Source: Novosphingobium beihaiense
Lineage (GTDB): Bacteria > Pseudomonadota > Alphaproteobacteria > Sphingomonadales > Sphingomonadaceae
Direction: 5' to 3'
Length of the DNA: 64,000 nt
Assembly (NCBI RefSeq): GCF_022832375.1
Contig: NZ_JALHLG010000024.1
Span: 1 to 64,000 of the forward strand
Shown here piece after piece: positions 1 through 64,000 of the stretch. The notes under the pieces were generated by a model, which worked only from the letters and a program-made list of their open reading frames with translations, had not been told where the DNA came from and searched no databases. Each line of letters begins with the position of its first letter. The first letter of the stretch is position 1. A program made the translations under genes and the position numbers.

Positions 1-87
1 ACCGGTCGCGGCGAGTGCGGCCAGCGGGGAAGCCAGCGGCAGGGCGGCGGCCAGGCCCAGCGTGCCGCGGCGGTCGGTTTCGAGCAT
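1..87 (-). CDS. Truncated 5' end of an exported protein (signal peptide only)
   Basis: Only the first 29 codons lie in the window; the rest runs off the left edge. They begin MLETDRRGTLGLAAALPLAS and continue as a hydrophobic Ala/Leu-rich stretch, which looks like a signal peptide with a twin-arginine pair at residues 6-7, possibly Tat-dependent. The start is supported by an AAGGGA ribosome-binding site about nine bases upstream. The mature protein is not visible, so no function can be given. It is divergent from the S46 peptidase gene at 328, and the 240-base gap between them holds both promoters. Confidence 0.55.
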   Translation of the reverse strand, partial: MLETDRRGTLGLAAALPLASPLAALAATG

Positions 88-327
88 GTTTTCGTATCCC
101 TTGGCTGTCCGCCGCAAGCGGGGCGGGCGTTGCGGCAAGGCTAATGCGCGATCGCGGCGAGGCAAGCTTAAGCTTGTTGCTCGCAGAAGGAGGAAGGGGG
201 GTGATCGATAATGCCGGTGCGGCTGTTTCGGCAAGGTTCTGACGCACGCCGGGTTTGGGCTGGACAGATGGCATTTCCAGGGGAAGATTCCGCCATCAAG
301 GACACGCATCAACCCCAAGGACACCCC

Positions 328-2379
328 ATGACCCCCCGTTCGCTTTCGCTGCTTGCCGGCACCGCCGCATCGCTGGCACTCGTTTCCGCCCCCGCCCGTG
401 CCGATGAGGGCATGTGGACCTTTGACGGGTTCCCTCGCGCCAAAATGGAGGCGGACTATGGCTGGGCGCCGGATCAGGCCTGGCTGGACAAAGTGCGCAA
501 TGCCGCGGTGCGCCTTACCGGCGGCTGCTCGGCCAGTTTCGTTTCGGGCAATGGCCTGATCCTCACCAACCACCACTGCGTCGCCTCGTGCCTTTATGAC
601 AATTCCACCGGGGACAACGATCTGCTCGGTCACGGTTTCACCGCCGCCGCGCTGACCGACGAGAAGAAGTGCCCCGGCCAGCAGGCCGAAGTGGTGACGA
701 AGATCACCGACGTGACTGGCGATGTGAAGAAGGCCATCGGCTCGCTCACCGGAGAGGCGCTCACCAAGGCGCGCGATGCGAAGATCGCGGAAATCGAGGC
801 GGCGGGCTGCACCGACCGCGAAAAGACCCGCTGCCAGGTCGTCACCCTGTTCGGCGGCGGGCAGTACAAGCTCTATACCTACCGCAAGTATTCGGACGTG
901 CGGCTGGTCTGGGCGCCCGAAGACCGCGCCGCGACGTTCGGCGGCGATCCCGACAACTTCAATTTCCCGCGCTACGATCTCGATGGTTCGTTCCTGCGCG
1001 CTTACGAGAACGGCAAGCCGGTGAAGACGCCGAACCACCTCAAGTGGAACCCCCGTGCGCCGAAGGAAGGGGAGGCGACCTTCGTGGTGGGCAATCCCGG
1101 TTCGACCTCGCGCCTTTACACCCAGAGCCAGCTCGCCTTCGAACGCGAAGTGCGCGTGCCGGTGATCGTGACGACCTATTCCGAACTGCGCGGGCGCCTG
1201 ATCCGCGCGATGGAGGAAAGCCCCGAGCATCAGCGCGAAGGTCTCGATCTGCTCAATGGCGTCGAGAACAGCCTGAAAGTCTATATCGGGCGCATGAAGG
1301 CGCTGAACGATCCCGCTTTCACCGCCAAGCTGGCCGCCGCCGAGGCGGACCTCAAGGCGAAGAGCGCGGGCAAGGCCGGGATCGGCGATCCCTGGGGAGC
1401 TATGGACAAGGCAGTGCAGGCCTACCGGCAGCTCTATATGGCGTACCGTTTCATCGAGCCTTCGGGCGAACTCTACGGCTATGCCCATACGCTGGTGATG
1501 GCTGCGGCCGAGCGCGCCAAGCCCAATGCCGAGCGCCTGCCCGGGTATACCGAAAGCGCCTTGCCGCTGACGGAAAAGCGGCTGCTCGATGCCGCGCCGG
1601 TCTATCCCTGGCTGGATGAGCTGCGGCTGGAATGGAGCCTGTCCAAGGCCCGCGAATACCTTGGCGTCGACGATCCCGATACGAAGCTGCTGCTGGGCAA
1701 GGAAAGCCCCGAGGCGCTGGCCGGGCGGCTGGTATCCGGCACGAAGCTGGCCGATCCGGAATTCCGCAAGCAGCTCTGGGAAGGCGGCAAGGCCGCGATC
1801 GAGGCGTCGGACGATCCGATGATCGTCTATGCCCGCAAGCTGGAAGCGCGCCAGCGCGAACTGGAAAAGCAGGTGGACGAGGCCTATTCGGGCCCGGCCA
1901 CGGCAGCCGCGGCCAAGCTCACCGATGCGCGTTTCGATGCCTATGGCGATACGCTCTATCCCGACGCGACGTTCACCTTGCGCATCAGCTACGGCAAAGT
2001 CGAAGGCTGGCCCGAACGCGGGCGGCAGGTGCCTTACGAGACGACCATCGGCGGCACGTTCGAACGGGCCACGGGCGCCCCGCCGTTCGATCTCGCCCCG
2101 GCCTTCGCCGCAAAGGAAAAGCAGATCGACAAGTCGGTGGCGTTCAACTTCGTGACCACCAACGATATCATCGGCGGCAATTCCGGTTCGCCGGTGGTGG
2201 ACAAGGCGGGCACGGTGATCGGAGCCGCTTTTGATGGCAACATCCACTCGCTGGGCGGCAACTACGGCTACGATCCGGTGCTGAACCGCACGGTCGTCGT
2301 TTCGGCGGCCTCGCTGGAGGAAGCGCTGGAGAAGATCTATCCCGCACCCCGGCTGGTGAAGGAACTGGCGGCGAAGTAA
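328..2379 (+). CDS. S46 family serine peptidase (dipeptidyl-peptidase 7/11 type)
   Basis: This is an exported dipeptidyl-peptidase of 683 residues that should remove dipeptides from the N-termini of oligopeptides in the periplasm. The chosen ATG follows an AAGG site and gives a clean signal peptide ending near residue 25 (APARA). The three S46 catalytic blocks are present in order: His in TNHHC (80-84), Asp in NFPRYDLDG (about 212-220) and Ser in GGNSGSPV (Ser about 619). Eighteen residues after the catalytic Ser is a Gly (FDGN). In characterised Porphyromonas enzymes Gly here goes with DPP7 (hydrophobic P1) and Arg with DPP11 (acidic P1), so I infer DPP7-like specificity. Length matches the family. 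An in-frame upstream extension lacks a signal peptide and was not used. Confidence 0.93.
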   Translation: MTPRSLSLLAGTAASLALVSAPARADEGMWTFDGFPRAKMEADYGWAPDQAWLDKVRNAAVRLTGGCSASFVSGNGLILTNHHCVASCLYDNSTGDNDLLGHGFTAAALTDEKKCPGQQAEVVTKITDVTGDVKKAIGSLTGEALTKARDAKIAEIEAAGCTDREKTRCQVVTLFGGGQYKLYTYRKYSDVRLVWAPEDRAATFGGDPDNFNFPRYDLDGSFLRAYENGKPVKTPNHLKWNPRAPKEGEATFVVGNPGSTSRLYTQSQLAFEREVRVPVIVTTYSELRGRLIRAMEESPEHQREGLDLLNGVENSLKVYIGRMKALNDPAFTAKLAAAEADLKAKSAGKAGIGDPWGAMDKAVQAYRQLYMAYRFIEPSGELYGYAHTLVMAAAERAKPNAERLPGYTESALPLTEKRLLDAAPVYPWLDELRLEWSLSKAREYLGVDDPDTKLLLGKESPEALAGRLVSGTKLADPEFRKQLWEGGKAAIEASDDPMIVYARKLEARQRELEKQVDEAYSGPATAAAAKLTDARFDAYGDTLYPDATFTLRISYGKVEGWPERGRQVPYETTIGGTFERATGAPPFDLAPAFAAKEKQIDKSVAFNFVTTNDIIGGNSGSPVVDKAGTVIGAAFDGNIHSLGGNYGYDPVLNRTVVVSAASLEEALEKIYPAPRLVKELAAK

Positions 2380-2405
2380 GGTTTCGCCAAGCCTGTCTGC
2401 AAAAG

Positions 2406-2436
2406 GCCGGGCCGTTTACGGCGGTCCGGCTTTTTT
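2406..2436 (+). terminator. Rho-independent terminator after the S46 peptidase gene
   Basis: An 8-bp stem (GCCGGGCC paired with GGTCCGGC, one G-U pair) with a 9-base loop is followed directly by six T residues. It starts 26 bases after the stop codon at 2379. Confidence 0.85.
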
Positions 2437-2635
2437 CGTTAGTAATATGCGGTTTTATAGAATTACTATTTTCCAATTTTATTTATATGTCAGGATGAGA
2501 ATCTGTTTATTATCATCCTTATGAAGAATTTTTAATACCATGTTTCATGGATAGCATTTGCGTAATGGGCGCCGCGCAAGCATCTTTCAGCCGCACAAGT
2601 GGACTGTTCGCGGAACGCTAGTTGGAGGCTATCGC
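2437..2635. promoter_or_regulatory. AT-rich regulatory region with two dyads before the 2636 gene
   Basis: This 200-base stretch is far more AT-rich than its surroundings. It contains an AGGATGA/TCATCCT dyad (arms 2492-2498 and 2513-2519) and a tight palindrome CCATG-TTT-CATGG (2538-2550) about 86 bases before the next start codon. Both are plausible operator or leader structures. No single promoter stands out because many hexamers resemble a -10. Confidence 0.35.
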
Positions 2636-3070
2636 ATGCCTGAAACGACCACACTCAAATTGACCGTATACAAGCCTGAAATCATGGCCGATCCCGGTGG
2701 CCAGACCGGTTTCGAATATGATCTGACGATTGTGGCGCCCGATGGAAGAGTGTCCCTGCAAGGGGATGCCGGGAATGCCACGGCCGCGCGGTGCGACGTG
2801 GTGCCCGTCGCCGGGACGCTGTCGTTTCCCAATCCGGCGGCACCGGTGGTTTCGCCCTATACCGGGCTGATGTTCATTTATGACAATTCGCCCGCGATCG
2901 CGTTCCCGCTGTCGCTGATCGCGAACAGCACGGGCGATGCCTTGCCGTTCAGCATGAATCTCGCCTTCCCGGCATCACCGCTCTACTGGTACAGCGGAGC
3001 GATCATGTTCGGGGCGTGGCCGGGACCGCTGAGCGAAACCACAGCGAGCTTCCTGTCTCCGCAGACCTGA
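2636..3070 (+). CDS. Hypothetical protein, 144 aa
   Basis: I do not recognise this protein. The ATG is preceded by a good TTGGAGG site eight bases upstream, so translation is likely. It has no signal peptide or membrane helix. It begins METTTLKLTVY-like beta-strand sequence, is rich in beta-prone and aromatic residues, and ends in a Trp/Tyr-rich stretch (SPLYWYSGAIMFGAWPGP, about 115-132), suggesting a compact all-beta cytosolic protein. It is a single-gene unit: a terminator and an AT-rich control region lie upstream, and metK converges on it from the right, ending 48 bases away. The AT-rich upstream DNA hints at acquired origin. Confidence 0.7.
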   Translation: MPETTTLKLTVYKPEIMADPGGQTGFEYDLTIVAPDGRVSLQGDAGNATAARCDVVPVAGTLSFPNPAAPVVSPYTGLMFIYDNSPAIAFPLSLIANSTGDALPFSMNLAFPASPLYWYSGAIMFGAWPGPLSETTASFLSPQT

Positions 3071-3118
3071 GGCAGCGGCCCGCCCGGCCGTTTCCGGCCG
3101 GACGGCGCATGTTCAGGT

Positions 3119-4333
<1,215 letters not shown>

Positions 4334-4350
4334 TGCGTCACACCTAACAT

Positions 4351-4366
4351 ATAAAGAAATCTTTAT
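4351..4366 (-). promoter_or_regulatory. Palindromic operator candidate before metK (SahR-like)
   Basis: ATAAAGAAATCTTTAT is a perfect dyad (ATAAAGA-AA-TCTTTAT) centred 25 bases upstream of the metK start and just upstream of its ribosome-binding site. ArsR-family SahR regulators control methionine and SAH-recycling genes in many proteobacteria through AT-rich palindromes of this general look. I have not compared it with a SahR matrix, so the regulator is inferred. Confidence 0.45.
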
Positions 4367-4378
4367 GTGAGGGTGTAT

Positions 4379-6016
4379 CTACCTGCGGAGGCGGCGGAAC
4401 GCAACCATGGAAACAGCGCAGAGGCACAGGAATGCGGCGAGTGCGAGCGGCAGGGCATTGCCATAGCGGGCGAACAGCGTGGGTGCGTGCGGCGGCGGGA
4501 TGCGCCCGTCGATGCGCCCGGCGGTGTGGAGGGGTATGGAATGGCGCACGATCCCGTCGGCGTCGATCACCGCGCTGATGCCGGTGGTGGTGGAACGCAG
4601 GATGGGAAGTCCTTCCTCGATCGCGCGCAGCCGGGCCTGTGCCAGATGCTGCGGCGGGCCCCAGCGGCCGAACCAGCCGTCGGTCGAGGGGTTGAAGATA
4701 TAGTCGGGCCGGTTCAGCGGATCGGTAACTTCGCCGCTGAAGATGACCTCGTAGCAGATCAGGATGCCCGCCTTGCCCAAGCTGCCGAAGTCGTAAGTGC
4801 GCGGCCCCGGGCCCGGCCAGAAGTCCAGTGAACCGGGGACGAAGCGCGCAGCACCGAGCGGTTCCAGCAGCCAGCGCAGGGGCAGGTACTCGCCGAAAGG
4901 CACAAGATGGGCCTTGGAATAGCCCGCCAGGATGCGTCCCCGGCCGTCGATGGCGGTGACCGAGTTGCGCGCGGCAATGCCCTCCCCGTCCTTCATCACG
5001 AGATCGACCGCGCCGGTAAGCAGCAGAGCGTAAGGGCCGATCACCCGGCCAATGCGGGCGCGGGCGATTTCCGGGTCGGCGCCGTATGTGTAGAGGCGGT
5101 AGAGGTAGGGTGGATAGCCATCGCGAAGGTAATCGCCCAAGCCCGATTCGGGCCAGAACACCACGCGTTTCTCCCCCGGGTCGCGCGGCAGCGACAGGCG
5201 GGCCAGCTTCTGGAAATTGGCCTCGTACCAGCGGGGATCGTCGATGAATTCCTGCGGGAGGTTCGGCTGGACCAGCGTGAAGTGGATCGCGCCCTGCGCG
5301 CGCGGCGCCCAGGGATCGGGCAGCGTCATCAAGGTTCCCAGCGCGGCGGCTGCGGCCAGCACGGGAAGAGCCCAGAGCCAGCGTTTCGCTCCCTGCGTTC
5401 CGGAGCCGATGCGTGCGAAGATACCCGGCAGCCCGGCCAGCAGTACCAGTACGCCGGACAGCCCGTAAGTGCCGGTCCAGGGGGTCACAAGCGCCAGCCC
5501 GCGCGTCTGGAACTGGCCCAGAAGTGCGATGCCGAGCGGATTCCAGGCGAAGCCGGTAAAGAGCCAGGCCCGCATCCATTCGGTCACGATCCAGGCTGCG
5601 GCGAACGCGAAGACGAGAGCCGGGAAGGGGGCGCGGGCCCGGTCCGGGCGTGTCAGCAGCCAGGCCGCGAGCGCGGCCAGTGCCGGAAAAAGCGCGAGGT
5701 AGAGCGAAAGCAGCACGACTGCGATGCCGCCCATCCAGGCAGGCATATTGGCCTGATAGGTAAAGGCCGTCGCGATCCAGTTGTTGCCGAGCGTGAAATG
5801 GCCCACGCCGAACCACCAGCCGGTGAGGAATACCGCGCGCCGCGTGCGGGCCCGCATGATCAGTTCCAGCAGCCATGCCACGGCCAGCAGAGTGAGCGGC
5901 CAGAGCGAGAGCGGCTGGAACCCGCACGCGGCCAGGCCCCCGCTGCAGAGGGCGGAAACGGCCCCTGCAAGGCGGGGATACCGCTTCAGAGGCTTGAGGA
6001 TTTGGGAAAAGGACAT
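4379..6016 (-). CDS. lnt: Apolipoprotein N-acyltransferase
   Basis: Lnt adds the third acyl chain to the N-terminal cysteine of lipoproteins in the inner membrane. The N-terminal half has the expected series of hydrophobic segments (about residues 15-230), followed by a nitrilase-like domain with the Glu-Lys-Cys triad: Glu290 in FWPESGLGDY, Lys368 in YSKAHLVPFGEY and Cys421 in ILICYEVIF. A last membrane helix closes the C-terminus. At 545 residues it fits the family. The start is uncertain: ATG at 6016 (used) or 6037; neither has a strong ribosome-binding site. A longer version from TTG at 6097 seems unlikely. Confidence 0.95.
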   Translation of the reverse strand: MSFSQILKPLKRYPRLAGAVSALCSGGLAACGFQPLSLWPLTLLAVAWLLELIMRARTRRAVFLTGWWFGVGHFTLGNNWIATAFTYQANMPAWMGGIAVVLLSLYLALFPALAALAAWLLTRPDRARAPFPALVFAFAAAWIVTEWMRAWLFTGFAWNPLGIALLGQFQTRGLALVTPWTGTYGLSGVLVLLAGLPGIFARIGSGTQGAKRWLWALPVLAAAAALGTLMTLPDPWAPRAQGAIHFTLVQPNLPQEFIDDPRWYEANFQKLARLSLPRDPGEKRVVFWPESGLGDYLRDGYPPYLYRLYTYGADPEIARARIGRVIGPYALLLTGAVDLVMKDGEGIAARNSVTAIDGRGRILAGYSKAHLVPFGEYLPLRWLLEPLGAARFVPGSLDFWPGPGPRTYDFGSLGKAGILICYEVIFSGEVTDPLNRPDYIFNPSTDGWFGRWGPPQHLAQARLRAIEEGLPILRSTTTGISAVIDADGIVRHSIPLHTAGRIDGRIPPPHAPTLFARYGNALPLALAAFLCLCAVSMVAFRRLRR

Positions 6017-6110
6017 GGGGCGCCGGGGAGACTGCATCGGCGCCGGGTTGTAAGCTTGCCCGGCAGCGACGCAAGCAAAGTTGCGCGCGCCGGGCAAAAG
6101 GGCTGGATTA

Positions 6111-6953
6111 TCAGCCGGTCACAGTCTCAAGCGCGCCGCCCGCATCGTCTGCCGGAGGCGTGGTCTTGCGGGTGCGACGCCGCTTGGGCTTTTCTTCCGC
6201 CACGTCTTCCTTGACGGTATCTTCCTTGGCTGCGGCGGAAGGCTTTTCGGCCTTCTTTGCGGTTGCCTTGGCGGAAATCGAAGGCGGCAAAGCGGCGGGA
6301 TCGAAATTGCCTGCGCCGGTATCCTGATCCGCGTCGTCTGCGGCTTCGCCGTCGTCGTCGCGCGTTTTGCGGCGCGGCTTGCGGGGCTTGGCCGTGCGGG
6401 CCGTGCCGCGATTGTCGCGCACGAAAGGATTGTCCGCAGGCTCGTAGATCGAGCGCGGATCGGCATCGGGCTCGTCCGGGCTGGCTTCGGCTGCTTCGGA
6501 GCTCTCGGGCTGGGGCTCGGCGGGAGCCTTGCCCCGAGGTTCCCGTGGCTCGCGCTCAGCACGCGGTTCACGCTCGCCGCGTGGTGCGCGATCCTGTTCG
6601 GAATGGCTGCCGGAGCCGCCCCTTTCGCCGCCGGTGTCGCCTTCGGCCGCGAAATCCTCGCCGCCGTCCTGCTGGTGCTGCTGGCGTTCGTCACGGCGGG
6701 GCTGGCGGGCCTCTTCCTGACGCTGCTTCTGGTCGGCAAGGACGCGGAAATAGTGATCCGCGAACTGGAGGTAGTATTCCTCCTGAACCCGGTCGCCATT
6801 GAGATGGGCGTCATGGGCCAGCTTCTTGTACTTCTCCAGCAGCTGCGGAGCGTTGCCCCGGGCCCTGCTGTCGATGCGATTCATCTGCTGACCGCCTTGC
6901 TGACGGTTATTGCCGCGGCCACGCCTGCGGTTGTTACCACGATTGTTATTCAA
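6111..6953 (-). CDS. DUF4167 domain-containing protein
   Basis: This 280-residue protein has an Asn/Arg/Gly-rich start (MNNNRGNNRRRGRG), then the conserved DUF4167 block (about residues 22-75: RIDSRARGNAPQLLEKYKKL, LQFADHYFRVLADQ), then a long low-complexity tail of charged and Ala/Pro residues. The tail and the RG-rich start suggest a disordered nucleic-acid-binding protein, but the function is unknown. The start is TTG, supported by a strong TGAGGAAAG site seven bases upstream; no ATG fits. In alphaproteobacteria this family often sits next to prfA-prmC, as here, suggesting a link to translation. Confidence 0.88.
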   Translation of the reverse strand: MNNNRGNNRRRGRGNNRQQGGQQMNRIDSRARGNAPQLLEKYKKLAHDAHLNGDRVQEEYYLQFADHYFRVLADQKQRQEEARQPRRDERQQHQQDGGEDFAAEGDTGGERGGSGSHSEQDRAPRGEREPRAEREPREPRGKAPAEPQPESSEAAEASPDEPDADPRSIYEPADNPFVRDNRGTARTAKPRKPRRKTRDDDGEAADDADQDTGAGNFDPAALPPSISAKATAKKAEKPSAAAKEDTVKEDVAEEKPKRRRTRKTTPPADDAGGALETVTG

Positions 6954-7186
6954 GGATTACTTTCCTCAAAACCCCTGGCGTGTGCCCGGCACAAGGCCCG
7001 AACCGCCGTATGTCTATGATCACGGCCAACCCCCCGGCCGCCGAGACTTCCACATCTGCCTTGCCGCGGCGCCCCACACCGCGACCGCTTGCAAATAATG
7101 GAGGTGGACCGGGAATGGGAAGTTTCGTCCATTAACCGGTACCAAATAGTTCTTAGGGTCTCCGGGTGGGAATTCCAAGTGAAAAC

Positions 7187-8038
7187 TTATGCCACGCCGC
7201 CATTATCATCAGAAAAAGCGATGATTCGAGGGCGATCGCCGAGATCGCGGTGCACTGTGGCCGCCAGTCCGCAAGCCGTGCCGATGGCGCTGACCGCTTC
7301 GGCCTGCCGGTGCCCGATTTCGACCAGGGCGAGCCCGGAAGGGGCCAGCAGAGCGGGCAATTGCGGGATCAGGACGCGATAGGCGTCGAGCCCTTCGGGC
7401 CCGGCGAACAGCGCGCCGGACGGCTCGTGATCGCGCACGGCGGCCTCCAGCGGGGCATCGTCCTCCACATAGGGCGGGTTGGCCAGGATCAGGCCGAACG
7501 GACCGCCCAAATCCTGAGCCCAGCCGGGCTGTTCCCAGTCGCGCACGTGGAATTCGCTGCGCTGGTCCAGCCCGAGCCGGGCGGCATTGCGCGCGGCGAC
7601 GGCAAGGGCCTCTGCGCTGCGGTCGATCCCCGCACCACGCGCGGAGGGGAAAAGGCTCAACGCGGCGAGCAGCAGGGCGCCGGACCCAGTCCCGCAGTCC
7701 AGAATCCGTTCCGGCGGGGCATGGTGAAGGGCTTCCCGCGCCGCCTCGATCGCGGTCTCGGAGTCGGCGCGCGGGATCAGCACTGCCGGGGTCACTTCCA
7801 GTTCGAGGCCGTAGAACTCCGCAGTGCCCAGAATATAGGCCACCGGCTCGTCCCGCAGCCGCCGCGCGAGCAGGCTTTCGAAAGCTGCGGGCGCCGGATC
7901 GCGCATGTGCCGCAGCAGCAGTTGCGAGCGGCTGGCACCCAGCGCGGCGGCCATCAGCAGTTCGGCATCGAGCCGCCCGGTGGAACTTTCCGGGCCAAGC
8001 TGCTGCGTCGCTTCGCGCAGCCGTTCGGCGACTGTCAC
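7187..8038 (-). CDS. prmC: Release factor glutamine methyltransferase
   Basis: PrmC N5-methylates the Gln of the GGQ motif in peptide release factors, using SAM. The 283-residue protein has the N-terminal helical domain, the SAM-binding loop (ILDCGTGSGALLLAAL, about 111-126) and the catalytic NPPY motif in LILANPPYVEDD. It starts with GTG, preceded by a GGGGA site. It is encoded 15 bases downstream of the stop of its substrate gene prfA, the classic arrangement. The 233-base gap to DUF4167 shows no clear terminator, so the four minus-strand genes may be co-transcribed. Confidence 0.97.
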   Translation of the reverse strand: MTVAERLREATQQLGPESSTGRLDAELLMAAALGASRSQLLLRHMRDPAPAAFESLLARRLRDEPVAYILGTAEFYGLELEVTPAVLIPRADSETAIEAAREALHHAPPERILDCGTGSGALLLAALSLFPSARGAGIDRSAEALAVAARNAARLGLDQRSEFHVRDWEQPGWAQDLGGPFGLILANPPYVEDDAPLEAAVRDHEPSGALFAGPEGLDAYRVLIPQLPALLAPSGLALVEIGHRQAEAVSAIGTACGLAATVHRDLGDRPRIIAFSDDNGGVA

Positions 8039-8053
8039 GGTCAGGAATCCCCC

Positions 8054-9124
8054 TCAGGCATCCATGGCGGCCAGGCGCTTGGCTTCGTCCTCGGCGATCA
8101 GCGCGTCGATCAGTTCGCCAAGGCCGGGGCCTTCGAGCACTTCAGGCAGGCGGTGCAGGGTGAGATTGATGCGGTGATCGGTCACGCGGCCTTGCGGGAA
8201 ATTGTAAGTGCGGATGCGCTCGGAGCGGTCGCCCGATCCGACCATGGCCTTGCGGGCCTCGGCCTCGGCGCCCTGCGCTTCGTCGCGCATTTTCTCGTAG
8301 AGGCGCGCGCGCAGAACCTGCATCGCTTTGGCCTTGTTTTTGTGCTGGCTGCGCTCGTCTTGGCAGATCACCACGAGACCGGAGGGCAAGTGGGTGATGC
8401 GCACCGCCGAATCGGTGGTGTTGACGTGCTGCCCGCCTGCCCCGGACGCGCGGTAGATGTCGATCTTGAGATCCTTGTCCTCGATCTGCACATCGACTTC
8501 GCTGGGTTCGGGCAGCACGGCGACGGTGGCCGCCGAAGTATGAATGCGGCCGCCCGATTCGGTGACGGGTACGCGCTGCACGCGGTGGACGCCGCTTTCG
8601 AATTTCAGCTTGGCGAAGACGCCCGTGCCCGAGACATGCGCGACCACTTCCTTGAAGCCGCCGATGTCGCTGGCATTGGCGGAGATCATCTCCACCTTCC
8701 AGCCCTGCTCGGCGGCGTAGCGTTCGTACATGCGGTAGAGATCGGCGGCGAACAGCGCGGCTTCGTCTCCGCCAGTGCCCGCGCGGATTTCCAGCATGGC
8801 CGGGCGCTGATCCGCCGAATCGCGCGGGAGCATGGCGACGGCGAGCTGGCGTTCGCGCTCGGGGAGTTCGTCCTTGAGCCGCGCGATTTCCTCGGCCGCG
8901 AGGGCGCGCATGTCGGGATCGGGATCGTCGAGCGTCTGCAGTGAGGCCAGTTCGCCGCGCATATCCGCGACTTCGCGTGCAACTTTCGCGACCGGTTCCA
9001 GCTCGGCATAGTCGCGGCTGGCGGCGACGAAAGCATCGCCTTCGAGCGTGCCCGAAGCCAGCCGCGCTTCCAGTTCGGCGAAGCGGTGCGCGATCTGGGA
9101 GAGGCGTTCGTCAGAGACGGACAT
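8054..9124 (-). CDS. prfA: Peptide chain release factor 1
   Basis: RF1 releases the finished peptide at UAA and UAG codons. The catalytic GGQ lies at 230-232 in [17 protein letters not shown]. The stop-codon-reading tripeptide is PVT (in [14 protein letters not shown]), a variant of the common RF1 PAT and distinct from SPF of RF2. The 356-residue length is normal. I chose ATG at 9124 because an AAGGA site sits ten bases upstream; an in-frame ATG at 9148 would add eight non-conserved residues. Confidence 0.98.
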
Positions 9125-9155
9125 CGCGTCGTTCCTTCCATGCCCCATCCCTGTT

Positions 9156-9236
9156 CGTCATCCCCGCGAAGGCGGGGATCCCGCTCGTTTGCGTCATGCG
9201 CAAAGGAAGCGGGGCCCCCGCCTTCGCGGGGGCGGC
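9156..9236. repeat. Family A inverted repeat, copy 1
   Basis: A long imperfect hairpin with arms CGTCATCCCCGCGAAGGC... and ...CCGCCTTCGCGGGGGCGG separated by about 25 bases. It lies between the starts and ends of the minus-strand genes prfA and hisS. The same arms recur at 38276-38360 and 56594-56680. Confidence 0.85.
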
Positions 9237-9262
9237 GAGGTTTTCTTGAGAGGGTACGCCGT

Positions 9263-10519
9263 TCACGATTGCAGCGACTGCACGACCTGCTCGACCGCGA
9301 GGTATTCGGCGGTGGGTTCCGCCGCGCGCAGGTTGGCGGTGGGCACGCCGTCGCGCATCACGAACGAGACGAGCACTTTCGCGCCCAGCTTCACCGCCTT
9401 GTCGAAGCGTTTGCGCGGGCTGCCGGTGGCGATCATGTCGGCATCGATGCCCTGATGGCGCAGCGCAGTGATGGTCTTCTGCGCATAGCCCAGCGCGGCA
9501 TCGTCCTCGACCGCGAGGATGCAGGTGAGCGCGGGTTCGCTGGAGGCACCGGCATCGGCCACCAGCATCGCCAGCCGCTCGATCCCCGCCGCCCAGCCGA
9601 CTGCGGGTGTGTGCGGCCCGCCCAGCGCTTCCAGCAAGCCGTCGTAGCGGCCGCCGCCAAGCACAGTGCCCTGTGCGCCGAGCCGGTCTGTCACAAATTC
9701 GAAAGCGGTATGCCGGTAATAGTCGAGCCCGCGCACAAGGGCCGGAGTCCGGACAAAGTCCACCGAGGCCGCTTCGAGCCCTTGTGTCACCGCGCCGAAG
9801 AAGTCCTGCGCCTCGGATGAAAGGTAATCGTCGATCTTCGGCGCATCGGCGGTGAAGGGCTTGTCGCGCGGGTCCTTGGAATCGAGGATGCGCAGCGGGT
9901 TGCGTTCCAGCCGGTCCTGCGAATCCTCGCTGAGCGCGGCCTTGTGATCGCGGAAATATTCGATCAGCGCGGCGCGCCAGGCCTCGCGGCTTTCGCCGTC
10001 GCCCAGCGTGTTGAGCTGCAGCGTCACGCCGTCCGCGATGCCCAGTTCCTTGAGAAGCTGATCGGCCATGACCAGCAGCTCGACATCGACCATCGGTTCG
10101 GCCGCGCCGATGATCTCGGCGTCGATCTGGTGGAACTGGCGATAGCGGCCCTTTTGCGGGCGCTCGTAGCGGAACAGCGGGCCGTGCGTCGCCAGTTTCA
10201 GCGGCGCGTACTGCTTCCAGCCGTTGGTGAGGAAGGCGCGGGCGATCCCGGCGGTGAATTCGGGGCGCAGCGTCAGCGAATCGCCGCCCCGGTCCTCGAA
10301 CGAGTACATTTCCTTGGAGACGACATCGGTGGTTTCGCCCAGCGAGCGTGAGAACACGGCGGTCTTTTCAAACACCGGCATTTCCACGCGGCGGAAGCGG
10401 TAGAGCTTGCGGACGCGTTCGAACGTCTCGACGACATGCGCGAAAGCCTCGGCATCGGCGCCGAAAATGTCCTGGGTTCCGCGAATGGCCTGAGGCGTCT
10501 GGCTTGGTGTATTGCTCAT
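9263..10519 (-). CDS. hisS: Histidyl-tRNA synthetase
   Basis: HisS charges tRNA-His. The 418-residue class II synthetase shows the N-terminal RGTQDIFG block, motif 2 ([20 protein letters not shown]), the histidine-specific segment around [15 protein letters not shown] and [11 protein letters not shown], and a C-terminal anticodon-binding domain. ATG at 10519 was chosen because homology-like sequence begins right after it; an upstream in-frame extension to 10612 overlaps the divergent promoter region. The 104 bases between it and the M61 peptidase gene carry both promoters. Confidence 0.97.
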
Positions 10520-10623
10520 AAGGCGCGCGCTTAGCCCGAATGGGCGCGGCGATAAAGTGGTCCTGCATCCCTGCATGGATTGGATGGTTGCCAAATCGGG
10601 CAATGGACGCAAAGATGGATGTA

Positions 10624-12564
10624 ATGAAGTATCTTTCCGCGGTCACAACGCTCTCCGCCCTCCTGTTCCTTTCGGCTTCGGCAACGGCGCAGGATTCCAC
10701 ACGAACCACGCCGATGGCGCCGCCGCTGCCAGCGGCGATTCCGGCTGCTCAGGACGTGCCCTATCCCGGCACTCTCGCGCTGACGATCGATGCCAGCGAT
10801 ACCGAACACGGTATCTACCGCGTGACCGAGCAGATCCCGGTCGCGCCCGGCACGGGCAAGCTGACCCTGCTCCAGCCCGGCTGGCTGCCCGGCAATCATT
10901 CGGAGACCGGCCCTTATGCGCTGCTCGCCGATGTGCATTTCTATGCCGATGGCAAGGAAATCCCCTGGGTGCGCGATACCGTGGCGGTCAATGCGTTCCA
11001 CCTCTCGCTGCCTGCGGGCACGAAGCAGGTGACGGCGAGGTTCCTGCACACGTCTCCGGTGCGTTCCAGCGAGGGCCGCATCACCATGACGCAGGAAATG
11101 CTCAACCTGCAGTGGGAAAAGATGAGCCTCTATCCCGCCGGGCACTATGTGCGCGACATTCAGGTGAAGCCCACGGTCACGTTCCCCAAGGACTGGACCG
11201 TCTACACCGCGCTTGACGGCATGGCGAAGCAGGGCAGCACGGTGACGTGGGACGCCACCGACTATGAACGGCTGGTTGATTCGCCGATCTTCGCGGGCAT
11301 CCATGCCAAGCGCTGGGATCTGGGGCACGGGGTGCATCTGGATGTTGTGGCGGACGAGCCGGAGGACATGGCGATCTCGCCCGAGCATCTCCAGACGTAT
11401 CGCAACCTCGTCGATCAGGCGCTCAAGACCTTCGGTGCGCGCCACTTCGATCATTACGATTTCCTGCTGGCGCTGACCGACCGTATGGGCGGCATCGGTC
11501 TGGAGCATCACCGCTCCAGCGAAAACCAGTACGAGCCCACCGCGTGGACCGACTGGGACGGGATGGACTGGGATCACAATGTCATCCCGCACGAATTCAC
11601 GCATAGCTGGAACGGCAAGTACCGCCGCCCGGCGGACTTGTGGACGCCGGATTATCAGCAGCCCATGCAGAACACGCTGCTGTGGGTCTACGAAGGCCAG
11701 ACGCAGTTCTGGGGCTATGTGCTGGCGGCGCGCTCGGGCGTGCAGAAGAAGGATACGGTGCTGGGCATGTTCGCCAATGCCGTGGCCAAGTACAAGGAAG
11801 GCGAGCCCGGACGCAGCTGGCGTTCGGTGGAAGACACCACCAATGCTCCGCAGCTCGCGCGGCGGCGCCCGCTCCCCTACTATTCGCTGACCCGCGGCGA
11901 GGATTACTATGTCGAAGGCGCGCTGACCTGGCTGGAAGCCGACCAGATCATCCGCAAGGGCACGGGCGGCCGCAAGGGGCTCGACGATTTCGCCAAGGCG
12001 TTTTTCGGCGTGCGGGACGGCGACTGGGGTGAGCTGACCTATGATTTCGACGAAGTCGTGCGCACGCTGAACGGCGTCTATGCCTATGACTGGGCCGATT
12101 TCCTGCGCACCCGCCTTTACAAGACGAACCAGCCCGCGCCGGTGAATGGCATGGGCATGGCCGGATACAAGCTGGTATGGAAGGAACAGCCGAACCCTTA
12201 CGAAAAGGGCCTGTCCGATGCGCGCAAGACGCTGGACCTGACTTACTCGCTGGGCTTTTCGCTGAACAAGGATGGCAATGTCACGTCGGTGCTGTGGGAC
12301 GGCCCCGGTTTCAACGCAGGCATCGTCAACGGCATGAAGATCGTGGCGGTGAACGGCCGCACCTATTCCAAAACACTGATCCAGAACGCCATTACGGCGG
12401 CCAAGACCTCGGACAAGCAGCCGGTCACGCTGCTGGTGAAGCGCGGCGACCGCTATGACACTGTTTCGATCGGGTACCACGGCGGATTGCGCTGGCCTTG
12501 GCTGGAGAGCACTACGCCGGGCAAGACGAACGGGCTGGACCGCCTGCTGGCGCCCCGCAAATAG
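10624..12564 (+). CDS. M61 family metallopeptidase (glycyl-aminopeptidase-like)
   Basis: This is an exported zinc peptidase of 646 residues. A signal peptide ([23 protein letters not shown]) is followed by the M61 N-terminal beta domain. The thermolysin-like core has HEFTH at 323-327 (zinc ligands and catalytic Glu324) and the third ligand Glu357 in [12 protein letters not shown]-terminal PDZ domain (about 560-625) contains [13 protein letters not shown] and [14 protein letters not shown]61 enzymes usually prefer N-terminal Gly or Ala. Starts at 10603 and 10615 are possible; 10624 gives the best signal peptide. It is divergent from hisS and appears monocistronic. Confidence 0.93.
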
Positions 12565-12606
12565 GGCGCACCGGCTTTTGCCCTGACGGCCCGCGAAGGG
12601 TGATTT

Positions 12607-12640
12607 GCGTGCTTCCGGTGCTCAGGTGCCGGAAGCACGC
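12607..12640. terminator. Perfect hairpin after the M61 gene, terminator-like without T-run
   Basis: Arms GCGTGCTTCCGG and CCGGAAGCACGC pair perfectly over 12 bp with a 10-base loop, 42 bases after the stop codon. No T tract follows, so it may be a weak terminator or a mRNA-stabilising hairpin. The rest of the gap to ppa holds only a short repeat of CTTTCGC and AGTCTG. Confidence 0.45.
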
Positions 12641-12815
12641 TGTGCTTTGGGGCCGCGGCCAGTCTGCGCGCCCCGCCAAGCCTTGCTTTCGCAAAAGTCT
12701 GCCTGCTTTCGCGAAAGCGAGAAGTCTGTTGCGGCGCAAAAGAGTGAAGGCTAAGCCGCGCGCAACTTGATCCCATCGGCATCTATTCAAAGGCTGCCAG
12801 TAAAGAAGGACCATC

Positions 12816-13355
12816 ATGCGTATCGACAAGATCCCCGTAGGCGATAATCCGCCGGAAAGCCTCAACGTTGTTATCGAGGTTCCGGTCGGCGGCGAGCCGG
12901 TCAAATACGAATTCGACAAGGAATCGGGTGCTCTGTTTGTCGACCGCATCCTGCACACGCCGATGCGCTACCCGGCGAACTACGGCTTCGTGCCGCACAC
13001 GCTTTCGCCCGATGGCGACCCGCTCGATGCCCTGGTCGTCGCACGCTCGCCCTTCATTCCGGGCTGCGTGATTCGCGCCCGGCCGATCGCGGTGCTGAAT
13101 CTCGAAGACGAACACGGCGGCGACGAAAAGCTTGTCTGTGTTCCGGTGGACAGTACTTTCCCGTACTACACGAACGTGAACGAGAAGGACGACCTGCCCG
13201 AAATCGTCTTCAAGCAGATCGAACACTTCTTCACCCACTACAAAGACCTTGAAAAGGAAAAGTGGGTGCGTATCGGCACATGGGGCGGCGCGGACGATGC
13301 CCGCCAGATCGTTCTGGAGGCGATCGAGCGGTACAACGGCGCCAAGGCCGCCTGA
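12816..13355 (+). CDS. ppa: Inorganic pyrophosphatase
   Basis: Ppa hydrolyses pyrophosphate and so pulls biosynthetic reactions forward. It is a family I enzyme of 179 residues with the signature DGDPLDALVV (about 68-77), the preceding YPANYGFVPHT block and Asp/Lys/Tyr active-site residues in the usual order. ATG is preceded by AAGAAGGA. It stands alone and is followed by a strong terminator at 13399-13436. Confidence 0.98.
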   Translation: MRIDKIPVGDNPPESLNVVIEVPVGGEPVKYEFDKESGALFVDRILHTPMRYPANYGFVPHTLSPDGDPLDALVVARSPFIPGCVIRARPIAVLNLEDEHGGDEKLVCVPVDSTFPYYTNVNEKDDLPEIVFKQIEHFFTHYKDLEKEKWVRIGTWGGADDARQIVLEAIERYNGAKAA

Positions 13356-13398
13356 TTCGAGTCTTGTGAAGACGAGGTCCACTCCCCCATGTGGATCG

Positions 13399-13436
13399 GG
13401 GGCCGGCGGTACAAGCTGCCGGCCCCTTGTCTTTTT
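13399..13436 (+). terminator. Rho-independent terminator of ppa
   Basis: Stem GGGGCCGGC/GCCGGCCCC with a 10-base loop is followed by TTGTCTTTTT, starting 43 bases after the ppa stop codon. Confidence 0.88.
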
Positions 13437-13484
13437 AAGGCGGGCGGGTGCGCGGTCATATTACACTGACGTTTCTCTCGGCCT

Positions 13485-13645
13485 CGTCACCCTGAACTTG
13501 TTTCAGAGGCCATCAGGCGGTTTGCTTTGCCGATTAATTCCCACGCAACGCCGTCGGCCAGCCTCTCGGAACACAAGCGAAACACATCAATCCAAACTCG
13601 GATCGTGCTGCACGATGGATGCTGAAACAAGTTCAGCATGACGCG
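13485..13645. repeat. Family D inverted repeat pair in the ppa to deaminase gap
   Basis: Between ppa (ends 13355) and the deaminase gene (ends 13668) lies a 312-base gap. Beyond the ppa terminator it holds an imperfect inverted pair: CGTCACCCTGAACTTGTTTC at 13485 onward and GATGCTGAAACAAGTTCAGC at 13618 onward, about 100 bases apart. The interior shows no coding signal that I can support. The sequence type resembles dispersed intergenic repeats of sphingomonads. Confidence 0.6.
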
Positions 13646-13667
13646 TGAAGAGATGCGCTTCCGCCGG

Positions 13668-14798
13668 CTATCCTGCCGTCACACCCCATGTCTGCGCATA
13701 GGCCTTGAGGCGGGCCAGATAGCCGTCGCGCTGCTGCGCCGGAATCCAGGCCGTTTCGAAGGCATTGCGCTCTATCCGGACGAGTTCGGCAGGCGTCAGT
13801 GTGCTGTCCTTCTGCGCGCGGATCAGCACTTCGGTGATATATTCGCTGCCCATGTAGGCCGGATCGTCCGAGTTCACCGAGACCTTGAGCCCGGCGTCGA
13901 GCATTTGCCGAAGCGCATTGATGGGGCGGCCATCCTCGATGACCTGGCCGGAAAAGGTGGGGCAGACCGTGAACGGGATACCGCGGCTTCTGGCCAGTGC
14001 CATCAGTTCGGGGGACTGGACGATATTCCCGCCGTGGTCGATGCGCTCCGTCTTCAGATCGAGCAGGGCCGTGCGGATGTGCTCCAGCGTGTTTTCCTGA
14101 TTGACGTCACAGTGCATCGTCACATGGAGCCCCGCCGCGCGCGCCTTGGCGAAGTGTTCGGCGAACTTTTCGGGCGGATTGCCCTTCTCGTCGGAATCGA
14201 GGCCGACGCCGATCAGTTTGTCCTTGTAGGGCAGGGCGGCATCGAGCGCCTCCATGGCCGATCCGGCGCTGAGATCGCGCATGAAGCACAGGATCAGCTG
14301 CGATTCGATCCCGAGCGACTTCGCGGCATCGCCGCGCGCGCGGGTGATGCCGCCGATCACCGCCTCGATGGCCACGCCGCGTTTCAGGTGCTCCTGCGGA
14401 TCGAAGAACATCTCGGCATAGAGCACGTTCTGCGAGGCGGCCTTGCGCAGATAGCCATAGGCGAGATCGTAGAAATCCTGCTCGGTCAGCAGCACCTGCA
14501 TGCCGTCGTAGTAGATTTTCAGGAAGCTCGGCAGGTCGTGGTAGACATAGCTGCGCTTCATCGCTGCCACATCGGCATAGGGCAGGGACAGGCCGTTGCG
14601 TTTGGCCAGCGCGAACTTCATGTCCGCTTCCAGCGTGCCTTCCAGATGAACATGGAATTCGGCCTTGGGCAGTCCGGCGATGAACCGGCCCATGCTGGCG
14701 GCATTTGCAGGCGGTTTGGCGGCGCGAGCCCAGGCGGGAAGCGCGCAGGCGAAAGGTGCCGCAAGCGCGGCGTGGATAAGTTGTCTTCTGTCGAACAT
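13668..14798 (-). CDS. Exported adenosine/adenine deaminase-family hydrolase
   Basis: This 376-residue protein belongs to the adenosine deaminase superfamily: FHVHLEGTL (first metal His pair, about 48-56), ERIDHGGNI and NSDDPAYMGSEY (metal Asp) are intact. The N-terminus MFDRRQLIHAALAAPFACAL is a signal peptide with an RR pair, so the enzyme probably acts in the periplasm, perhaps on purines or modified adenines. Two positions differ from classical deaminases: HAGE is replaced by HCDVNQE, which removes the general-acid Glu from its usual register, and the CP.SN motif reads CPTFSG. The substrate is therefore uncertain. ATG is followed by the signal peptide; ppa converges on it. Confidence 0.82.
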   Translation of the reverse strand: MFDRRQLIHAALAAPFACALPAWARAAKPPANAASMGRFIAGLPKAEFHVHLEGTLEADMKFALAKRNGLSLPYADVAAMKRSYVYHDLPSFLKIYYDGMQVLLTEQDFYDLAYGYLRKAASQNVLYAEMFFDPQEHLKRGVAIEAVIGGITRARGDAAKSLGIESQLILCFMRDLSAGSAMEALDAALPYKDKLIGVGLDSDEKGNPPEKFAEHFAKARAAGLHVTMHCDVNQENTLEHIRTALLDLKTERIDHGGNIVQSPELMALARSRGIPFTVCPTFSGQVIEDGRPINALRQMLDAGLKVSVNSDDPAYMGSEYITEVLIRAQKDSTLTPAELVRIERNAFETAWIPAQQRDGYLARLKAYAQTWGVTAG

Positions 14799-14988
14799 GT
14801 GCGTTTCCCCTGTGCCGGAACGCCTGCGTCCGGCCTGAACCCGGGCACTATCCGGCCTCGGCGGGCCAGATGTCCATGGGTGAAAAGGCCACGCGCCGTT
14901 CCAGAAATTGCAGCGCTCTGGCTGGATAGCTGTGTTCCCCGTCGATTTCCGGGTTGCAGGAGACGCAGCGGCCCGGCATTATGTTGCG

Positions 14989-15315
14989 ATGCACAATACC
15001 CCTGATACCGAAGTTTCCCCGGAGCGCACGATTATTGAGGCCATTGCCCTCAAGCGTGCGATCTGTGCGCGGTACAACGGCGGCGAGATGCTGCTGGCGC
15101 CGCACCGCATGTTCTCCCGGCATGGCGAACTGTTCGTAAGCGCTTTGAATCTGCGCAAGAACTGGCGCAGCGAGGATGAGCGCCGCCTTGGCCATTTCAA
15201 GCTCGACGGCTTGTCCGGAACGGCCATAACGGAAGACGCCTTTGAGCCGCTTCCCGCCAATGAGCATGGCCTTCCGCGTGAGACAGACGAGGAAGTCTTC
15301 TCGATCTACGCCTGA
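14989..15315 (+). CDS. Small WYL-like domain protein
   Basis: A 108-residue protein whose pattern (TIIEAIALKRAICARYNGGE, LLAPHRMFSRHGELFVSAL, GHFKLDGLSG) resembles a WYL sensor domain, normally the ligand-binding half of transcription regulators. Here there is no DNA-binding domain, so it may be a stand-alone effector binder or partner. The start is not firm: ATG at 14989 lacks a clear ribosome-binding site, and a longer version from upstream is possible. It is divergent from the deaminase gene and convergent with gabD. Confidence 0.6.
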   Translation: MHNTPDTEVSPERTIIEAIALKRAICARYNGGEMLLAPHRMFSRHGELFVSALNLRKNWRSEDERRLGHFKLDGLSGTAITEDAFEPLPANEHGLPRETDEEVFSIYA

Positions 15316-15441
15316 TTCGCAGGTGCGCCGGGCTCGGACCCGGCTCGCAGAAGCGGCCATCGCACAGAAACGGCTATCGTATTCGCCATTGCGGCGCCCC
15401 CGGCGGATCGGGGTGCGCCATGGCGGTCGTGTCCCTGAGGA

Positions 15442-16893
15442 TCAGGCCGGATCGATACCCATGCAGAGGTACTTCACCTCCATGTAGTCATCGAGGCCGT
15501 AGTGCGAGCCTTCGCGGCCGAGCCCCGACTGCTTGACCCCGCCGAACGGCGCCACCGTGGTCGAGATGAGGCCGGTGTTGATGCCCACCATGCCCGCCTC
15601 GATGGCTTCGGCCACGCGCCACACGCGTGAGAGATCCTTCGAGTAGAAGTAGCTGGCAAGGCCGAACTCGGTGTCGTTGGCCATGCGGATCGCCTCGGCT
15701 TCCTCGGTAAAACGGATCACGCCTGCGAGCGGGCCGAACGTCTCCTCGCGCGCCAGCTTCATGTCCGGCGTTACGTTGGCGACCACCGTGGGGCAGAAAT
15801 AGGTGCCGCCCAGCTCGCTGCGCTTGCCGCCCGCCAGCAGCGTGGCGCCGCCGCTCATCGCGTCCTGCAGGTGCTCTTCCACTTTCTCGACGGCCTTCTC
15901 GTCGATCATCGCGCCCACTTGCGTGCCCTCGTCCATCGAGTAGCCCACTTTCATCGCATCGACGCGCGCGGCGAGCTTGGTGACGAACTCGTCATAGACG
16001 CCGTCCTGCACGTAGAAGCGGTTGGTGCACACGCAGGTCTGGCCGCCGTTGCGGAACTTGGAGATCATCGCGCCTTCGATCGCGGCATCGACATCGGCAT
16101 CGTCGAACACCAGGAACGGCGCGTTGCCGCCCAGTTCCATCGAGCACTTCTTGATCGTCTCGGCGCATTCGCGCAGCAGGTCGCGGCCGATTTCGGTGGA
16201 GCCGGTGAAGGTGACCTTGGCGACCTTCGGGCTCTGCGTCAGCGCCCCGCCGATCTGCCCGGCGCTGCCGGTCACGACATTGACGACGCCTGCCGGAATG
16301 CCCGCCATCTCGCAAAGCTGCGCGATGGCCAGAGCCGAATAGGGCGTGGCCGAGGCCGGCTTGATCACGATGGTGCAGCCTGCCGCCAATGCCGGGCCGA
16401 GCTTGCGGGTGATCATCGCATTGGGGAAGTTCCACGGCGTGATCGCGGCGACGACGCCGACCGGCTGCTTGATCACGACGATGCGCTTGTCGCCCTGGTG
16501 GCTGGGGATCACGTCGCCATAGGCGCGCTTGGCTTCCTCGGCGAACCACTCGATGAAGCTGGCGCCATAGACGATCTCGCCCTTGCCTTCGGCGAAAGGC
16601 TTGCCCTGTTCGCGGCTCAGCAGTTCGCCGAGATCGTCCTGGTGCGCCATCATCAGGTCGAACAGCTTGCGCATCAGCGTGGCGCGTTCGCCTGCGGTCT
16701 TGGCGCGCCAGGCGGGAAGGGCGGCTTCGGCCGCGTCGATCGCGCGCGCGGTTTCGTCCGCGCCCATCTTCGGAACCGTTCCCAGCACTTTGCCCGTGCC
16801 CGGATCGGTGACGTCGAACGCCGCCCCGGAATCGGCATCGCACCATTTGCCGCCGATGTAGCACTGCTGCCTGAGGAAGTCGGTATAGGCCAT
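15442..16893 (-). CDS. gabD: NAD(P)-dependent succinate-semialdehyde dehydrogenase
   Basis: This aldehyde dehydrogenase of 483 residues oxidises succinate semialdehyde (or glutarate semialdehyde) to the acid. The cofactor and catalytic blocks are present: ITPWNFPNAMITRK, FTGSTEIGR, ELGGNAPFLVF (general base Glu) and GGQTCVCTNR with nucleophile Cys287. The Cys-X-Cys pair is typical of GabD-type enzymes. ATG at 16893 follows a GAGGA site; an upstream in-frame ATG at 16929 is less likely. It is divergent from the ALDH gene at 17068. Confidence 0.9.
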   Translation of the reverse strand: MAYTDFLRQQCYIGGKWCDADSGAAFDVTDPGTGKVLGTVPKMGADETARAIDAAEAALPAWRAKTAGERATLMRKLFDLMMAHQDDLGELLSREQGKPFAEGKGEIVYGASFIEWFAEEAKRAYGDVIPSHQGDKRIVVIKQPVGVVAAITPWNFPNAMITRKLGPALAAGCTIVIKPASATPYSALAIAQLCEMAGIPAGVVNVVTGSAGQIGGALTQSPKVAKVTFTGSTEIGRDLLRECAETIKKCSMELGGNAPFLVFDDADVDAAIEGAMISKFRNGGQTCVCTNRFYVQDGVYDEFVTKLAARVDAMKVGYSMDEGTQVGAMIDEKAVEKVEEHLQDAMSGGATLLAGGKRSELGGTYFCPTVVANVTPDMKLAREETFGPLAGVIRFTEEAEAIRMANDTEFGLASYFYSKDLSRVWRVAEAIEAGMVGINTGLISTTVAPFGGVKQSGLGREGSHYGLDDYMEVKYLCMGIDPA

Positions 16894-17067
16894 TTCTTGC
16901 GGGTCCTCTTCTGATTCCTGCCGGACCATCCCTGCCGGACGGCGGTTCCGGCGCTTGGCATAGGGATCACCCCTTGCCCTGACAACTGCCCAGCGCGGTT
17001 CGCACCGGACATGGCGGCTCTGCTTTCTCCCCTGGCCGGTGAGAGGCTTGCCGATTGACGCCTTGCC

Positions 17068-18591
17068 GTGCCTCGGTTAGTCTCTTTTGAGAAAAATAAT
17101 TCGAAATATAGAATTACCTGCGGGAGAGGCGCTCTGGATTACGCGGCCTATATCGACGGCGCCTTCGTCAAGGGCGAAGGCACGCGCTTTGCGGTTGAGA
17201 ACCCTTCGGACGAATCGGTGGTGGCCGAAGTGCAAGGGGTGTCGCCCGCGCAGGCGGATGCGGCCATCGCGGCGGCGCGGCGCGCTTTCGACGATGGCGG
17301 CTGGCCGGGCCTTTCGATGAAGGAACGCGCCGCGCATATCACGCGCTATGGCGCGGCGCTGCGCAAGCGCGCGGATTTCCTGAAAGACTGTGCCATCAGG
17401 GAAGCGGGATGCCCGGTATCCTCGACCGTGATGGGCGCGCAAGTTCATGCCCCGCTGCGCATGACGGACGAGATTGCCGATCTGTTCCTTCGCCTGCCCG
17501 GACAGGAGGACAATCCGCTGCCAGTGCATGAGCGGGCGAATCCCCACTTCACGGTCCAGAGCCTCAAGCGGTGGTCTCCGCTCGGCGTGGTCTCGGCGAT
17601 CAGTGCCTACAACGTGCCGTTCTACACCGCCTTCTGGAAAGTCGTGCCCGCGCTGATGGCGGGCGACACAGTGATCCTGCGGCCCAACCCGCTGACGCCA
17701 ATGTCGGCGATGGTCTTTGCCGAGGCGGCGGAGGAAGCGGGCCTTCCCCCGGGCGTCCTCAACGTGATTGTCGAGCAGGCACTCGATGGGGCGCGGGCGA
17801 TGACCACTGATCCGCGCGTGGATATGGTCAGCTTCACCGGATCATGCTCGGTCGGCACCCAGGTGGCCGCGCAGGCTGCGCCAACGATGAAGCGGCTGGT
17901 GCTGGAGCTGGGCGGCAAGTCGGCGCAGATCTACCTGCCCGATGCGGTGGGCCGCGCGGCCTCGGCGGCCTTCACGGTGTGCACCGCGCATGCCGGGCAG
18001 GGCTGCGTGCTGGGCACGCGCGTTTTCGTGCCCGAGGATAACAAGGCCGAAGTGCTCGATGGTATGGCCAGGATGCTTTCCGCCGTGAAGATTGGCCCGG
18101 CCAGCGATCCGGAAACGCAACTGGGCCCGGTTATCAGCGCGGCGCAGCGCGAGCGCTGCGAACACTTCACCCGGGCTGCGGTGGAGGCCGGGGGCAAGGT
18201 CGTCTGCGGCGGCAAGCGGCCGGAAGGGCTCGCCAGGGGATTCTATTGGGAACCCACCGTGCTCGATCTGCCGGACAACCGGAACCCCGCCGCGCAGGAG
18301 GAGATCTTCGGTCCGGTGGTGGGCGTGATCGGCTATCGCGATCTCGATCACGCGGTGGAGATGGCGAACGATAGCAAGTTCGGCCTGTCCGGCTGGGTGC
18401 ATGGCGCGGACAAGGTGAAGGCCCTCGAAACCGGCCTGAGAATCCGCAGCGGCACTGTCAATGTGAACGGCGCGCTGATGTCGAGCTATGCCAGCAGCGG
18501 CGGGATCAAGATGAGCGGTCTTGGCCGCGAACGCGGGATCGAGGGGCTGCGCGAATTCCAAATGATGACCACGCTGAACATCGGCGGGTAG
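17068..18591 (+). CDS. Aldehyde dehydrogenase family protein
   Basis: First gene of a plus-strand set (ALDH, SDR, P450, MDR, DUF2889). The core shows SAYNVPFYTAFWK, FTGSCSVGTQ, ELGGKSAQI (base Glu) and GQGCVLGTR with nucleophile Cys313, so it should oxidise an aldehyde with NAD(P). About 500 residues is normal. The start is uncertain: GTG at 17068 is the only common start codon, but the first 20 residues come from AT-rich DNA that looks like promoter. The domain really begins at DYAAYIDG, just after a GGGAGAGG site and a CTG codon at 17134, which may be the true start. Confidence 0.85.
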   Translation: MPRLVSFEKNNSKYRITCGRGALDYAAYIDGAFVKGEGTRFAVENPSDESVVAEVQGVSPAQADAAIAAARRAFDDGGWPGLSMKERAAHITRYGAALRKRADFLKDCAIREAGCPVSSTVMGAQVHAPLRMTDEIADLFLRLPGQEDNPLPVHERANPHFTVQSLKRWSPLGVVSAISAYNVPFYTAFWKVVPALMAGDTVILRPNPLTPMSAMVFAEAAEEAGLPPGVLNVIVEQALDGARAMTTDPRVDMVSFTGSCSVGTQVAAQAAPTMKRLVLELGGKSAQIYLPDAVGRAASAAFTVCTAHAGQGCVLGTRVFVPEDNKAEVLDGMARMLSAVKIGPASDPETQLGPVISAAQRERCEHFTRAAVEAGGKVVCGGKRPEGLARGFYWEPTVLDLPDNRNPAAQEEIFGPVVGVIGYRDLDHAVEMANDSKFGLSGWVHGADKVKALETGLRIRSGTVNVNGALMSSYASSGGIKMSGLGRERGIEGLREFQMMTTLNIGG

Positions 18592-18613
18592 CAGCGGAAC
18601 AGGGGACGGGACG

Positions 18614-19414
18614 ATGGAAGGACTGCTTCAGGGCAAGGTGGCGCTGATTACCGGGGCGGGTTCCGGCGTGGGGCGCGCGGCCTGCCTGCTGTTCAGCGAA
18701 CATGGCGCGAAAGTCGCCGCGGCTGATATCAACGGCGCCGATGCGGAGGAAACCGCCGCGATGGTGCGCGCGGCTGGCGGGGCCTGCATCGCGATCCCTT
18801 GCGACGTGACCGATCCTGCCGCTGTCGATGCCGCCGTTGGCGCGGCGGCCGAAGCGTTCGGATGTCTGGATATCATGTACAACAACGCGGGCATCACCAT
18901 CAGCCCGGTCGCGGGGAAGGGGTTGCGCAGTCTGGTCGAGTGCGATCCCGGGGAGATGAAGCGCGTTGAGGACGTCAATATCAACGGCGTCGTCTACGGC
19001 TGTCAGGCGGCGATCCGCCAGTTCGGGAAGCAGGGGACCGGCGGTGCCATTGTCAGCACGGCCTCGGTGGCCGGGCTCATGGGCTATGGCGGCGTGCTCT
19101 ACGGGGCTACCAAGGGCGCGGTCGTGCAGCTTACGCGCGCACTGGCGATCGAAGCCGCGGACATGGGCATCCGCGTCAACGCGGTCTGCCCGGCGGGGAT
19201 GCTCACCCATTATGCGGGCATGGACCCGGACAGCGCGCACCGCGAGCGCATTCTGGAAGGCATGGGCAAGGCCCACCCGCTGGGCAAGGCGATCGACCCG
19301 CGCGACACGGCGGCGGCGGCGCTGTTCCTGTGCTCGGATCTCGCATCGAACATCACCGGCGTGAACCTGCCGGTTGACGGCGGCCTTTCGGCTGGCCGCA
19401 AGACAGGAGGCTGA
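18614..19414 (+). CDS. Short-chain dehydrogenase/reductase
   Basis: A classical SDR of 266 residues: cofactor loop TGAGSGVG (14-21), NNAG (about 91-94), catalytic Ser in STASVAG and YGATK (Tyr-x-x-x-Lys). An Asp after strand beta2 (AAADING) points to NAD(H). It likely interconverts an alcohol and a ketone in the same pathway as the neighbouring ALDH and P450. It starts 22 bases after the ALDH stop, following GGGGACGGGACG, and ends 4 bases before the P450 start, so the genes are clearly co-transcribed. Confidence 0.93.
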   Translation: MEGLLQGKVALITGAGSGVGRAACLLFSEHGAKVAAADINGADAEETAAMVRAAGGACIAIPCDVTDPAAVDAAVGAAAEAFGCLDIMYNNAGITISPVAGKGLRSLVECDPGEMKRVEDVNINGVVYGCQAAIRQFGKQGTGGAIVSTASVAGLMGYGGVLYGATKGAVVQLTRALAIEAADMGIRVNAVCPAGMLTHYAGMDPDSAHRERILEGMGKAHPLGKAIDPRDTAAAALFLCSDLASNITGVNLPVDGGLSAGRKTGG

Positions 19415-19418
19415 AATC

Positions 19419-20738
19419 ATGGCAAGCTGTCCGGTAACGGGGAAGAATTCCAACGCGCTCGCCTCGCTGATGAGCGACAATCCGCGTTATGCGGAAATGT
19501 TCGCGGTCGAGAAGGAAGGCGCCAATTCCGGCGTCGATCCGGCGCGCGACTATACCGAGGATATGAACCGCCTGCGCGAGGCGGGGGCGGTCCACCGGGG
19601 CACCCTGCGCGCGCTGCTGGGCGTGCCGGAGATGTCCCACATGCTCGGGCCGGAGCGGGAGAACATCACCTTCTTTTCCTACCGGGCGTGCGAGATCGGG
19701 TTTCGCGAGAACCTGCTCTATTCCTCCGAAGGCTATAACGAGAGCGCGGGCGTGCGCACGATCGGCCCCACGATCCTGTCGATGGTGGGAAAGCCGCACA
19801 AGCGCCTGCGCTCGGCCGCGCAGCCGCTGTTCAAGCGGCCCACTGTGCTGGACTGGTGGAACAAGCGCTGGATCGAGGAGACTGTCGATGCCCTGCTCGA
19901 CCGGCTGCTGGACGAACAGGCGGTGGACCTCAACACCGAGCTTTGCGCACGCCTGCCGATGGCCACTGTCACCCGCGCGATCGGGCTGGAGGGTGAGGAT
20001 GTCATCGAGTTCCGCTACCAGCTTACCCGCGCAACCTTCGGGGCGGCCAGGCTGCCGCCGGAGGAAGCGGCGGCATCGCGCGCCATCGTCGACAAGACGC
20101 TGCGCGATCTTATCGCCGAGAACACCCGCAACCCCGGCGACAATCTGATTGCGGGCCTGATCGCGGCCGAAATCACCGATGAGGACAGCGGGGCAAAGCG
20201 CAGCCTGACCGAGGATGAAATCTTTGGCTACTGCAAGCTCGCGATTTTCGCGGGCGGCGGCACGACGTGGCGCCAGCTCGGCATCACGATCGATGCGCTG
20301 ATGAACCACTACCATTTCTGGGAAGCCTGCCGCGAGGACCGCAAGCTGCTCGATCTCGCCGTCGAGGAATCGCTGCGCTGGCGCGCTACCGACCCGGTCT
20401 TCCCGCGCCTGTGCACGGCGGATACCGAAATGGACGGCGTGCCCATTGCCGCCGGAACGCGCGTGCATTTGTGCCTGGGTGCGGCGAACCACGATCCCGC
20501 CGTGTTTGAGCGCCCGGAGGAATACGACATCTTTCGCAAGAAGGAGCATCACATGGGTTTTGGTTTCGGCCCGCACCGGTGCCTGGGTATGGATGTGGCC
20601 CGGCAGGAGATGATCGTGGCGATCAACGGGCTGATGGACCGCTTTCCGGGCATGACGCGCGATCCGGACAAGCCGAAACCGGAATTTCGCGGGCTCGACC
20701 ATCGCGGGATGTCGGCGGTGCCCGTGAGGCTGAAGTGA
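19419..20738 (+). CDS. Cytochrome P450
   Basis: A soluble bacterial P450 of 439 residues, probably hydroxylating the pathway substrate with electrons from a ferredoxin encoded elsewhere. The haem loop is FGFGPHRCLG with Cys388 as ligand; the K-helix ExxR is ESLR in VEESLRWRA. The I-helix reads AGGGTT (278-283): the acidic residue that normally precedes Thr-Thr is Gly, which may change proton delivery. ATG has a perfect AGGAGG site eight bases upstream. No ferredoxin or reductase gene lies nearby. Confidence 0.95.
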   Translation: MASCPVTGKNSNALASLMSDNPRYAEMFAVEKEGANSGVDPARDYTEDMNRLREAGAVHRGTLRALLGVPEMSHMLGPERENITFFSYRACEIGFRENLLYSSEGYNESAGVRTIGPTILSMVGKPHKRLRSAAQPLFKRPTVLDWWNKRWIEETVDALLDRLLDEQAVDLNTELCARLPMATVTRAIGLEGEDVIEFRYQLTRATFGAARLPPEEAAASRAIVDKTLRDLIAENTRNPGDNLIAGLIAAEITDEDSGAKRSLTEDEIFGYCKLAIFAGGGTTWRQLGITIDALMNHYHFWEACREDRKLLDLAVEESLRWRATDPVFPRLCTADTEMDGVPIAAGTRVHLCLGAANHDPAVFERPEEYDIFRKKEHHMGFGFGPHRCLGMDVARQEMIVAINGLMDRFPGMTRDPDKPKPEFRGLDHRGMSAVPVRLK

Positions 20739-20790
20739 TGGCAATCCAGTGCGCCCCCGTTCTCGTCATCGCTGCGAAGGAGGAGCAAAC

Positions 20791-21828
20791 ATGGGCGGCA
20801 CGATGAAGCAGGTCGTCCTGGCCGCCTATGCCAGGGGCAACCCCAAGCCTTCCGATTTCCGCATCGAGGAAGCGCCCGTTCCGGCAGCCGGCGATGGGGA
20901 AATATTGCTCCGGACGCTCTACATCGCCGTCGATCCGCTGATCCGCTTCTCGCTCGACGAAACGCTGTTATCGGGAGCGAGCCGGATGGAACTGGGCGCG
21001 GTGATGGCCGGGCCATCGGTCTGCCAAGTCGTGGCATCCAACCATCCCGGCTACGCCCCCGGCGATTTCGTGGAGGGGCGCACGCCCTGGGCGGAATATT
21101 CCGCCGTGGCGCCGGACCAGCCGGACTATCGCGGCCCGCCGCGCAAGCTCGATCCGTCGCTGGCCCCGGTTTCGGCCGCGCTGGGGGCGCTCGGTGGACC
21201 GGGACAGACGGCCTATGAAGGCGTGGTCAACGCCGCGCGGCTCAAGGCGGGCGAGACGATCGTCATTTCCGCTGCTGCGGGGGCTGTCGGATCGATGGCC
21301 GGGCAGATCGCCAAGGCACTGGGCGCCCGTGCTGTCGGCATTGCCGGGGGCGCAGCCAAGTGCCGGGCGCTGCTCGATCTCGGTTTCGATGCCGTGGCCG
21401 ATTACAAGGCCACCGGCTTCGCGGATCAGCTCAAGGCGGCGCTGCCCGAAGGCGCGGATGTCTATTTCGAGAATGTCGGCGGCGATGTGACCATGGCCGT
21501 GCTGCCGCTGCTCAAGCGCGGGGCGCGGATGCCGGTGTGCGGTTTCATTGCCTATTACGGCATGGGTATGGAAGGTCCGGGCCCGGACCGCCTGCCCGGC
21601 TTCTACCGCCACATCATGGCCAAGGGGCTGGAGATCAAGGGGTTCGCCGGTATCTTTGCCGGGCAGGCGGGGCTCAACGCCATCGCCGGGTGGATGAAAG
21701 AGGGCAGGATCCGCTTTCCCGAAGCGGTTGTTGAAGGGATCGAGGCCGCACCGCAGGCCTTCTCCAGCGTGTTCACCGGGCATGACCATGTCGGCAAGCT
21801 GCTTGTGCGTGTCGCACCGGAGGCTTGA
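20791..21828 (+). CDS. Medium-chain NADP-dependent oxidoreductase (CurA/PTGR-like)
   Basis: A 345-residue zinc-free MDR protein related to curcumin reductase and 15-oxo-prostaglandin/leukotriene reductases, which reduce the C=C bond of alpha,beta-unsaturated ketones or aldehydes with NADPH. Seen: an N-terminal DFRIEEAPVP fold, GPGQTAYEGV and the Rossmann loop ISAAAGAVGSMAGQIAK, then FENVGGDVT, typical of this branch. The start is set by AAGGAGGAG seven bases before ATG. It is the fourth gene of the ALDH-SDR-P450 set. Confidence 0.9.
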   Translation: MGGTMKQVVLAAYARGNPKPSDFRIEEAPVPAAGDGEILLRTLYIAVDPLIRFSLDETLLSGASRMELGAVMAGPSVCQVVASNHPGYAPGDFVEGRTPWAEYSAVAPDQPDYRGPPRKLDPSLAPVSAALGALGGPGQTAYEGVVNAARLKAGETIVISAAAGAVGSMAGQIAKALGARAVGIAGGAAKCRALLDLGFDAVADYKATGFADQLKAALPEGADVYFENVGGDVTMAVLPLLKRGARMPVCGFIAYYGMGMEGPGPDRLPGFYRHIMAKGLEIKGFAGIFAGQAGLNAIAGWMKEGRIRFPEAVVEGIEAAPQAFSSVFTGHDHVGKLLVRVAPEA

Positions 21829-21859
21829 TTGACACGTGTCTAGAGGCCAGCTTGGCTTG

Positions 21860-22879
21860 ATGGATATCGAGACTCTGCCCCCGCCGCCGCGTCTGACGGC
21901 CAATCCGGCGCCGAAGCGGCCTGCCAATTCGGTGCGGCGCACCACCAGCATCGACGTGTCCTGGCCCGACGGGATCGAGGGGCAGCGCTTGTTCGCCGGT
22001 GCCGCGCGCGACGTGTTTACACCCGCGGATGGCGGGGCACCGCGCGTAGTGGCGCAGGGCAGCTACCGGGCGCGGCTCAGGGAAGACAAGACGATCACGC
22101 AGATTTCGGCGGAGCCAGAGCCGGAAGGACTGCAGAAACTGGTGGGCGCGAGGGCCGGCGGACACTTGCGCATGCTGCTGGGCGAAGTGATGCCGGACCT
22201 GATCGCGCGGACTCACCCGCTCTATCTGGTGCTGGACGATCTGTCCGGATCGGCGCTGGTTTCGGCCTTTGCGTGGTCGCAGTGGTATCCCGACTGGGCG
22301 GAGAAACTGCGCGAACGCATGGGCGAAGAAGAGCACGCGCGGATGATGACCCAGCGCGTCAACGTCTGCTGGGGCCTGCAGGAGGGGAACAGCGGCGTGC
22401 GCGGAGAAGGGCCGCCGCAGAACGTCGCCGATGCCGAGGCAGGCGATGTGCGCAATCCGGCGGACCCGCACGGCTGGCACGCGCTGTCGGATCATGAAGG
22501 CCCCGGCTTCCGCCGGGCCCGCCGCATCGACGTGGTGCGCGATGAGGCCGAGGGCGTGCTGCGCATCGATTCCGCCTTTCAGGACAGCGCGGCCAAACCC
22601 GATGGCGGGCGGATCGCCATTCACGAATACCTGCTGCGTGCGACGGCGGATATCGAGACGCTGGAACTGCTCTCGATCGAACCGGAAGCGCGCATCCTGC
22701 CGTTTTCCGAATGTCCCGGCGCGATCGCCAATACCCAGCGGCTGGTGGGCCGCAAGCTCTCGGACATCCGCAACGAAGTGTTGACGCAGCTGCGCGGGCC
22801 AGAGGGATGCACCCACCTCAACGATGCCCTGCGCGCGCTGGCCGATGTGCCGGAGCTGGCGGGGGAATTGACGGGGTAA
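21860..22879 (+). CDS. DUF2889 domain-containing protein
   Basis: A 339-residue protein of unknown function. The conserved DUF2889 ends are visible: RRTTSIDVSWPDG near the N-terminus and CPGAIANTQRLVGR plus GCTHLNDALRALADV at the C-terminus. No signal peptide or membrane helix. DUF2889 genes often lie among catabolic genes for complex hydrophobic compounds, which fits the ALDH-SDR-P450-MDR set here. ATG at 21860 was used; GTG at 21836 is also in frame. It is followed by a family B hairpin that may act as transcript end. Confidence 0.8.
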   Translation: MDIETLPPPPRLTANPAPKRPANSVRRTTSIDVSWPDGIEGQRLFAGAARDVFTPADGGAPRVVAQGSYRARLREDKTITQISAEPEPEGLQKLVGARAGGHLRMLLGEVMPDLIARTHPLYLVLDDLSGSALVSAFAWSQWYPDWAEKLRERMGEEEHARMMTQRVNVCWGLQEGNSGVRGEGPPQNVADAEAGDVRNPADPHGWHALSDHEGPGFRRARRIDVVRDEAEGVLRIDSAFQDSAAKPDGGRIAIHEYLLRATADIETLELLSIEPEARILPFSECPGAIANTQRLVGRKLSDIRNEVLTQLRGPEGCTHLNDALRALADVPELAGELTG

Positions 22880-22897
22880 GGTCTTTCCCCCTTTCTC

Positions 22898-22970
22898 CCG
22901 TTCGTGTCGAGCGAAGTCGAGACACGCCAGCGCTGATTTGGCGTGTCTCGACTTCGCTCGACACGAACGG
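22898..22970. repeat. Family B inverted repeat, copy 1
   Basis: Two perfect 32-base arms (CCGTTCGTGTCGAGCGAAGT... at 22898-22929 and its complement at 22939-22970) with a 9-base loop, 18 bases after the DUF2889 stop. Other copies: 29467-29540, 35698-35769, 41911-41983. The remaining 150 bases to the next gene show nothing else that I can support. Confidence 0.92.
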
Positions 22971-23120
22971 GACCTCATGCAGATGATGCTCTGAGGGCAT
23001 ATCCAACCCACCAGCGGCAACCCCAATTGACCGCTGCGGCGCAACGTGCGTCCGGCGCTTGCGCGGGCGCACGCCATCTGAAAGGCCCGGCAAAGAACCA
23101 CGAGATGCCGGGGGAATGCG

Positions 23121-26100
23121 TTGACCAAGTCGGTCGTCACGCTCGATGACAAGTACACGCAGCCGTCAGGGCAAGTCATGCTCTCGGCGCTGCAGGGCGT
23201 GGTGCGCCTTCTGCTCGATCAGGCGCGGCAGGACAAGGCGGCGGGGCTGCATACGGCGGGTTACGTCACCGGCTATCGCGGTTCGCCGATCACCACGCTT
23301 GATGCGCAGCTCTGGGCCAATGGAAAGCTGCTGAAAGCGCACGATATCCGTTTCGAGCCCGGCCTTAACGAGGAGCTGGCGGCCACTTCGGTGCGCGGCA
23401 CCCAGCAGCTCGGCTGGTACGGCACGCCGCGCGTCGATGGCGTTTTCGCGCTGTGGTACGCCAAGGGCGTGGGCGTTGAGCGTGCCGGAGAGGCGATCAA
23501 GGCGGCGAACTTCGAAGGCACGCACCGCAACGGCGGCGCCCTGCTGCTGTGCGGCGACGATCATGCCGCCAAGTCTTCGCTCACCGCGCACCAGTCGGAG
23601 CACGTGCTGGTGACGGCGATGACGCCGGTGCTCTATCCGGCGACGACCGACGAGATCCTCTCCTTCGGCCAGTACGGCTGGGCACTCTCGCGCGTGAGCG
23701 GGCTCTATGTCGGCATGAAGACGGTGACGGATACGCTGGACCTGACCACCACGGTCACGCTGCCGGGCCACACGTTCCCGATCGCCCTGCCCGAATTGCC
23801 CGAAGGTGTTTCGCCCAACCTGCGGATCGCGATGTCGGCATTGCAGCAGGAACAGGCGGTTATCGAGCAGCGCCTGCCCATCGTGCCGCTGTTCACCGCG
23901 CTCAATCTCATCGACCGCGTGAGCCACGATGCGCCGGACCGCAGGCTGACGGTGGTGAGCGCGGGCAAGGCCTGGCTCGATCTGTGCCAGGCGCTGGCCG
24001 ATCTCGGGCTGGACGAAGCGAAGTGCCGCGCCATGGGGCTGCGCGTGGTGAAGCTGGGGCTGGTCTGGCCGCTCGATGCCGCCTTCGTGCGGCAGGCCTG
24101 CGGGGGCAGCGGCGAAGTTCTGGTCGTCGAGGAAAAGCGCGCTTTCATCGAGGAGCAGATCGCGCGCCTGTTCTACGGCACGGCCAATGCGCCCGCGCTA
24201 TCGGGCAAGCATGCGCCGGACGGGGCGAAGCTGCTGTCCGAAGTGGGCGTGCTCGATCCCGGTTCGGTGCGCCGGGCACTGGCGGCGCGGCTGGCGGCAC
24301 TGGGCATGCTCACCGAGGAGGCCGCCGCGCGCGATGCGGCGCTGCGCGAGCTGGAGGGCAGCGCCAAAGCGCTCGCGATCACCGCGATCCGCCCGGCCTA
24401 TTTCTGCTCGGGCTGCCCGCACAACACCTCGACCGTGGTGCCCGAGGGCTCGGCGGCAATGGGGGCGACGGGGTGCCACGGCCTCGCGCACTACATGCCC
24501 GAGCGGCATACGATGCAGACGGTCTCGATGGGGCAGGAGGGGATGCCCTGGGTCGGCGCGCAGAGCTATGTCGATACGCCGCACATGTTCCAGAATCTGG
24601 GCGACGGGACTTACACCCATTCCGGCCTGCTGACGATCCGCGCGGCGGTGGCGGCGAAGAGCAGTGTCACGTTCAAGATCCTCTACAACGATGCCGTGGC
24701 CATGACCGGCGGCCAGCCTGCCGAAGGGGCGCTGACGGTGGAGCAGATCGTCAGCGAACTGGTGACGGAAGGTGTGCATCCGGTAGTCCTGCTGAGCGAG
24801 GAGCCGGACCGCTTTCGCGCTTCGGACTTACCGAAAGGCGTGCGCGTGCTGCACCGGGATGAACTCGATGCCGTGCAGCGCGAGTTACGCGAACGGAAAG
24901 GCACGAGCGGCATCGTCTATGATCAGACTTGCGCCAACGAAAAGCGCCGCCGCCGCAAGAAGGGGCTCTATCCCGATCCGGACCAGCGGCTGTGGATCAA
25001 CCCAGCGGTCTGCGAGGGCTGCGGCGATTGCTCGGTGCAGTCGAACTGCCTTTCGGTTACGCCCATAGAGACCGAATTCGGCCGCAAGCGTGCTATCGAC
25101 CAATCGACCTGCAACAAGGATTTCTCCTGCATCAAGGGGTTCTGCCCCAGCTTCGTCGAAGTTTCCGGCGCGGCGCTGGCGAGGCGCAGCATGGACGATG
25201 CGGCGCTGGCGGCGATGGTTGCGAAACTACCCGTACCGCCGGTGCTGGACGTGTCGCAGGCGCCGCGCGCGATGCTGGTGACGGGGATCGGCGGCACCGG
25301 CGTGCTTACGGTCGGCGCGATTCTGGCGATGGCCGCTCATCTGGAAGGCAAGGCGGCCAAAGTGCTGGACCAGACCGGCATGGCGCAGAAGGGGGGCGCC
25401 GTCACCAGCCATATCCGCATTGGCGCGGACATGGCGGCCATTCCCTCGGCGCGGCTGGGCACCGGGCAGGCCGATGTGATCGTGGCGTGCGATCTGGTGG
25501 TCGGTTCCGCGCCCGATGTGCTCGCGCTGGCCCGGCCCGATACGCGCGTGCTGGCGAACGAGGATGTCGTCCCCACCGGCGAATTCCAGCGCAACCGCAA
25601 TCTGGACCTTACCGTCACGCGGTTCCTCTCGGCGATCGGCAAGCGCGTCGATCCCGCCCATATCGCATCGCTGCGGGCGGGCGCGCTGGCGGCGCGGCTG
25701 CTCGGGGATTCGATCTTCACCAACCTGATGATGGTGGGTTTCGCCGCGCAAAAGGGACTGCTGCCGGTCGGGCTGGATTCGATCGAGCAGGCGGTGCGGC
25801 TCAATGGCGTGGCGGTAAAGGCCAATCTCGCCGCTCTGGCGCTGGGCCGTCTTGCGGCGGCGGGGGCGGACGATCTCTTCGCGCTGGCCGATACTTCCGC
25901 CGAAGGTCTGGCGGTTCCGCGCAGTTACGCCGAAATAGCGGAGAGCCGCACGCGGCACCTGACGGCATGGCAGAACGCAGCCTGTGCTGCGCAATACCGC
26001 ACATTCCTCGATGCCATCGCGTCAAAACTGCTCGCGCGCGGTCTTGGGGAATGCGGGGCGCTGATGGCGGAAGTGGCGCGGGGGCTGGGCAGGCTCATGG

Positions 26101-26597
26101 CCTACAAGGACGAGTACGAGGTGGCCCGGCTCTATAGCGATCCCGCCTTCCGCAAGGGGCTGGCCGATACGTTCGCAGGCAACCCGAAGCTGAAAGTCCA
26201 CCTCGCGCCGCCGTTGCTGGCCTTTCGCAAGGACCGCAAGACCGGGCGCCCGCGCAAGATTGCATTCGGCTCGTGGATATTCCCGGTCTTCGGGCTGCTG
26301 GCAAAGCTCAAGGGGCTGCGCGGCACGCCGTTTGATCCGTTCGGCTATACGGCGGAGCGCCGCATGGAACGCGCGCTGATCGGCGAATACCGCGTGCTGG
26401 TGGAGGCCATCGCGGACAAGGTCACGCCGCAGACCATGCCGGTGGCGGTCGAACTGGCTGCCGCGGCGGACCTGATCGCGGGGTATGGCCCGGTCAAGCA
26501 GGCGGGTGTGGCGGCTTACCGCGCGCGACTGGCCGAACTCCTGCCCCGGCTGTCGGAGGTATCCGCCCCGGCGGAGCGGGTGGCGGAACCGGCCTGA
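23121..26597 (+). CDS. Indolepyruvate ferredoxin oxidoreductase family protein (fused IorA-IorB)
   Basis: This large enzyme (1158 residues) oxidatively decarboxylates 2-oxo acids such as aryl-pyruvates to acyl-CoA, passing electrons to ferredoxin. Domain order: pyrimidine-binding domain (1-380), TPP-binding domain with FCSGCPHNTST (Cys429 region) and GDGTYTHSG, an iron-sulfur segment CEGCGDC (Cys631, 634, 637, 643) with CNKDFSCIKGFCPSF (about 663-674), then the gamma domain from about 715 (LVTGIGGTGVLTVG, QTGMAQKGGAVTSHIR), and a C-terminal helical extension. It starts with TTG after a GGGGGAA site. In the catabolic block it could feed a CoA thioester into beta-oxidation. Its 3' end overlaps the convergent regulator gene by 82 bases. 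Confidence 0.93.
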   Translation: MTKSVVTLDDKYTQPSGQVMLSALQGVVRLLLDQARQDKAAGLHTAGYVTGYRGSPITTLDAQLWANGKLLKAHDIRFEPGLNEELAATSVRGTQQLGWYGTPRVDGVFALWYAKGVGVERAGEAIKAANFEGTHRNGGALLLCGDDHAAKSSLTAHQSEHVLVTAMTPVLYPATTDEILSFGQYGWALSRVSGLYVGMKTVTDTLDLTTTVTLPGHTFPIALPELPEGVSPNLRIAMSALQQEQAVIEQRLPIVPLFTALNLIDRVSHDAPDRRLTVVSAGKAWLDLCQALADLGLDEAKCRAMGLRVVKLGLVWPLDAAFVRQACGGSGEVLVVEEKRAFIEEQIARLFYGTANAPALSGKHAPDGAKLLSEVGVLDPGSVRRALAARLAALGMLTEEAAARDAALRELEGSAKALAITAIRPAYFCSGCPHNTSTVVPEGSAAMGATGCHGLAHYMPERHTMQTVSMGQEGMPWVGAQSYVDTPHMFQNLGDGTYTHSGLLTIRAAVAAKSSVTFKILYNDAVAMTGGQPAEGALTVEQIVSELVTEGVHPVVLLSEEPDRFRASDLPKGVRVLHRDELDAVQRELRERKGTSGIVYDQTCANEKRRRRKKGLYPDPDQRLWINPAVCEGCGDCSVQSNCLSVTPIETEFGRKRAIDQSTCNKDFSCIKGFCPSFVEVSGAALARRSMDDAALAAMVAKLPVPPVLDVSQAPRAMLVTGIGGTGVLTVGAILAMAAHLEGKAAKVLDQTGMAQKGGAVTSHIRIGADMAAIPSARLGTGQADVIVACDLVVGSAPDVLALARPDTRVLANEDVVPTGEFQRNRNLDLTVTRFLSAIGKRVDPAHIASLRAGALAARLLGDSIFTNLMMVGFAAQKGLLPVGLDSIEQAVRLNGVAVKANLAALALGRLAAAGADDLFALADTSAEGLAVPRSYAEIAESRTRHLTAWQNAACAAQYRTFLDAIASKLLARGLGECGALMAEVARGLGRLMAYKDEYEVARLYSDPAFRKGLADTFAGNPKLKVHLAPPLLAFRKDRKTGRPRKIAFGSWIFPVFGLLAKLKGLRGTPFDPFGYTAERRMERALIGEYRVLVEAIADKVTPQTMPVAVELAAAADLIAGYGPVKQAGVAAYRARLAELLPRLSEVSAPAERVAEPA

Positions 26598-27034
26598 GCG
26601 GCAATGGCGCTTTCGATCGCCTCGCGCATCCGGGTGTAGAAGGTGGAGAGGCGCTCGAAACGGTCGGCCACGGCTGGCGGGACGTCGCGGTCTATCTGGC
26701 CGTCGAACATTCGCACTTGCCGGTCGAGCAGTTCGGCCTTGGCGACAAAAGGCCCGCTGAATTCCTCGGGCACCGAGTAATAGATGCGGCGGCTGCCTGC
26801 TTCGCCCTGCCGCCGGGCGCTGCCGCAATGTTCCAGCGTGCGCGCGGCGACGCTGGCGTTGCTTTTGCTCATGCCGAGGTCGGCGGCGATCTCGTCCAGC
26901 GTCGCCGGTTCCTCGCGCAGCAGCAGGTAGGCGTAGATCCGCCCCACCGGGCGCGGCCAGCCCCAGGGGGCCATCAGCATCGCCATGGCGTCGAAAAAGG
27001 CCTCGTCTTCCACAGAGGGTTTCATATTTGACAT
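26516..27034 (-). CDS. GbsR/MarR family transcriptional regulator
   Basis: A winged-helix regulator of about 170 residues. The helix-turn-helix is visible in TLDEIAADLGMSKSNASVAARTL (about 45-67), followed by a wing and a helical dimerisation part. WGWPRPVGRIYAYLLL is typical of the GbsR branch. It is divergent from the SDR-SnoaL-LLM operon and probably controls it. The start is either 27034 or 27025; neither has a good ribosome-binding site. The Arg/Ser-rich last 30 residues are read antisense to the end of the oxidoreductase gene and probably lack function. Confidence 0.85.
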   Translation of the reverse strand: MSNMKPSVEDEAFFDAMAMLMAPWGWPRPVGRIYAYLLLREEPATLDEIAADLGMSKSNASVAARTLEHCGSARRQGEAGSRRIYYSVPEEFSGPFVAKAELLDRQVRMFDGQIDRDVPPAVADRFERLSTFYTRMREAIESAIAAQAGSATRSAGADTSDSRGRSSASRAR

Positions 27035-27058
27035 ATTCGGGATTTAGTGAATTTAATC
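27028..27058 (+). promoter_or_regulatory. Promoter and operator candidate for the SDR-SnoaL-LLM operon
   Basis: TTGACA (27028-27033) and TTTAAT (27052-27057), 18 bases apart, form a near-consensus promoter pointing to the SDR at 27117. The -35 overlaps the first codons of the divergent regulator. An imperfect dyad (27041-27058) covers the -10 and would suit an autoregulating GbsR/MarR dimer. Confidence 0.5.
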
Positions 27059-27116
27059 GCAAGCCGCCAGAGAAAACCGCAGGCACCGGATTCGGAGCAG
27101 GCAGAGAGGAGAGGTC

Positions 27117-27929
27117 ATGGACGCAGGACAGTTCGTCAGCCGTTATGGGCCATGGGCGCTGATCGCCGGGGCCTCGGAAGGGACGGGTGCCTCGTTCGCG
27201 CGGCAGCTCGCCGCAAAGGGCCTGAACCTCGTTCTCGTGGCGCGCCGCGAAGGGCCGCTGGAGCAGCTTGCAGCGGACCTGCGCGTAGCCCACGGCGTCG
27301 AATGCGTGACCGCCTCGATCGACCTGTCCGGCGAAAATGCTGCGCAGCAATTGCTGCAGGCAGCGGGGCAGCGCGAGGTGGGACTGTTGATCCTCAATGC
27401 CGGGGCCGATGCCAATGGCTCGATGTTCCTCGACAGTGACATCGCCAGTTGGGATGCGCTGGCCATGCGCAATGTCATGACGGCGATGCGCGCGCTTCAC
27501 GCCTTTGCCGCGCCGATGCGCGAACGCGGGAGGGGTGGGCTGATGGTGGTGGGATCGGGGGCCTGTTATGGCGGGCTGCCCGGCATTGGCGTCTATGCCG
27601 CGAGCAAGGCTTTCGATCTGGTGCTGTGCGAAGCGCTCTGGGCCGAGCTGGAGCCGCATGGCGTGGACGTGCTCAGCTATGTCATTGGCCGCACCGATAC
27701 ACCCGCGCACCGAGACCTGATGGAAGCGCGCGGGATGCCGGTGCCGGAAGGGCTGGCCGATCCTGACGATGTCGCACGGCTGGGCCTCGCGCGTCTGCCG
27801 TTCGGCCCGGTGTGCAATTGGGGCGAGGCGGACGACGAGGCGAAGATGTCCGCGACCTCCGCCGCGCAAAGGCGCGAACGTATCCGGCAGATCGCGGCGA
27901 TGTCCGCTGCTTATGCGGCAAAGGGCTGA
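27117..27929 (+). CDS. Short-chain dehydrogenase/reductase
   Basis: A 270-residue SDR with GASEGTG (18-24), NAGA and YAASK (about 161-165). Its pattern (WALIAGASEGTGASFARQLA, VARREGPLEQLA) matches SDRs acting on hydrophobic alcohols or ketones. Start ATG has GAGAGGAGAGG just upstream. It leads a three-gene operon: the SnoaL gene starts 5 bases after its stop. Confidence 0.92.
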   Translation: MDAGQFVSRYGPWALIAGASEGTGASFARQLAAKGLNLVLVARREGPLEQLAADLRVAHGVECVTASIDLSGENAAQQLLQAAGQREVGLLILNAGADANGSMFLDSDIASWDALAMRNVMTAMRALHAFAAPMRERGRGGLMVVGSGACYGGLPGIGVYAASKAFDLVLCEALWAELEPHGVDVLSYVIGRTDTPAHRDLMEARGMPVPEGLADPDDVARLGLARLPFGPVCNWGEADDEAKMSATSAAQRRERIRQIAAMSAAYAAKG

Positions 27930-27933
27930 GCGC

Positions 27934-28437
27934 GTGACGGACAGCCCGGACCGGATCGCCGACAAGTTCGCGATCACCGAACAGCTCTACCGCTATTGCC
28001 GCAGCGTGGACCGGCTCGACGTGCCGCTCGGCCATTCGGTGTTCCATGAGGATGCCACCGCCGACTACGGCCCCACCGGCTTTCGCGGCAGCGGGCGCGC
28101 GGCGATCGACTGGATCTGCAAGGCGCACGAGCACTTGCTGGCTCATTCGCATCAGGTCTCCAACATCCTTATCGCCCTCGATGGCGATCGCGCCGGAAGC
28201 GAGGCCTATGTCACCGCCACATTGCGCATGGCGCGTGAGGGCAAGGTGATGCAGATGGAGGTCTGGTGCCGCTACTGCGACCGCTGGTCCCGCCGCGGCG
28301 GCGTCTGGCGCATCGATCACCGCGACGCCGTGATCGATTACGATTCCATCCGCGAAGTCACGCCGATGCATGGCCATGAATGGGGCACGCGTGACACGCA
28401 CGATCCTTCCTATACCGCCTTGGGAGCCAGCCGGTGA
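27934..28437 (+). CDS. SnoaL/NTF2-like protein
   Basis: A 167-residue single-domain protein of the nuclear transport factor 2 fold (IADKFAITEQLYRYCRSVDRLD, then VFHEDATADYGP and a C-terminal RIDHRDAVIDY strand pair). Members of this group include dehydratases, isomerases and hydrolases of ring compounds; the exact reaction is unknown. The start is GTG at 27934, five bases after the SDR stop, with AAAGGG upstream. Its TGA overlaps the GTG start of the next gene, implying coupled translation. Confidence 0.85.
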   Translation: MTDSPDRIADKFAITEQLYRYCRSVDRLDVPLGHSVFHEDATADYGPTGFRGSGRAAIDWICKAHEHLLAHSHQVSNILIALDGDRAGSEAYVTATLRMAREGKVMQMEVWCRYCDRWSRRGGVWRIDHRDAVIDYDSIREVTPMHGHEWGTRDTHDPSYTALGASR

Positions 28438-29435
28438 AAGACATCACGATTTCCGTTTCGTTCGATATGCGCTCGCCCGACTGGGCCGCGCCGACGCCCG
28501 GTCTCTACCGCGCAGCGATAGAGATGGCGGCGTTCGTGGACCGGATCGGCGCCGACCAGATCGGCCTGATGCAGCATCACGGATCGGACGATGGCTATCT
28601 GCCGCAGCCCTTCGTGCTGGCGGGCGGCATGGCAGCGGTGACCGAGCGCATCCGCTTCCTGCTGGGGGCGGTGATCCTGCCGCTGCACGATCCGGTGGAA
28701 CTGGCCGAGCAGATCGCGGTGGCCGACAATATGTCGGGCGGGCGGATCAATGTGATCTTCGGCGCGGGCTATGTGCCCAGCGAATTCGCGATGTTCGGAA
28801 AGTCGCTGAAAGACCGTGCGAAGCTGATGGACGCCGGGCTGGAGATCGTCCTGCGTGCTATGAAGGGCGAACGTTTCGAGCATGAAGGCCGCCCGATCTT
28901 CACGCGCCCGCTGCCGGTGCAGGCGCCGGAGGATATCATTCTCGTCGGCGGCGGCGTGCCGGCGTCGGCCCGGCGCGCGGCGAAATTCGGCGTCGGGTTC
29001 GGGCCGATGAAAGGCGAACTGGTCGATCTCTACTTGTCCGAATGCGAGCGTCTCGGCCACCAGCCCCGCACGTATTTCCGCCCCGTGCCCGGCATGCCCA
29101 TGGCCATCCACTTGTGCGAGGACCCGGACGCGGGCTGGGGAGCGCTGGCGCCGCATGCCGTCCACGTCATCACCGAATATGCCAAGTGGGCGGAGCAGGA
29201 AGGCGATGCCTCCAACTCGCCCTTCAAAGGGCTGACCGATCCTGCCGTGCTGCGCCACGCCGGAATGTTCGCGGCCTGGACGCCCGAAATGCTGCTGGAG
29301 AAAGTGCGCAGCATGGAAGGGGGCAATATCGGGTTTCAGCCGCTGCTCGGTGGCCTTGCGCCGGAGGAAGGGTGGAAGAGCCTCAAGCTGCTCGAACAGG
29401 TCATGCCCGATCTGCGTGAGGCGATTGCCGGGTAA
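28434..29435 (+). CDS. LLM class flavin-dependent oxidoreductase
   Basis: A luciferase-like monooxygenase-family protein of 333 residues (FMN or F420 dependent), with GADQIGLMQHHGSDDGYLPQ, LGGAVILPLHDPVELAEQIA-type strand-helix pattern, and GGRINVIFGAGY (about 100-111). Such enzymes oxygenate or reduce small hydrophobic substrates, including Baeyer-Villiger type reactions. The GTG start overlaps the preceding stop (GTGA) and has GGGAG upstream. It is the last gene of the SDR-SnoaL-LLM operon, ending at a family B hairpin. Confidence 0.9.
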   Translation: MKDITISVSFDMRSPDWAAPTPGLYRAAIEMAAFVDRIGADQIGLMQHHGSDDGYLPQPFVLAGGMAAVTERIRFLLGAVILPLHDPVELAEQIAVADNMSGGRINVIFGAGYVPSEFAMFGKSLKDRAKLMDAGLEIVLRAMKGERFEHEGRPIFTRPLPVQAPEDIILVGGGVPASARRAAKFGVGFGPMKGELVDLYLSECERLGHQPRTYFRPVPGMPMAIHLCEDPDAGWGALAPHAVHVITEYAKWAEQEGDASNSPFKGLTDPAVLRHAGMFAAWTPEMLLEKVRSMEGGNIGFQPLLGGLAPEEGWKSLKLLEQVMPDLREAIAG

Positions 29436-29466
29436 GCGGCAGTCCCACCAAGACCGCTACCCACCC

Positions 29467-29540
29467 CCGTTCGTGTCGAGCGAAGTCGAGACACGCTTAC
29501 GCTGTGCCAACGTGTTTCGCCTTCGCTCGACACGAACGGG
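29467..29540. repeat. Family B inverted repeat, copy 2
   Basis: Arms CCGTTCGTGTCGAGCGAAGT... and ...CTTCGCTCGACACGAACGG, with a few mismatches near the loop (TTTCGC in place of CTCGA). It fills the gap between the convergent LLM and SDR genes. Confidence 0.88.
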
Positions 29541-29547
29541 AGACAGT

Positions 29548-30309
29548 TCAGTCCGCCGTTACGCCCGCATCGATATTGATGCAGGCACCGTGATAGGATC
29601 GCGCGGCGGGCGTGGCGAGGAAGGCGACGGTTTCGGCCACGTCCTCGATCTCGCACAGACCGCGCGGGGAGCCGATGCGACCGATCAGGTCGCGGTCGCA
29701 TTCGGCGAGCGCCGCCATGCCGCCGACAAGGCCGGTCATCATCCCGCCCGGCGCCACTGCGTTGATGCGGATCGGGGCCTTCATGTATTCCATGGCCAGT
29801 GCTTTGGTCATGTTGGTGAGCGCGGCCTTGGTGGCGCAATAGGCGGCGAAATAGGCCTGCCCCTGAAACGCCGCGCAGGATGTGACGTTGACGATGGCGC
29901 CGTGGCTTTCGAGCAAGAGCGGCAGGCTGGCGCGGATCAGGAAGAAGGGCGCTTCCAGATTGACCTTCATGGTAAGATCCCACGCCTCGTCCGAAAATTC
30001 CGTCGTGGGCCCCGGTTTCATGACGCCCGCCACATTGCACAGCGCATCGAGCCGCCCGAATTCGGCAAGCGTAACGGCTATGGCCCGGTCGCAATTGGCC
30101 CGTTCCGCAAGATCGAGAATCAGTTCCAGCGCCGTCCCTCCGGCGGCGCGGATTTCCTGCGCTGTCCCGGCCAGTCCTTCCGCCGAGATGTCGGCAATGG
30201 CAACGGCGGCTCCCAGACCGGCGAGGCGCAGCGCCACCGCGCGTCCCAGTCCCGCCGCCGCGCCGGTGACCAGCGCCACCTTTCCGCTCATGTCCGCTGG
30301 TTGCAGCAT
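29548..30309 (-). CDS. Short-chain dehydrogenase/reductase
   Basis: A 253-residue SDR: TGAAAGLG cofactor loop (about 15-22), Asp after beta2 (AIADIS, suggesting NAD), CNVAG in place of NNAG, catalytic Ser in NVTSCAAF and YCATK. ATG has GAGGAG nine bases upstream; an earlier in-frame start lacks support. It follows the lysR gene on the same strand, 31 bases behind its stop, so the two may form one unit. Confidence 0.92.
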   Translation of the reverse strand: MLQPADMSGKVALVTGAAAGLGRAVALRLAGLGAAVAIADISAEGLAGTAQEIRAAGGTALELILDLAERANCDRAIAVTLAEFGRLDALCNVAGVMKPGPTTEFSDEAWDLTMKVNLEAPFFLIRASLPLLLESHGAIVNVTSCAAFQGQAYFAAYCATKAALTNMTKALAMEYMKAPIRINAVAPGGMMTGLVGGMAALAECDRDLIGRIGSPRGLCEIEDVAETVAFLATPAARSYHGACINIDAGVTAD

Positions 30310-30340
30310 CGTTATCTCCTCTCCGGTTACCGGAAGGAAA

Positions 30341-31228
30341 TCATGCCTTGGCGTAGTGGCCGCGGACAAGGCCGATGAACGGGCTGGCCAGCGCCTGAGC
30401 GATATGCGGCTCGCCCGCGTGGAGCAGGCCGATCTCGCGCGTCAGTTCGAAGTCCTTCACCGGCACGAACCGCACAGCAGGCTCTTCGAAGCATTCGGGC
30501 ATCATGCCCACGCCTGCACCGGCGCGCACCACCGCGAGCACGCGTTCGTCGCTGGTGGTCTTGAGCACGAAGCGCGGGCGCACCCCGCGCGCAATGAAGA
30601 AGCGGTTGATCTCCGGCAGCCCCTCGCAGTGGCGGCGCAGCGCCATGCGATCGCGCGCGAGCTGTTCGGCCATCACTTCGTCCTCGCCCGCCAGCGGGTG
30701 GTCGAGCGGTAGCACCATCATGTAGCGTTCGCGCGCCAGAACTTCGGGATGGAAGCGGGCATGCTGCGGGCGTACCACCGTCAGCGCGACATCGATGCGG
30801 CCGCGTTCGAGCCGTTCGGCGATGTCGCGTTCGTTGCCGTCGAGGATTTCCAGCGCTTCGCTGGAGCCGAGCGCGCGGTGTTGCAGCAGCAATTCCTCGA
30901 TCATGGCGGTGGGGATCGTGCCGAGCACGCCTATGCGCAGCAGGGTGGGGTCGGACACTTCGGAGAGTTCCACCAGGGCATGCTCGTATTCCGCCGCGAT
31001 CCGCCGGGCGCGCACGAGGAAGCGGCTTCCGGCGGGGGTGAGCGCTACGCCCCTCCCATTCGGTCCGCCCCGATCCCTGTCGAACAAACGGGCGCCCAGC
31101 TCGCGTTCCAGCTTGGCGATTCCGGCAGAGAGCGAGGGCTGGGTCACGCTCACCTGCTTGGCCGCCCGGCTGAAACTGCCGGTTTCCGCCACGGCGAGGA
31201 AATAGCGCAGCAAATATTGGTCTATCAT
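30341..31228 (-). CDS. LysR family transcriptional regulator
   Basis: A 295-residue LysR protein. The N-terminal winged HTH is clear (SFSRAAKQVSVTQPSLSAGIAKLERELG, about 18-45; LFDRDRGG), followed by the periplasmic-binding-like effector domain. It is divergent from the acyl-CoA carboxylase operon at 31361 and most likely activates it in response to a pathway intermediate. A dyad CATAG-N7-CTATG overlaps its own start codon (31226-31242), fitting autoregulation. Confidence 0.93.
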   Translation of the reverse strand: MIDQYLLRYFLAVAETGSFSRAAKQVSVTQPSLSAGIAKLERELGARLFDRDRGGPNGRGVALTPAGSRFLVRARRIAAEYEHALVELSEVSDPTLLRIGVLGTIPTAMIEELLLQHRALGSSEALEILDGNERDIAERLERGRIDVALTVVRPQHARFHPEVLARERYMMVLPLDHPLAGEDEVMAEQLARDRMALRRHCEGLPEINRFFIARGVRPRFVLKTTSDERVLAVVRAGAGVGMMPECFEEPAVRFVPVKDFELTREIGLLHAGEPHIAQALASPFIGLVRGHYAKA

Positions 31229-31242
31229 AGAAACTGTCTATG
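31226..31242. promoter_or_regulatory. LysR-type operator candidate
   Basis: CATAG-AAACTGT-CTATG is a perfect interrupted dyad containing the T-N11-A pattern usual for LysR-family sites. It overlaps the lysR start codon and lies 119 bases before the carboxylase start, in the 132-base divergent gap. Confidence 0.5.
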
Positions 31243-31360
31243 ACGTGCCGGTAAAACTTTCAATTTCCTCTGTTGCCCGGCCTTGGTTAGATAGGTCGCG
31301 TAAATCGAAATCCGTTGGGAAGAGGCTGGCGCCCAGCGCCGCCGGAAAGGAATGGATGGC

Positions 31361-32962
31361 ATGAGCGCGCCGGTGCTCCAGACTAGTGTCAATCTCGACA
31401 GCCCCGAGGCGAAGGCGCGCGATGCGCACAACCGGGCTCTGGCGAAGGATCTGCACGACAAGGTCGCGCAGGCCGCGCTGGGCGGCAACGAGAAGTCGCG
31501 CGAGCGCCATGTCAGCCGCGGCAAGTTGCTCCCGCGCGACCGGGTGGAGCGGCTGCTCGATCCCGGCTCGCCGCTGCTGGAACTGGGCCAGTTGGCGGCG
31601 AACGGGCTCTATGGCGAGGACATTCCCGGTGCAGGCATGATCTCTGCGATCGGCCGCGTCTCGGGCCGCCAGTGCATGATCGTGTGCAACGATGCCACCG
31701 TGAAAGGCGGCACCTACTACCCGATGACGGTGAAGAAGCACATCCGCGCGCAGGAGATCGCGCAAGAGAACAACCTGCCGTGCATCTACCTTGTCGACAG
31801 CGGCGGCGCCAACCTGCCGCACCAGGCGGAAGTCTTTCCGGACAAGGACCACTTCGGCCGCATCTTCTTCAATCAGGCGAACATGAGCGCCAGGGGCATT
31901 CCGCAGATCGCCTGCGTCATGGGAAGCTGCACGGCGGGCGGCGCCTATGTCCCCGCGATGAGCGACGAGACCGTGATCGTGAAGGAGCAGGGCACGATCT
32001 TCCTCGCCGGCCCGCCGCTGGTGCAGGCCGCGACGGGCGAAGTGATCTCGGCCGAGGATCTGGGCGGCGGCGATCTGCACAGCCGCAAGTCGGGCGTGAC
32101 CGATCACCTCGCCGACAACGACGAGCACGCGCTCACCATCGTCCGCGACATCGTCTCGCAGCTTGGCCCGGTGCACCGGCACGGGTTGCCGCTGCAGGAA
32201 CCGCGCGCGCCCAAGTACGATCCGGAAGAGCTTTACAGCATCATTCCCGAGGACGTGCGGGCGCCTTACGATGTGCACGAAGTGATCGCGCGCGTGGTGG
32301 ACGGCAGCGAGTTCCATGAGTTCAAGGCGCTCTACGGCACCACGCTGGTCTGCGGCTTTGCGCATATCCACGGGATGCCGGTGGCGATCCTCGCCAACAA
32401 CGGCGTGCTGTTTTCCGAAAGCGCGCAGAAGGGCGCGCACTTCATCGAACTCGCCTGCCAGCGCAAGATCCCGCTGCTGTTCCTTCAGAACATCTCGGGC
32501 TTCATGGTCGGCGGCAAGTACGAGGCCGAGGGCATCGCCAAGCACGGCGCCAAGCTGGTGACGGCGGTGGCGACGGCAACGGTGCCCAAGATCACCGTGC
32601 TGATCGGCGGCAGCTTCGGCGCGGGCAACTACGGCATGTGCGGCCGTGCTTACGATCCGCGCTTCCTGTTCACCTGGCCCAATGCGCGCATCTCGGTGAT
32701 GGGCGGCGAACAGGCGGCCTCTGTGCTCGCCACTGTCCACCGCGACGCAGCCAAGTGGGACGAGCGCGAGGCGGAGGCGTTCAAGGCGCCGATCCGCCAG
32801 AAGTACGAGGACGAAGGCAACCCCTACTACGCCACCGCGCGTTTGTGGGACGACGGCGTGATCGACCCGGCACAGACCCGCGATGTGCTGGGGCTCGCGC
32901 TGGCGGCGGCGCTTGAGGCGCCGATCCCGGACCGGCCGCAGTTCGGCGTGTTCAGGATGTGA
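31361..32962 (+). CDS. Acyl-CoA carboxylase, carboxyltransferase (beta) subunit, MCC-type
   Basis: Transfers a carboxyl group from carboxybiotin to an acyl-CoA. The 533-residue sequence is closest in pattern to methylcrotonyl-CoA carboxylase beta: [37 protein letters not shown] and [17 protein letters not shown] (two crotonase-like halves). Geranyl-CoA carboxylase is related, so the substrate is not settled. ATG at 31361 was chosen because AAGG lies ten bases before it; ATG at 31352 is too near. The stop overlaps the next start. No isovaleryl-CoA dehydrogenase gene is present, unlike typical leucine operons. Confidence 0.92.
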
Positions 32963-33276
32963 TGATGGCAGGCAAAGACATCCTGTTTGTGCTCGACACC
33001 GACTGGGCCGACCCCGCTTTCGAGGGGCGCCGGTTCTACTGCAAGGATTGCGTGACGGTGGAAGGCCTCATTGCGCTGTTCCCACAGCGTGCGTCCAATA
33101 TCGAGGTTGTGCGGGTGCCATGGCCTCGCCCGCGCGGGCCTGTGATCGATGCGCTGGGCGAGGAGAACCAGAACCTGCCCGCGCTGGCTTTTGCCGAAGG
33201 TGGCTTCGTCAACGAGATCGAAGCCCTGCTCGCCGCCTTGCACACCCGCCACGGTTTTCCGGAGCGTCATCCATGA
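32962..33276 (+). CDS. DUF3088 domain-containing protein
   Basis: A 104-residue protein with the DUF3088 pattern: ILFVLDTDWADPAFEGRRFY, CKDCVTVEGLIALFP, VPWPRPRGPVIDALGEENQN and LPALAFAEGG. A CxxC pair (FYCKDC) and the fold outline suggest a thioredoxin-like protein; the function is unknown. Its start overlaps the carboxylase beta stop and its stop overlaps the alpha-subunit start (ATGA), so it is translationally coupled between the two subunits. That placement suggests a role in assembly or activity of the carboxylase. Confidence 0.85.
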   Translation: MMAGKDILFVLDTDWADPAFEGRRFYCKDCVTVEGLIALFPQRASNIEVVRVPWPRPRGPVIDALGEENQNLPALAFAEGGFVNEIEALLAALHTRHGFPERHP

Positions 33277-35114
33277 TCAAATCCCTCCTCATCGCCAACC
33301 GCGGCGAAATCGCCTGCCGGGTTATCCGCACCGCACGCAGCCTCGGCATCCGCACGGTGGCCGTCTATTCCGATGCAGACGCGCAGGCGCTGCATGTGCG
33401 CGAGGCCGACGAGGCCGTGCACATCGGCCCGGCGCCGACGCGCGAGAGCTACCTTGTCGGCGAGAGGATCATCGCGGCCGCCAAGGCGAGCGGCGCGGAG
33501 GCGATCCATCCCGGCTACGGCTTCCTGTCTGAAAACGCCGAATTCGCGCAAGCTGTGATGGATGCAGGGATCGTCTGGGTTGGTCCAAATCCGTCCTCGA
33601 TCACCGCGATGGGTCTCAAGGATGCGGCCAAGAAGCTGATGGCCGATGCAGGCGTGCCGGTGACGCCGGGCTACATGGGCGAGGATCAGTCGCCGGGCCT
33701 GCTCGCCGATGAGGCGGGCAAGATCGGCTATCCGGTGCTGATCAAGGCCGTCGCGGGCGGCGGCGGCAAGGGCATGCGCCTTGTTGAAAGCGAAGAGGAC
33801 TTCGCCGACGCGCTCGCTTCGTGCAAGCGCGAGGCGGCGGCTTCGTTTGGCAACGATCACGTACTGATCGAGAAGTACATCGCCTCGCCCCGCCACATTG
33901 AAGTGCAGGTGTTCGGCGATAAGCACGGCAACGCCGTCCACTTGTTCGAGCGCGATTGCTCGCTGCAGCGCCGTCACCAGAAGGTGATCGAGGAAGCGCC
34001 TGCACCTGGCATGGATGCGGCGACGCGCGAGGCGCTTTGTGCTGCAGCCGTGCGTGCAGCAAAAGCCGTCGATTATGTCGGCGCAGGGACCATCGAGTTT
34101 ATCGCCGATGGCTCGGGCAAGCTTGCGGCGGACAAGATCTGGTTCATGGAAATGAACACCCGCCTGCAGGTCGAGCACCCCGTCACCGAGGAGATCACCG
34201 GCGTCGATCTCGTCGAGTGGCAGCTTCGCGTTGCCTCGGGCGAACCGCTGCCGATGAGCCAGGAAGACCTCACGATCGACGGCTGGGCGATGGAAGCGCG
34301 CCTCTATGCCGAAGATCCGGCCAAGGGCTTCCTGCCGAGCATCGGCAAGCTGGAATTGCTGCAGTTCGGCGAGGCGGAAGGGGGCCGCATCGACACCGGC
34401 GTCTATGAAGGCGCGGAAGTCTCGCCGCACTACGACCCGATGATCGCCAAAGTCATTGCCTGGGGCGACGACCGCGACGAAGCGCGCGAGCGGCTGGGCG
34501 AAATGCTGCAGGACAGCGCGGTCTGGCCGGTGAAGACGAACGCCTCGTTCCTGGTGAAAGCGCTGCAGCATCCGGACTTCGCGGCAGGCAAAGTCGATAC
34601 CGGCCTGATCGGCCGCGACGGCGAGGCCATGGGCGAACCGCCGGTGCCGTCCGACGATGTGTTGCAGGCGGCCGCCGATGCGCTGGTGCCGGTGACGGAT
34701 ATGGCTGGTTTCCGTCTCAATGCTGCGCCCCGGCGTGCAGCATGGTTCCTGCTCGATGGCGAGAAAGTGGAGATCGCACTGACCAGTGAAGGCTCCGAAG
34801 AGCCCGCCACCGGCGTGCTTGTCACCGAGCAGGGGCAGGCCTGGCTGCTGACGCCCTGGCGCCATGATGCGGCGCATGGCGCGGCGGACGGTTCGGGCGC
34901 GATCGTCGCGCCGATGCCGGGCAAGGTGATCGCGGTCGAGGTCGAGAAGGGCGATGTGGTCGCCAAGGGGCAGAAGCTGCTCACGCTCGAAGCGATGAAG
35001 ATGGAGCACACGCTGACGGCGCCGTTCGACGGCACGGTGGCAGAACTGAACGCCAGCGCGGGCGCGCAGGTGCAGGTCGATGCGCTGCTGGTGAAGATCG
35101 AGGAGAGCGAATAA
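33273..35114 (+). CDS. Acyl-CoA carboxylase, biotin carboxylase/biotin carrier (alpha) subunit
   Basis: A 613-residue subunit that carboxylates its own biotin using ATP and bicarbonate. Order: biotin carboxylase N-lobe (LLIANRGEIACRVIRTA at the start), ATP-grasp loop KAVAGGGGKGMRLV, catalytic EMNTRLQVEHPVTEE, then a linker and the biotinyl domain with EAMKMEH, Lys576 being biotinylated 37 residues from the end. It is of the MCC/PCC/geranyl-CoA type and pairs with the beta subunit at 31361. Start ATG overlaps the DUF3088 stop; its TAA overlaps the next ATG. Confidence 0.95.
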   Translation: MIKSLLIANRGEIACRVIRTARSLGIRTVAVYSDADAQALHVREADEAVHIGPAPTRESYLVGERIIAAAKASGAEAIHPGYGFLSENAEFAQAVMDAGIVWVGPNPSSITAMGLKDAAKKLMADAGVPVTPGYMGEDQSPGLLADEAGKIGYPVLIKAVAGGGGKGMRLVESEEDFADALASCKREAAASFGNDHVLIEKYIASPRHIEVQVFGDKHGNAVHLFERDCSLQRRHQKVIEEAPAPGMDAATREALCAAAVRAAKAVDYVGAGTIEFIADGSGKLAADKIWFMEMNTRLQVEHPVTEEITGVDLVEWQLRVASGEPLPMSQEDLTIDGWAMEARLYAEDPAKGFLPSIGKLELLQFGEAEGGRIDTGVYEGAEVSPHYDPMIAKVIAWGDDRDEARERLGEMLQDSAVWPVKTNASFLVKALQHPDFAAGKVDTGLIGRDGEAMGEPPVPSDDVLQAAADALVPVTDMAGFRLNAAPRRAAWFLLDGEKVEIALTSEGSEEPATGVLVTEQGQAWLLTPWRHDAAHGAADGSGAIVAPMPGKVIAVEVEKGDVVAKGQKLLTLEAMKMEHTLTAPFDGTVAELNASAGAQVQVDALLVKIEESE

Positions 35115-35569
35115 TGGCGGGCCGGTTTTTCGACGAATGGGCCGTGGGTGACAGGATCGTCCACCAGCCGAGCCGCACCGTCACCGAAACCGACAACCTG
35201 ATGTTCTCGGCGATGACGCATAACATGCAGCCGCTGCATCTCGATGCCGAGACCGCCAAGGCCAGCGAGTTCGGGCAGATCCTCGTCAATTCGACGTTTA
35301 CGTTCAGTCTGGCGGTGGGCCTGTCGATCGCGGATACCACGGTGGGCACGCTGGTTGCCAATCTGGGGTTCGACAAGGTGGTGACGCCCAAGCCGACCTT
35401 CATTGGCGATACGCTCACGTGCTCCAGCGAAGTGGTGGAGATGCGCGAGAGCAAGTCCCGCCCCACGCAGGGCATCGTGGTGTTCAAGCACGAACTAACC
35501 AACCAGCGGGGCGAAACCGCGCTCTCTATGCTGCGCACGGTGCTGCTGAAGAAGAAGGCGGCTGAGTGA
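35114..35569 (+). CDS. MaoC family dehydratase
   Basis: A single hot-dog protein of 151 residues. It should hydrate an enoyl-CoA or dehydrate a hydroxyacyl-CoA in the same pathway as the carboxylase. The active-site segment reads MTHNMQPLHLD instead of the R-hydratase consensus GDxNPLHxD: the His is kept but the catalytic Asp position is Asn. Such variants occur in the MaoC branch that acts on C5 dicarboxylic or branched CoA esters, so the reaction is inferred. TAATG overlap with the alpha subunit gene places it last in the carboxylase operon. Confidence 0.88.
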   Translation: MAGRFFDEWAVGDRIVHQPSRTVTETDNLMFSAMTHNMQPLHLDAETAKASEFGQILVNSTFTFSLAVGLSIADTTVGTLVANLGFDKVVTPKPTFIGDTLTCSSEVVEMRESKSRPTQGIVVFKHELTNQRGETALSMLRTVLLKKKAAE

Positions 35570-35578
35570 GTTTTCATC

Positions 35579-35657
35579 CCCTCCGCTCGTGCTGAGCTTG
35601 TCGAAGCACGCTGGCACCGCGCTATCCATCCTTCGACAAGCTCAGGATGAGCGGAGG
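35579..35657. repeat. Family C inverted repeat (relative of family B)
   Basis: Arms CCTCCGCTCGTGCTGAGCTT... and ...CTTCGACAAGCTCAGGATGA..., imperfectly paired around a 25-base loop. It shares the outline of family B but with GCTTGTCGAAG in place of GCGAAGTCGAG. Together with the next repeat it fills the gap between the convergent MaoC and iclR genes. Confidence 0.8.
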
Positions 35658-35697
35658 GGGGGCGGATTTCACGCAGGAGGTCTTAAGCTTTGCTTTT

Positions 35698-35769
35698 CGT
35701 TCGTGTCGAGCGAAGTCGAGACACGTTAGTGCAGTGCCTGCATGTCTCGACTTTGCTCGACACGAACGG
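35698..35769. repeat. Family B inverted repeat, copy 3
   Basis: Arms CGTTCGTGTCGAGCGAAGTC... and ...GACTTTGCTCGACACGAACG (one mismatch, TTTG for TTCG). It ends ten bases before the iclR stop codon. Confidence 0.88.
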
Positions 35770-35778
35770 TGGCCAAGT

Positions 35779-36564
35779 TCATCCCATCTGGTCGCTCAGG
35801 CTGCGGGCCGCATTCAGCAGGGCGGTCTTGAGGCGGGGCAGGGCCTCGCCGCGTACCGCCGCGCCCAGGCCGATGGCGACGAGGGCGTGGCTGGGCCTGC
35901 TTCCGGCCTCGCGTCCGCCTTTCCACACCGGCGCGGCGATCACGGTGACGCCCGAGATATAATGCCCAGCATCCACGGCCACACCGGTCTCGCGCGCTTC
36001 GGCGACCTGGGCCTGCCATTCCTCCCACGTCGGCGCTTCGTCCCAGCGCAGCGCGTCGAAGCGGGGGCGCAGGTCCTTCTCGGCATAGTTCCCGAAGGCG
36101 GCGATGCAGCGGCCCGTGGCCGAGACCAGCGCGGGGAAGCGGCTGCCGACTTGCGCCGATAGCTGGAACGCCTCGCCCGATTGCGACATCGCGGTGACGA
36201 TGATGCGGTCCAGCCCGAAGATCTGCACGCCCAGCGTCGTCAGTCCGAATTCGCGCGCGATGCGGTCCAGCGCGGGCTGGGCGAGATCGCTGAACCGGTC
36301 CCGCCCGAGCCATTGCCGGGCCAGCGTCAGCACGCCGGCGTCGAGGGTATAGCGCTTGGTGTCGGGATCGAAGGACACCAGCTCTTCCGCCACCAAGGCG
36401 CGCAATACGTAGAGGCAGGTGCTGGGAACCAGCCCCAGTTCGCGGGCGATCGCCTGCACGCCCATCGGCGCGCCGCGCTTTCCCAGCAGCCGCAGAATGG
36501 CCGCCGCGCGCGAGATGGCCGGGGCCTTGCTGGCCTTCACGGAAGAAGATGTATCGTCTTTCAT
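35779..36564 (-). CDS. IclR family transcriptional regulator
   Basis: A 261-residue IclR protein: N-terminal winged HTH (AISRAAAILRLLGKRG, MGVQAIARELGLVPSTCLYVLRAL) and a C-terminal GAF-like effector domain (about 90-255). It is divergent from the CoA ligase gene and probably controls the ligase-dehydratase-hydrolase-CaiB set. A 16-base near-palindrome overlaps its start codon. At its 3' end it meets two intergenic repeats. Confidence 0.92.
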   Translation of the reverse strand: MKDDTSSSVKASKAPAISRAAAILRLLGKRGAPMGVQAIARELGLVPSTCLYVLRALVAEELVSFDPDTKRYTLDAGVLTLARQWLGRDRFSDLAQPALDRIAREFGLTTLGVQIFGLDRIIVTAMSQSGEAFQLSAQVGSRFPALVSATGRCIAAFGNYAEKDLRPRFDALRWDEAPTWEEWQAQVAEARETGVAVDAGHYISGVTVIAAPVWKGGREAGSRPSHALVAIGLGAAVRGEALPRLKTALLNAARSLSDQMG

Positions 36565-36578
36565 TCAATATATAGAAT
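36563..36578. promoter_or_regulatory. IclR operator candidate
   Basis: ATTCAATATATAGAAT is palindromic at 14 of 16 positions and overlaps the iclR start codon, in an unusually AT-rich divergent gap. A second TTCAATAT follows at 36583, so an IclR dimer or tetramer could bind here. Confidence 0.4.
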
Positions 36579-36689
36579 AGAGTTCAATATTTACAACATC
36601 AAGCGGAATATGCCATGACCCGTCCGAACACGAGGACAGGGTGCGACTCGTTCACCGGGTGCACCTGAAAAATATTGGGAGAGCCTCTG

Positions 36690-38264
36690 GTGAAGCTGAC
36701 CGAATACACGAGCTATGCCGATGCGCAGGCGCACGCCTCGTCGGCCGCTCTGTGGGAGCTGTTCGACGGGGACCGCGAGCATCTCAACATCGCGAACGAG
36801 TGCATCACGCGGCACGCCGACGGTTCGGGCCGTCCGGCGGTGCGGATTGCCCATGCGGATGGCCATGACGAGGTTCTGAGCTTCGATACGATTTCGGCGG
36901 GCGCGGCGCAGTTCGCGCACTGGCTCGATGCCGAGGGCGTGCAGCCGGGCGAGCGCATCGCCTTCATGCTGGAACCTTCGCTGCCCTTCTATGTCTGTTT
37001 GTTCGGGGCGATGCAGACGGGCGCGATCTCGGTGCCGTTGTTCACGCTGTTCGGCCCCGATGCGCTGCGCCTGCGCGTGGGGGACTGCAATCCCTCGATC
37101 CTGATCACCAATGCCGAGAAGGCGGAGCTCGCCCGCTCGGTCGCCAACGCGGACGGCACCCCGCGCGTCATCGTCGCGGACGAGGCGTTCCTCGCCTCGC
37201 TGAAGGATCTGCCGACCACCTACACGCCGAAGACCAAGGCCACCGACATGGCCGTGTTCCAGTACACCAGCGGTACCACGCGCGAACTGCCCGAGGCGGT
37301 GAAGCACAGCCACAAGACGCTGGTGACGCTGATGTTCGCGGCGCTTTACGGCACCGGCATCCGTCCGGGTGACGAGTTCTTCTGCCCGTCCTCGCCTGCC
37401 TGGGGGCACGGCCTGTGGCACGGCACGCTGGCGCCGCTGGCGATGGGCGTGACCACCGGGACTTTCGCGGGCCGCTTCGATCCGGTGCGGCTGATGAAGG
37501 CGCTGGACGATTTCAAGATCACCAATATGTCGGCCGCCGCCACCCATTACCGTATGATGAAGAACAGCGGGAAAGGCGGGGACTTCACCTTCCATTTCAA
37601 CAAGCTGTCGTTCACTGGCGAGCCGATCGATCCGGCGACGCTCGAATGGATCGATGAATATTTCAAGGTCCCGGCCTGCTCGATGTACGGTACCACCGAG
37701 ATTGGCGTGGTGTTGGTGAACTATCCGGGCGCGAACGATTTCGTGGTGAAGCCGGGTTCGCTGGGCAAGGCGGTGCCGGGGCAGAAGCTGGAGGTGCACC
37801 GCCCCGATGGCACTGTGTGCGATCCGGGCGAGATTGGAGAGTTGATGCTCTGGCGCGGCGGCGGGTGGATGACCACCAAGGACCGCGCGAAGACCGATGC
37901 GGACGGCTATCTCTATCACTGCGGCCGCGCCGACGATGTGATCATCTCGGCGGGTTGGACGATGTCCGCCGTCGAGATCGAGAACACCATGCTGCGCCAT
38001 GACAATGTGATGGAATGCGGCGTGATCGGCGTGCCCGACGAGAAGCGCGGTCAGGTCGTGAAGGCCTTCGTGGTCGCCAATTGCGAAGGCAGCGATGCGC
38101 TGACCAAGGAATTGCAGGAATTCACCCGCGAGCGGCTTGCCCAGCACGAATTCCCGCGCATCGTCGAATATGTCGCCGAACTGCCGAAGAACCCGGCAGG
38201 CAAGGTCCACCGCAAGAAGCTGCGCGATCTGGAAGCCGAACGCGCGGCGGCGGCTGCCGGATAA
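36690..38264 (+). CDS. AMP-dependent acyl-CoA synthetase/ligase
   Basis: Activates a carboxylic acid to its CoA ester via an acyl-adenylate. The 524-residue enzyme has the ANL-family blocks: QYTSGTTRELPEAVKHSH (P-loop, about 198-215), SMYGTTEIG (A5), YHCGRADDVIISAGW (A7-A8 hinge) and NPAGKVHRKKLR with the catalytic Lys near the C-terminus. The P-loop is unusual: the common TSGTTGxPK reads TSGTTRELPE, with no Lys after Pro. GTG at 36690 was chosen for the GGGAG site nine bases upstream; TTG at 36675 is an alternative. Confidence 0.9.
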   Translation: MKLTEYTSYADAQAHASSAALWELFDGDREHLNIANECITRHADGSGRPAVRIAHADGHDEVLSFDTISAGAAQFAHWLDAEGVQPGERIAFMLEPSLPFYVCLFGAMQTGAISVPLFTLFGPDALRLRVGDCNPSILITNAEKAELARSVANADGTPRVIVADEAFLASLKDLPTTYTPKTKATDMAVFQYTSGTTRELPEAVKHSHKTLVTLMFAALYGTGIRPGDEFFCPSSPAWGHGLWHGTLAPLAMGVTTGTFAGRFDPVRLMKALDDFKITNMSAAATHYRMMKNSGKGGDFTFHFNKLSFTGEPIDPATLEWIDEYFKVPACSMYGTTEIGVVLVNYPGANDFVVKPGSLGKAVPGQKLEVHRPDGTVCDPGEIGELMLWRGGGWMTTKDRAKTDADGYLYHCGRADDVIISAGWTMSAVEIENTMLRHDNVMECGVIGVPDEKRGQVVKAFVVANCEGSDALTKELQEFTRERLAQHEFPRIVEYVAELPKNPAGKVHRKKLRDLEAERAAAAAG

Positions 38265-38275
38265 CCGCCCCTTCC

Positions 38276-38360
38276 TCGTCATTCCCGCGAAGGCGGGGAT
38301 CCCGCTCTCCGGGCGGTGGAGGAAGGAAGAAAGCGGGGCCCCCGCCTTCGCGGGGGCGAC
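38276..38360. repeat. Family A inverted repeat, copy 2
   Basis: Arms CGTCATTCCCGCGAAGGCGG... and ...CCGCCTTCGCGGGGGCGAC around a 25-base A/G-rich loop, 12 bases after the CoA ligase stop. Confidence 0.85.
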
Positions 38361-38413
38361 GGAAAGTTTTGATCGAGTTTTGAATCACAAAAGTTTTTGA
38401 GGAGCCAAGAAAA

Positions 38414-39538
38414 ATGTCAGCCAAATTCCCCAAGATCACCGAGGAAGGCCTCGACGATCTGCGCAGCCGTATCGGCGTGAAGATCGAGAACACGATCGAG
38501 CCGTGGAACTACGAAGCCACCCGCGACGCGATCCGCCACTACGCGCACGGCATCGGCGACGATAACCCGCTGTGGTGCGATCCCGAATATGCCGAGAAGA
38601 CCAAGTACGGTTCGGTCGTGGCGCTGCCTTCGTTCCTGTTCACCACCAGCCGCATCGTCTCGGGCTACTGCGGCGGGCTCTCGGGCGTCCACGCGATGTG
38701 GGCCGGTGCCGACTGGACCTGGGAAAAGCCGGTCCTGCGCAACGACACCATCACCGCGCAGGCCTACCTCAAGGATCTCGTGGAGCACCAGACCAAGTTC
38801 GCCGGCCGCTCGTTCCAGCAGATCTACCACGTCGACTTCTTCAACCAGCACGGCGACCAGGTTGCCGGCGCCGATAGCTGGGTGTTCCGCACCGACCGCG
38901 ACGAGGCTCGCGAGCGCGGTACCAAGTACACCGAAGCGCGCGGCCGCGTGGAGCCCTTCACCCAGGAACAGCTCGACGAATTCTACGACATCTACGACCA
39001 GGAAGAGATCCGCGGCGCCACCCCGCGTTACTTCGAGGACGTGAACGTCGGCGACAAGCTGCCGCCGATGATGAAGGGCCCGATGACCGTCACTGGCTTC
39101 ATCTGCTATGCGCAGGGCTGGGGCGGCCTCTACATCCGCGCCAACAAGCTGGCCTACAAGATGCAGAAGGCGCATCCGGGCCTCGGCATCCGCAACCGCT
39201 TCAACGTGCCCGACTGCCCCGAGCGCGTGCACTGGGACGAAGCCTTCGCTCTCGAAGTCGGCGCCCCGGGTGCTTACGACTACGGTCCGGAGCGCTGCTC
39301 GTGGCTGACCCACCACATGACCAACTGGATCGGTGACGACGGCTTCCTGCACAAGTCGAACTGCCAGATCCGCCGCCACAACCCGGACGGTGACGCCATC
39401 GTCATCACCGGCGAAGTGACGAAGAAATTCGAAGAGAACGGCAAGAAGTACGTCGAAGTGGCCCAGAAGGCGACCACGCACCGCGGCGAAACCTCGGCGT
39501 TCGGCACGGCGGTCGCGGAGCTGCCCAGCAAGGGCTGA
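38414..39538 (+). CDS. FAS1-like/MaoC hot-dog dehydratase
   Basis: A 374-residue double hot-dog protein. The N-terminal MaoC-N type domain contains HGIGDDNPLWCDPEYA (about 45-60), a version of GDxNPLH in which the His is Trp but the Asp is kept. The second domain starts near residue 205 (RYFEDVNVGDKLPPM). Proteins of this layout dehydrate or hydrate bulky acyl-CoA thioesters. It has a strong GAGGAG site ten bases before ATG. It follows the CoA ligase on the same strand and is followed by a GC-rich hairpin. Codon use is strongly biased to C-ending codons, suggesting high expression. Confidence 0.85.
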   Translation: MSAKFPKITEEGLDDLRSRIGVKIENTIEPWNYEATRDAIRHYAHGIGDDNPLWCDPEYAEKTKYGSVVALPSFLFTTSRIVSGYCGGLSGVHAMWAGADWTWEKPVLRNDTITAQAYLKDLVEHQTKFAGRSFQQIYHVDFFNQHGDQVAGADSWVFRTDRDEARERGTKYTEARGRVEPFTQEQLDEFYDIYDQEEIRGATPRYFEDVNVGDKLPPMMKGPMTVTGFICYAQGWGGLYIRANKLAYKMQKAHPGLGIRNRFNVPDCPERVHWDEAFALEVGAPGAYDYGPERCSWLTHHMTNWIGDDGFLHKSNCQIRRHNPDGDAIVITGEVTKKFEENGKKYVEVAQKATTHRGETSAFGTAVAELPSKG

Positions 39539-39589
39539 TCGCGCCCCGGCGATCTTCGCTGGAACCGGCCCGATAGGGCCATGCGATTT

Positions 39590-39620
39590 CGGCCCGGGCC
39601 TTTACCCAAGGCCCGGGCCG
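39590..39620 (+). terminator. Strong hairpin after the dehydratase gene
   Basis: CGGCCCGGGCC and GGCCCGGGCCG form a perfect 11-bp stem around a 9-base loop, 52 bases after the stop. No T tract follows, so it may attenuate rather than end transcription before the hydrolase gene. Confidence 0.5.
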
Positions 39621-39659
39621 TGTCGTAAAGGGCCTGCAAAACGTCCGGAGGGAGAGGAC

Positions 39660-40682
39660 ATGGAACAGACCGCGCCAGCCAAGCCGCACTTTGAGCCTAA
39701 TGGAGACGTGCGCGTTCCGGCTTTCGTGCTGCCCCTGTCGGGGCTGGTCAGCGAGCAGGCCGCTGAGGCGCAACGCCGCCGCGCGGCCATGCCTGCTTTC
39801 GATACCGTAGGCGAGGATGTTGATGCCGCCACGCGGCGCGAGCAGATCAACGCCTTCATGGCTCCCCAGGTCGCGCGCCTGCGTGAGATGTTTCCAGTGA
39901 CTATCGATCGCAGCGTGATCGGCGGCGTCGAAGTGCTGGACGTCCGGCCTGCCGATGGCAGCCACGATCCGGATCGCGTACTGATCAACCTGCACGGCGG
40001 CGCCTTCACGGTCGGCTGGGACGGCGTGGCGCTGGTGGAATCGATCCCGATGGCGGTTCTGGCCGGATACCGCATTGTCAGCGTCAATTACCGCATGGCG
40101 CCTGAGCACCGGCACCCGGCGGGCGTCGAGGACGTGGCGGCGGTCTATGCCGCACTGTTGGAAGACTATGCGCCCGGCCGGATCGGCATCTACGGCGGAT
40201 CGGCGGGCGGCGCGCTGACGGCGCAGGCGGCGGCCTGGCTGCCCGCGCACGGGTTGCCGCAGGCGGGCGCGGTGGGCGTGTTCGGAGCAGGCGGCGTGCC
40301 GTTTCATGCGGGCGAGTCCGCATGGACCACTGGCTACATCGATGGTTCGTTCCCGCCGCCGCCCGCCGATGGCAGCGAGCTGGAAGATATCACCAAGGGC
40401 TATTTTGACGGCATCGACGAGCGCAACGATCCGAGCGCCTGGCCGGGCTATCACCTCGACGTGATGGCGACCTTCCCGCCCACGCTGATCATCACCGGCA
40501 CGCGCGCGCTCGATCTCAGCCCGGCGATCTACACCAATTCGCAGCTGCTCAAGGCCGGGGTGCGTTCCACGCTGATCGTCGGCGAGAGCATGGGGCATTG
40601 CTATCACTATCAGGTCACGATGCCCGAAGGGCGCGATGCCGTGGACCAGATCATTGCCTTTTTCCGAGAGAACCTTGCCTGA
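39660..40682 (+). CDS. Alpha/beta hydrolase (HSL-type esterase)
   Basis: A 340-residue esterase of the hormone-sensitive-lipase group: oxyanion-hole LHGGAF (about 109-114), nucleophile elbow GGSAGG (in place of the usual GDSAGG), an Asp in GTRALD and a His in SMGHCYHY near the C-terminus. It likely hydrolyses an ester or lactone in the pathway. GGAG lies ten bases before ATG. Its stop codon overlaps the TTG start of the CaiB gene, so the two are coupled. Confidence 0.9.
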   Translation: MEQTAPAKPHFEPNGDVRVPAFVLPLSGLVSEQAAEAQRRRAAMPAFDTVGEDVDAATRREQINAFMAPQVARLREMFPVTIDRSVIGGVEVLDVRPADGSHDPDRVLINLHGGAFTVGWDGVALVESIPMAVLAGYRIVSVNYRMAPEHRHPAGVEDVAAVYAALLEDYAPGRIGIYGGSAGGALTAQAAAWLPAHGLPQAGAVGVFGAGGVPFHAGESAWTTGYIDGSFPPPPADGSELEDITKGYFDGIDERNDPSAWPGYHLDVMATFPPTLIITGTRALDLSPAIYTNSQLLKAGVRSTLIVGESMGHCYHYQVTMPEGRDAVDQIIAFFRENLA

Positions 40683-41889
40683 AGCTGCAGAATCCAACTG
40701 GAATGGCCCGCTGGCGGGCGTGCGCGTGCTCGATTTCACGCGCGTGCTGGCCGGGCCCGCCGCCAGCCTTGCGCTGGCCGATCTGGGCGCGGAAGTGTTC
40801 AAGATCGAACCGCCCGGAACCGGCGACGAAACCCGTTCGTTCCCGCCGATGCGCGATGGCGAGAGCCACTATTACCTTGCCATCAATCGCGGCAAGAAAT
40901 CGCTCGTCGTCGATCTCAAGAGCGAGGAGGGCGTTGCGCTGGTCAAGGATCTGGCCGTGCAGTGCGATGTGCTGGTGGAGAACTACCGGCCCGGCGTGAT
41001 GGACCGGCTTGGGCTTGGCTACGAGACGCTGAAGGCGATCAACCCGCGTCTGATCTATTGCTCGATCTCGGGCTATGGACAGACCGGGCCGCTGAAGGAC
41101 CGGCCCAGCTTCGATATCGTGCTGCAGGCGATGAGCGGCGCGCTCTCGATGAATGGGGAGCCCGATGGCCTGCCGACCAAGCTGGGCATTCCGCTGGGCG
41201 ATCTGGTGGGCGGCATCAATGGCCCGATCGGCATCCTCTCCGCGCTCTATGAGCGGGAACGCACTGGCGTGGGACGGCATATCGACGTCAGCCTGATGGA
41301 CGGGCTGATGGGGATGCTGGGCTATATCGCGCAGCTCGCCTTCTTCACCGGCAAGGACCCGCAGCGTGTGGGCTCGCAGCATCCGAACCTCGTGCCCTAC
41401 GGCATCTTTCCCGCAAGCGATGGCTCGATCGTTATCGCCTGCCTCACGCCCGCTTTCTGGGGACGGGTGTGCCGTTCGATCGAGCGGCCGGAGCTGACGG
41501 GTGATCCCCGGTACGACACGCTGGAAAAACGCCGTGATGCGCGGGAAGAAGTGAACGCTCTGGTATCGGCCTTCACGCAGCGGCACACGGTCGACGAGCT
41601 GGTGGCGATCTTCACCGCGCAGGAAGTGCCGCACGCGCCGATCCTCGGCGTGACCGAGGCGCTGAGCCAGCCGCAGGCGGCGGCGCGCGGCATGGTGGTG
41701 GAGACCCAGCATGCCACGCTTGGCTCCATTCCCATCGTCAACCGCCCGATCCGCTTCACCGATGCGCCGCAGCCCGTGCCGGAAGCACCGCCGGTGCTGG
41801 GGCAGCACACCGATGCGATCCTGTCCGGCGTGCTCGATCTTTCGCCCGAGCGGATTGCAGCGCTGCGGGCGGCCGGGGTGATTGCATAA
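40675..41889 (+). CDS. CaiB/BaiF family CoA-transferase
   Basis: A class III CoA-transferase of 404 residues that moves CoA between carboxylic acids. Seen: VLDFTRVLAGPAASLALADLGAEVFKIEPP at the start, catalytic Asp176 in PLGDLVGG, and GRHIDVSLMD. The start is TTG at 40675, inside the end of the hydrolase gene, with GAGAG upstream; an earlier ATG would overlap that gene by 47 bases. In this block it offers a second way, besides the ligase, to charge acids with CoA. Confidence 0.9.
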   Translation: MPEAAESNWNGPLAGVRVLDFTRVLAGPAASLALADLGAEVFKIEPPGTGDETRSFPPMRDGESHYYLAINRGKKSLVVDLKSEEGVALVKDLAVQCDVLVENYRPGVMDRLGLGYETLKAINPRLIYCSISGYGQTGPLKDRPSFDIVLQAMSGALSMNGEPDGLPTKLGIPLGDLVGGINGPIGILSALYERERTGVGRHIDVSLMDGLMGMLGYIAQLAFFTGKDPQRVGSQHPNLVPYGIFPASDGSIVIACLTPAFWGRVCRSIERPELTGDPRYDTLEKRRDAREEVNALVSAFTQRHTVDELVAIFTAQEVPHAPILGVTEALSQPQAAARGMVVETQHATLGSIPIVNRPIRFTDAPQPVPEAPPVLGQHTDAILSGVLDLSPERIAALRAAGVIA

Positions 41890-41910
41890 TTGCTTCAACC
41901 GTCTCAATTT

Positions 41911-41983
41911 CCGTTCGTGTCGAGCGAAGTCGAGACACCTTGACCTCGCGCTGACGTGTCTCGACTTCGCTCGACACGAACGG
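41911..41983. repeat. Family B inverted repeat, copy 4
   Basis: Perfect 28-base arms (41911-41938 and 41956-41983) around a 17-base loop, 21 bases after the CaiB stop and before the next SDR gene. Confidence 0.92.
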
Positions 41984-42020
41984 TGGGGGTAGTGCTAAAA
42001 TTTCACCGAGAGGACTCGCC

Positions 42021-42941
42021 ATGCCCGACCTGCGTTTCGATAACCGCGTTGCCGTGATCACCGGCGGCGGGCGCGGGTTGGGCCGGGCTCATGCGCTGCT
42101 GTTGGCGGGGCGGGGGTGCAAGGTCGTGATCAACGATCCCGGCGTCTCGATGGCAGGCGATGCCACCGATGAAGGCCCCGCCGAAGCCCTTGCCGCCGAA
42201 ATTCGCGGGCTGGGCGGAGAGGCCGTGGCCAACACCGATTCCGTCGCCACGCCCGAAGGCGGCAAGGCGATCGTTGGGGCTGCGCTCGATGCCTTTGGCC
42301 GCATCGACATCCTGATCCATTCGGCGGGGAATGTCCGGCGCGGCAGCTTGTGCGAACTGGCCTACGAGGATTTCACCGCCGTTCTCGATGTCCATCTGAA
42401 GGGCGCCTACCACGTCGTGCGCGAGGCGTTCCCGCACATGATGGCGCAAAACTACGGCCGCATCGTGCTCACCAGTTCGATCAACGGGCTCTACGGCAAG
42501 TCGGACAATGTCACGTACTCGCTGTGCAAGGCAGGTTTCATGGGCCTGTCCAACACCGCCGCGATCGAAGGGCAGCACAATAATGTGAAGTCCAACCTGA
42601 TCGTGCCAGCGGCAGTGACGCGTATGTCCGACGGGATCGACACCAGCCAGTTCCCGCCAATGACGCCCGAACAGGTCGCGCCGATGGTGGGCTACTTGTG
42701 CCACGAGGACTGCGCCGCGAGCGGTGAGATGTACGTTGCCATGGGCGGCCGTCTCGCCCGCGCCTGGGTGGCGGAGAACGCAGGGGTGTACCGGCCCGAG
42801 TGGTCGCTGGAGGATGTGGCGGGCCAGATCGAGGCTATCCGCACGGGCGGAGAAGAACTGGCGTTCCCGCCTGTACCGGACGGCCAGCTCGCCCACTTGC
42901 TCCACGGCTTCGGGATGATCGGCAAGGCGCAGGAAGGCTGA
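42021..42941 (+). CDS. SDR family oxidoreductase (hydroxyacyl-CoA dehydrogenase-like)
   Basis: A 306-residue SDR resembling the dehydrogenase domain of multifunctional enzyme type 2: TGGGRGLGRAHALLLAGRG (about 14-32), the inserted NDPGVSMAGDATDEGPAEAL segment, SAGN, LTSSINGLYG and YSLCK. By analogy it oxidises a 3-hydroxyacyl-CoA to the 3-ketoacyl-CoA, which fits the neighbouring CoA ligase, CoA-transferase and dehydratases. GAGAGGA lies nine bases before ATG. It converges on the PQQ dehydrogenase gene, 33 bases away. Confidence 0.92.
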   Translation: MPDLRFDNRVAVITGGGRGLGRAHALLLAGRGCKVVINDPGVSMAGDATDEGPAEALAAEIRGLGGEAVANTDSVATPEGGKAIVGAALDAFGRIDILIHSAGNVRRGSLCELAYEDFTAVLDVHLKGAYHVVREAFPHMMAQNYGRIVLTSSINGLYGKSDNVTYSLCKAGFMGLSNTAAIEGQHNNVKSNLIVPAAVTRMSDGIDTSQFPPMTPEQVAPMVGYLCHEDCAASGEMYVAMGGRLARAWVAENAGVYRPEWSLEDVAGQIEAIRTGGEELAFPPVPDGQLAHLLHGFGMIGKAQEG

Positions 42942-42974
42942 CGGGCACCTTGCCGGTATGAATTCCGGCCGGTA

Positions 42975-45410
42975 TCAATGCGTGCCTGTCACCGGGAAGG
43001 TGCCGAACGGCCCGTTCGAGTTTTCGCCCTGCAGTTCACCGTCCTTCACTGTCAGGTCATAGGCGACGGTGATCGGCATGGGCATTGAGGCTTTGCCCTC
43101 GATCTTGATCCGCCCGTTCTTGAAAGCACCGGCGAGATCGACGCTGCCCTGCTCGGCCGTTGCCGTGCCAGTGACGACATGGCCGTTCACTTTCAGATCG
43201 AGCACGGCCTTCTGCGGTCCCATGGGGGACTGGATCACGATATTCCACTTGCCGGGAAAGTCTTGCGGTTTGGCGGTCGCGGCTTTTGCGGCCTTCAGCT
43301 TGTTCAGCATCGCTTTCTTCTCGGCCGGGGCCTGCTGCGCGCGGGTGCGCAGGTAGAAGCGCAGGTTCTCAAGATCGGTGCTGGATATCCCGGAGAAAGG
43401 CGGCATGCCGTTCATCTTGAGACCGCCTTCCTTCACGATCGCCCGGAAGGTTTGCGCGTCGGTGATGGCCGGCGAATAGCGCAAGTCCGGTGCCGCGCCG
43501 CCGCCCACCGCGTTCCAGCCGTGGCAGACGAGGCAGGCATTGCCGGCGAAGACCATGAACCCGGCCTGGCTGCGCTTGGCATCGGGCTGGTAATCCGGAT
43601 CGGCAGGCGGTGTGGGCTCGGTGTAGGTGAAGGGGGGCAGGGTGTCCTTGCCGTCCAGCGTGAAGGTCAGCACCCGGCGCGGCAGGCGGTAATCGGTGTG
43701 ATAGGGCACATTGGCGAGCGTCTGCATCCCCGCGCCCTGGCCGCCCGAGCCGGTAATCACGGTGACGTATTGCTTGCCGTTCATGCGATAGGTGATCGGC
43801 GCGCCGACAATCGGGCTGACGGCCTTGAACGACCAGAGTTCCTTGCCGGTCTTCGCATCGCGGGCGGCGAACTTGCCGTCGATCTGCCCTTCGAAGACGA
43901 GGCCGCCTGCCGTTGTCATGACCCCGCCGGGCCAGGAGCCGGGGAGTTTGACTCGCCACGCTTCGGTCTGCGTTACCGGGTCCCAGGCCTTGAGGAAGCT
44001 GCGGTGGCCGCCGGGCAGGTCCACTTCGGGGATCAGCGTCACGCCCATGCCGCGGGTGATCTCCCCGCCGCCTTCCATCCCGTCGCCGATCAGCGCGCCG
44101 TTCTCCAGCACCGGGATATAGACGAGGCCGGTATCCGGGCTGTAGGCTTGCGGCATCCACGAATGCGCGCCCGTCGGCCCGGGCCACAGCTCGAACATGC
44201 CGGGCTTGCCGTTGTAGCGGATGCCGGGGTTCTCGACGGGGCGGCCGGTCTTCATGCCGATGCGATCGGCCCAGGTCACTTTGGCGATCTTGCCCGGCGG
44301 ATTCAGCAGTTCGCCGGTCTTGCGGTCGAGCACGTAGAAGAACCCGTTCTTCGGCGCCTGCATCAGCACCTTGCGTTCCTTGCCATCGATCTTGAGCGTG
44401 GCGAGCGTCATGTCGGTGGTAGCGGTGCAATCCCACTGCTCGCCGGGGCAGACCTGGTAGTGCCACTTGTATTCGCCGGTATCGGCATCGACGGCGACGA
44501 TCGAGGCGAGGAACAGGTTATCGCCGCCGCCGGGGCTGCGCTTGTCCCGGTTGTAGGGAAAGCCGTTGCCCACGCCGATGTAGATCAGGCCCAGATCGGG
44601 ATCGTAGCTGAAGGCGTTCCACGCCGTGCCGCCGCCGCCGCGCCGGGTGCCGTCTTCGTTCTTCCAGCCCGAAGGCCAGGTCTCGCGCATCACCGCTTCG
44701 GCCTGGCGGTTGGCGGGGGTCACTTCGTCGCCGGGTGTGGTGTAGAAGCGCCAGAGCCGCTTGCCGGTAGCCTCATCATAGGCAGTGACGAAGGCCCGCG
44801 CCGGGCTGATATCCGCGCCGCCGAAGCCGGTGATTACCTTGCCGCCGAACACGCGCGGCGCGCCGTTCGAGTTGCGCGGGGCATTGTCGGGATAGTCGTA
44901 GGTTTTCCAGTCTTCCTTGCCGGTTGCGGCGTCGAGCGAGATCACATAACCATCGGTGGTAACGAGGAAGACGTGGCCTTTGCCGTCCGGCGTCTTGTCG
45001 TAGGCGATGCCCTTGTTGCCCCAGGTCATCTGCAGCGAGGAGGTCGCGCGTTCGCGCGTGCCGCCGTCGTATTCCCACAGCAGCTTGCCGGTTTCGGCAT
45101 AGAAGGCGCGGATGTGCGAATGGCCGCTGGTGATGAATACCTTGCCTTCAGCCATCAGCGGGGTGGAGGCGGTGTAGCCGGGTTCCAGATCGAAGTGCCA
45201 GGCGAGCTTGAGGCCGCTCACATTGTCCGCATCGATGGTGTCGAGCGGGGAGTAATGCGTTTCCGAACCGGTGCGGCCCCAGCTGGGCCATTCGTCGGGA
45301 TCGGCGGTCATCAGCTTGGTGACGGGCTGGGCGGGACCGTGGCAGGCCGTGAGCGCCAGCGGCGCGATCAAGGCCAGGCTCCATGCGAACTTTGCCGGTC
45401 GTGCCGTCAC
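42975..45410 (-). CDS. PQQ-dependent quinohaemoprotein dehydrogenase, lipoprotein type
   Basis: An 811-residue periplasmic enzyme that oxidises an alcohol with PQQ and passes electrons through a C-terminal haem. It starts with GTG after GGGAGGA. The signal peptide ends in LALTAC, a lipobox, so it should be membrane-anchored at Cys23. An eight-bladed beta-propeller (about 40-600) shows repeated AATGKEDW/DAKTGKELW-like tryptophan-docking motifs. The cytochrome c domain has CLVCH (Cys626, Cys629, His630) and MNGMPPFSG (axial Met). Unusual: no adjacent Cys-Cys pair of classical PQQ-ADHs is visible, and an extra beta-rich domain of about 90 residues follows the haem domain. No PQQ synthesis genes are nearby. 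Confidence 0.88.
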   Translation of the reverse strand: MTARPAKFAWSLALIAPLALTACHGPAQPVTKLMTADPDEWPSWGRTGSETHYSPLDTIDADNVSGLKLAWHFDLEPGYTASTPLMAEGKVFITSGHSHIRAFYAETGKLLWEYDGGTRERATSSLQMTWGNKGIAYDKTPDGKGHVFLVTTDGYVISLDAATGKEDWKTYDYPDNAPRNSNGAPRVFGGKVITGFGGADISPARAFVTAYDEATGKRLWRFYTTPGDEVTPANRQAEAVMRETWPSGWKNEDGTRRGGGGTAWNAFSYDPDLGLIYIGVGNGFPYNRDKRSPGGGDNLFLASIVAVDADTGEYKWHYQVCPGEQWDCTATTDMTLATLKIDGKERKVLMQAPKNGFFYVLDRKTGELLNPPGKIAKVTWADRIGMKTGRPVENPGIRYNGKPGMFELWPGPTGAHSWMPQAYSPDTGLVYIPVLENGALIGDGMEGGGEITRGMGVTLIPEVDLPGGHRSFLKAWDPVTQTEAWRVKLPGSWPGGVMTTAGGLVFEGQIDGKFAARDAKTGKELWSFKAVSPIVGAPITYRMNGKQYVTVITGSGGQGAGMQTLANVPYHTDYRLPRRVLTFTLDGKDTLPPFTYTEPTPPADPDYQPDAKRSQAGFMVFAGNACLVCHGWNAVGGGAAPDLRYSPAITDAQTFRAIVKEGGLKMNGMPPFSGISSTDLENLRFYLRTRAQQAPAEKKAMLNKLKAAKAATAKPQDFPGKWNIVIQSPMGPQKAVLDLKVNGHVVTGTATAEQGSVDLAGAFKNGRIKIEGKASMPMPITVAYDLTVKDGELQGENSNGPFGTFPVTGTH

Positions 45411-45556
45411 GTAGTTTTCCTCCCGTCCGTTTCTTTGGCGCCGGACCTATCAGCCCGCCCGGCGGAAGGAAAGATGCTATCCATCATGGATCATATCGCC
45501 GCTGTGACGATCCCGTGCAGGGGCGTTCCCTTGCTCTCTTCGCCGATGCCGCACGC

Positions 45557-45589
45557 AAAAACCCCGGCCATCCGCTGGGGAGGCCGGGG
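45557..45589 (-). terminator. Terminator of the DUF2171 gene
   Basis: Read on the minus strand: stem GGCCGGGG-type arms (CCCCGGCC/GGCCGGGG, 8 bp, 12-base loop) followed by five T residues, 32 bases after the stop at 45622. Confidence 0.82.
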
Positions 45590-45621
45590 CTTTGCTGCCG
45601 TCCGTGCGGCACAGCGGTGTG

Positions 45622-45849
45622 TTACAACGCCCCTGCGCCCATCGGGACCGGCGTGCCTTCCTTGAGATAGACACGGTTGTCGTCGATCTTCTCGACATTA
45701 TCCAGGGCGACGTAATGGTGTGCGCCATCGGAGCTGTCGGAGCGGGTCAGTTTGATCTGATCATCCTTCACTTCATCGACAGTGCCGACGTGCTGTCCGC
45801 CGCTGGTGGCCACTTCCATGTGTTCGTGGATGCGGAGTTTCTCGAACAT
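45622..45849 (-). CDS. DUF2171 domain-containing protein
   Basis: A 75-residue small barrel protein: IHEHMEVATSGGQHVGTVDEVKDDQIKLTR, then HHYVALDNVEKIDDNRVYL. DUF2171 proteins resemble PRC-barrel domains and have no established function; some are stress-induced. AAGGAG lies eight bases before ATG and a T-tailed terminator follows, so it is a monocistronic unit. Confidence 0.9.
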   Translation of the reverse strand: MFEKLRIHEHMEVATSGGQHVGTVDEVKDDQIKLTRSDSSDGAHHYVALDNVEKIDDNRVYLKEGTPVPMGAGAL

Positions 45850-46002
45850 AAGTCGTTCTCCTTTCTACGTTCGCGTGGTGTGTACTGATTCAACGGGAGA
45901 GCCCGCCTGCCGTTCCGTCATTGGTCCCGGCTGAGCCACGGTTCGTGGAATTGAGCGCGATCATTGCATTTGCGACAATTTGCGGCTTGAGCGGGCAGCG
46001 GA

Positions 46003-46016
46003 TATGCATTTGCATA
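46003..46016. promoter_or_regulatory. Palindrome before the PepSY gene
   Basis: TATGCA-TT-TGCATA is a perfect dyad 37 bases before the start codon, in a stretch with several ATTTGC and TTGCAA repeats. Iron-related regulators bind such TGCA/TTTGC-rich sites in alphaproteobacteria, so Fur-type control is possible but untested. Confidence 0.35.
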
Positions 46017-46052
46017 ACTTGCAATTACCCTCTTTCAGGAACAGGAACTCCC

Positions 46053-46457
46053 ATGCGCAAATGGCATCGCTGGCTTTCGGTTTTCTTCGGTGTTTTCATG
46101 CTCTGGATCGCAGTGACCGGCGTTCTCAGCCAGGTCGCCGTGCTCTGGCCTGCGAGCGAGCCTGCGGGGGCTGCGCGCGCTGCCGCCCAGGCCGCGGCCA
46201 CGCCGCCGCCCGGTTTCGAATGCCCCGAGGGCTGGCGCTGCATGCCGCCGCGCGGGAACAGGACCGGCATCCGTTCGATGGTGGGCCTGTTCCACCACTT
46301 GCATTCGGGGGAGACGTTCGGACCCATTGGTACGGTGATCTCCGTGCTCTCGGGCCTGGCGCTGATCTTCTTTTCGATCTCGGGGATCTGGCTCTACGTG
46401 CAGATGTGGCGCTTCCGCAAGAACCGCAAGCTGGCTCCGAGCTGGTTCTGGAAATAA
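46053..46457 (+). CDS. PepSY-associated membrane protein
   Basis: A 134-residue inner-membrane protein with two helices: RKWHRWLSVFFGVFMLWIAV (about 2-25) and GTVISVLSGLALIFFSISGIWLY (about 94-120), separated by a periplasmic loop with two Cys (ECPEGWRC) and several His. The HRW and FHHLHSG patterns match PepSY-TM proteins, often linked to iron uptake or ferric reduction. AGGA lies nine bases before ATG at 46053; an upstream in-frame start lacks support. Confidence 0.82.
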   Translation: MRKWHRWLSVFFGVFMLWIAVTGVLSQVAVLWPASEPAGAARAAAQAAATPPPGFECPEGWRCMPPRGNRTGIRSMVGLFHHLHSGETFGPIGTVISVLSGLALIFFSISGIWLYVQMWRFRKNRKLAPSWFWK

Positions 46458-46468
46458 CTTCGGGCCGG

Positions 46469-46498
46469 GCCCCGTTCCCTCTCTTGCGGGAACGGGGC
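46469..46498. terminator. Hairpin between convergent PepSY and DUF2171-like genes
   Basis: GCCCCGTTCCC and GGGAACGGGGC pair perfectly over 11 bp with an 8-base loop. It has no T tract on the plus strand and could serve both convergent genes as a weak terminator. Confidence 0.5.
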
Positions 46499-46522
46499 AA
46501 TGGCTGAACGGGCGGCGCGGGC

Positions 46523-46765
46523 TTATGGCTGCGCGCCCAGCCCGAATGTCTCATCGCCGCGCCGCTGCAGCAGGACGCCTTCCTCGCCCACGCCATCCAC
46601 CAGCGTGAGCGGGATCGAGTCTCCGCCTTCGAACAGCACTTCGCCGCCGTGCACACCGGCGACGAGGCCAATGCTGGATCCGTCCGGCGCGATCACGTTC
46701 ATGCCCTTGCGGATGGTCCCGACCACTGTCGTCCAGACTTCCTCGCCCGGCTGCATCTGACTCAT
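46523..46765 (-). CDS. Small DUF2171/PRC-barrel-like protein
   Basis: An 80-residue protein with the same outline as DUF2171: IRKGMNVIAPDGSSIGLVAG, GGEVLFEGGD and VDGVGEEGVLLQRRGDE. No signal peptide. Start ATG at 46765 has GGAGG seven bases upstream; a longer version to 46792 lacks support. Function unknown. The 301-base gap to nrdB contains a long dyad at 46872-46899 and no gene that I can support. Confidence 0.78.
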   Translation of the reverse strand: MSQMQPGEEVWTTVVGTIRKGMNVIAPDGSSIGLVAGVHGGEVLFEGGDSIPLTLVDGVGEEGVLLQRRGDETFGLGAQP

Positions 46766-46871
46766 TGTCCGTCCTCCATGTGCCGGGGCCACGTGCCGCC
46801 GTCCTGCCGGAAAAACCCGGCACCGGCGGCGCGGTTCCCGGCGATTCGCGCATCATATTGCCTACCAGCCA

Positions 46872-46899
46872 TTGCGTCCCCATATTCGGGGATACGCAA
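46872..46899. promoter_or_regulatory. Long dyad in the nrdB upstream region
   Basis: TTGCGT-CCCC...GGGG-AT-ACGCAA forms a 10-bp dyad with a two-base bulge, about 168 bases before the nrdB start. It does not match the NrdR-box pattern I know. It could be an operator or part of a leader. Confidence 0.35.
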
Positions 46900-47066
46900 G
46901 ATATATGTAATCATGGCTGTGGATTGGTTGCGCCAGATCACTCCTCTTGCGGTAAAATTTGGCTATCGTAGGCATTCCACGCCCCGGCAGGGACGTGCCG
47001 GAATTTCCGCCCGAGCGGCCAGAAACGCCGGGTTCCCAGACCGAATCGCACACCGGAGCCAGTCGC

Positions 47067-48122
47067 ATGCCTCTTCTCGAAGCCCGCAATACCTACAAGC
47101 CCTTCGAATATCCCTGGGCCTACGACTTCTGGAAACGCCAGCAGCAGGTCCACTGGCTGCCCGAGGAAGTGCCGCTGGGCGAGGATTGCCGCGACTGGGC
47201 GCAGAAGATCTCCGAGCACGAACGCAACCTGCTCACCCAGATCTTCCGCTTCTTCACGCAGGCCGACGTGGAAGTGCAGGACTGCTACCACGAGAAATAC
47301 GGCCGCGTGTTCAAGCCGACCGAGATCAAGATGATGCTCACGGCTTTCTCCAACATGGAGACGGTGCACATCGCGGCCTATTCGCACCTGCTCGACACCA
47401 TCGGCATGCCCGAAAGCGAATATGGCGCCTTCCTCGAATACGAGGAACTGAAGGCCAAGCATGACTACATGCACACCTTCGGCGTCGATTCGGACGAGGA
47501 CATTGCCCGCACGCTCGCCATGTTCGGCGGCTTCACCGAAGGCGTGCAGCTTTTCGCCAGCTTCGCGATGCTGATGAACTTCCCGCGCTTCAACAAGATG
47601 AAGGGCATGGGCCAGATCGTCACCTGGTCGATCCGCGACGAATCGCTGCACTGCGAAGGCATCATCAAGCTGTTCCACACCTTCGTGAAGGAACGCGGCT
47701 GCCTGACCAAGGCGGTGACGGAAGACATCATCGACTGCTGCCAGAAGACGGTGCGGCTTGAGGATAACTTCATCGATCTGGCCTTCGAGATGGGCCCGGT
47801 GCCGGGCATGAACGCCAAGGACATCAAGAAGTACATCCGCTACATTGCGGACTGGCGCCTCAGCCAGCTCGGCCTGCCCGCGATCTACATGGTAGAGGAT
47901 CACCCGCTGCCTTGGCTGACCCCGCTGCTCAACGGCGTAGAGCACGCCAACTTCTTCGAGACCCGCGCGACCGAATATTCGAAGGGCGCCACCCGCGGCG
48001 ACTGGAACACGGTGTGGGCCAACTTCGACCAGCGCCGCAAGGCTCAGGCCAACGACGTGGCCGAAACCGAAGACGATGGCACCGAGCCCGACATGTTCGG
48101 CGGAACGCAGGCGGCGGAGTGA
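47067..48122 (+). CDS. nrdB: Class Ia ribonucleotide reductase, beta subunit
   Basis: NrdB holds the di-iron/tyrosyl-radical cofactor that lets NrdA reduce ribonucleotides. The 351-residue protein has METVHIAAYSH with iron ligands Glu98 and His101 and radical Tyr105, and a second ligand pair in RDESLHCEG. The C-terminal tail, needed to dock NrdA, ends DMFGGTQAAE. ATG at 47067 follows CCGGAG; in-frame sequence upstream is leader. nrdA is not adjacent on either side. Directly after the stop (three bases) begins the promoter of a restriction-modification operon. Confidence 0.96.
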   Translation: MPLLEARNTYKPFEYPWAYDFWKRQQQVHWLPEEVPLGEDCRDWAQKISEHERNLLTQIFRFFTQADVEVQDCYHEKYGRVFKPTEIKMMLTAFSNMETVHIAAYSHLLDTIGMPESEYGAFLEYEELKAKHDYMHTFGVDSDEDIARTLAMFGGFTEGVQLFASFAMLMNFPRFNKMKGMGQIVTWSIRDESLHCEGIIKLFHTFVKERGCLTKAVTEDIIDCCQKTVRLEDNFIDLAFEMGPVPGMNAKDIKKYIRYIADWRLSQLGLPAIYMVEDHPLPWLTPLLNGVEHANFFETRATEYSKGATRGDWNTVWANFDQRRKAQANDVAETEDDGTEPDMFGGTQAAE

Positions 48123-48124
48123 GG

Positions 48125-48153
48125 TTGACCGGAACAATATAAGAACATACTGT
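48125..48153 (+). promoter_or_regulatory. Promoter with LexA (SOS) box before the restriction-modification operon
   Basis: TTGACC (48125-48130) and TACTGT (48148-48153) are spaced by exactly 17 bases. Inside the spacer lies GAAC-AATATAA-GAAC (48132-48146), a perfect match to the alphaproteobacterial LexA site GAAC-N7-GAAC (complement GTTC-N7-GTTC). LexA bound here would block RNA polymerase. The methyltransferase start is 21 bases further on. Confidence 0.72.
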
Positions 48154-48173
48154 GCTCCGAACAGGAGTGGTTC

Positions 48174-49130
48174 ATGCAGTCTATTGAATTTTGTGCTGGC
48201 GCCGGCGGTCAGGCTCTGGGGCTTGAGCGGGCGGGGTTCGAGCACACGGCGCTTGTCGAAATCGAAAGCGATTTCTGCAAGACGCTGCGGCTCAACCGGC
48301 CGCAGTGGGATGTCCGCTGCGAAGATATGAACCACTTCGACGGCCGCCCTTTCCAAGGGGCTGATCTGTTTGCCGGCGGGCTGCCGTGCCCGCCTTTTTC
48401 CGTGGCGGGAAAGCAGCTTGGCGATCTGGACGAGCGCAATCTGTTCCCGGCGGCGATCCGTCTGATCGATGAGATCAAACCGCGGGCCGTGATGATCGAA
48501 AATGTGCGGGGCTTTTTGTCTCCGGTTTTCGAGGACTATCGCCTGCATCTCAAATCGGAGTTCAAAAAGCTCGGTTACACGGTGGACTGGCGTCTTTTGA
48601 ATGCGTCGGATTTCGGCGTTCCGCAGCTTCGCCCCAGGGTGGTGATCGTGGCGCTGCAGAACGGTTTCGCGGATGGCTTCGATTGGCCCGAAGTCCATGC
48701 GCACAACCCGCCATCGGTGGGCCAGGTGCTCAAGGACATGATGGCCGCCAACGGATGGCTTGGCGCGGAGCGGTGGGCGGAGCAGGCGAACGACATCGCG
48801 CCGACAATTGTTGGCGGATCAAAGAAGCATGGCGGTCCCGACCTGGGGCCGACCCGGGCGAGAAAGGCCTGGGCGGCCATGGGCGTGGAGGGGCGCACAA
48901 TTGCAGAAGAAGCGCCCGGCCCCGATTTTTGCGGCATGCCCCGGCTGACTGTGAACATGGTTGCCAGGCTGCAGGGATTTCCCGGCGACTGGCAGTTCCA
49001 TGGCCGCAAGACGACGGCATACAGACAAGTGGGCAATGCTTTCCCGCCGCCTGTGGCCGGGGCCGTCGCCGAGAATTTGAAAGCGGCACTGGCGGCCCGG
49101 AAAGTGTTTCCCGTCAAGGCCGTTGCGTGA
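48174..49130 (+). CDS. C5-cytosine DNA methyltransferase
   Basis: A 318-residue type II modification enzyme that should protect host DNA from the endonuclease next to it. Conserved motifs: I FCAGAGGQALGLERAG (6-21), IV with Cys72 in GGLPCPPFSVAG, VI ENV (109-111), VIII QLRPR (151-155), X QVGNAFPPPVAGAV near the end. The target-recognition region between VIII and X is short. AGGAG lies eight bases before ATG. Base composition is visibly less GC-rich than nrdB, pointing to transfer. Its stop overlaps the endonuclease GTG start. Confidence 0.95.
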   Translation: MQSIEFCAGAGGQALGLERAGFEHTALVEIESDFCKTLRLNRPQWDVRCEDMNHFDGRPFQGADLFAGGLPCPPFSVAGKQLGDLDERNLFPAAIRLIDEIKPRAVMIENVRGFLSPVFEDYRLHLKSEFKKLGYTVDWRLLNASDFGVPQLRPRVVIVALQNGFADGFDWPEVHAHNPPSVGQVLKDMMAANGWLGAERWAEQANDIAPTIVGGSKKHGGPDLGPTRARKAWAAMGVEGRTIAEEAPGPDFCGMPRLTVNMVARLQGFPGDWQFHGRKTTAYRQVGNAFPPPVAGAVAENLKAALAARKVFPVKAVA

Positions 49131-50020
49131 ACCTGTTTCCGCATACGGGCTATCGCCCGTTGCCGGAGAGTCATCCGGACTTTGATGATCTGTCCAGCCT
49201 GGAGGCGGACCTTTTCGAAGCTGTAGGCGGGGCCGGGCAATTTCAGGAGAGATTGCGGTCCTTTTTCCGGTCGGCGATCGATGAAGTTATCGATACGGCC
49301 CGGACGGGGCGCTATTTTCTTTCCGATCTTGAGAAGACGGAAAAGACTTACCTGGGAACCAAGTTTGAAATTCTGCTGCGCGATTGGCTGCAGGTTCCTC
49401 ACGGTCTCGTTCTCGACTTGCTGATCGGCGCGCGCGAAGTCGATGTGAAATCCACGACTGGCGGGCGGTCCGGCTGGATGATCCCTCCCGAGGCCGTGGA
49501 TCAGCTGTGCATCCTCCTGCGCATGGATGAGGAGCAATCGGTCTGCGCGGTGGGATTGGTTCGTGCCCGGGAAGCCTATCTCAATGCCGGCCGGAATCGC
49601 GATGCCAAGGCGACCTTGTCCAGCGAGGGCCGGCATAACATCTGGTGGCTCGTTCAGGGTTTTGCCTACACTCCGAATTTCTGGACACTGATCGATGCCG
49701 GTCTCCGGGAGCGGATCATGCGCCATAACGGGGGAAGCAGAAGGCTGGCGGAACTCTTCGAACACTGCCTGGAAACGCCGGTATCCAGAGTGCTGATCGC
49801 AAGCATTGCGGCGCAGGACGATTTCATGAAACGTATCCGCCGGAACGGCGGAGCCCGGGATGTGCTGGCGCCCAAAGGGATTGCCCTTTTGTATTCTGGA
49901 ACAGACCGCGAGCTGATGTTGCGGCTCGGGCTTACGTTCGGGTATCGTGAATTCCTCTCATACCGTCCGAAGAATGCGGAAGAGGCATCCTGGCTTCGGG
50001 AGGCAGGGCACATCGATTGA
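49127..50020 (+). CDS. NaeI-type type II restriction endonuclease
   Basis: A 297-residue endonuclease. The segment TARTGRYFLSDLEKTEKTYLGT followed by KFEILL and REVDVKSTTGG marks the NaeI family. Putative catalytic residues Glu81, Asp97, Asp106 and Lys108 have exactly the spacing of NaeI Glu70, Asp86, Asp95 and Lys97 (16, 9 and 2). By analogy the target is GCCGGC with a second DNA site as activator, though specificity is inferred. The NaeI Leu43 position, where Lys gives topoisomerase activity, corresponds to Val54 here. The GTG start overlaps the methyltransferase stop (GTGA), so translation is coupled. Confidence 0.88.
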   Translation: MNLFPHTGYRPLPESHPDFDDLSSLEADLFEAVGGAGQFQERLRSFFRSAIDEVIDTARTGRYFLSDLEKTEKTYLGTKFEILLRDWLQVPHGLVLDLLIGAREVDVKSTTGGRSGWMIPPEAVDQLCILLRMDEEQSVCAVGLVRAREAYLNAGRNRDAKATLSSEGRHNIWWLVQGFAYTPNFWTLIDAGLRERIMRHNGGSRRLAELFEHCLETPVSRVLIASIAAQDDFMKRIRRNGGARDVLAPKGIALLYSGTDRELMLRLGLTFGYREFLSYRPKNAEEASWLREAGHID

Positions 50021-50029
50021 CGGGCAAGG

Positions 50030-50437
50030 ATGGACAAGCTTACGCCAGAGCGCCGAAGCGCGAATATGCGGGCTATCCGCAGCAAGAGCACCAAACCGGA
50101 AATGCTGGTGCGCCGGCTGGTCCATTCACTGGGGTATCGCTACAGGCTCCACCGCAAGGATTTGCCAGGCAAACCCGATCTCGTTTTCGCCGGAAAGCGT
50201 AAGGTTCTGTTCGTGCATGGCTGCTTTTGGCATCAGCACCCCGATTGCCGCGAAGGCCGGATACCCCGCACCCGGCAGGACTATTGGGTGCCCAAACTCG
50301 CAGCGAATGTCCGGCGGGACCGTCAGCATCAAGAGGCGTTGACGACTGCGGGCTGGGAGGTGCTGACTGTCTGGGAATGTGAGACACGGGACATCGCCAC
50401 TCTTACGCAGCGCCTGCAGGACTTTCTCGCATCTTGA
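50030..50437 (+). CDS. vsr: Very short patch repair endonuclease
   Basis: Vsr nicks beside T:G mismatches that arise when 5-methylcytosine deaminates, starting repair. The 135-residue protein has the active-site Asp50 in LPGKPDLVF, His64 in VHGCFWH, and zinc-binding Cys66, His69, Cys73 and Cys117, matching the E. coli enzyme closely. It starts nine bases after the endonuclease stop. Its presence beside a C5 methyltransferase is the usual pairing and supports a working modification enzyme. Confidence 0.95.
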   Translation: MDKLTPERRSANMRAIRSKSTKPEMLVRRLVHSLGYRYRLHRKDLPGKPDLVFAGKRKVLFVHGCFWHQHPDCREGRIPRTRQDYWVPKLAANVRRDRQHQEALTTAGWEVLTVWECETRDIATLTQRLQDFLAS

Positions 50438-50535
50438 GCAGTGGCAGGCGGACGCGGCTGGCCTCTTTTCGGAACCTCTCCCGCAACGTGGGCGTTGTGC
50501 TGGCGTAGCCGAACCCGCTTTCGGGAGAACCGAAT

Positions 50536-50844
50536 ATGACCGCAAAGATCCTGCTTCCCGTTTTCGCTGCCGCCCTTTCCGCGGCCGCGCCCGCAATGGC
50601 CGGTCCCGATGTCGTGACTGTCCGCAACATCTCGCATGTCGAACTGTCTGCAGGCGTGCCGATCGTCGATGAGCGGGGGATGCCGATCGGCACGGTCAAG
50701 AAAGTGGCAGGTAACACGATCGTTCTGACCGATGGTACCACCGACTACGACGTGCCGGTTACCGAGCTTTACGCCTATACGCAGGATGGCGCTGACCGCT
50801 TTGCCAGCCGCCTGCCAAAGTCCGCGCTGCGCCAGGCGGGGTGA
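50536..50844 (+). CDS. Exported small PRC-barrel-like protein
   Basis: A 102-residue protein with a signal peptide (MTAKILLPVFAAALSAAAPAMA) and a small barrel-like part (SAGVPIVDERGMPIGTVKKV, NTIVLTDGTTDYDVPVTEL). The layout recalls PRC-barrel or DUF2171 proteins, but in the periplasm. GGGAGAA lies seven bases before ATG. Function unknown. It is the first non-island gene after vsr. Confidence 0.8.
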   Translation: MTAKILLPVFAAALSAAAPAMAGPDVVTVRNISHVELSAGVPIVDERGMPIGTVKKVAGNTIVLTDGTTDYDVPVTELYAYTQDGADRFASRLPKSALRQAG

Positions 50845-51070
50845 GGCATACCGGCGGCAGTCTGGAAACTTTCCGGTATTGTTCAGGCAGGCAACGCTGC
50901 ACGCATAGTAACTTTTCCGCTACAAAGCACCGGATTATAGTCATGCCCTGAAAATATAGGGCGCGCATCTTGTGAAATGCAGAATTTTCGGGACTCGGCT
51001 CCCGTTTGTTACTTGTTTCCTCTCGTGAATGTGCCGAATTCTGCAACAACGTCTCGAAGGAGAGTGCGCT

Positions 51071-51280
51071 ATGGCCGATTCCGCTCCGACAGGCCGGGCC
51101 AAGTGGTTCTGGATCATCATCATTTTGCTGCTGCTCGTGGTTCTCGTGGTCTGGCTGTGGAAGCCGTCGGGCTCCACCGACGGCGTCGTGGCGGCGCCGG
51201 AACCGACAGGGCAATCGACGGACTGGGCGGTAGAGCCGGATGGGCCTAGCGTGCCGGTCACGGTGCCGACGGCCCTTTAA
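51071..51280 (+). CDS. Small single-pass membrane protein
   Basis: A 69-residue protein with one strong membrane helix (WFWIIIILLLLVVLVVWLW, about 11-29) and a short, Pro/Val-rich acidic tail. Not recognised. AAGGAGAG lies eight bases before ATG at 51071, which supports translation. The 226 bases upstream, back to 50844, contain a moderately AT-rich stretch (around 50920-50960) that may hold its promoter. Confidence 0.75.
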   Translation: MADSAPTGRAKWFWIIIILLLLVVLVVWLWKPSGSTDGVVAAPEPTGQSTDWAVEPDGPSVPVTVPTAL

Positions 51281-51398
51281 AACCTGGGCAGGATCGCTCC
51301 GCCGCTAGAAGCTTCTCAGCTTTCGGTGGCGGGCTTGCTGCCTTGCGCGGTCTTGGGCATTCTCCGGGCCAGAGAGTCAAACGGGGGAGACCAAGACC

Positions 51399-51830
51399 GT
51401 GCCTGCCACCAACCAGACGCTAGTCCTGTTGCCGATGCTGGCCGTTGCCGCGCTAACATTCGTGGCCTTCTTCAAGATGGCCATGGCGCGCGCCGCAGCC
51501 GTGAAGGCGGGGCACGATCCGGCGTTCTACCGCGCCCACCTCGGCACGCCGGAGCCGGAGGCGGCCACGGCGGCCGCGCGCCACTGGGACAATCTGTTCG
51601 AACTGCCGACGCTGTTCTACGCCGGCTGCATTACCGCGTTCGTGCTTGGCGCGGTGGGTATATGGACGCTGGTTTTCGCTTGGGGTTTTGCCCTGTGCCG
51701 CCTGGTCCAGAGCGCCATCCACATGACTTCCAACGCGCCGAGCCCGCGCGCATTGGCCTTTTCGCTGGGGGTGATGTTCATGCTGGCGCTGTGGATCAAC
51801 GTGGCGATTGCGATCTTCACGGCGCTCTAG
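51399..51830 (+). CDS. MAPEG family membrane protein
   Basis: A 143-residue four-helix membrane protein of the MAPEG family (membrane-associated eicosanoid/glutathione metabolism), of the bacterial type. Seen: VLLPMLAVAALTFVAFF at the start, RHWDNLFELPTLFYAGCITAF in the middle (the conserved N-x-x-E-x-x block) and two more hydrophobic helices. Bacterial members may use glutathione, but the substrate is unknown. It starts with GTG after GGGGGAG. Its stop lies in a CTAG, 20 bases before the CTAG-ended element. Confidence 0.87.
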   Translation: MPATNQTLVLLPMLAVAALTFVAFFKMAMARAAAVKAGHDPAFYRAHLGTPEPEAATAAARHWDNLFELPTLFYAGCITAFVLGAVGIWTLVFAWGFALCRLVQSAIHMTSNAPSPRALAFSLGVMFMLALWINVAIAIFTAL

Positions 51831-51849
51831 GGCTGACTGCCGCTCCGCT

Positions 51850-51903
51850 CTAGTGTGGTGGAAACGAAGTTCACATCACAAGGGCTGCGAAGATCCGTGC
51901 TAG
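51850..51903. repeat. Short CTAG-ended element
   Basis: A 54-base segment starting CTAGTGTGGTGGAAACGAAG and ending GCTAG. The first 20 bases match the left end of the element at 56557 in 19 positions. The right CTAG supplies the TAG stop of the minus-strand gene at 51900. It sits between convergent genes. Confidence 0.65.
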
Positions 51904-52172
51904 ATCCGTTCCATCGCTTCGACGGCGTCCTTTGATGCCTTGAGGCCCATGCCGGTCGCGGCGTGCAGCAGTTTGATCGCCTCGATCTTGCGTCCGGCCG
52001 CAACCGCGCATTCGATTTCGCTGCGCAGGGCGGGGCCGACATCGGCGAAAGAGCGCCCGGCGGGCGAGCCGGACAGGCTGCGGGCCGCAACCGTGCTGCG
52101 CCCGGCGATCCAGCCCAGAACGAACACGGCGGCGGTGGCGAGCAGGATCAGCGGCCAGCTTACGCTTATCAC
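51900..52172 (-). CDS. Membrane-anchored L7/L12 C-terminal-domain-like protein
   Basis: A 90-residue protein: one N-terminal helix (SWPLILLATAAVFVLGWIAG, about 5-24), a short linker, then KIEAIKLLHAATGMGLKASKDAVEAMERI, which closely resembles the factor-binding C-terminal domain of ribosomal protein L7/L12. It is not a ribosomal L12. The job of such membrane-tethered domains is not established. Its start overlaps the stop of the upstream gene (ATGA), so the two are coupled. Its stop codon is provided by a CTAG-ended repeat. Confidence 0.8.
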   Translation of the reverse strand: MISVSWPLILLATAAVFVLGWIAGRSTVAARSLSGSPAGRSFADVGPALRSEIECAVAAGRKIEAIKLLHAATGMGLKASKDAVEAMERI

Positions 52173-52522
52173 TTGCCCGTCTCCCGTGCCTTGATGCCTC
52201 TGATCTGCGCAAGGTCTCCCTTGAGAACGTCAAGCGCGTCCTGTTCCTTCTGGCTGAGATCTTTGAGGTCGAGATGGCGGATCAGCACTTCCAGCGCATC
52301 GGCAATGTGACCGATCTGTTTACCGTAGCTGCCGACTTCGTCGAGAATGGCGCGCTCGGTTTCAGGGTGCTTGGTTTCACCGATGTTGACATTGATCAGG
52401 CCGACCTGGCCGGTGTCCAGATTCCACGTCCAGGGATTGATCGCCTGCCACAGCCTGTCCGGTGCCAGCTGGAACTGAAAGGGCCGCATGCGCGCTGGGG
52501 GAGTTGCCGTGTCAGATGACAT
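52169..52522 (-). CDS. Hypothetical protein, 117 aa
   Basis: Not recognised. It has a Pro/Trp-rich N-terminal part (FQFQLAPDRLWQAINPWTWN), a short strand region (TGQVGLINVNIGET) and a helical C-terminal half with charged heptads (about 60-112) that could be a coiled coil. No signal peptide. GGGAGGA lies seven bases before ATG at 52522. It is the upstream partner of the L7/L12-like membrane protein, whose start overlaps its stop. Confidence 0.72.
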   Translation of the reverse strand: MSSDTATPPARMRPFQFQLAPDRLWQAINPWTWNLDTGQVGLINVNIGETKHPETERAILDEVGSYGKQIGHIADALEVLIRHLDLKDLSQKEQDALDVLKGDLAQIRGIKARETGK

Positions 52523-52645
52523 TGCAGTCCTCCCGCTGCGGGGCTGGAGCGGTGGTGCGATACCGGACGCGAGAGGGAACGAACGAACGCTTGCGCCCCA
52601 TCTTCGTTCTGCCTTTCCGGTTCGGGGCTGACTTTGCCCGTCGAA

Positions 52646-52678
52646 CCGCCGTCCCTGGGGGGGGTGGAGGGACGGCGG
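52646..52678. repeat. Perfect GC hairpin in the 52523-53063 gap
   Basis: CCGCCGTCCCT and AGGGACGGCGG pair perfectly over 11 bp around an 11-base G-rich loop. It lies in the 541-base gap upstream of the gene at 52522. No gene in this gap is supported. Confidence 0.6.
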
Positions 52679-52799
52679 CCGGCACAGCGCGGGGCTGTAC
52701 CTACGACGGAGCAAATGCCGAGCCTGACAGCAGGACCCGAAGTGCTTTCGGCGATCCGTCTGTCTGACTCTGTGAAACTGGTGAGCAAACGCGGCTGCG

Positions 52800-52980
52800 T
52801 TGAACTCTTGCTGTAAAATCAAGTAAAACGTAAATCGCGTCAATACTAATAACGATTGCCGTGATGCTTTTAAAATACACAATCGCTGTTAGGTTTATTG
52901 TAAAATAGCGACATAGAAAACACAGTATCTATACTCAGTTAGTATAGTTAACTACCTGTATGGCCTGTGTTTTCATTTTT
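52800..52980 (+). ncRNA. AT-rich island with nested hairpins, candidate small RNA
   Basis: This stretch is strikingly AT-rich in a GC-rich genome. At its end GAAAACACAG (52916-52925) pairs perfectly with CTGTGTTTTC (52965-52974), followed by ATTTTT, as in a factor-independent terminator on the plus strand. Inside lies a second perfect hairpin, CTATACT/AGTATAG (52929-52947). No plus-strand protein gene precedes it, so a small RNA ending here is plausible. GTAAAA occurs four times (near 52813, 52823, 52900, 52983). The 5' end and promoter were not identified. Confidence 0.3.
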
Positions 52981-53063
52981 GCGTAAAACGGCAAGCGCAC
53001 GCGCAGCAGGCCCGTGCGGCCTTGCTGACCGTCAGGTAAGTGCTGTTCGCCGCGGGATAGGTG

Positions 53064-53441
53064 TCAGATGGTCCAGGACCCGGGATTGGGCATCGGCTGG
53101 TGCTTTTGCGCATTGAGCAGGGCGAGCACGCTGCGCACGATCACCAGTATCGCCACGGCCGCCATCAGCAGGAAGCCGACCAGCACGATCATCAGTAGCA
53201 TCCCGGCAATCGTGCCCACAAGCGCGATCCAGAAGCTGTTGATATGGTACTGGTAATGCGAGATTTCCCAGTCCGCCTTGGGCTCGCCGCGCCAGATGAA
53301 GGCGAGCACGGCGCCGATGATCCCGGTTAGTCCGCCGGTTATCCAGGATGCCAGGTAGAGCAGGCTGATCACGGTCGGGTTGTTGAATTCGAACCCCGAT
53401 GCGGGAGCCGGGGTCGAGGGCTTGCGGTCGGGATCGTCCAT
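53064..53441 (-). CDS. DUF4870 family membrane protein
   Basis: A 125-residue inner-membrane protein with the DUF4870 layout: PTVISLLYLASWITGGLTGIIGAVLAFIWRG, then DWEISHYQYHINSFWIALVGTIAGMLLMI and a third helix. The family is uncharacterised; some relatives resemble Tic20. AAGGAGG lies nine bases before ATG at 53441. It appears monocistronic. Confidence 0.87.
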   Translation of the reverse strand: MDDPDRKPSTPAPASGFEFNNPTVISLLYLASWITGGLTGIIGAVLAFIWRGEPKADWEISHYQYHINSFWIALVGTIAGMLLMIVLVGFLLMAAVAILVIVRSVLALLNAQKHQPMPNPGSWTI

Positions 53442-53547
53442 GGCGTGCCTCCTTGCCGGCCGGTGAGCGGCCACGGCCAATGCTGCCTGCTTTGCCGTCC
53501 GGGTGCAAGCGTCCTTGCGGACAGGCAGGGGAGTGTTGCAGGGCGGG

Positions 53548-54327
53548 TTAGGCGAGGGCTTTCATGCTTTGCGCCATTCCCGCCAGAGCATCGCGGCGGG
53601 GCATGGCGCGCAGGCGCTCGAACATTTCAAGATAGTGGGCGTGGGGAAAACAGGCCGGCCCCTCGCGCATGTTTTCCAGGGCCAGGCGCACGACGTCCGC
53701 AGCCGGTTGCAGATGGGCGATGCCTTCCATCTTGGCGGTAGCCTCGCTTTCGGTGGCACCGGGGCAAAGGGTCAGCACATCGACGCCCGTGCCCTGCATT
53801 TCCCCCCAGAGCGCTTCGCCCAGCGAGATGACGAGCGCCTTGGTGGCCGAATAGGCTGCCGAATAGGGGCAGCCGATCAGCCCCTCGATTGAGGCGGTGA
53901 AGACGATGCCGCCTTTCCCGCGCGCTTTCAGGCGGGGAAGGAAGCCGTGGGCGAGCTGCATCGGCGCATGGCAATTGACAGTCAGCATCCTGCCCATGGC
54001 GGCCGCGTCCGTGGTTTCGTAAGCGCCTTTGACATTGAAACCGGCATTGCTGACGACAAGGCCGATATCGTCCCCGGCAGTGGCGGCCAGAAGGCGTCCC
54101 GGCGCGGCGGGATCGGACAAGTCGGCGCCGATCACGCGGGTGCGCACGCCGCAGGAACTCAGCAGCCGCTGCGCCAGCGCGTCGAGATGATCGGTGCGCC
54201 GCGCGGTCAGCACCAGATCGAACCCGCGCGCCGCCAGTTCCTCGGCGAATGCCAGGCCGATCCCGGAGGAAGCGCCTGTCACCAGGGCGGTGGGGCCGTA
54301 GGTCTGGCGGAATTCCTCTGGCTTCAT
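53548..54327 (-). CDS. Short-chain dehydrogenase/reductase
   Basis: A 259-residue SDR with GASSGIG (18-24), SNAG, FTASIEGLIG and YSATK. Arg residues after beta2 (TARRTDHL) favour NADP. Its pattern (SFAEELAARGFDLVLTARR-like) is that of DltE/YqjQ-type reductases; the substrate is unknown. GGGAGA lies seven bases before ATG at 54327. Upstream in-frame sequence is not conserved in character. Confidence 0.9.
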   Translation of the reverse strand: MKPEEFRQTYGPTALVTGASSGIGLAFAEELAARGFDLVLTARRTDHLDALAQRLLSSCGVRTRVIGADLSDPAAPGRLLAATAGDDIGLVVSNAGFNVKGAYETTDAAAMGRMLTVNCHAPMQLAHGFLPRLKARGKGGIVFTASIEGLIGCPYSAAYSATKALVISLGEALWGEMQGTGVDVLTLCPGATESEATAKMEGIAHLQPAADVVRLALENMREGPACFPHAHYLEMFERLRAMPRRDALAGMAQSMKALA

Positions 54328-54448
54328 GGTGCTCTCCCTTGTTCTGGCCCTTGTTCTGGGGAGCAGATGACTATGCCGCAGGCGGATTGTCCAGCGCCAT
54401 GCTGGCACGATCGCGGGGGCGAGAGCGCCCTGACGCCCCCGCTCCGCC

Positions 54449-55774
54449 TCAGCCGAGGCCCAGGAACAGGCCTGCCAGCGCCGCGCTCATCAGGTTGGAC
54501 AGGCTGCCCGCGGCCAGTGCGCGGATGCCCAGTTTCGCGATCACCGGGCGCTGGTTGGGGGCAAGGCCGCCCGTCACCGCCATCTGGATCGCGATCGAGG
54601 AGAAATTGGCAAAACCGCACAGCGCGAACGTCACCACCGCCACGGTACGCGGGGACAGGCCGGTGTCCTTGCCCAGCTGGATGAACGAGACGAATTCGTT
54701 GAGCACGATCTTGGTGCCGAACAGACCGCCTGCCTGCATCGCCTCGTGCCAGTCGGGCGTCGCCAGCAGGTAGAACACCGGGGCGAAGACATAGCCCAGC
54801 AGCGACTGGAACGTCACGTCCTGAAACCCGAACAGGCCCGCCGCCCAGCCGACGATGCCATTGGCCAGCGCGATCAGCGCCACGAAAGCCAGCACCATCG
54901 CGCCCACCGCTACGGCCAGCTTCACGCCGGTCTGCGCGCCTTGCGAGGCGGCCATGATGATATTGGCGGGCTTTTCCTCGTCATGATCGACAGGTTCGGG
55001 CTCGTCGATGTGAACGCCGGGCTGGTGGGTCACGTCTTCGCGGTTGAGTGCGGCGGCAGCCATGCCCGCGGGCGGGGATGCGCCCTCGTGTACACCGGCT
55101 TCGTCCGGATGGGGGCCGCGCGGATCGGGCATGATCATCTTGGCCATGAAGATGCCGCCCGGGGCCGACATGAAGGCGGCAGCGACCAGATAGTCGATGC
55201 GGATACCCATCGAGGCATAGGCGGCGAGGATGGTGCCGGCCACGCCTGCAAGGCCCACCGTCATTACGCAGAACAGTTGCGAGGGATTGAGGCTGGCGAG
55301 GTAGGGGCGGATCACCAGCGGGCTCTCGCTCTGCCCAACGAAGATGTTGGAAGCCGCGCAGAGGCTTTCCACCTTGCTGATGCCCGTCACTTTCTCCAGC
55401 GCGCCGCCGATCCAGTGGATCACCAGCGGCATGATCCTGAGGTAATAGAGGATCGAGATCAGCGAGGCGAAGAAGATGATCACCGGCAGCGCGGAGATCG
55501 CGAAGCTGGTGCCGCCGATGGCAGGCGCGGCGATCGGGCCGAACAGGAAATCGATCCCCGCATGGGCATAGCCGAGCAGGTTTTCCACGCCCGAGGCGGC
55601 GCCGCGCAAGATGCGGTTGCCGAAAGGCACATAGAGCACGAGAGCGGCCAGCCCGGCCTGCAGGGCGAAGGCGGCACCGACCACGCGCAGGCGGATCGCC
55701 TTGCGGTCGCTGGAAAGCAGGAAGGCAGTGGCCATGATAAGGGCAATGCCGGTCAGGCTGTATGCGACATGCAT
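54449..55774 (-). CDS. CNT family nucleoside transporter (NupC-like)
   Basis: A concentrative nucleoside:cation symporter of 441 residues in the inner membrane. Family motifs: GQSESPLVIRPYL (about 151-163), MSAPGGIFMAKMI and CGFANFSSIAIQM near the C-terminus. Between the two transport halves (about 225-280) is a long hydrophilic loop rich in His, Asp, Glu and Pro, longer than in typical NupC proteins. ATG at 55774 has only a weak GAAAG site. It is divergent from the yhhQ gene. Confidence 0.92.
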   Translation of the reverse strand: MHVAYSLTGIALIMATAFLLSSDRKAIRLRVVGAAFALQAGLAALVLYVPFGNRILRGAASGVENLLGYAHAGIDFLFGPIAAPAIGGTSFAISALPVIIFFASLISILYYLRIMPLVIHWIGGALEKVTGISKVESLCAASNIFVGQSESPLVIRPYLASLNPSQLFCVMTVGLAGVAGTILAAYASMGIRIDYLVAAAFMSAPGGIFMAKMIMPDPRGPHPDEAGVHEGASPPAGMAAAALNREDVTHQPGVHIDEPEPVDHDEEKPANIIMAASQGAQTGVKLAVAVGAMVLAFVALIALANGIVGWAAGLFGFQDVTFQSLLGYVFAPVFYLLATPDWHEAMQAGGLFGTKIVLNEFVSFIQLGKDTGLSPRTVAVVTFALCGFANFSSIAIQMAVTGGLAPNQRPVIAKLGIRALAAGSLSNLMSAALAGLFLGLG

Positions 55775-55879
55775 TTAGGCGATGATCTTTCGTGAAGGGC
55801 AGGAGAAGAATCGGTGGACCCTATCGGGCCGGGTGCAAGACGGCTAGTGTAATTGTCCCGGTGCCGTTAGAGCACGGTC

Positions 55880-56560
55880 ATGGACCAGACTGCAACTGCC
55901 GCACCCGCACCGGTGATCTCCCGCTCTCTCTTCGTCTTCTCGCTGCTCTATGGCGGCCTTGTCGTGCTTGCCGGGGTGCTGGGCACCAAGCTGGCTTCAC
56001 TGGGACACTGGCCGGTGCTGGGCGATCTCGCCGTGGAATCGGGGATCTTCGCCTTCCTGCTGCTGGTGGTGCTGTCGAGCGCGGTGGCGGAGCTGCACGG
56101 GCGCGACACGGCGAACCGGCTGGTGCGCTTCGGCTTCATTCCGCTGATCGTCTCGATGACGCTGCTGACCTTCGTGATCCATGTCGTGCCGCCCGCCCCG
56201 TTCTGGAACGATCAGGAAGCCTATGCCCGCCTGCTCGGGCAGGGCGCGCGGATGCAGTTTGCCGGGCTGGTGTCCTACGGCGTATCGCAGACGCTCAACG
56301 TCTATCTCTTCGCGAAGCTGGCGGGCGGCAAGCTGGGGCACGAACGCAGCGGCCTGCTTCTGCTGCGGGCATGGATCGCCAGCCTGCTTTCGCAAGTGGT
56401 CGATACGGTGCTGTTCATCACCATTTCCTTTGCCGGGCAGGATCTGCCGATCGTCTCGATCATGGAAGGGCAGATCATTTCCAAGCTCGTGCTCTCCACG
56501 ATCATGGTGCCGCCGTTCATCTGGTTCTTCGTGAAGCTGGGCCGCAAGCTGGACGCCTAG
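55880..56560 (+). CDS. yhhQ: Queuosine precursor transporter (YhhQ/DUF165)
   Basis: A six-helix membrane protein of 226 residues in the YhhQ (VUT_1) family, which imports queuosine precursors such as preQ0/preQ1 for tRNA modification. Seen: an early GTKLASLG, AELHGRDTANRLVRFGF (family signature, about 69-85), and SYGVSQTLNVYLFAKLAG with LLLRAWIASLLSQVVDT. No preQ1 riboswitch was recognised in the 105-base leader. Its TAG stop is the left CTAG of a repeat element. Confidence 0.92.
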   Translation: MDQTATAAPAPVISRSLFVFSLLYGGLVVLAGVLGTKLASLGHWPVLGDLAVESGIFAFLLLVVLSSAVAELHGRDTANRLVRFGFIPLIVSMTLLTFVIHVVPPAPFWNDQEAYARLLGQGARMQFAGLVSYGVSQTLNVYLFAKLAGGKLGHERSGLLLLRAWIASLLSQVVDTVLFITISFAGQDLPIVSIMEGQIISKLVLSTIMVPPFIWFFVKLGRKLDA

Positions 56561-56715
56561 TATGGTGGAAACGAAGCCCCTATTCCCATTCTCCGTCATC
56601 CCCGCGAAGGCGGGGATCCCGCTTTTCGCGGCGTAGCGTAAAGAAAAGGGAGCGGGGCCCCCGCCTTCGCGGGGGCGACGCCATTATGCTGCGAACTTCA
56701 CTCCCACCACGCTAG
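56557..56715. mobile_element. CTAG-ended composite inverted-repeat element (MITE-like)
   Basis: Ends CTAGTATGGTGGAAACGAAG (left) and, on the other strand, CTAGCGTGGTGGGAGTGAAG (right) match at 15 of 20 positions. The middle is a family A hairpin. Both ends lie exactly on the stop codons of the two convergent flanking genes: the palindrome CTAG reads TAG either way. About 160 bases, with no coding capacity, so it would need a transposase from elsewhere. Confidence 0.65.
56594..56680. repeat. Family A inverted repeat, copy 3
   Basis: Arms CGTCATCCCCGCGAAGGCGG... and ...CCGCCTTCGCGGGGGCGACG, the core of the CTAG-ended element. Confidence 0.88.
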
Positions 56716-57161
56716 GCGCTGCTTTCTTCACTTTCGGCAACGCGAAATGTCTCCACCGCGTCCGGGGCATGGGGCCCGGCGCCGGTGCCGCCGGTCATTT
56801 GGCCGATCGCGCAAGTCGCCGGATCGAAGGGGCCTGCCGCATACATCATCCGCGCTTGCCCATCGGCGCTGCTGGAACGGAAGCGCAGCACGGCTTCCAT
56901 GCCCTGGCCTTCGGGGGCGGTATGGGCGTCGAAATCGACGAAATCGAAGCCCCGTGTGCCCGGCGGCAGCGCGGCGGTTACGCGCAAGGTCAAGCGCTGC
57001 AGGAAGGCTGTGTCCTTGAAGCGGCAGATGTCGTCCGGTTCCGCACGGTAGAGGCTGGCCTTGTCTATATGAAAGCTGGCCGGTGGCGAGGCGGGCTCAG
57101 TGTCCTGTCCTGCGCTGCACCCGGCCAGCATCAGCGCCGCGATGGCGGGCAGACCTCTCAT
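56712..57161 (-). CDS. Hypothetical lipoprotein
   Basis: A 149-residue protein with a lipoprotein signal peptide (MRGLPAIAALMLAGCSAGQ, lipidated Cys15). The mature part contains two more Cys (DDICRFKD, PATCAIGQM) that could form a disulfide. Not recognised. GGAGGA lies seven bases before ATG at 57161; longer readings in this frame are antisense to argB. It is divergent from argB. Its stop TAG is formed by the CTAG end of the repeat element. Confidence 0.75.
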   Translation of the reverse strand: MRGLPAIAALMLAGCSAGQDTEPASPPASFHIDKASLYRAEPDDICRFKDTAFLQRLTLRVTAALPPGTRGFDFVDFDAHTAPEGQGMEAVLRFRSSSADGQARMMYAAGPFDPATCAIGQMTGGTGAGPHAPDAVETFRVAESEESSA

Positions 57162-57275
57162 TTCGTTCCTCCGTTGCGGCCGAACCGGCCCCAAGGGGTA
57201 TCCGCTTCGGCGCGAAGTTGAAATAGTGCCTGAAAACCCCTTCAAATCCGCGCCAAGGGGACTAAAGCACACCCC

Positions 57276-58187
57276 ATGCCGAATCCGCACGATCCCGCTC
57301 TTCTCGCCAAGGCCGAAACGCTCGTCGATGCGCTGCCTTACATGCAGCGATACGCCGGGAGCACGTTCGTGGTGAAGTATGGCGGCCACGCGATGGGCGA
57401 CCCCGAACTGGCGCACGATTTCGCCGAGGATGTCGTGCTGCTCAAAGCAGTGGGCATCAATCCGGTCGTCGTGCACGGCGGCGGGCCGCAGATCGGGGCG
57501 ATGCTCAAGAAGGCGGGGATCGAAAGCCAGTTTATCGATGGCCTGCGCGTGACGGACAAGGAGACGGCGGAAGTGGCCGAAATGGTCCTGTCCGGCGCCA
57601 TCAACAAGGAAATCGTCGGCTGGATCGCGAAAGCGGGCGGCAAGGCCATGGGCATTTCGGGCAAGGATGGCAAGCTTGCCACGGCCCGCAAGGTGCAGCG
57701 GACCAAGAAAGACCCGGACAGTCTGATCGAACAGATCGTCGATCTTGGCTTCGTGGGCGAGCCGGAAAAGATCGATACCTCGGTGATCGAGACGATTTCC
57801 GCTGCGGGCATGATCCCGGTGATCGCGCCGATCGCGCCCAGTGCCGATGGCGAGACCTACAACGTCAACGCCGATACCATGGCCGGGGCGATCGCGGCGG
57901 CGCTTGGCGCGGCGCGGCTGTTCCTGCTCACCGACGTGCATGGCGTGCTCGACAAGCAGGGCAACCTGCTCACCGATCTTCGCCCCGCCGATATCACGCG
58001 GCTTCAGGAAGACGGCACGATCTCGGGCGGCATGATTCCCAAGCTCGAAACCTGCATTCACGCGGTCGAGGCCGGGTGCGAGGCCGCCGTCGTGCTTGAC
58101 GGGCGGGTATCTCATGCCATGCTATTGGAAATATTTACGCAAGAAGGCGCTGGCACGTTGATCCGTGCGGGCCAGGCCTCCATGTGA
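57276..58187 (+). CDS. argB: Acetylglutamate kinase
   Basis: ArgB phosphorylates N-acetylglutamate, the second step of arginine synthesis. The 303-residue enzyme has the amino-acid-kinase signatures KYGGHAM (about 34-40), [10 protein letters not shown] (65-74) and [17 protein letters not shown], and the nucleotide part [16 protein letters not shown]. The N-terminal extension before the kinase core is typical of arginine-inhibitable enzymes. The AAGGGGA upstream is rather far from ATG. The next gene starts 35 bases after its stop. Confidence 0.97.
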
Positions 58188-58222
58188 GGGGACCCCACGG
58201 GCTGAAAGGTATCGCAATTCCC

Positions 58223-58795
58223 ATGCGCAAAAACGCCGTCATCAGGACCATGCTCGCCACTGCATTCACGGGCAGCGTGCTGCTGCTGGCCGCTTGCGGC
58301 GGCAATCCGCCCGCACCGGATGCGAGCATCGGCGCAACCGGGGATGCGGGCGAAGTGGTGGAGCCCGAACCGGCGCCGCTGCCTTCGGTCGATGCCTCGG
58401 CCGCGGCGAGTGCGGGCATTGCCGCCGGGCTCGACATGGCCGCGCTGACCGAGCGCCGCGATCCCGAACGCCTGCTGCGCTATTACACCAATGCCCTGCG
58501 CGTGGGGGACTGGGTCGATGCCGCCCGCGCCTGGAGCCTCGATGCGCAGATGACGCCGGAAAAGCTGCAGGCCGAATTCGGCGGCCAGACCAGCCCCAAG
58601 ATCGCCGTCGGCAAGGGCGATACCGAGGGTGCGGCTGGCTCGCTCTATTACGAAGCGCCGATCGTGGTCGACTTTGCGGATGGGCGCCCCTCGCGGCGCG
58701 GGACGATCGTTTTGCGCCGCGTCAACGATGTGCCGGGGGCCAGCGAAGAGCAGCTCAACTGGCGTATCGAGCGGACCTCCACGCTCGTTCAGTAA
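58223..58795 (+). CDS. Hypothetical lipoprotein
   Basis: A 190-residue lipoprotein: signal peptide with SVLLLAACGGN (lipidated Cys25), a Pro/Ala-rich linker (about 28-65), then a folded domain starting LTERRDPERLLRYYTNALRVGDW that ends LNWRIERTSTLVQ. Function unknown; the domain outline is compatible with a periplasmic binding or adaptor module. ATG at 58223 follows a distant AAAGG. It lies between argB and yggT on the same strand. Confidence 0.8.
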   Translation: MRKNAVIRTMLATAFTGSVLLLAACGGNPPAPDASIGATGDAGEVVEPEPAPLPSVDASAAASAGIAAGLDMAALTERRDPERLLRYYTNALRVGDWVDAARAWSLDAQMTPEKLQAEFGGQTSPKIAVGKGDTEGAAGSLYYEAPIVVDFADGRPSRRGTIVLRRVNDVPGASEEQLNWRIERTSTLVQ

Positions 58796-58906
58796 CGTTC
58801 ATCGGCGGCTGTCGGCCCGCTGCAGAGCGCGGCCTTGCTCCCTGAGGCCGGTCTCGGCTATCAGGCCGCCTATCTTGCAATCCCCCAGTGAAAGGCCAAA
58901 CGCCCC

Positions 58907-59191
58907 ATGCTCGGCGGTCTATTCAATGCCCTCATCTATCTGCTGCAGGTTCTCCAGACGGTTATCCTGATCTGGTTCATCCTGTCGCTGCTGATCAGCT
59001 TCAACGTGGTCAACCTGCACAACCAGTTCGTCGCCGCCCTGTGGCGCGGGCTGAATGCGATCCTCGATCCGATGCTCAATCCGATCCGCAGGATCATGCC
59101 GCACACCGGTGGCATCGATTTTTCGCCGATGGTGCTGATCATCGGCATCATGGTGATCGTGAAGTTCATGGAACCGATGGTCTATGGCTGA
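58907..59191 (+). CDS. yggT: YggT family membrane protein
   Basis: A 94-residue protein with two membrane helices ([22 protein letters not shown]-type, about 4-30, and [14 protein letters not shown], about 74-90) around the conserved [22 protein letters not shown] block. YggT proteins have been linked to cell shape and osmotic tolerance. Its stop overlaps the folD start by eight bases, so the two genes are coupled. Confidence 0.92.
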
Positions 59192-60074
59192 TATCATCGA
59201 CGGCAAGGCTTTCGCCGAAGGCCTGCGGGCCCGCGTCGCCACTGTGGCGGCGGATTTCGAGGCGAAGGCCGGACGCAAGGCGGGCCTTGCCGTGGTGCTG
59301 GTGGGGGAAGACCCGGCCAGCCAGGTCTATGTGCGCAACAAGGGCAAGCAGACGCTGGCCTGCGGCATGGCAAGCTTCGAGCACAAGCTGCCCGCCGATA
59401 CCAGCGAGGCCGATCTGCTGGCGCTGGTCGATCGGCTCAATGCCGATCCGGCGGTGGACGGCATTCTGGTCCAGCTGCCACTGCCCGCGCACATGAACGA
59501 GCAGAAGGTGATCGCCACGATCAACCCGGACAAGGACGTGGACGGCTTCCACGTCGTCAACGTCGGGCGTCTGGCGACGGGCCTGCCGGGGTACGTGCCC
59601 TGCACGCCGCTGGGCTGCGTGATGCTGCTCAAGGACAAGCTGGGCTCGCTTTCGGGGCTCGATGCCGTCGTGATTGGCCGTTCGAACATCGTGGGCAAGC
59701 CGATGGCGCAGCTGCTTATCGCCGAAAGCTGCACAGTGACGGTGGCGCATAGCCGCACGAAGGATCTGCCCGCCGCGGTGCGCCGTGCGGATATCGTGGT
59801 GGCCGCCGTGGGCCGCCCGGAGATGGTCAAGGGTGATTGGCTGAAGCCGGGCGCGACTGTGATCGATGTCGGCATCAATCGCGTGCCCGCTGCCGAAGAG
59901 GGCAAGACCAGACTGGTCGGCGATGTCGATTTCGCCTCTGCCAGCGAAGTTGCAGGTGCGATCACGCCGGTGCCGGGCGGTGTCGGGCCGATGACCATTG
60001 CTGTTCTGCTGCGCAACACGATCGTTGCCGCGCACCGTGCGGCGGACCTTGCGTTCGACGAGTCCGCTTTGTGA
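59184..60074 (+). CDS. folD: Bifunctional methylene-THF dehydrogenase/cyclohydrolase
   Basis: FolD interconverts 5,10-methylene-, methenyl- and 10-formyl-tetrahydrofolate with NADP. The 296-residue enzyme has YVRNK (catalytic Lys53), [22 protein letters not shown], the NADP loop [16 protein letters not shown] and [10 protein letters not shown]. The start overlaps the yggT stop, and its own stop overlaps the GTG of the next gene, marking a tight yggT-folD-NTF2-marC operon. Confidence 0.97.
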
Positions 60075-60775
60075 CGAAACGGGGCGGTGCCGTTCTGATG
60101 CTGGCGGCCGCGGCGATGACACTCGCCGCGCCGGCCGGTGCGGAAAAGCGCCGCCGTCCCGCAGGGACGGGCACGGCCAATCCCAGCGCGCTGATCGCGG
60201 CCGAGATCGCCTTTGCCCGCGCCGCGCGGGAGAAGGGGCAATGGACGGCCTTTCGCAAGTTCGCCGATGACGATGCCGTGATGTTCGCGCCGCAGCCGGT
60301 CATGGCCAAGGCCTGGCTGAACGGCCGCAAGGACCCGCCTCAGGCGGTGCAGTGGGAGCCCTATCAGGTGTGGATGAGCTGCGATGGCACGCTCGGCGTC
60401 ACCAAGGGCGCGTGGACCGGGCCGGACGGATCGGTGGGCTATTTCACCACGATCTGGAAGCAGCAGAAGAAGATCAAGGACGGTTATCGCTGGGTGCTCG
60501 ATCAGGGCGATGACCTGGCCGAACCGCTCAAGAAGCCGGACTGGCTTTCGGCCGTCGTTGCCGATTGCCCCAGGCACCGCCGCGCAGTGCCGGACGAACC
60601 CCGCGAAGAGCGGCGCGAAGCCGGGATGGATGGCGCGGGGCAATCCGATGACGGCACGCTGACCTGGGCTTATCATGTGTCGGCAGACAATGCCCGCACG
60701 CTGACGGTTTCGCTGCGCAAGGACGGCAAGATGACGCAGGTGCTGTCCTCCTCGGTTGCCGGGAAGGGGCAGTAA
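60071..60775 (+). CDS. Exported NTF2/DUF4440-like protein
   Basis: A 234-residue protein with a signal peptide (first 24 residues, ending APAGA). The NTF2-like domain (about 38-155) shows [29 protein letters not shown] and [21 protein letters not shown], typical of DUF4440. The C-terminal part has a charged linker and a last strand region. Function unknown. GTG overlaps the folD stop; the gene at 60781 starts five bases after its stop. Confidence 0.85.
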
Positions 60776-60780
60776 CCGCC

Positions 60781-61416
60781 GTGCTCGACCTTTTCCTGTC
60801 CGCCTTCATCACGCTGTTCGTGGTGATCGACCCTCCGGGCTGTGCCCCGATCTATGCCGGTCTTTCGGCGGATGCGAGCCGCCGCCAAGCCATCACCATG
60901 GCGGCGCGGGCCTGTGTGATCGCTGCGCTGATACTCGTGGTCTTCGCGCTCTTCGGCAAGCAGCTCCTCGGGGCGCTGCATGTCGAGCTGGATGCCTTCC
61001 GCCTGGCAGGCGGGGTGATGCTGTTCATGATCGCGGTGGAGATGGTCTTCGAAAAGCGCACCCAGCGCCGCGAGGAGCGGGCCGAGAAGATCATCGCGCA
61101 GCATGCCGAAACGCCCGAGGTGGAGGACGTCTCGATCTTCCCGATGGCGATGCCGATGCTGGCGGGCCCCGGTTCGATCGCCACGATCATGCTGCTGATG
61201 AGCCGAGCCCATGGCTTCGAGCAGACGGCGGCGGTGCTGGCGGCCATGCTTTCGGTGATGGTGATCAGCTTTGCCGCGCTGTCTGCTGCCGGGCCGCTGA
61301 TGCGGATACTGGGAGACAAGGTGGAGGCGGTGATCACCCGCCTGCTGGGCGTGCTGCTGGCCGCCCTGGCCGCGCAATACGTGATTGACGGCGTGAAGTC
61401 CTCGCTGCTGGGGTAG
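60781..61416 (+). CDS. marC: MarC family integral membrane protein
   Basis: A 211-residue protein with six predicted membrane helices: LDLFLSAFITLFVVIDPPGCAPIY at the start, GGVMLFMIAVEMVFEKRTQR, FPMAMPMLAGPGSIATIML and a C-terminal GVLLAALAAQYVIDG. These match the MarC (UPF0056) family. The old link to multidrug resistance is not upheld for E. coli MarC, and the function is unknown. It starts with GTG, five bases after the previous stop, and ends the yggT-folD operon. Confidence 0.93.
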   Translation: MLDLFLSAFITLFVVIDPPGCAPIYAGLSADASRRQAITMAARACVIAALILVVFALFGKQLLGALHVELDAFRLAGGVMLFMIAVEMVFEKRTQRREERAEKIIAQHAETPEVEDVSIFPMAMPMLAGPGSIATIMLLMSRAHGFEQTAAVLAAMLSVMVISFAALSAAGPLMRILGDKVEAVITRLLGVLLAALAAQYVIDGVKSSLLG

Positions 61417-61571
61417 GCCCCTTGACCGGAACGGCAGGGCTTGTCTGCTGGCCGTTTCCGCTCCGCCTTTTGCGCTTGTTGCCCCCACATCTCTGGGGAC
61501 TCTTGACTGCGCCATCGGATTGGCTGCATCCGATGGAGATACGAACGATCAGAAAAATGCGGGTGTCGAAA

Positions 61572-62294
61572 ATGGCTACGGGGCAGTTCGTTTTGACGGG
61601 GGACGTCGATTGGGCTTCCGAGCATTGCCTGCGCAGCTATATCGAGCATGCGGCCAGCCACGGCATCGTGCCGACCTTGTTCGTAACGCACCCATCGGCC
61701 GTGATCGAAGAGGCGGCGGCTGCGGGCAAGGTGCATCTCGGCATCCATCCCAACTTCATGCCGGGCAGCACCCACGGCGCCTCGCCTGAGCAGATTCTCG
61801 ATTACGTTTTCGATCTCGTTCCCCAGCCGGTGGCGGCCCGCAGCCATTGTTTTTTTGACAACAGCCACGTTGCGGCGGCACTGGCACGGCGCGGCATTAC
61901 GGTGGACAGCAATATCTGCTGCCACATGCAGCCGGAACTGCCCGTCCTGCAGCATTGGAACGGCATCAAGCGCCTGCCGGTGTTTTTCGAGGACGACGTG
62001 CATTGGGAACGGGGCGGCGAATGGACTTTCGCCCGCTATCAGGCGGCTTTCGCCACCCCGGGGCTCAAGATCCTGAACTTCCATCCGTTCATGTGGGCCC
62101 TGAATGTGCCGGACGCGGAATTCTATACCGCGCATCGCGCCCACATCCCGGCGCTGACCGGAGATCAGGCGCAGGCCATGCGCTTCCGCGGACCGGGCAG
62201 CGCGACATTCCTCGACGACATCATCCGCTGGGTGCGGCAAACGGGCGGCGAGTTCATCAGCCTGCCGCAATTGTGCGAAACGCTGCAAAGATAG
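61572..62294 (+). CDS. Polysaccharide deacetylase-like protein (WbmS family)
   Basis: A protein of about 240 residues resembling WbmS-type polysaccharide deacetylases: FVLTGDVDWASE at the start (metal Asp), GIHPNFMPGSTHG, RSHCFFDNSHV and LNFHPFMWALN (metal His). It probably acts on an acylated sugar in surface glycan synthesis. The start is unsure: ATG at 61533, 61557 or 61572 are all in frame and none has a clear ribosome-binding site. It leads a run of surface-glycan genes reaching the right edge. Confidence 0.8.
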   Translation: MATGQFVLTGDVDWASEHCLRSYIEHAASHGIVPTLFVTHPSAVIEEAAAAGKVHLGIHPNFMPGSTHGASPEQILDYVFDLVPQPVAARSHCFFDNSHVAAALARRGITVDSNICCHMQPELPVLQHWNGIKRLPVFFEDDVHWERGGEWTFARYQAAFATPGLKILNFHPFMWALNVPDAEFYTAHRAHIPALTGDQAQAMRFRGPGSATFLDDIIRWVRQTGGEFISLPQLCETLQR

Positions 62295-62307
62295 AAGGGG
62301 GAACGGA

Positions 62308-63195
62308 GTGCTGCTTTCTGACATGCTGGCCGGGTTGCCGGCGGAAGTTGTCCGCGATGTTGAAGTCATCGGTTTCGGGCCGCTCAGTACGATGGCCGAG
62401 GGCGTGCTTCACTATTTCTCGGATGCGCGTTTCGAGCATCAACTGATCTCGCTTTCCGGCGCGCGGGCCGTGCTTGCGACGCGCGAACTGGCGGGGCATG
62501 TTCCGGCGCATTACGGCCTGGCCTTGTGCACCGATCCCAAGGAAGTGTTCCTGAAGGCCTACCGGCTTCACGGTGCGGATCTGGAAGCCGTGGAACCCTT
62601 TCCTAACGAGATCGATCCCAGCGCGCGCATCCATCCGCGCGCCGTCATTGCCGGTCACAGCGTTCGTATCGGCGCCAATGTGTCGATCGGCGCCAATGCG
62701 GTGGTGCATGAACGCGTGACGATCGAGGATGACGCCTCCGTGGGCGCCAACAGCGTTCTGGGCGGGGACGGTTTCGAGGTCGGCATCGTGGACGGGTGCC
62801 AGATCGTGGTGCCGCACTACGGCTCGGTGCTGGTCCGGCGCGGCGCGGTGATCCACACCAACGTTTCGGTCGATTGGGGAATATATGGAGGCTGTACCGA
62901 GATCGGTGAAGGTTCGGTGGTCGATAACCTGGTCCATGTGGCACATAACGTGAAGATCGGGCGCAATTGCCAGATCATCGCCTGCGTCATGCTGGGCGGT
63001 TCCACCGTGATCGGGGACGGGGCACGGATCGGACCTAATGCCACCGTGTCGAACGGGCTGCGGATCGGCCGGAACGCCCGGATCACGCTGGGCGCGGTGG
63101 TCACGCGCGATGTCGAGGAGGGAGGGCATGTGACCGGTAATTTCGCCATCCCGCACCCGCAGTTCATCGACAATCTTCGCAAGGGGCGGTCATGA
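62308..63195 (+). CDS. LpxD-like left-handed beta-helix acyltransferase
   Basis: A 295-residue acyltransferase with a variable N-terminal domain (1-95) and hexapeptide repeats (about 100-280: IHPRAVIAGHSVRIGANVSI and so on). VHVAHNVKIGRNCQII holds the catalytic His of the LpxD type, suggesting N-acylation of an amino sugar. It is not next to lipid A genes, so it probably acts on a surface polysaccharide sugar. It starts with GTG after GGGGGAAC, 13 bases after the deacetylase stop; its end overlaps the next ATG. Confidence 0.87.
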   Translation: MLLSDMLAGLPAEVVRDVEVIGFGPLSTMAEGVLHYFSDARFEHQLISLSGARAVLATRELAGHVPAHYGLALCTDPKEVFLKAYRLHGADLEAVEPFPNEIDPSARIHPRAVIAGHSVRIGANVSIGANAVVHERVTIEDDASVGANSVLGGDGFEVGIVDGCQIVVPHYGSVLVRRGAVIHTNVSVDWGIYGGCTEIGEGSVVDNLVHVAHNVKIGRNCQIIACVMLGGSTVIGDGARIGPNATVSNGLRIGRNARITLGAVVTRDVEEGGHVTGNFAIPHPQFIDNLRKGRS

Positions 63196-63893
63196 CCGGC
63201 GCGATCACGCCCGGGGCTTCGCCGGTGGATGAGCTGGCACGGCTGCTGAAGATCGATCGCGCGCTTCTGGAGGAGGCGGTGCCCGGCATTGATGCCATGC
63301 TGGCGGCCGGGCCGTTGTCCGGGCTGGCGGAACTGGTGACGGCGGGGCTGCGCCGCGACGCAATGCTCGACAGTGCCGATGATGGCCTGCGCGCACAGAT
63401 CCTGAAGTACCATGCATCCGGCCTGATGACCGACCGTGAGCGCGCAGCCTTCTTCGGCCTGCCCGAAGGATGCCGGATGCGGGAGCGGGCCAAGATCCTT
63501 GCGCCCGAAAAGCTGCAGTGCGGCCGCAATGTCTGGATCGGCGAGGGGGCGATGCTGGACGCGCAGGGCGGGCTTACCATTGGCGATGGTACGCAGATCG
63601 GCGGCGGCGTTTTCGTCTGGACGCACAGTAGCCATCTGCAGGCGCAGCATAAGGAAACCTGCGTGTCCAAGGAGCATATGGTCTACAAGCCCACGCGGAT
63701 CGGCAGCCATTGCTTCATTGTCGGCCCCACGGTGATCACTGCCGGCGTTACCATCGGCGACGGCGCGGTTATTTCGCCGCTGACGTTCATCGACCGGGAC
63801 GTGGCCGAGGGTGAACGGGTCAGCGGCCCGCGCACGCTCAGGAAACTGGAAGAGCGGATCGACGAGCTGGAAAGGCGGCTTACCACGCCCTAG
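63192..63893 (+). CDS. Left-handed beta-helix acyltransferase
   Basis: A 233-residue protein: helical N-terminal part (about 10-90: VDELARLLKIDRALLEEAVPG), hexapeptide repeats (about 100-205: CGRNVWIGEGAMLDAQGGLT, GVFVWTHSSH, ITAGVTIGDGAVIS) and a short C-terminal coiled coil (RKLEERIDELERRL). The WTHSSH segment is like O-acetyltransferases of sugars. ATG overlaps the previous stop (ATGA). With the deacetylase and LpxD-like enzyme it forms a glycan-modifying set. Confidence 0.87.
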   Translation: MTGAITPGASPVDELARLLKIDRALLEEAVPGIDAMLAAGPLSGLAELVTAGLRRDAMLDSADDGLRAQILKYHASGLMTDRERAAFFGLPEGCRMRERAKILAPEKLQCGRNVWIGEGAMLDAQGGLTIGDGTQIGGGVFVWTHSSHLQAQHKETCVSKEHMVYKPTRIGSHCFIVGPTVITAGVTIGDGAVISPLTFIDRDVAEGERVSGPRTLRKLEERIDELERRLTTP

Positions 63894-63973
63894 TTGTTTA
63901 ATCCCTGAGCTTGGCAGGTATCGCCGCAGAGGGTTTGACGGATACGGAAAAAGGGGGCAGAACAATTCCGAAC

Positions 63974-64000
63974 ATGGTCCCTGCGATCATGTCTGGCCCT
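63974..64000 (+). CDS. Truncated 5' end of a further gene
   Basis: Nine codons (MVPAIMSGP) follow an AAAGGGGGC sequence at about 63950 and run off the window. VPAIMSG recalls the start of mannose-1-phosphate guanylyltransferases, which would suit the glycan genes before it, but nine residues cannot settle this. Confidence 0.35.

Follow-up and report, generated by a model that had tools for sequence, protein, structure and literature searches.

The window, that is, the whole stretch of 64,000 nucleotides analysed, contains a restriction-modification (R-M) operon whose expression very probably rises upon DNA damage, because a near-perfect LexA site lies in its promoter and is kept by relatives in two bacterial orders. 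The explanation as a whole, in which we place high confidence, is that methyltransferase, endonuclease and Vsr genes form a cassette which would be read from one promoter, carry a LexA operator in the spacer of that promoter and be induced by damage.

Genes and promoter of the cassette

The cassette follows nrdB (47067-48122, forward strand; PF00268, 2.9e-77), a host gene for the small subunit of ribonucleotide reductase that lies outside it. Two bases separate the nrdB stop codon (48120-48122) from TTGACC (48125-48130, forward strand), a -35-like hexamer by resemblance to the consensus. These are the first bases of the inserted cassette, as homology with a close genome lacking the operon at the corresponding place stops at 48124. 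A -10-like hexamer, TACTGT (48148-48153, forward strand), assigned by consensus resemblance only, completes the predicted promoter with a 17-bp spacer. The spacer holds the predicted LexA operator GAACAATATAAGAAC (48132-48146), which reads GAAC-N7-GAAC, or GTTC-N7-GTTC on the opposite strand. The first-pass annotation had described this promoter, the box in its spacer, its start three bases past the nrdB stop and the three genes behind it; all of this was borne out, the gene assignments by Pfam matches.

Downstream, a Shine-Dalgarno-like AGGAG (48163-48167, forward strand) lies within a possible 5'-leader hairpin whose fold is weak (z -1.1). A role of this hairpin as a second layer of control was considered and dropped: the leaders of L048 (z -4.1) and L061 (z -3.8) fold well, but many Sphingomonadales leaders do not.

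The first gene of the operon (48174-49130, forward strand, ATG at 48174) encodes a C5-cytosine DNA methyltransferase of 318 residues, which matches PF00145 over residues 1-303 (232.4 bits, 1.2e-68) as well as TIGR00675 and contains PCPPFS with the catalytic PC motif. It is followed by a gene for an NaeI-type restriction endonuclease of 297 residues (49127-50020, forward strand), whose GTG start at 49127 overlaps the methyltransferase stop as GTGA, so that the two might be translationally coupled. The endonuclease matches PF09126 over residues 42-285 (185.8 bits against a curated cut-off of 25, 1.3e-54) and aligns to NaeI (1ev7). In this alignment all four residues corresponding to NaeI E70, D86, D95 and K97, which we take to be catalytic, are identical. 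Position 43 is a valine; a topoisomerase-like mutant of NaeI reportedly has a lysine there. The last gene (50030-50437, forward strand) encodes a Vsr-type T:G mismatch endonuclease of 135 residues (PF03852, 8.2e-32; TIGR00632). In its alignment to E. coli Vsr (1cw0) all five of E25, D51, H64, H69 and D97, given as active-site residues in excerpts of a study of Caulobacter (PMC12907096), are identical. The operon has no small C gene with C boxes before its endonuclease or methyltransferase gene: only 49 bp lie between the cassette edge and the methyltransferase start, and the endonuclease start overlaps the methyltransferase stop.

The target of the cassette is probably GCCGGC. NaeI, which requires two sites, and NgoMIV both have this specificity, and an NgoMIV-family enzyme is paired with a methyltransferase 53% identical to that of the window. 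The genome contains 1874 GCCGGC against 5295 CGGCCG sites, a ratio of 0.35 that is the second lowest among 41 genomes of the genus; depletion is milder in other carriers (0.47 for the Sphingomonadales and 0.66 for the Rhodobacterales loci). The sole genome of the genus with a lower ratio is G976.

Score and conservation of the box

GTTC-N7-GTTC occurs twice in the window, where 1.41 are expected from shuffling, and 151 times in the 4.53-Mb genome, against 103 occurrences of the reversed motif. One such box alone is insignificant; it gains significance through its position, its matrix score and its conservation. We scored the boxes with a LexA matrix built from 68 boxes, mainly those of recA and lexA in carrier genomes and including uvrA. 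The ranking, which the first-pass annotation had proposed as a check, places the operon box (21.1) between the lexA (21.3) and uvrA (20.6) boxes of its own genome and below that of recA (25.2), so that the operon combines a GTTC-N7-GTTC near its promoter with an SOS-like score. Another 23 boxes of the genome score at most 12.1, a contrast that is favoured by drawing the background from outside the tighter motif GTTCYN5TGTTC. In the carrier genomes the motif precedes recA at 28 of 30 loci and lexA in 29 of 29 rows. Across 37 R-M boxes, which include copies from one genome, scores are somewhat lower than those of core SOS boxes (median 20.0 versus 23.7, p 8e-4), and nine Rhodobacterales rows (L063, L066, L067, L072, L073, L074, L077, L094 and L255) score only 9.2-13.4, a range that overlaps the background.

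Conservation was examined in homologous islands, as the first-pass annotation had also proposed. Of 31 NaeI-type loci, 30 have a perfect box in the 130 bp before the methyltransferase, at the same place as in the window; the density of the remaining boxes, 18 in 340,675 bp, would predict 0.21. The 31 loci were taken from 38, leaving out L060, whose methyltransferase is cut off, and L078-L082 and L084, which have another arrangement. In a wider set of 50 cellular rows with methyltransferases at least 53% identical, 43 have a perfect box. Among the seven rows lacking one, four have a one-mismatch site (L092, L098, L204 and L203, the last a poor one), and in L051, L084 and L206 no site turns up in the 130 bp even when one mismatch is allowed. 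Two cultured carriers, Erythrobacter colymbi JCM 18338 and Sphingomonas echinoides ATCC 14820, have the methyltransferase-endonuclease pair, with no Vsr gene found next to it. This wider set leaves out L060, L163 (64% identical, contig ending at the start codon), L093 (methyltransferase 27% identical), L079-L081, the less than 52% identical L078, L082 and L248, and second copies from a genome (among them L085, L087-L089, L095, L097, L159, L214, L216 and L257). In it the longer stretches L202-L206 replace L160-L162, L164 and L165, and both members of the near-identical pairs L066/L067, L069/L070 and L073/L074 are counted, one of each being used in the tree.

It might be argued that the box is a product of chance or an inherited leftover without regulatory effect, since the motif is frequent by chance in the genome. 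Moreover, as the nrdB stop lies two bases upstream, there is no room for a terminator between nrdB and the operon, and read-through from nrdB, which could give constitutive expression and blunt induction, may dominate. The count of 30 out of 31 against 0.21 expected speaks against a leftover, as do the placement of the box 29-95 bp ahead of the start codon in every one of the 43 rows with a perfect box (130-bp search window), the diverged 30-bp flanks (pairwise identity 0.31 and 0.33 in 23 rows) and at least three changes of box orientation on the methyltransferase tree. We therefore regard a box without effect as highly improbable; the site is retained despite changed surroundings and direction.

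Even less probable is that the box belongs to nrdAB, as an SOS-controlled ribonucleotide reductase, and that the R-M genes just follow it. In L054, L057 and L083 a box does lie 50-115 bp before nrdA (identified by Pfam), and nrdB is within the fetched stretch in 15 of the 50 cellular rows, all of the window's own clade. However, the window's box is placed after nrdB, and none is found behind nrdB at 25 loci besides our own, all without methyltransferase, NaeI and Vsr genes in the fetched stretch (not counting L197, a fragment from the 5' end). Moreover, 29 rows have the box and no nrdB in the fetched stretch, although some stretches are short, and the genome's own nrdA is on another contig.

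The first-pass annotation had called the link between restriction and the SOS response uncommon. Instead, the box is a lasting trait of the NaeI-type R-M family in alphaproteobacteria, retained by operon relatives in two orders, and it also stands before some unrelated C5-methyltransferase operons.

Predicted LexA control and its possible purpose

Matrix ranking and conservation together strongly support the predicted LexA control of the R-M-Vsr operon, which the first-pass annotation had seen as apparent from the sequence. The direct repeat could still merely look like a LexA site and serve as the operator of another regulator, for example a repressor specific to the cassette or the methyltransferase itself: the methyltransferase M.SsoII is described as controlling its own R-M system (PMC6100179, in part), and the box travels with the cassette and not with the host locus. 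We consider this quite unlikely, as both the motif and the bases preferred within it are similar to those of the recA and lexA boxes of the same genomes, and the methyltransferase has no extra N-terminal part, its Pfam domain starting at residue 1. Furthermore, the box is absent from the eight viral rows that have this methyltransferase but lack NaeI in the fetched stretch, while it is present at some unrelated methyltransferases and at an NaeI locus whose methyltransferase is only 27% identical.

With LexA as the regulator, a single promoter with the operator as its spacer would drive the cassette. LexA would keep the operon low in the undamaged cell. It would be cleaved upon DNA damage, or when RecA-activating DNA enters the cell in single-stranded form or from a phage, and the methyltransferase, the overlapping endonuclease and Vsr would then be produced together, presumably from one transcript. 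The likeliest purpose would be that SOS serves as an invasion signal, restriction being raised when a phage or plasmid enters. Second, extra methyltransferase and Vsr might shield unmethylated DNA from repair synthesis against self-cutting.

A third purpose, that the SOS-induced endonuclease cuts the cell's own DNA and kills heavily damaged cells, seems unlikely to us. It has a parallel in Caulobacter bapE, a late-induced SOS gene that promotes damage-induced apoptosis (PMC12700426, in part) and whose product is termed an apoptosis endonuclease (PMC12907096, in part), and the window's endonuclease, with catalytic residues that align to NaeI, is within a predicted SOS operon. Yet the methyltransferase comes first behind the shared box, both here and at those loci whose gene order was inspected, so that methyltransferase and endonuclease should rise together. 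With methyltransferase, endonuclease and Vsr in one unit predicted to be switched by LexA, it becomes testable whether SOS warns of infection, protects newly repaired DNA or triggers cell death.

Among 398 genomes sampled from the phylum, PF09126 is present in four, our own included, all in the window's family or class and none outside that class; it is present in none of 14 control genomes. Phage records gave no NaeI match and plasmid records two. An NaeI-directed scan of viral contigs confirmed none; it was not exhaustive, since a methyltransferase-directed scan gave three contigs that encode an NaeI relative. Boxes extend beyond the family. In a survey of 51 unrelated C5 methyltransferases from two alphaproteobacterial families (30 loci returned per family search; L271 gave no methyltransferase frame), ten are preceded by a high-scoring box and twelve by any box, where about 0.5 are expected; they include one NotI-type R-M system and three methyltransferase-Vsr pairs. 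It is reasonably likely that LexA operators have been acquired repeatedly at promoters of alphaproteobacterial cytosine-methylation operons (NaeI-type and NotI-type R-M, HTH-methyltransferase-Vsr pairs and other C5 methyltransferases), that the host's damage signal replaces a private controller, and that SOS brings a joint wave of methylation, restriction and T:G repair. If this wider pattern is true, cytosine methylation in many alphaproteobacteria should shift when DNA is damaged, with consequences for methylome maps and for the phage resistance and DNA uptake of stressed cells.

Comparison with known systems

The endonuclease is homologous to NaeI, a type IIE enzyme (PDB 1ev7/1iaw), over residues 11-270 (5.4e-35), and conservation extends over much of the C-terminal part. 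The window's operon differs from the NaeI system in that methyltransferase, endonuclease and Vsr genes run in this order and one direction behind a predicted LexA box. In the five NaeI loci examined from actinobacteria (L078-L082) the genes are arranged in other orders and no methyltransferase is preceded by the box; the single box near an actinobacterial NaeI (L082:5974) falls where the N-terminal part of the gene should be. When the actinobacterial LexA motif was sought at these loci, one GAAC-N4-GTTC was found, at L080:256 and over 4 kb away from the genes, so that the comparison yielded no sign of a switch of motif.

We found no LexA-controlled type II R-M system in the literature searched. 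The nearest case is Caulobacter vsrA, a Vsr-like gene that is SOS-induced and has a GTTC-N7-GTTC site; the cytosine methyltransferase ScmA of the same organism acts on YGCCGGCR, which contains GCCGGC (both from excerpts of PMC12907096). According to the same excerpts, vsrA and ScmA are unlinked and have no linked endonuclease gene, whereas in the window all three genes lie behind one promoter box; the vsrA box lies inside the reading frame, where a block of elongation is suspected, and the window's box in the promoter (PMC12907096). The operator of the Caulobacter SOS regulon is likewise GTTC-N7-GTTC, and the L007 box of our genome is identical to those of ccna_01391 and ccna_02355; 'methyltransferase' and 'vsr' are absent from the available main text on the genes of that regulon (PMC12700426).

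In C-protein-controlled type II R-M systems expression is likewise set by a transcription factor; the window's operon has no C gene, and host LexA would take over control. In the usual link between restriction and SOS, as excerpts of PMC12707154 describe it, restriction gives rise to damage, and type I restriction is in turn suppressed by damage, ClpXP degrading IA and IB enzymes afterwards. A connection between damage and restriction is common to type I alleviation and the window's operon, but the sign is opposite: here, both endonuclease and methyltransferase should rise (PMC12707154, in part, for type I).

Operon layout and promoter

The first-pass annotation had placed a TTGACC-17-TACTGT promoter with a LexA box in its spacer ahead of genes for a C5 methyltransferase, a NaeI-type endonuclease and Vsr, and the coordinates of this restriction-modification (R-M) operon, 48125-50437, agree. 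The upstream nrdB stop ends at 48122. The predicted LexA box GAACAATATAAGAAC (48132-48146) lies within the 17-bp spacer between the hexamers TTGACC (48125-48130) and TACTGT (48148-48153). AGGAG is found 6 bp ahead of the methyltransferase ATG (48174-49130), the start codon of the NaeI-type gene (49127-50020) lies within the methyltransferase stop (GTGA), and the Vsr gene (50030-50437) begins after a further 9 bp. All three family matches are strong, and no sign of breakage was seen in the three gene sequences. Alignment shows that positions 70, 86, 95 and 97 of the endonuclease, which we take to be catalytic, are identical to solved NaeI. As we read the alignment, the five active-site residues of Vsr, listed in PMC12907096, are identical to those of E. 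coli Vsr. A short hairpin may surround the Shine-Dalgarno sequence (48150-48175). Such hairpins also occur in the leaders of L048, L053, L056, L058, L061 and L091, with differing stem sequences among several Sphingomonadales, and are weak or absent in other leaders.

Taken alone, the R-M box is no more than chance: GTTC-N7-GTTC occurs twice in the window compared to 1.41 expected, and 151 times in the genome compared to 103 for the reversed motif. The tighter form GTTCYN5TGTTC has 22 genome sites, compared to 8 for its reversal, which include recA, lexA, uvrA, a UvrD-type helicase gene, mmcB and the R-M operon; another lies at a gene without a Pfam match that we read as ImuA-like. A LexA matrix was trained on 68 distinct boxes, namely the recA and lexA boxes of genomes with operon relatives plus the own uvrA, uvrD and mmcB boxes, leaving the own recA, lexA and R-M boxes outside the training set. 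Ranked against the genome's own SOS genes, the R-M box (21.1) falls between lexA (21.3) and uvrA (20.6, in the training set), with recA at 25.2, as expected for the proposed LexA site. Twenty-three other boxes of the genome, drawn from outside GTTCYN5TGTTC, which favours contrast, score 12.1 or less, and five intragenic boxes from the GTTCYN5TGTTC list score 5.3, 6.7, 11.1, 13.5 and 16.5.

Two further places were of note. At L001/L002 (G000:C1:17896-17938) two tandem high-scoring boxes, 28 bp apart start to start, precede an open frame of 90 aa whose N-terminus is hydrophobic; it may, as a guess by analogy, encode a small SOS-induced membrane protein similar to the Caulobacter division inhibitors. 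At L046 (G000:C98:144435) a box scoring 21.6 lies about 0.3 kb before an NPP1-family gene (PF05630), to which it may or may not belong.

Conservation of the box and its linkage to the cassette

The comparison drew on NaeI relatives from 38 genome contigs. The conservation predicted for homologous loci is found: a perfect box lies at most 130 bp upstream in 30 of the 31 loci with the methyltransferase in its usual place, compared to a chance expectation of 0.21 (calculated from the 18 boxes found elsewhere in 340,675 bp). A wider set, defined by methyltransferases at least 53% identical, comprises 61 rows (one per locus) from genomes, one plasmid and 11 viral contigs. Perfect boxes are present in 45 of them, that is in 43/50 cellular and 2/11 viral rows, and in 41 of the 47 cellular rows with a NaeI partner. 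Among the seven cellular rows without a perfect box, L092, L098, L203 and L204 each have a one-mismatch site, which is poor in L203. L051, L206 and L084 have neither kind of site; the partner at L206 is an NgoMIV-family enzyme and the L084 gene is reversed. In viral rows the box accompanies two of three methyltransferases with NaeI and none of the eight whose fetched stretch lacks NaeI. Since Vsr adjoins the methyltransferase-NaeI pair in just 8 of the 50 cellular rows, it is an optional part.

Across 23 rows the 30-base flanks of the box are 31% and 33% identical; half-site identity is fixed by row selection. The box is reversed in five rows, one on a long branch, and on a tree of 58 methyltransferases this requires three or more changes along branches with good support. 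Conserved box, diverged flanks and orientation changes thus suggest that the LexA site was kept despite changed surroundings and direction.

The box travels with the cassette. None of 25 nrdB genes with a readable 3' end, all from relatives that lack the operon, is followed by a box in the fetched stretch. Homology to the genome with the closest nrdB (96% identical), where the operon is absent at the same place, ends at 48124, one base ahead of the promoter. Moreover, 29 perfect-box rows have no nrdB in the fetched stretch, some stretches being short. The system is sparse: of 298 genomes in the family, 9 carry a NaeI relative, counting the present genome. Though the cassette is rare, the nrdB 3' flank is its preferred home in the window's clade, to which all 15 of the 50 cellular rows with nrdB in the fetched stretch belong.

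The same motif is found at SOS genes of operon-carrying genomes: perfect boxes are present at 28 of 30 recA loci and at all 29 lexA rows (from 28 genomes, the gene being split in two in one of them). Of 31 genomes, many of them draft or metagenome assemblies, 28 yielded a LexA. GTTC-N7-GTTC is also the Caulobacter LexA box, according to PMC12700426. Because the matrix scores of nine Rhodobacterales rows (9.2-13.4) overlap the background, the case for these rows rests on position and conservation. In addition, boxes lie close upstream of Pfam-assigned nrdA at L054:304, L057:1294 and L083:1522, and the own nrdA (L200), on another contig, has the one-mismatch site GTTCTCTTTATGTGC; here the SOS regulon may include ribonucleotide reductase.

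Boxes before unrelated C5 methyltransferases

As a control we sampled C5 methyltransferases in general, taking 30 loci from each of two families. Those below 50% identity were called unrelated, the search ran from -160 to +60, and scores of 15 or more counted as high. Of 28 unrelated methyltransferases in the window's family, seven have a perfect box (six high-scoring), as do five of 23 (four high-scoring) in f14, which is probably the Rhodobacteraceae; the remaining 39 of 51 have no box. By chance about 0.01 boxes are expected per region, or 0.5 in all, and the reversed motif was found in none of the control regions of either family. High-scoring boxes were found at L207, L211 and L213, where the partner is Vsr, at L219, where it is a NotI-type endonuclease, and at L229, L267, L270, L273 and L276. 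L227 is ambiguous, as its box could belong equally well to a divergent GIY-YIG gene. At L270 a phage terminase precedes the HNH/MTaX1 partner, and this prophage context is an independent reason to expect SOS control. Boxes are also present at L202, where a 63%-identical methyltransferase has an HNH partner, and at the NaeI locus L093/L201, whose methyltransferase is only 27% identical. Together these loci, all of C5 methyltransferases, argue for repeated recruitment of LexA control.

Target site, proposed function and known systems

The ratio of GCCGGC to CGGCCG in the genome is 0.35 (1874/5295), second lowest among 41 genus genomes after G976 (1443/4176). By maximum-order Markov expectation GCCGGC stands at 0.29 in the window versus 0.79 in operon-free loci of the genus; the effect is weaker in other carriers (0.47 in Sphingomonadales and 0.66 in Rhodobacterales loci). 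NaeI and NgoMIV share the cleavage site GCCGGC, and the NgoMIV-family enzyme at L206 is paired with a 53%-identical methyltransferase. Viral contigs L239-L247 carry methyltransferase relatives (60-67% identical). In eight of the nine the fetched stretch lacks NaeI, and in several Vsr lies nearby; perhaps these methyltransferases shield phage DNA from GCCGGC-type restriction. The 64-kb window contains no CTCGAG (28.5 expected by the Markov model); this site is rare in related genomes too, so a different enzyme or bias is at work there.

LexA bound at 48132-48146 would cover the spacer between both hexamers, a classic repression position. Derepression would raise the methyltransferase, the endonuclease through the overlapping codons, and then Vsr. 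Since nrdB ends two bases before the promoter, read-through could provide a basal level of expression. SOS is inducible by phage infection and conjugation. As the purpose we favour an invasion alarm, ahead of protection of repair-synthesised DNA and, last, killing.

Full-text searches among open-access papers listed no LexA-controlled type II R-M system. The available text of a 2025 review (PMC12707154) reports loss of type I restriction upon DNA damage and does not contain the term 'LexA'; SymE and other toxins, but not R-M genes, are named as SOS-regulated in the available part of a 2013 review (PMC3874152). PMC12907096 provides two points of comparison in Caulobacter. ScmA methylates YGCCGGCR, which contains GCCGGC. 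The nearest case found is vsrA, which is SOS-induced and whose LexA box lies inside the gene.
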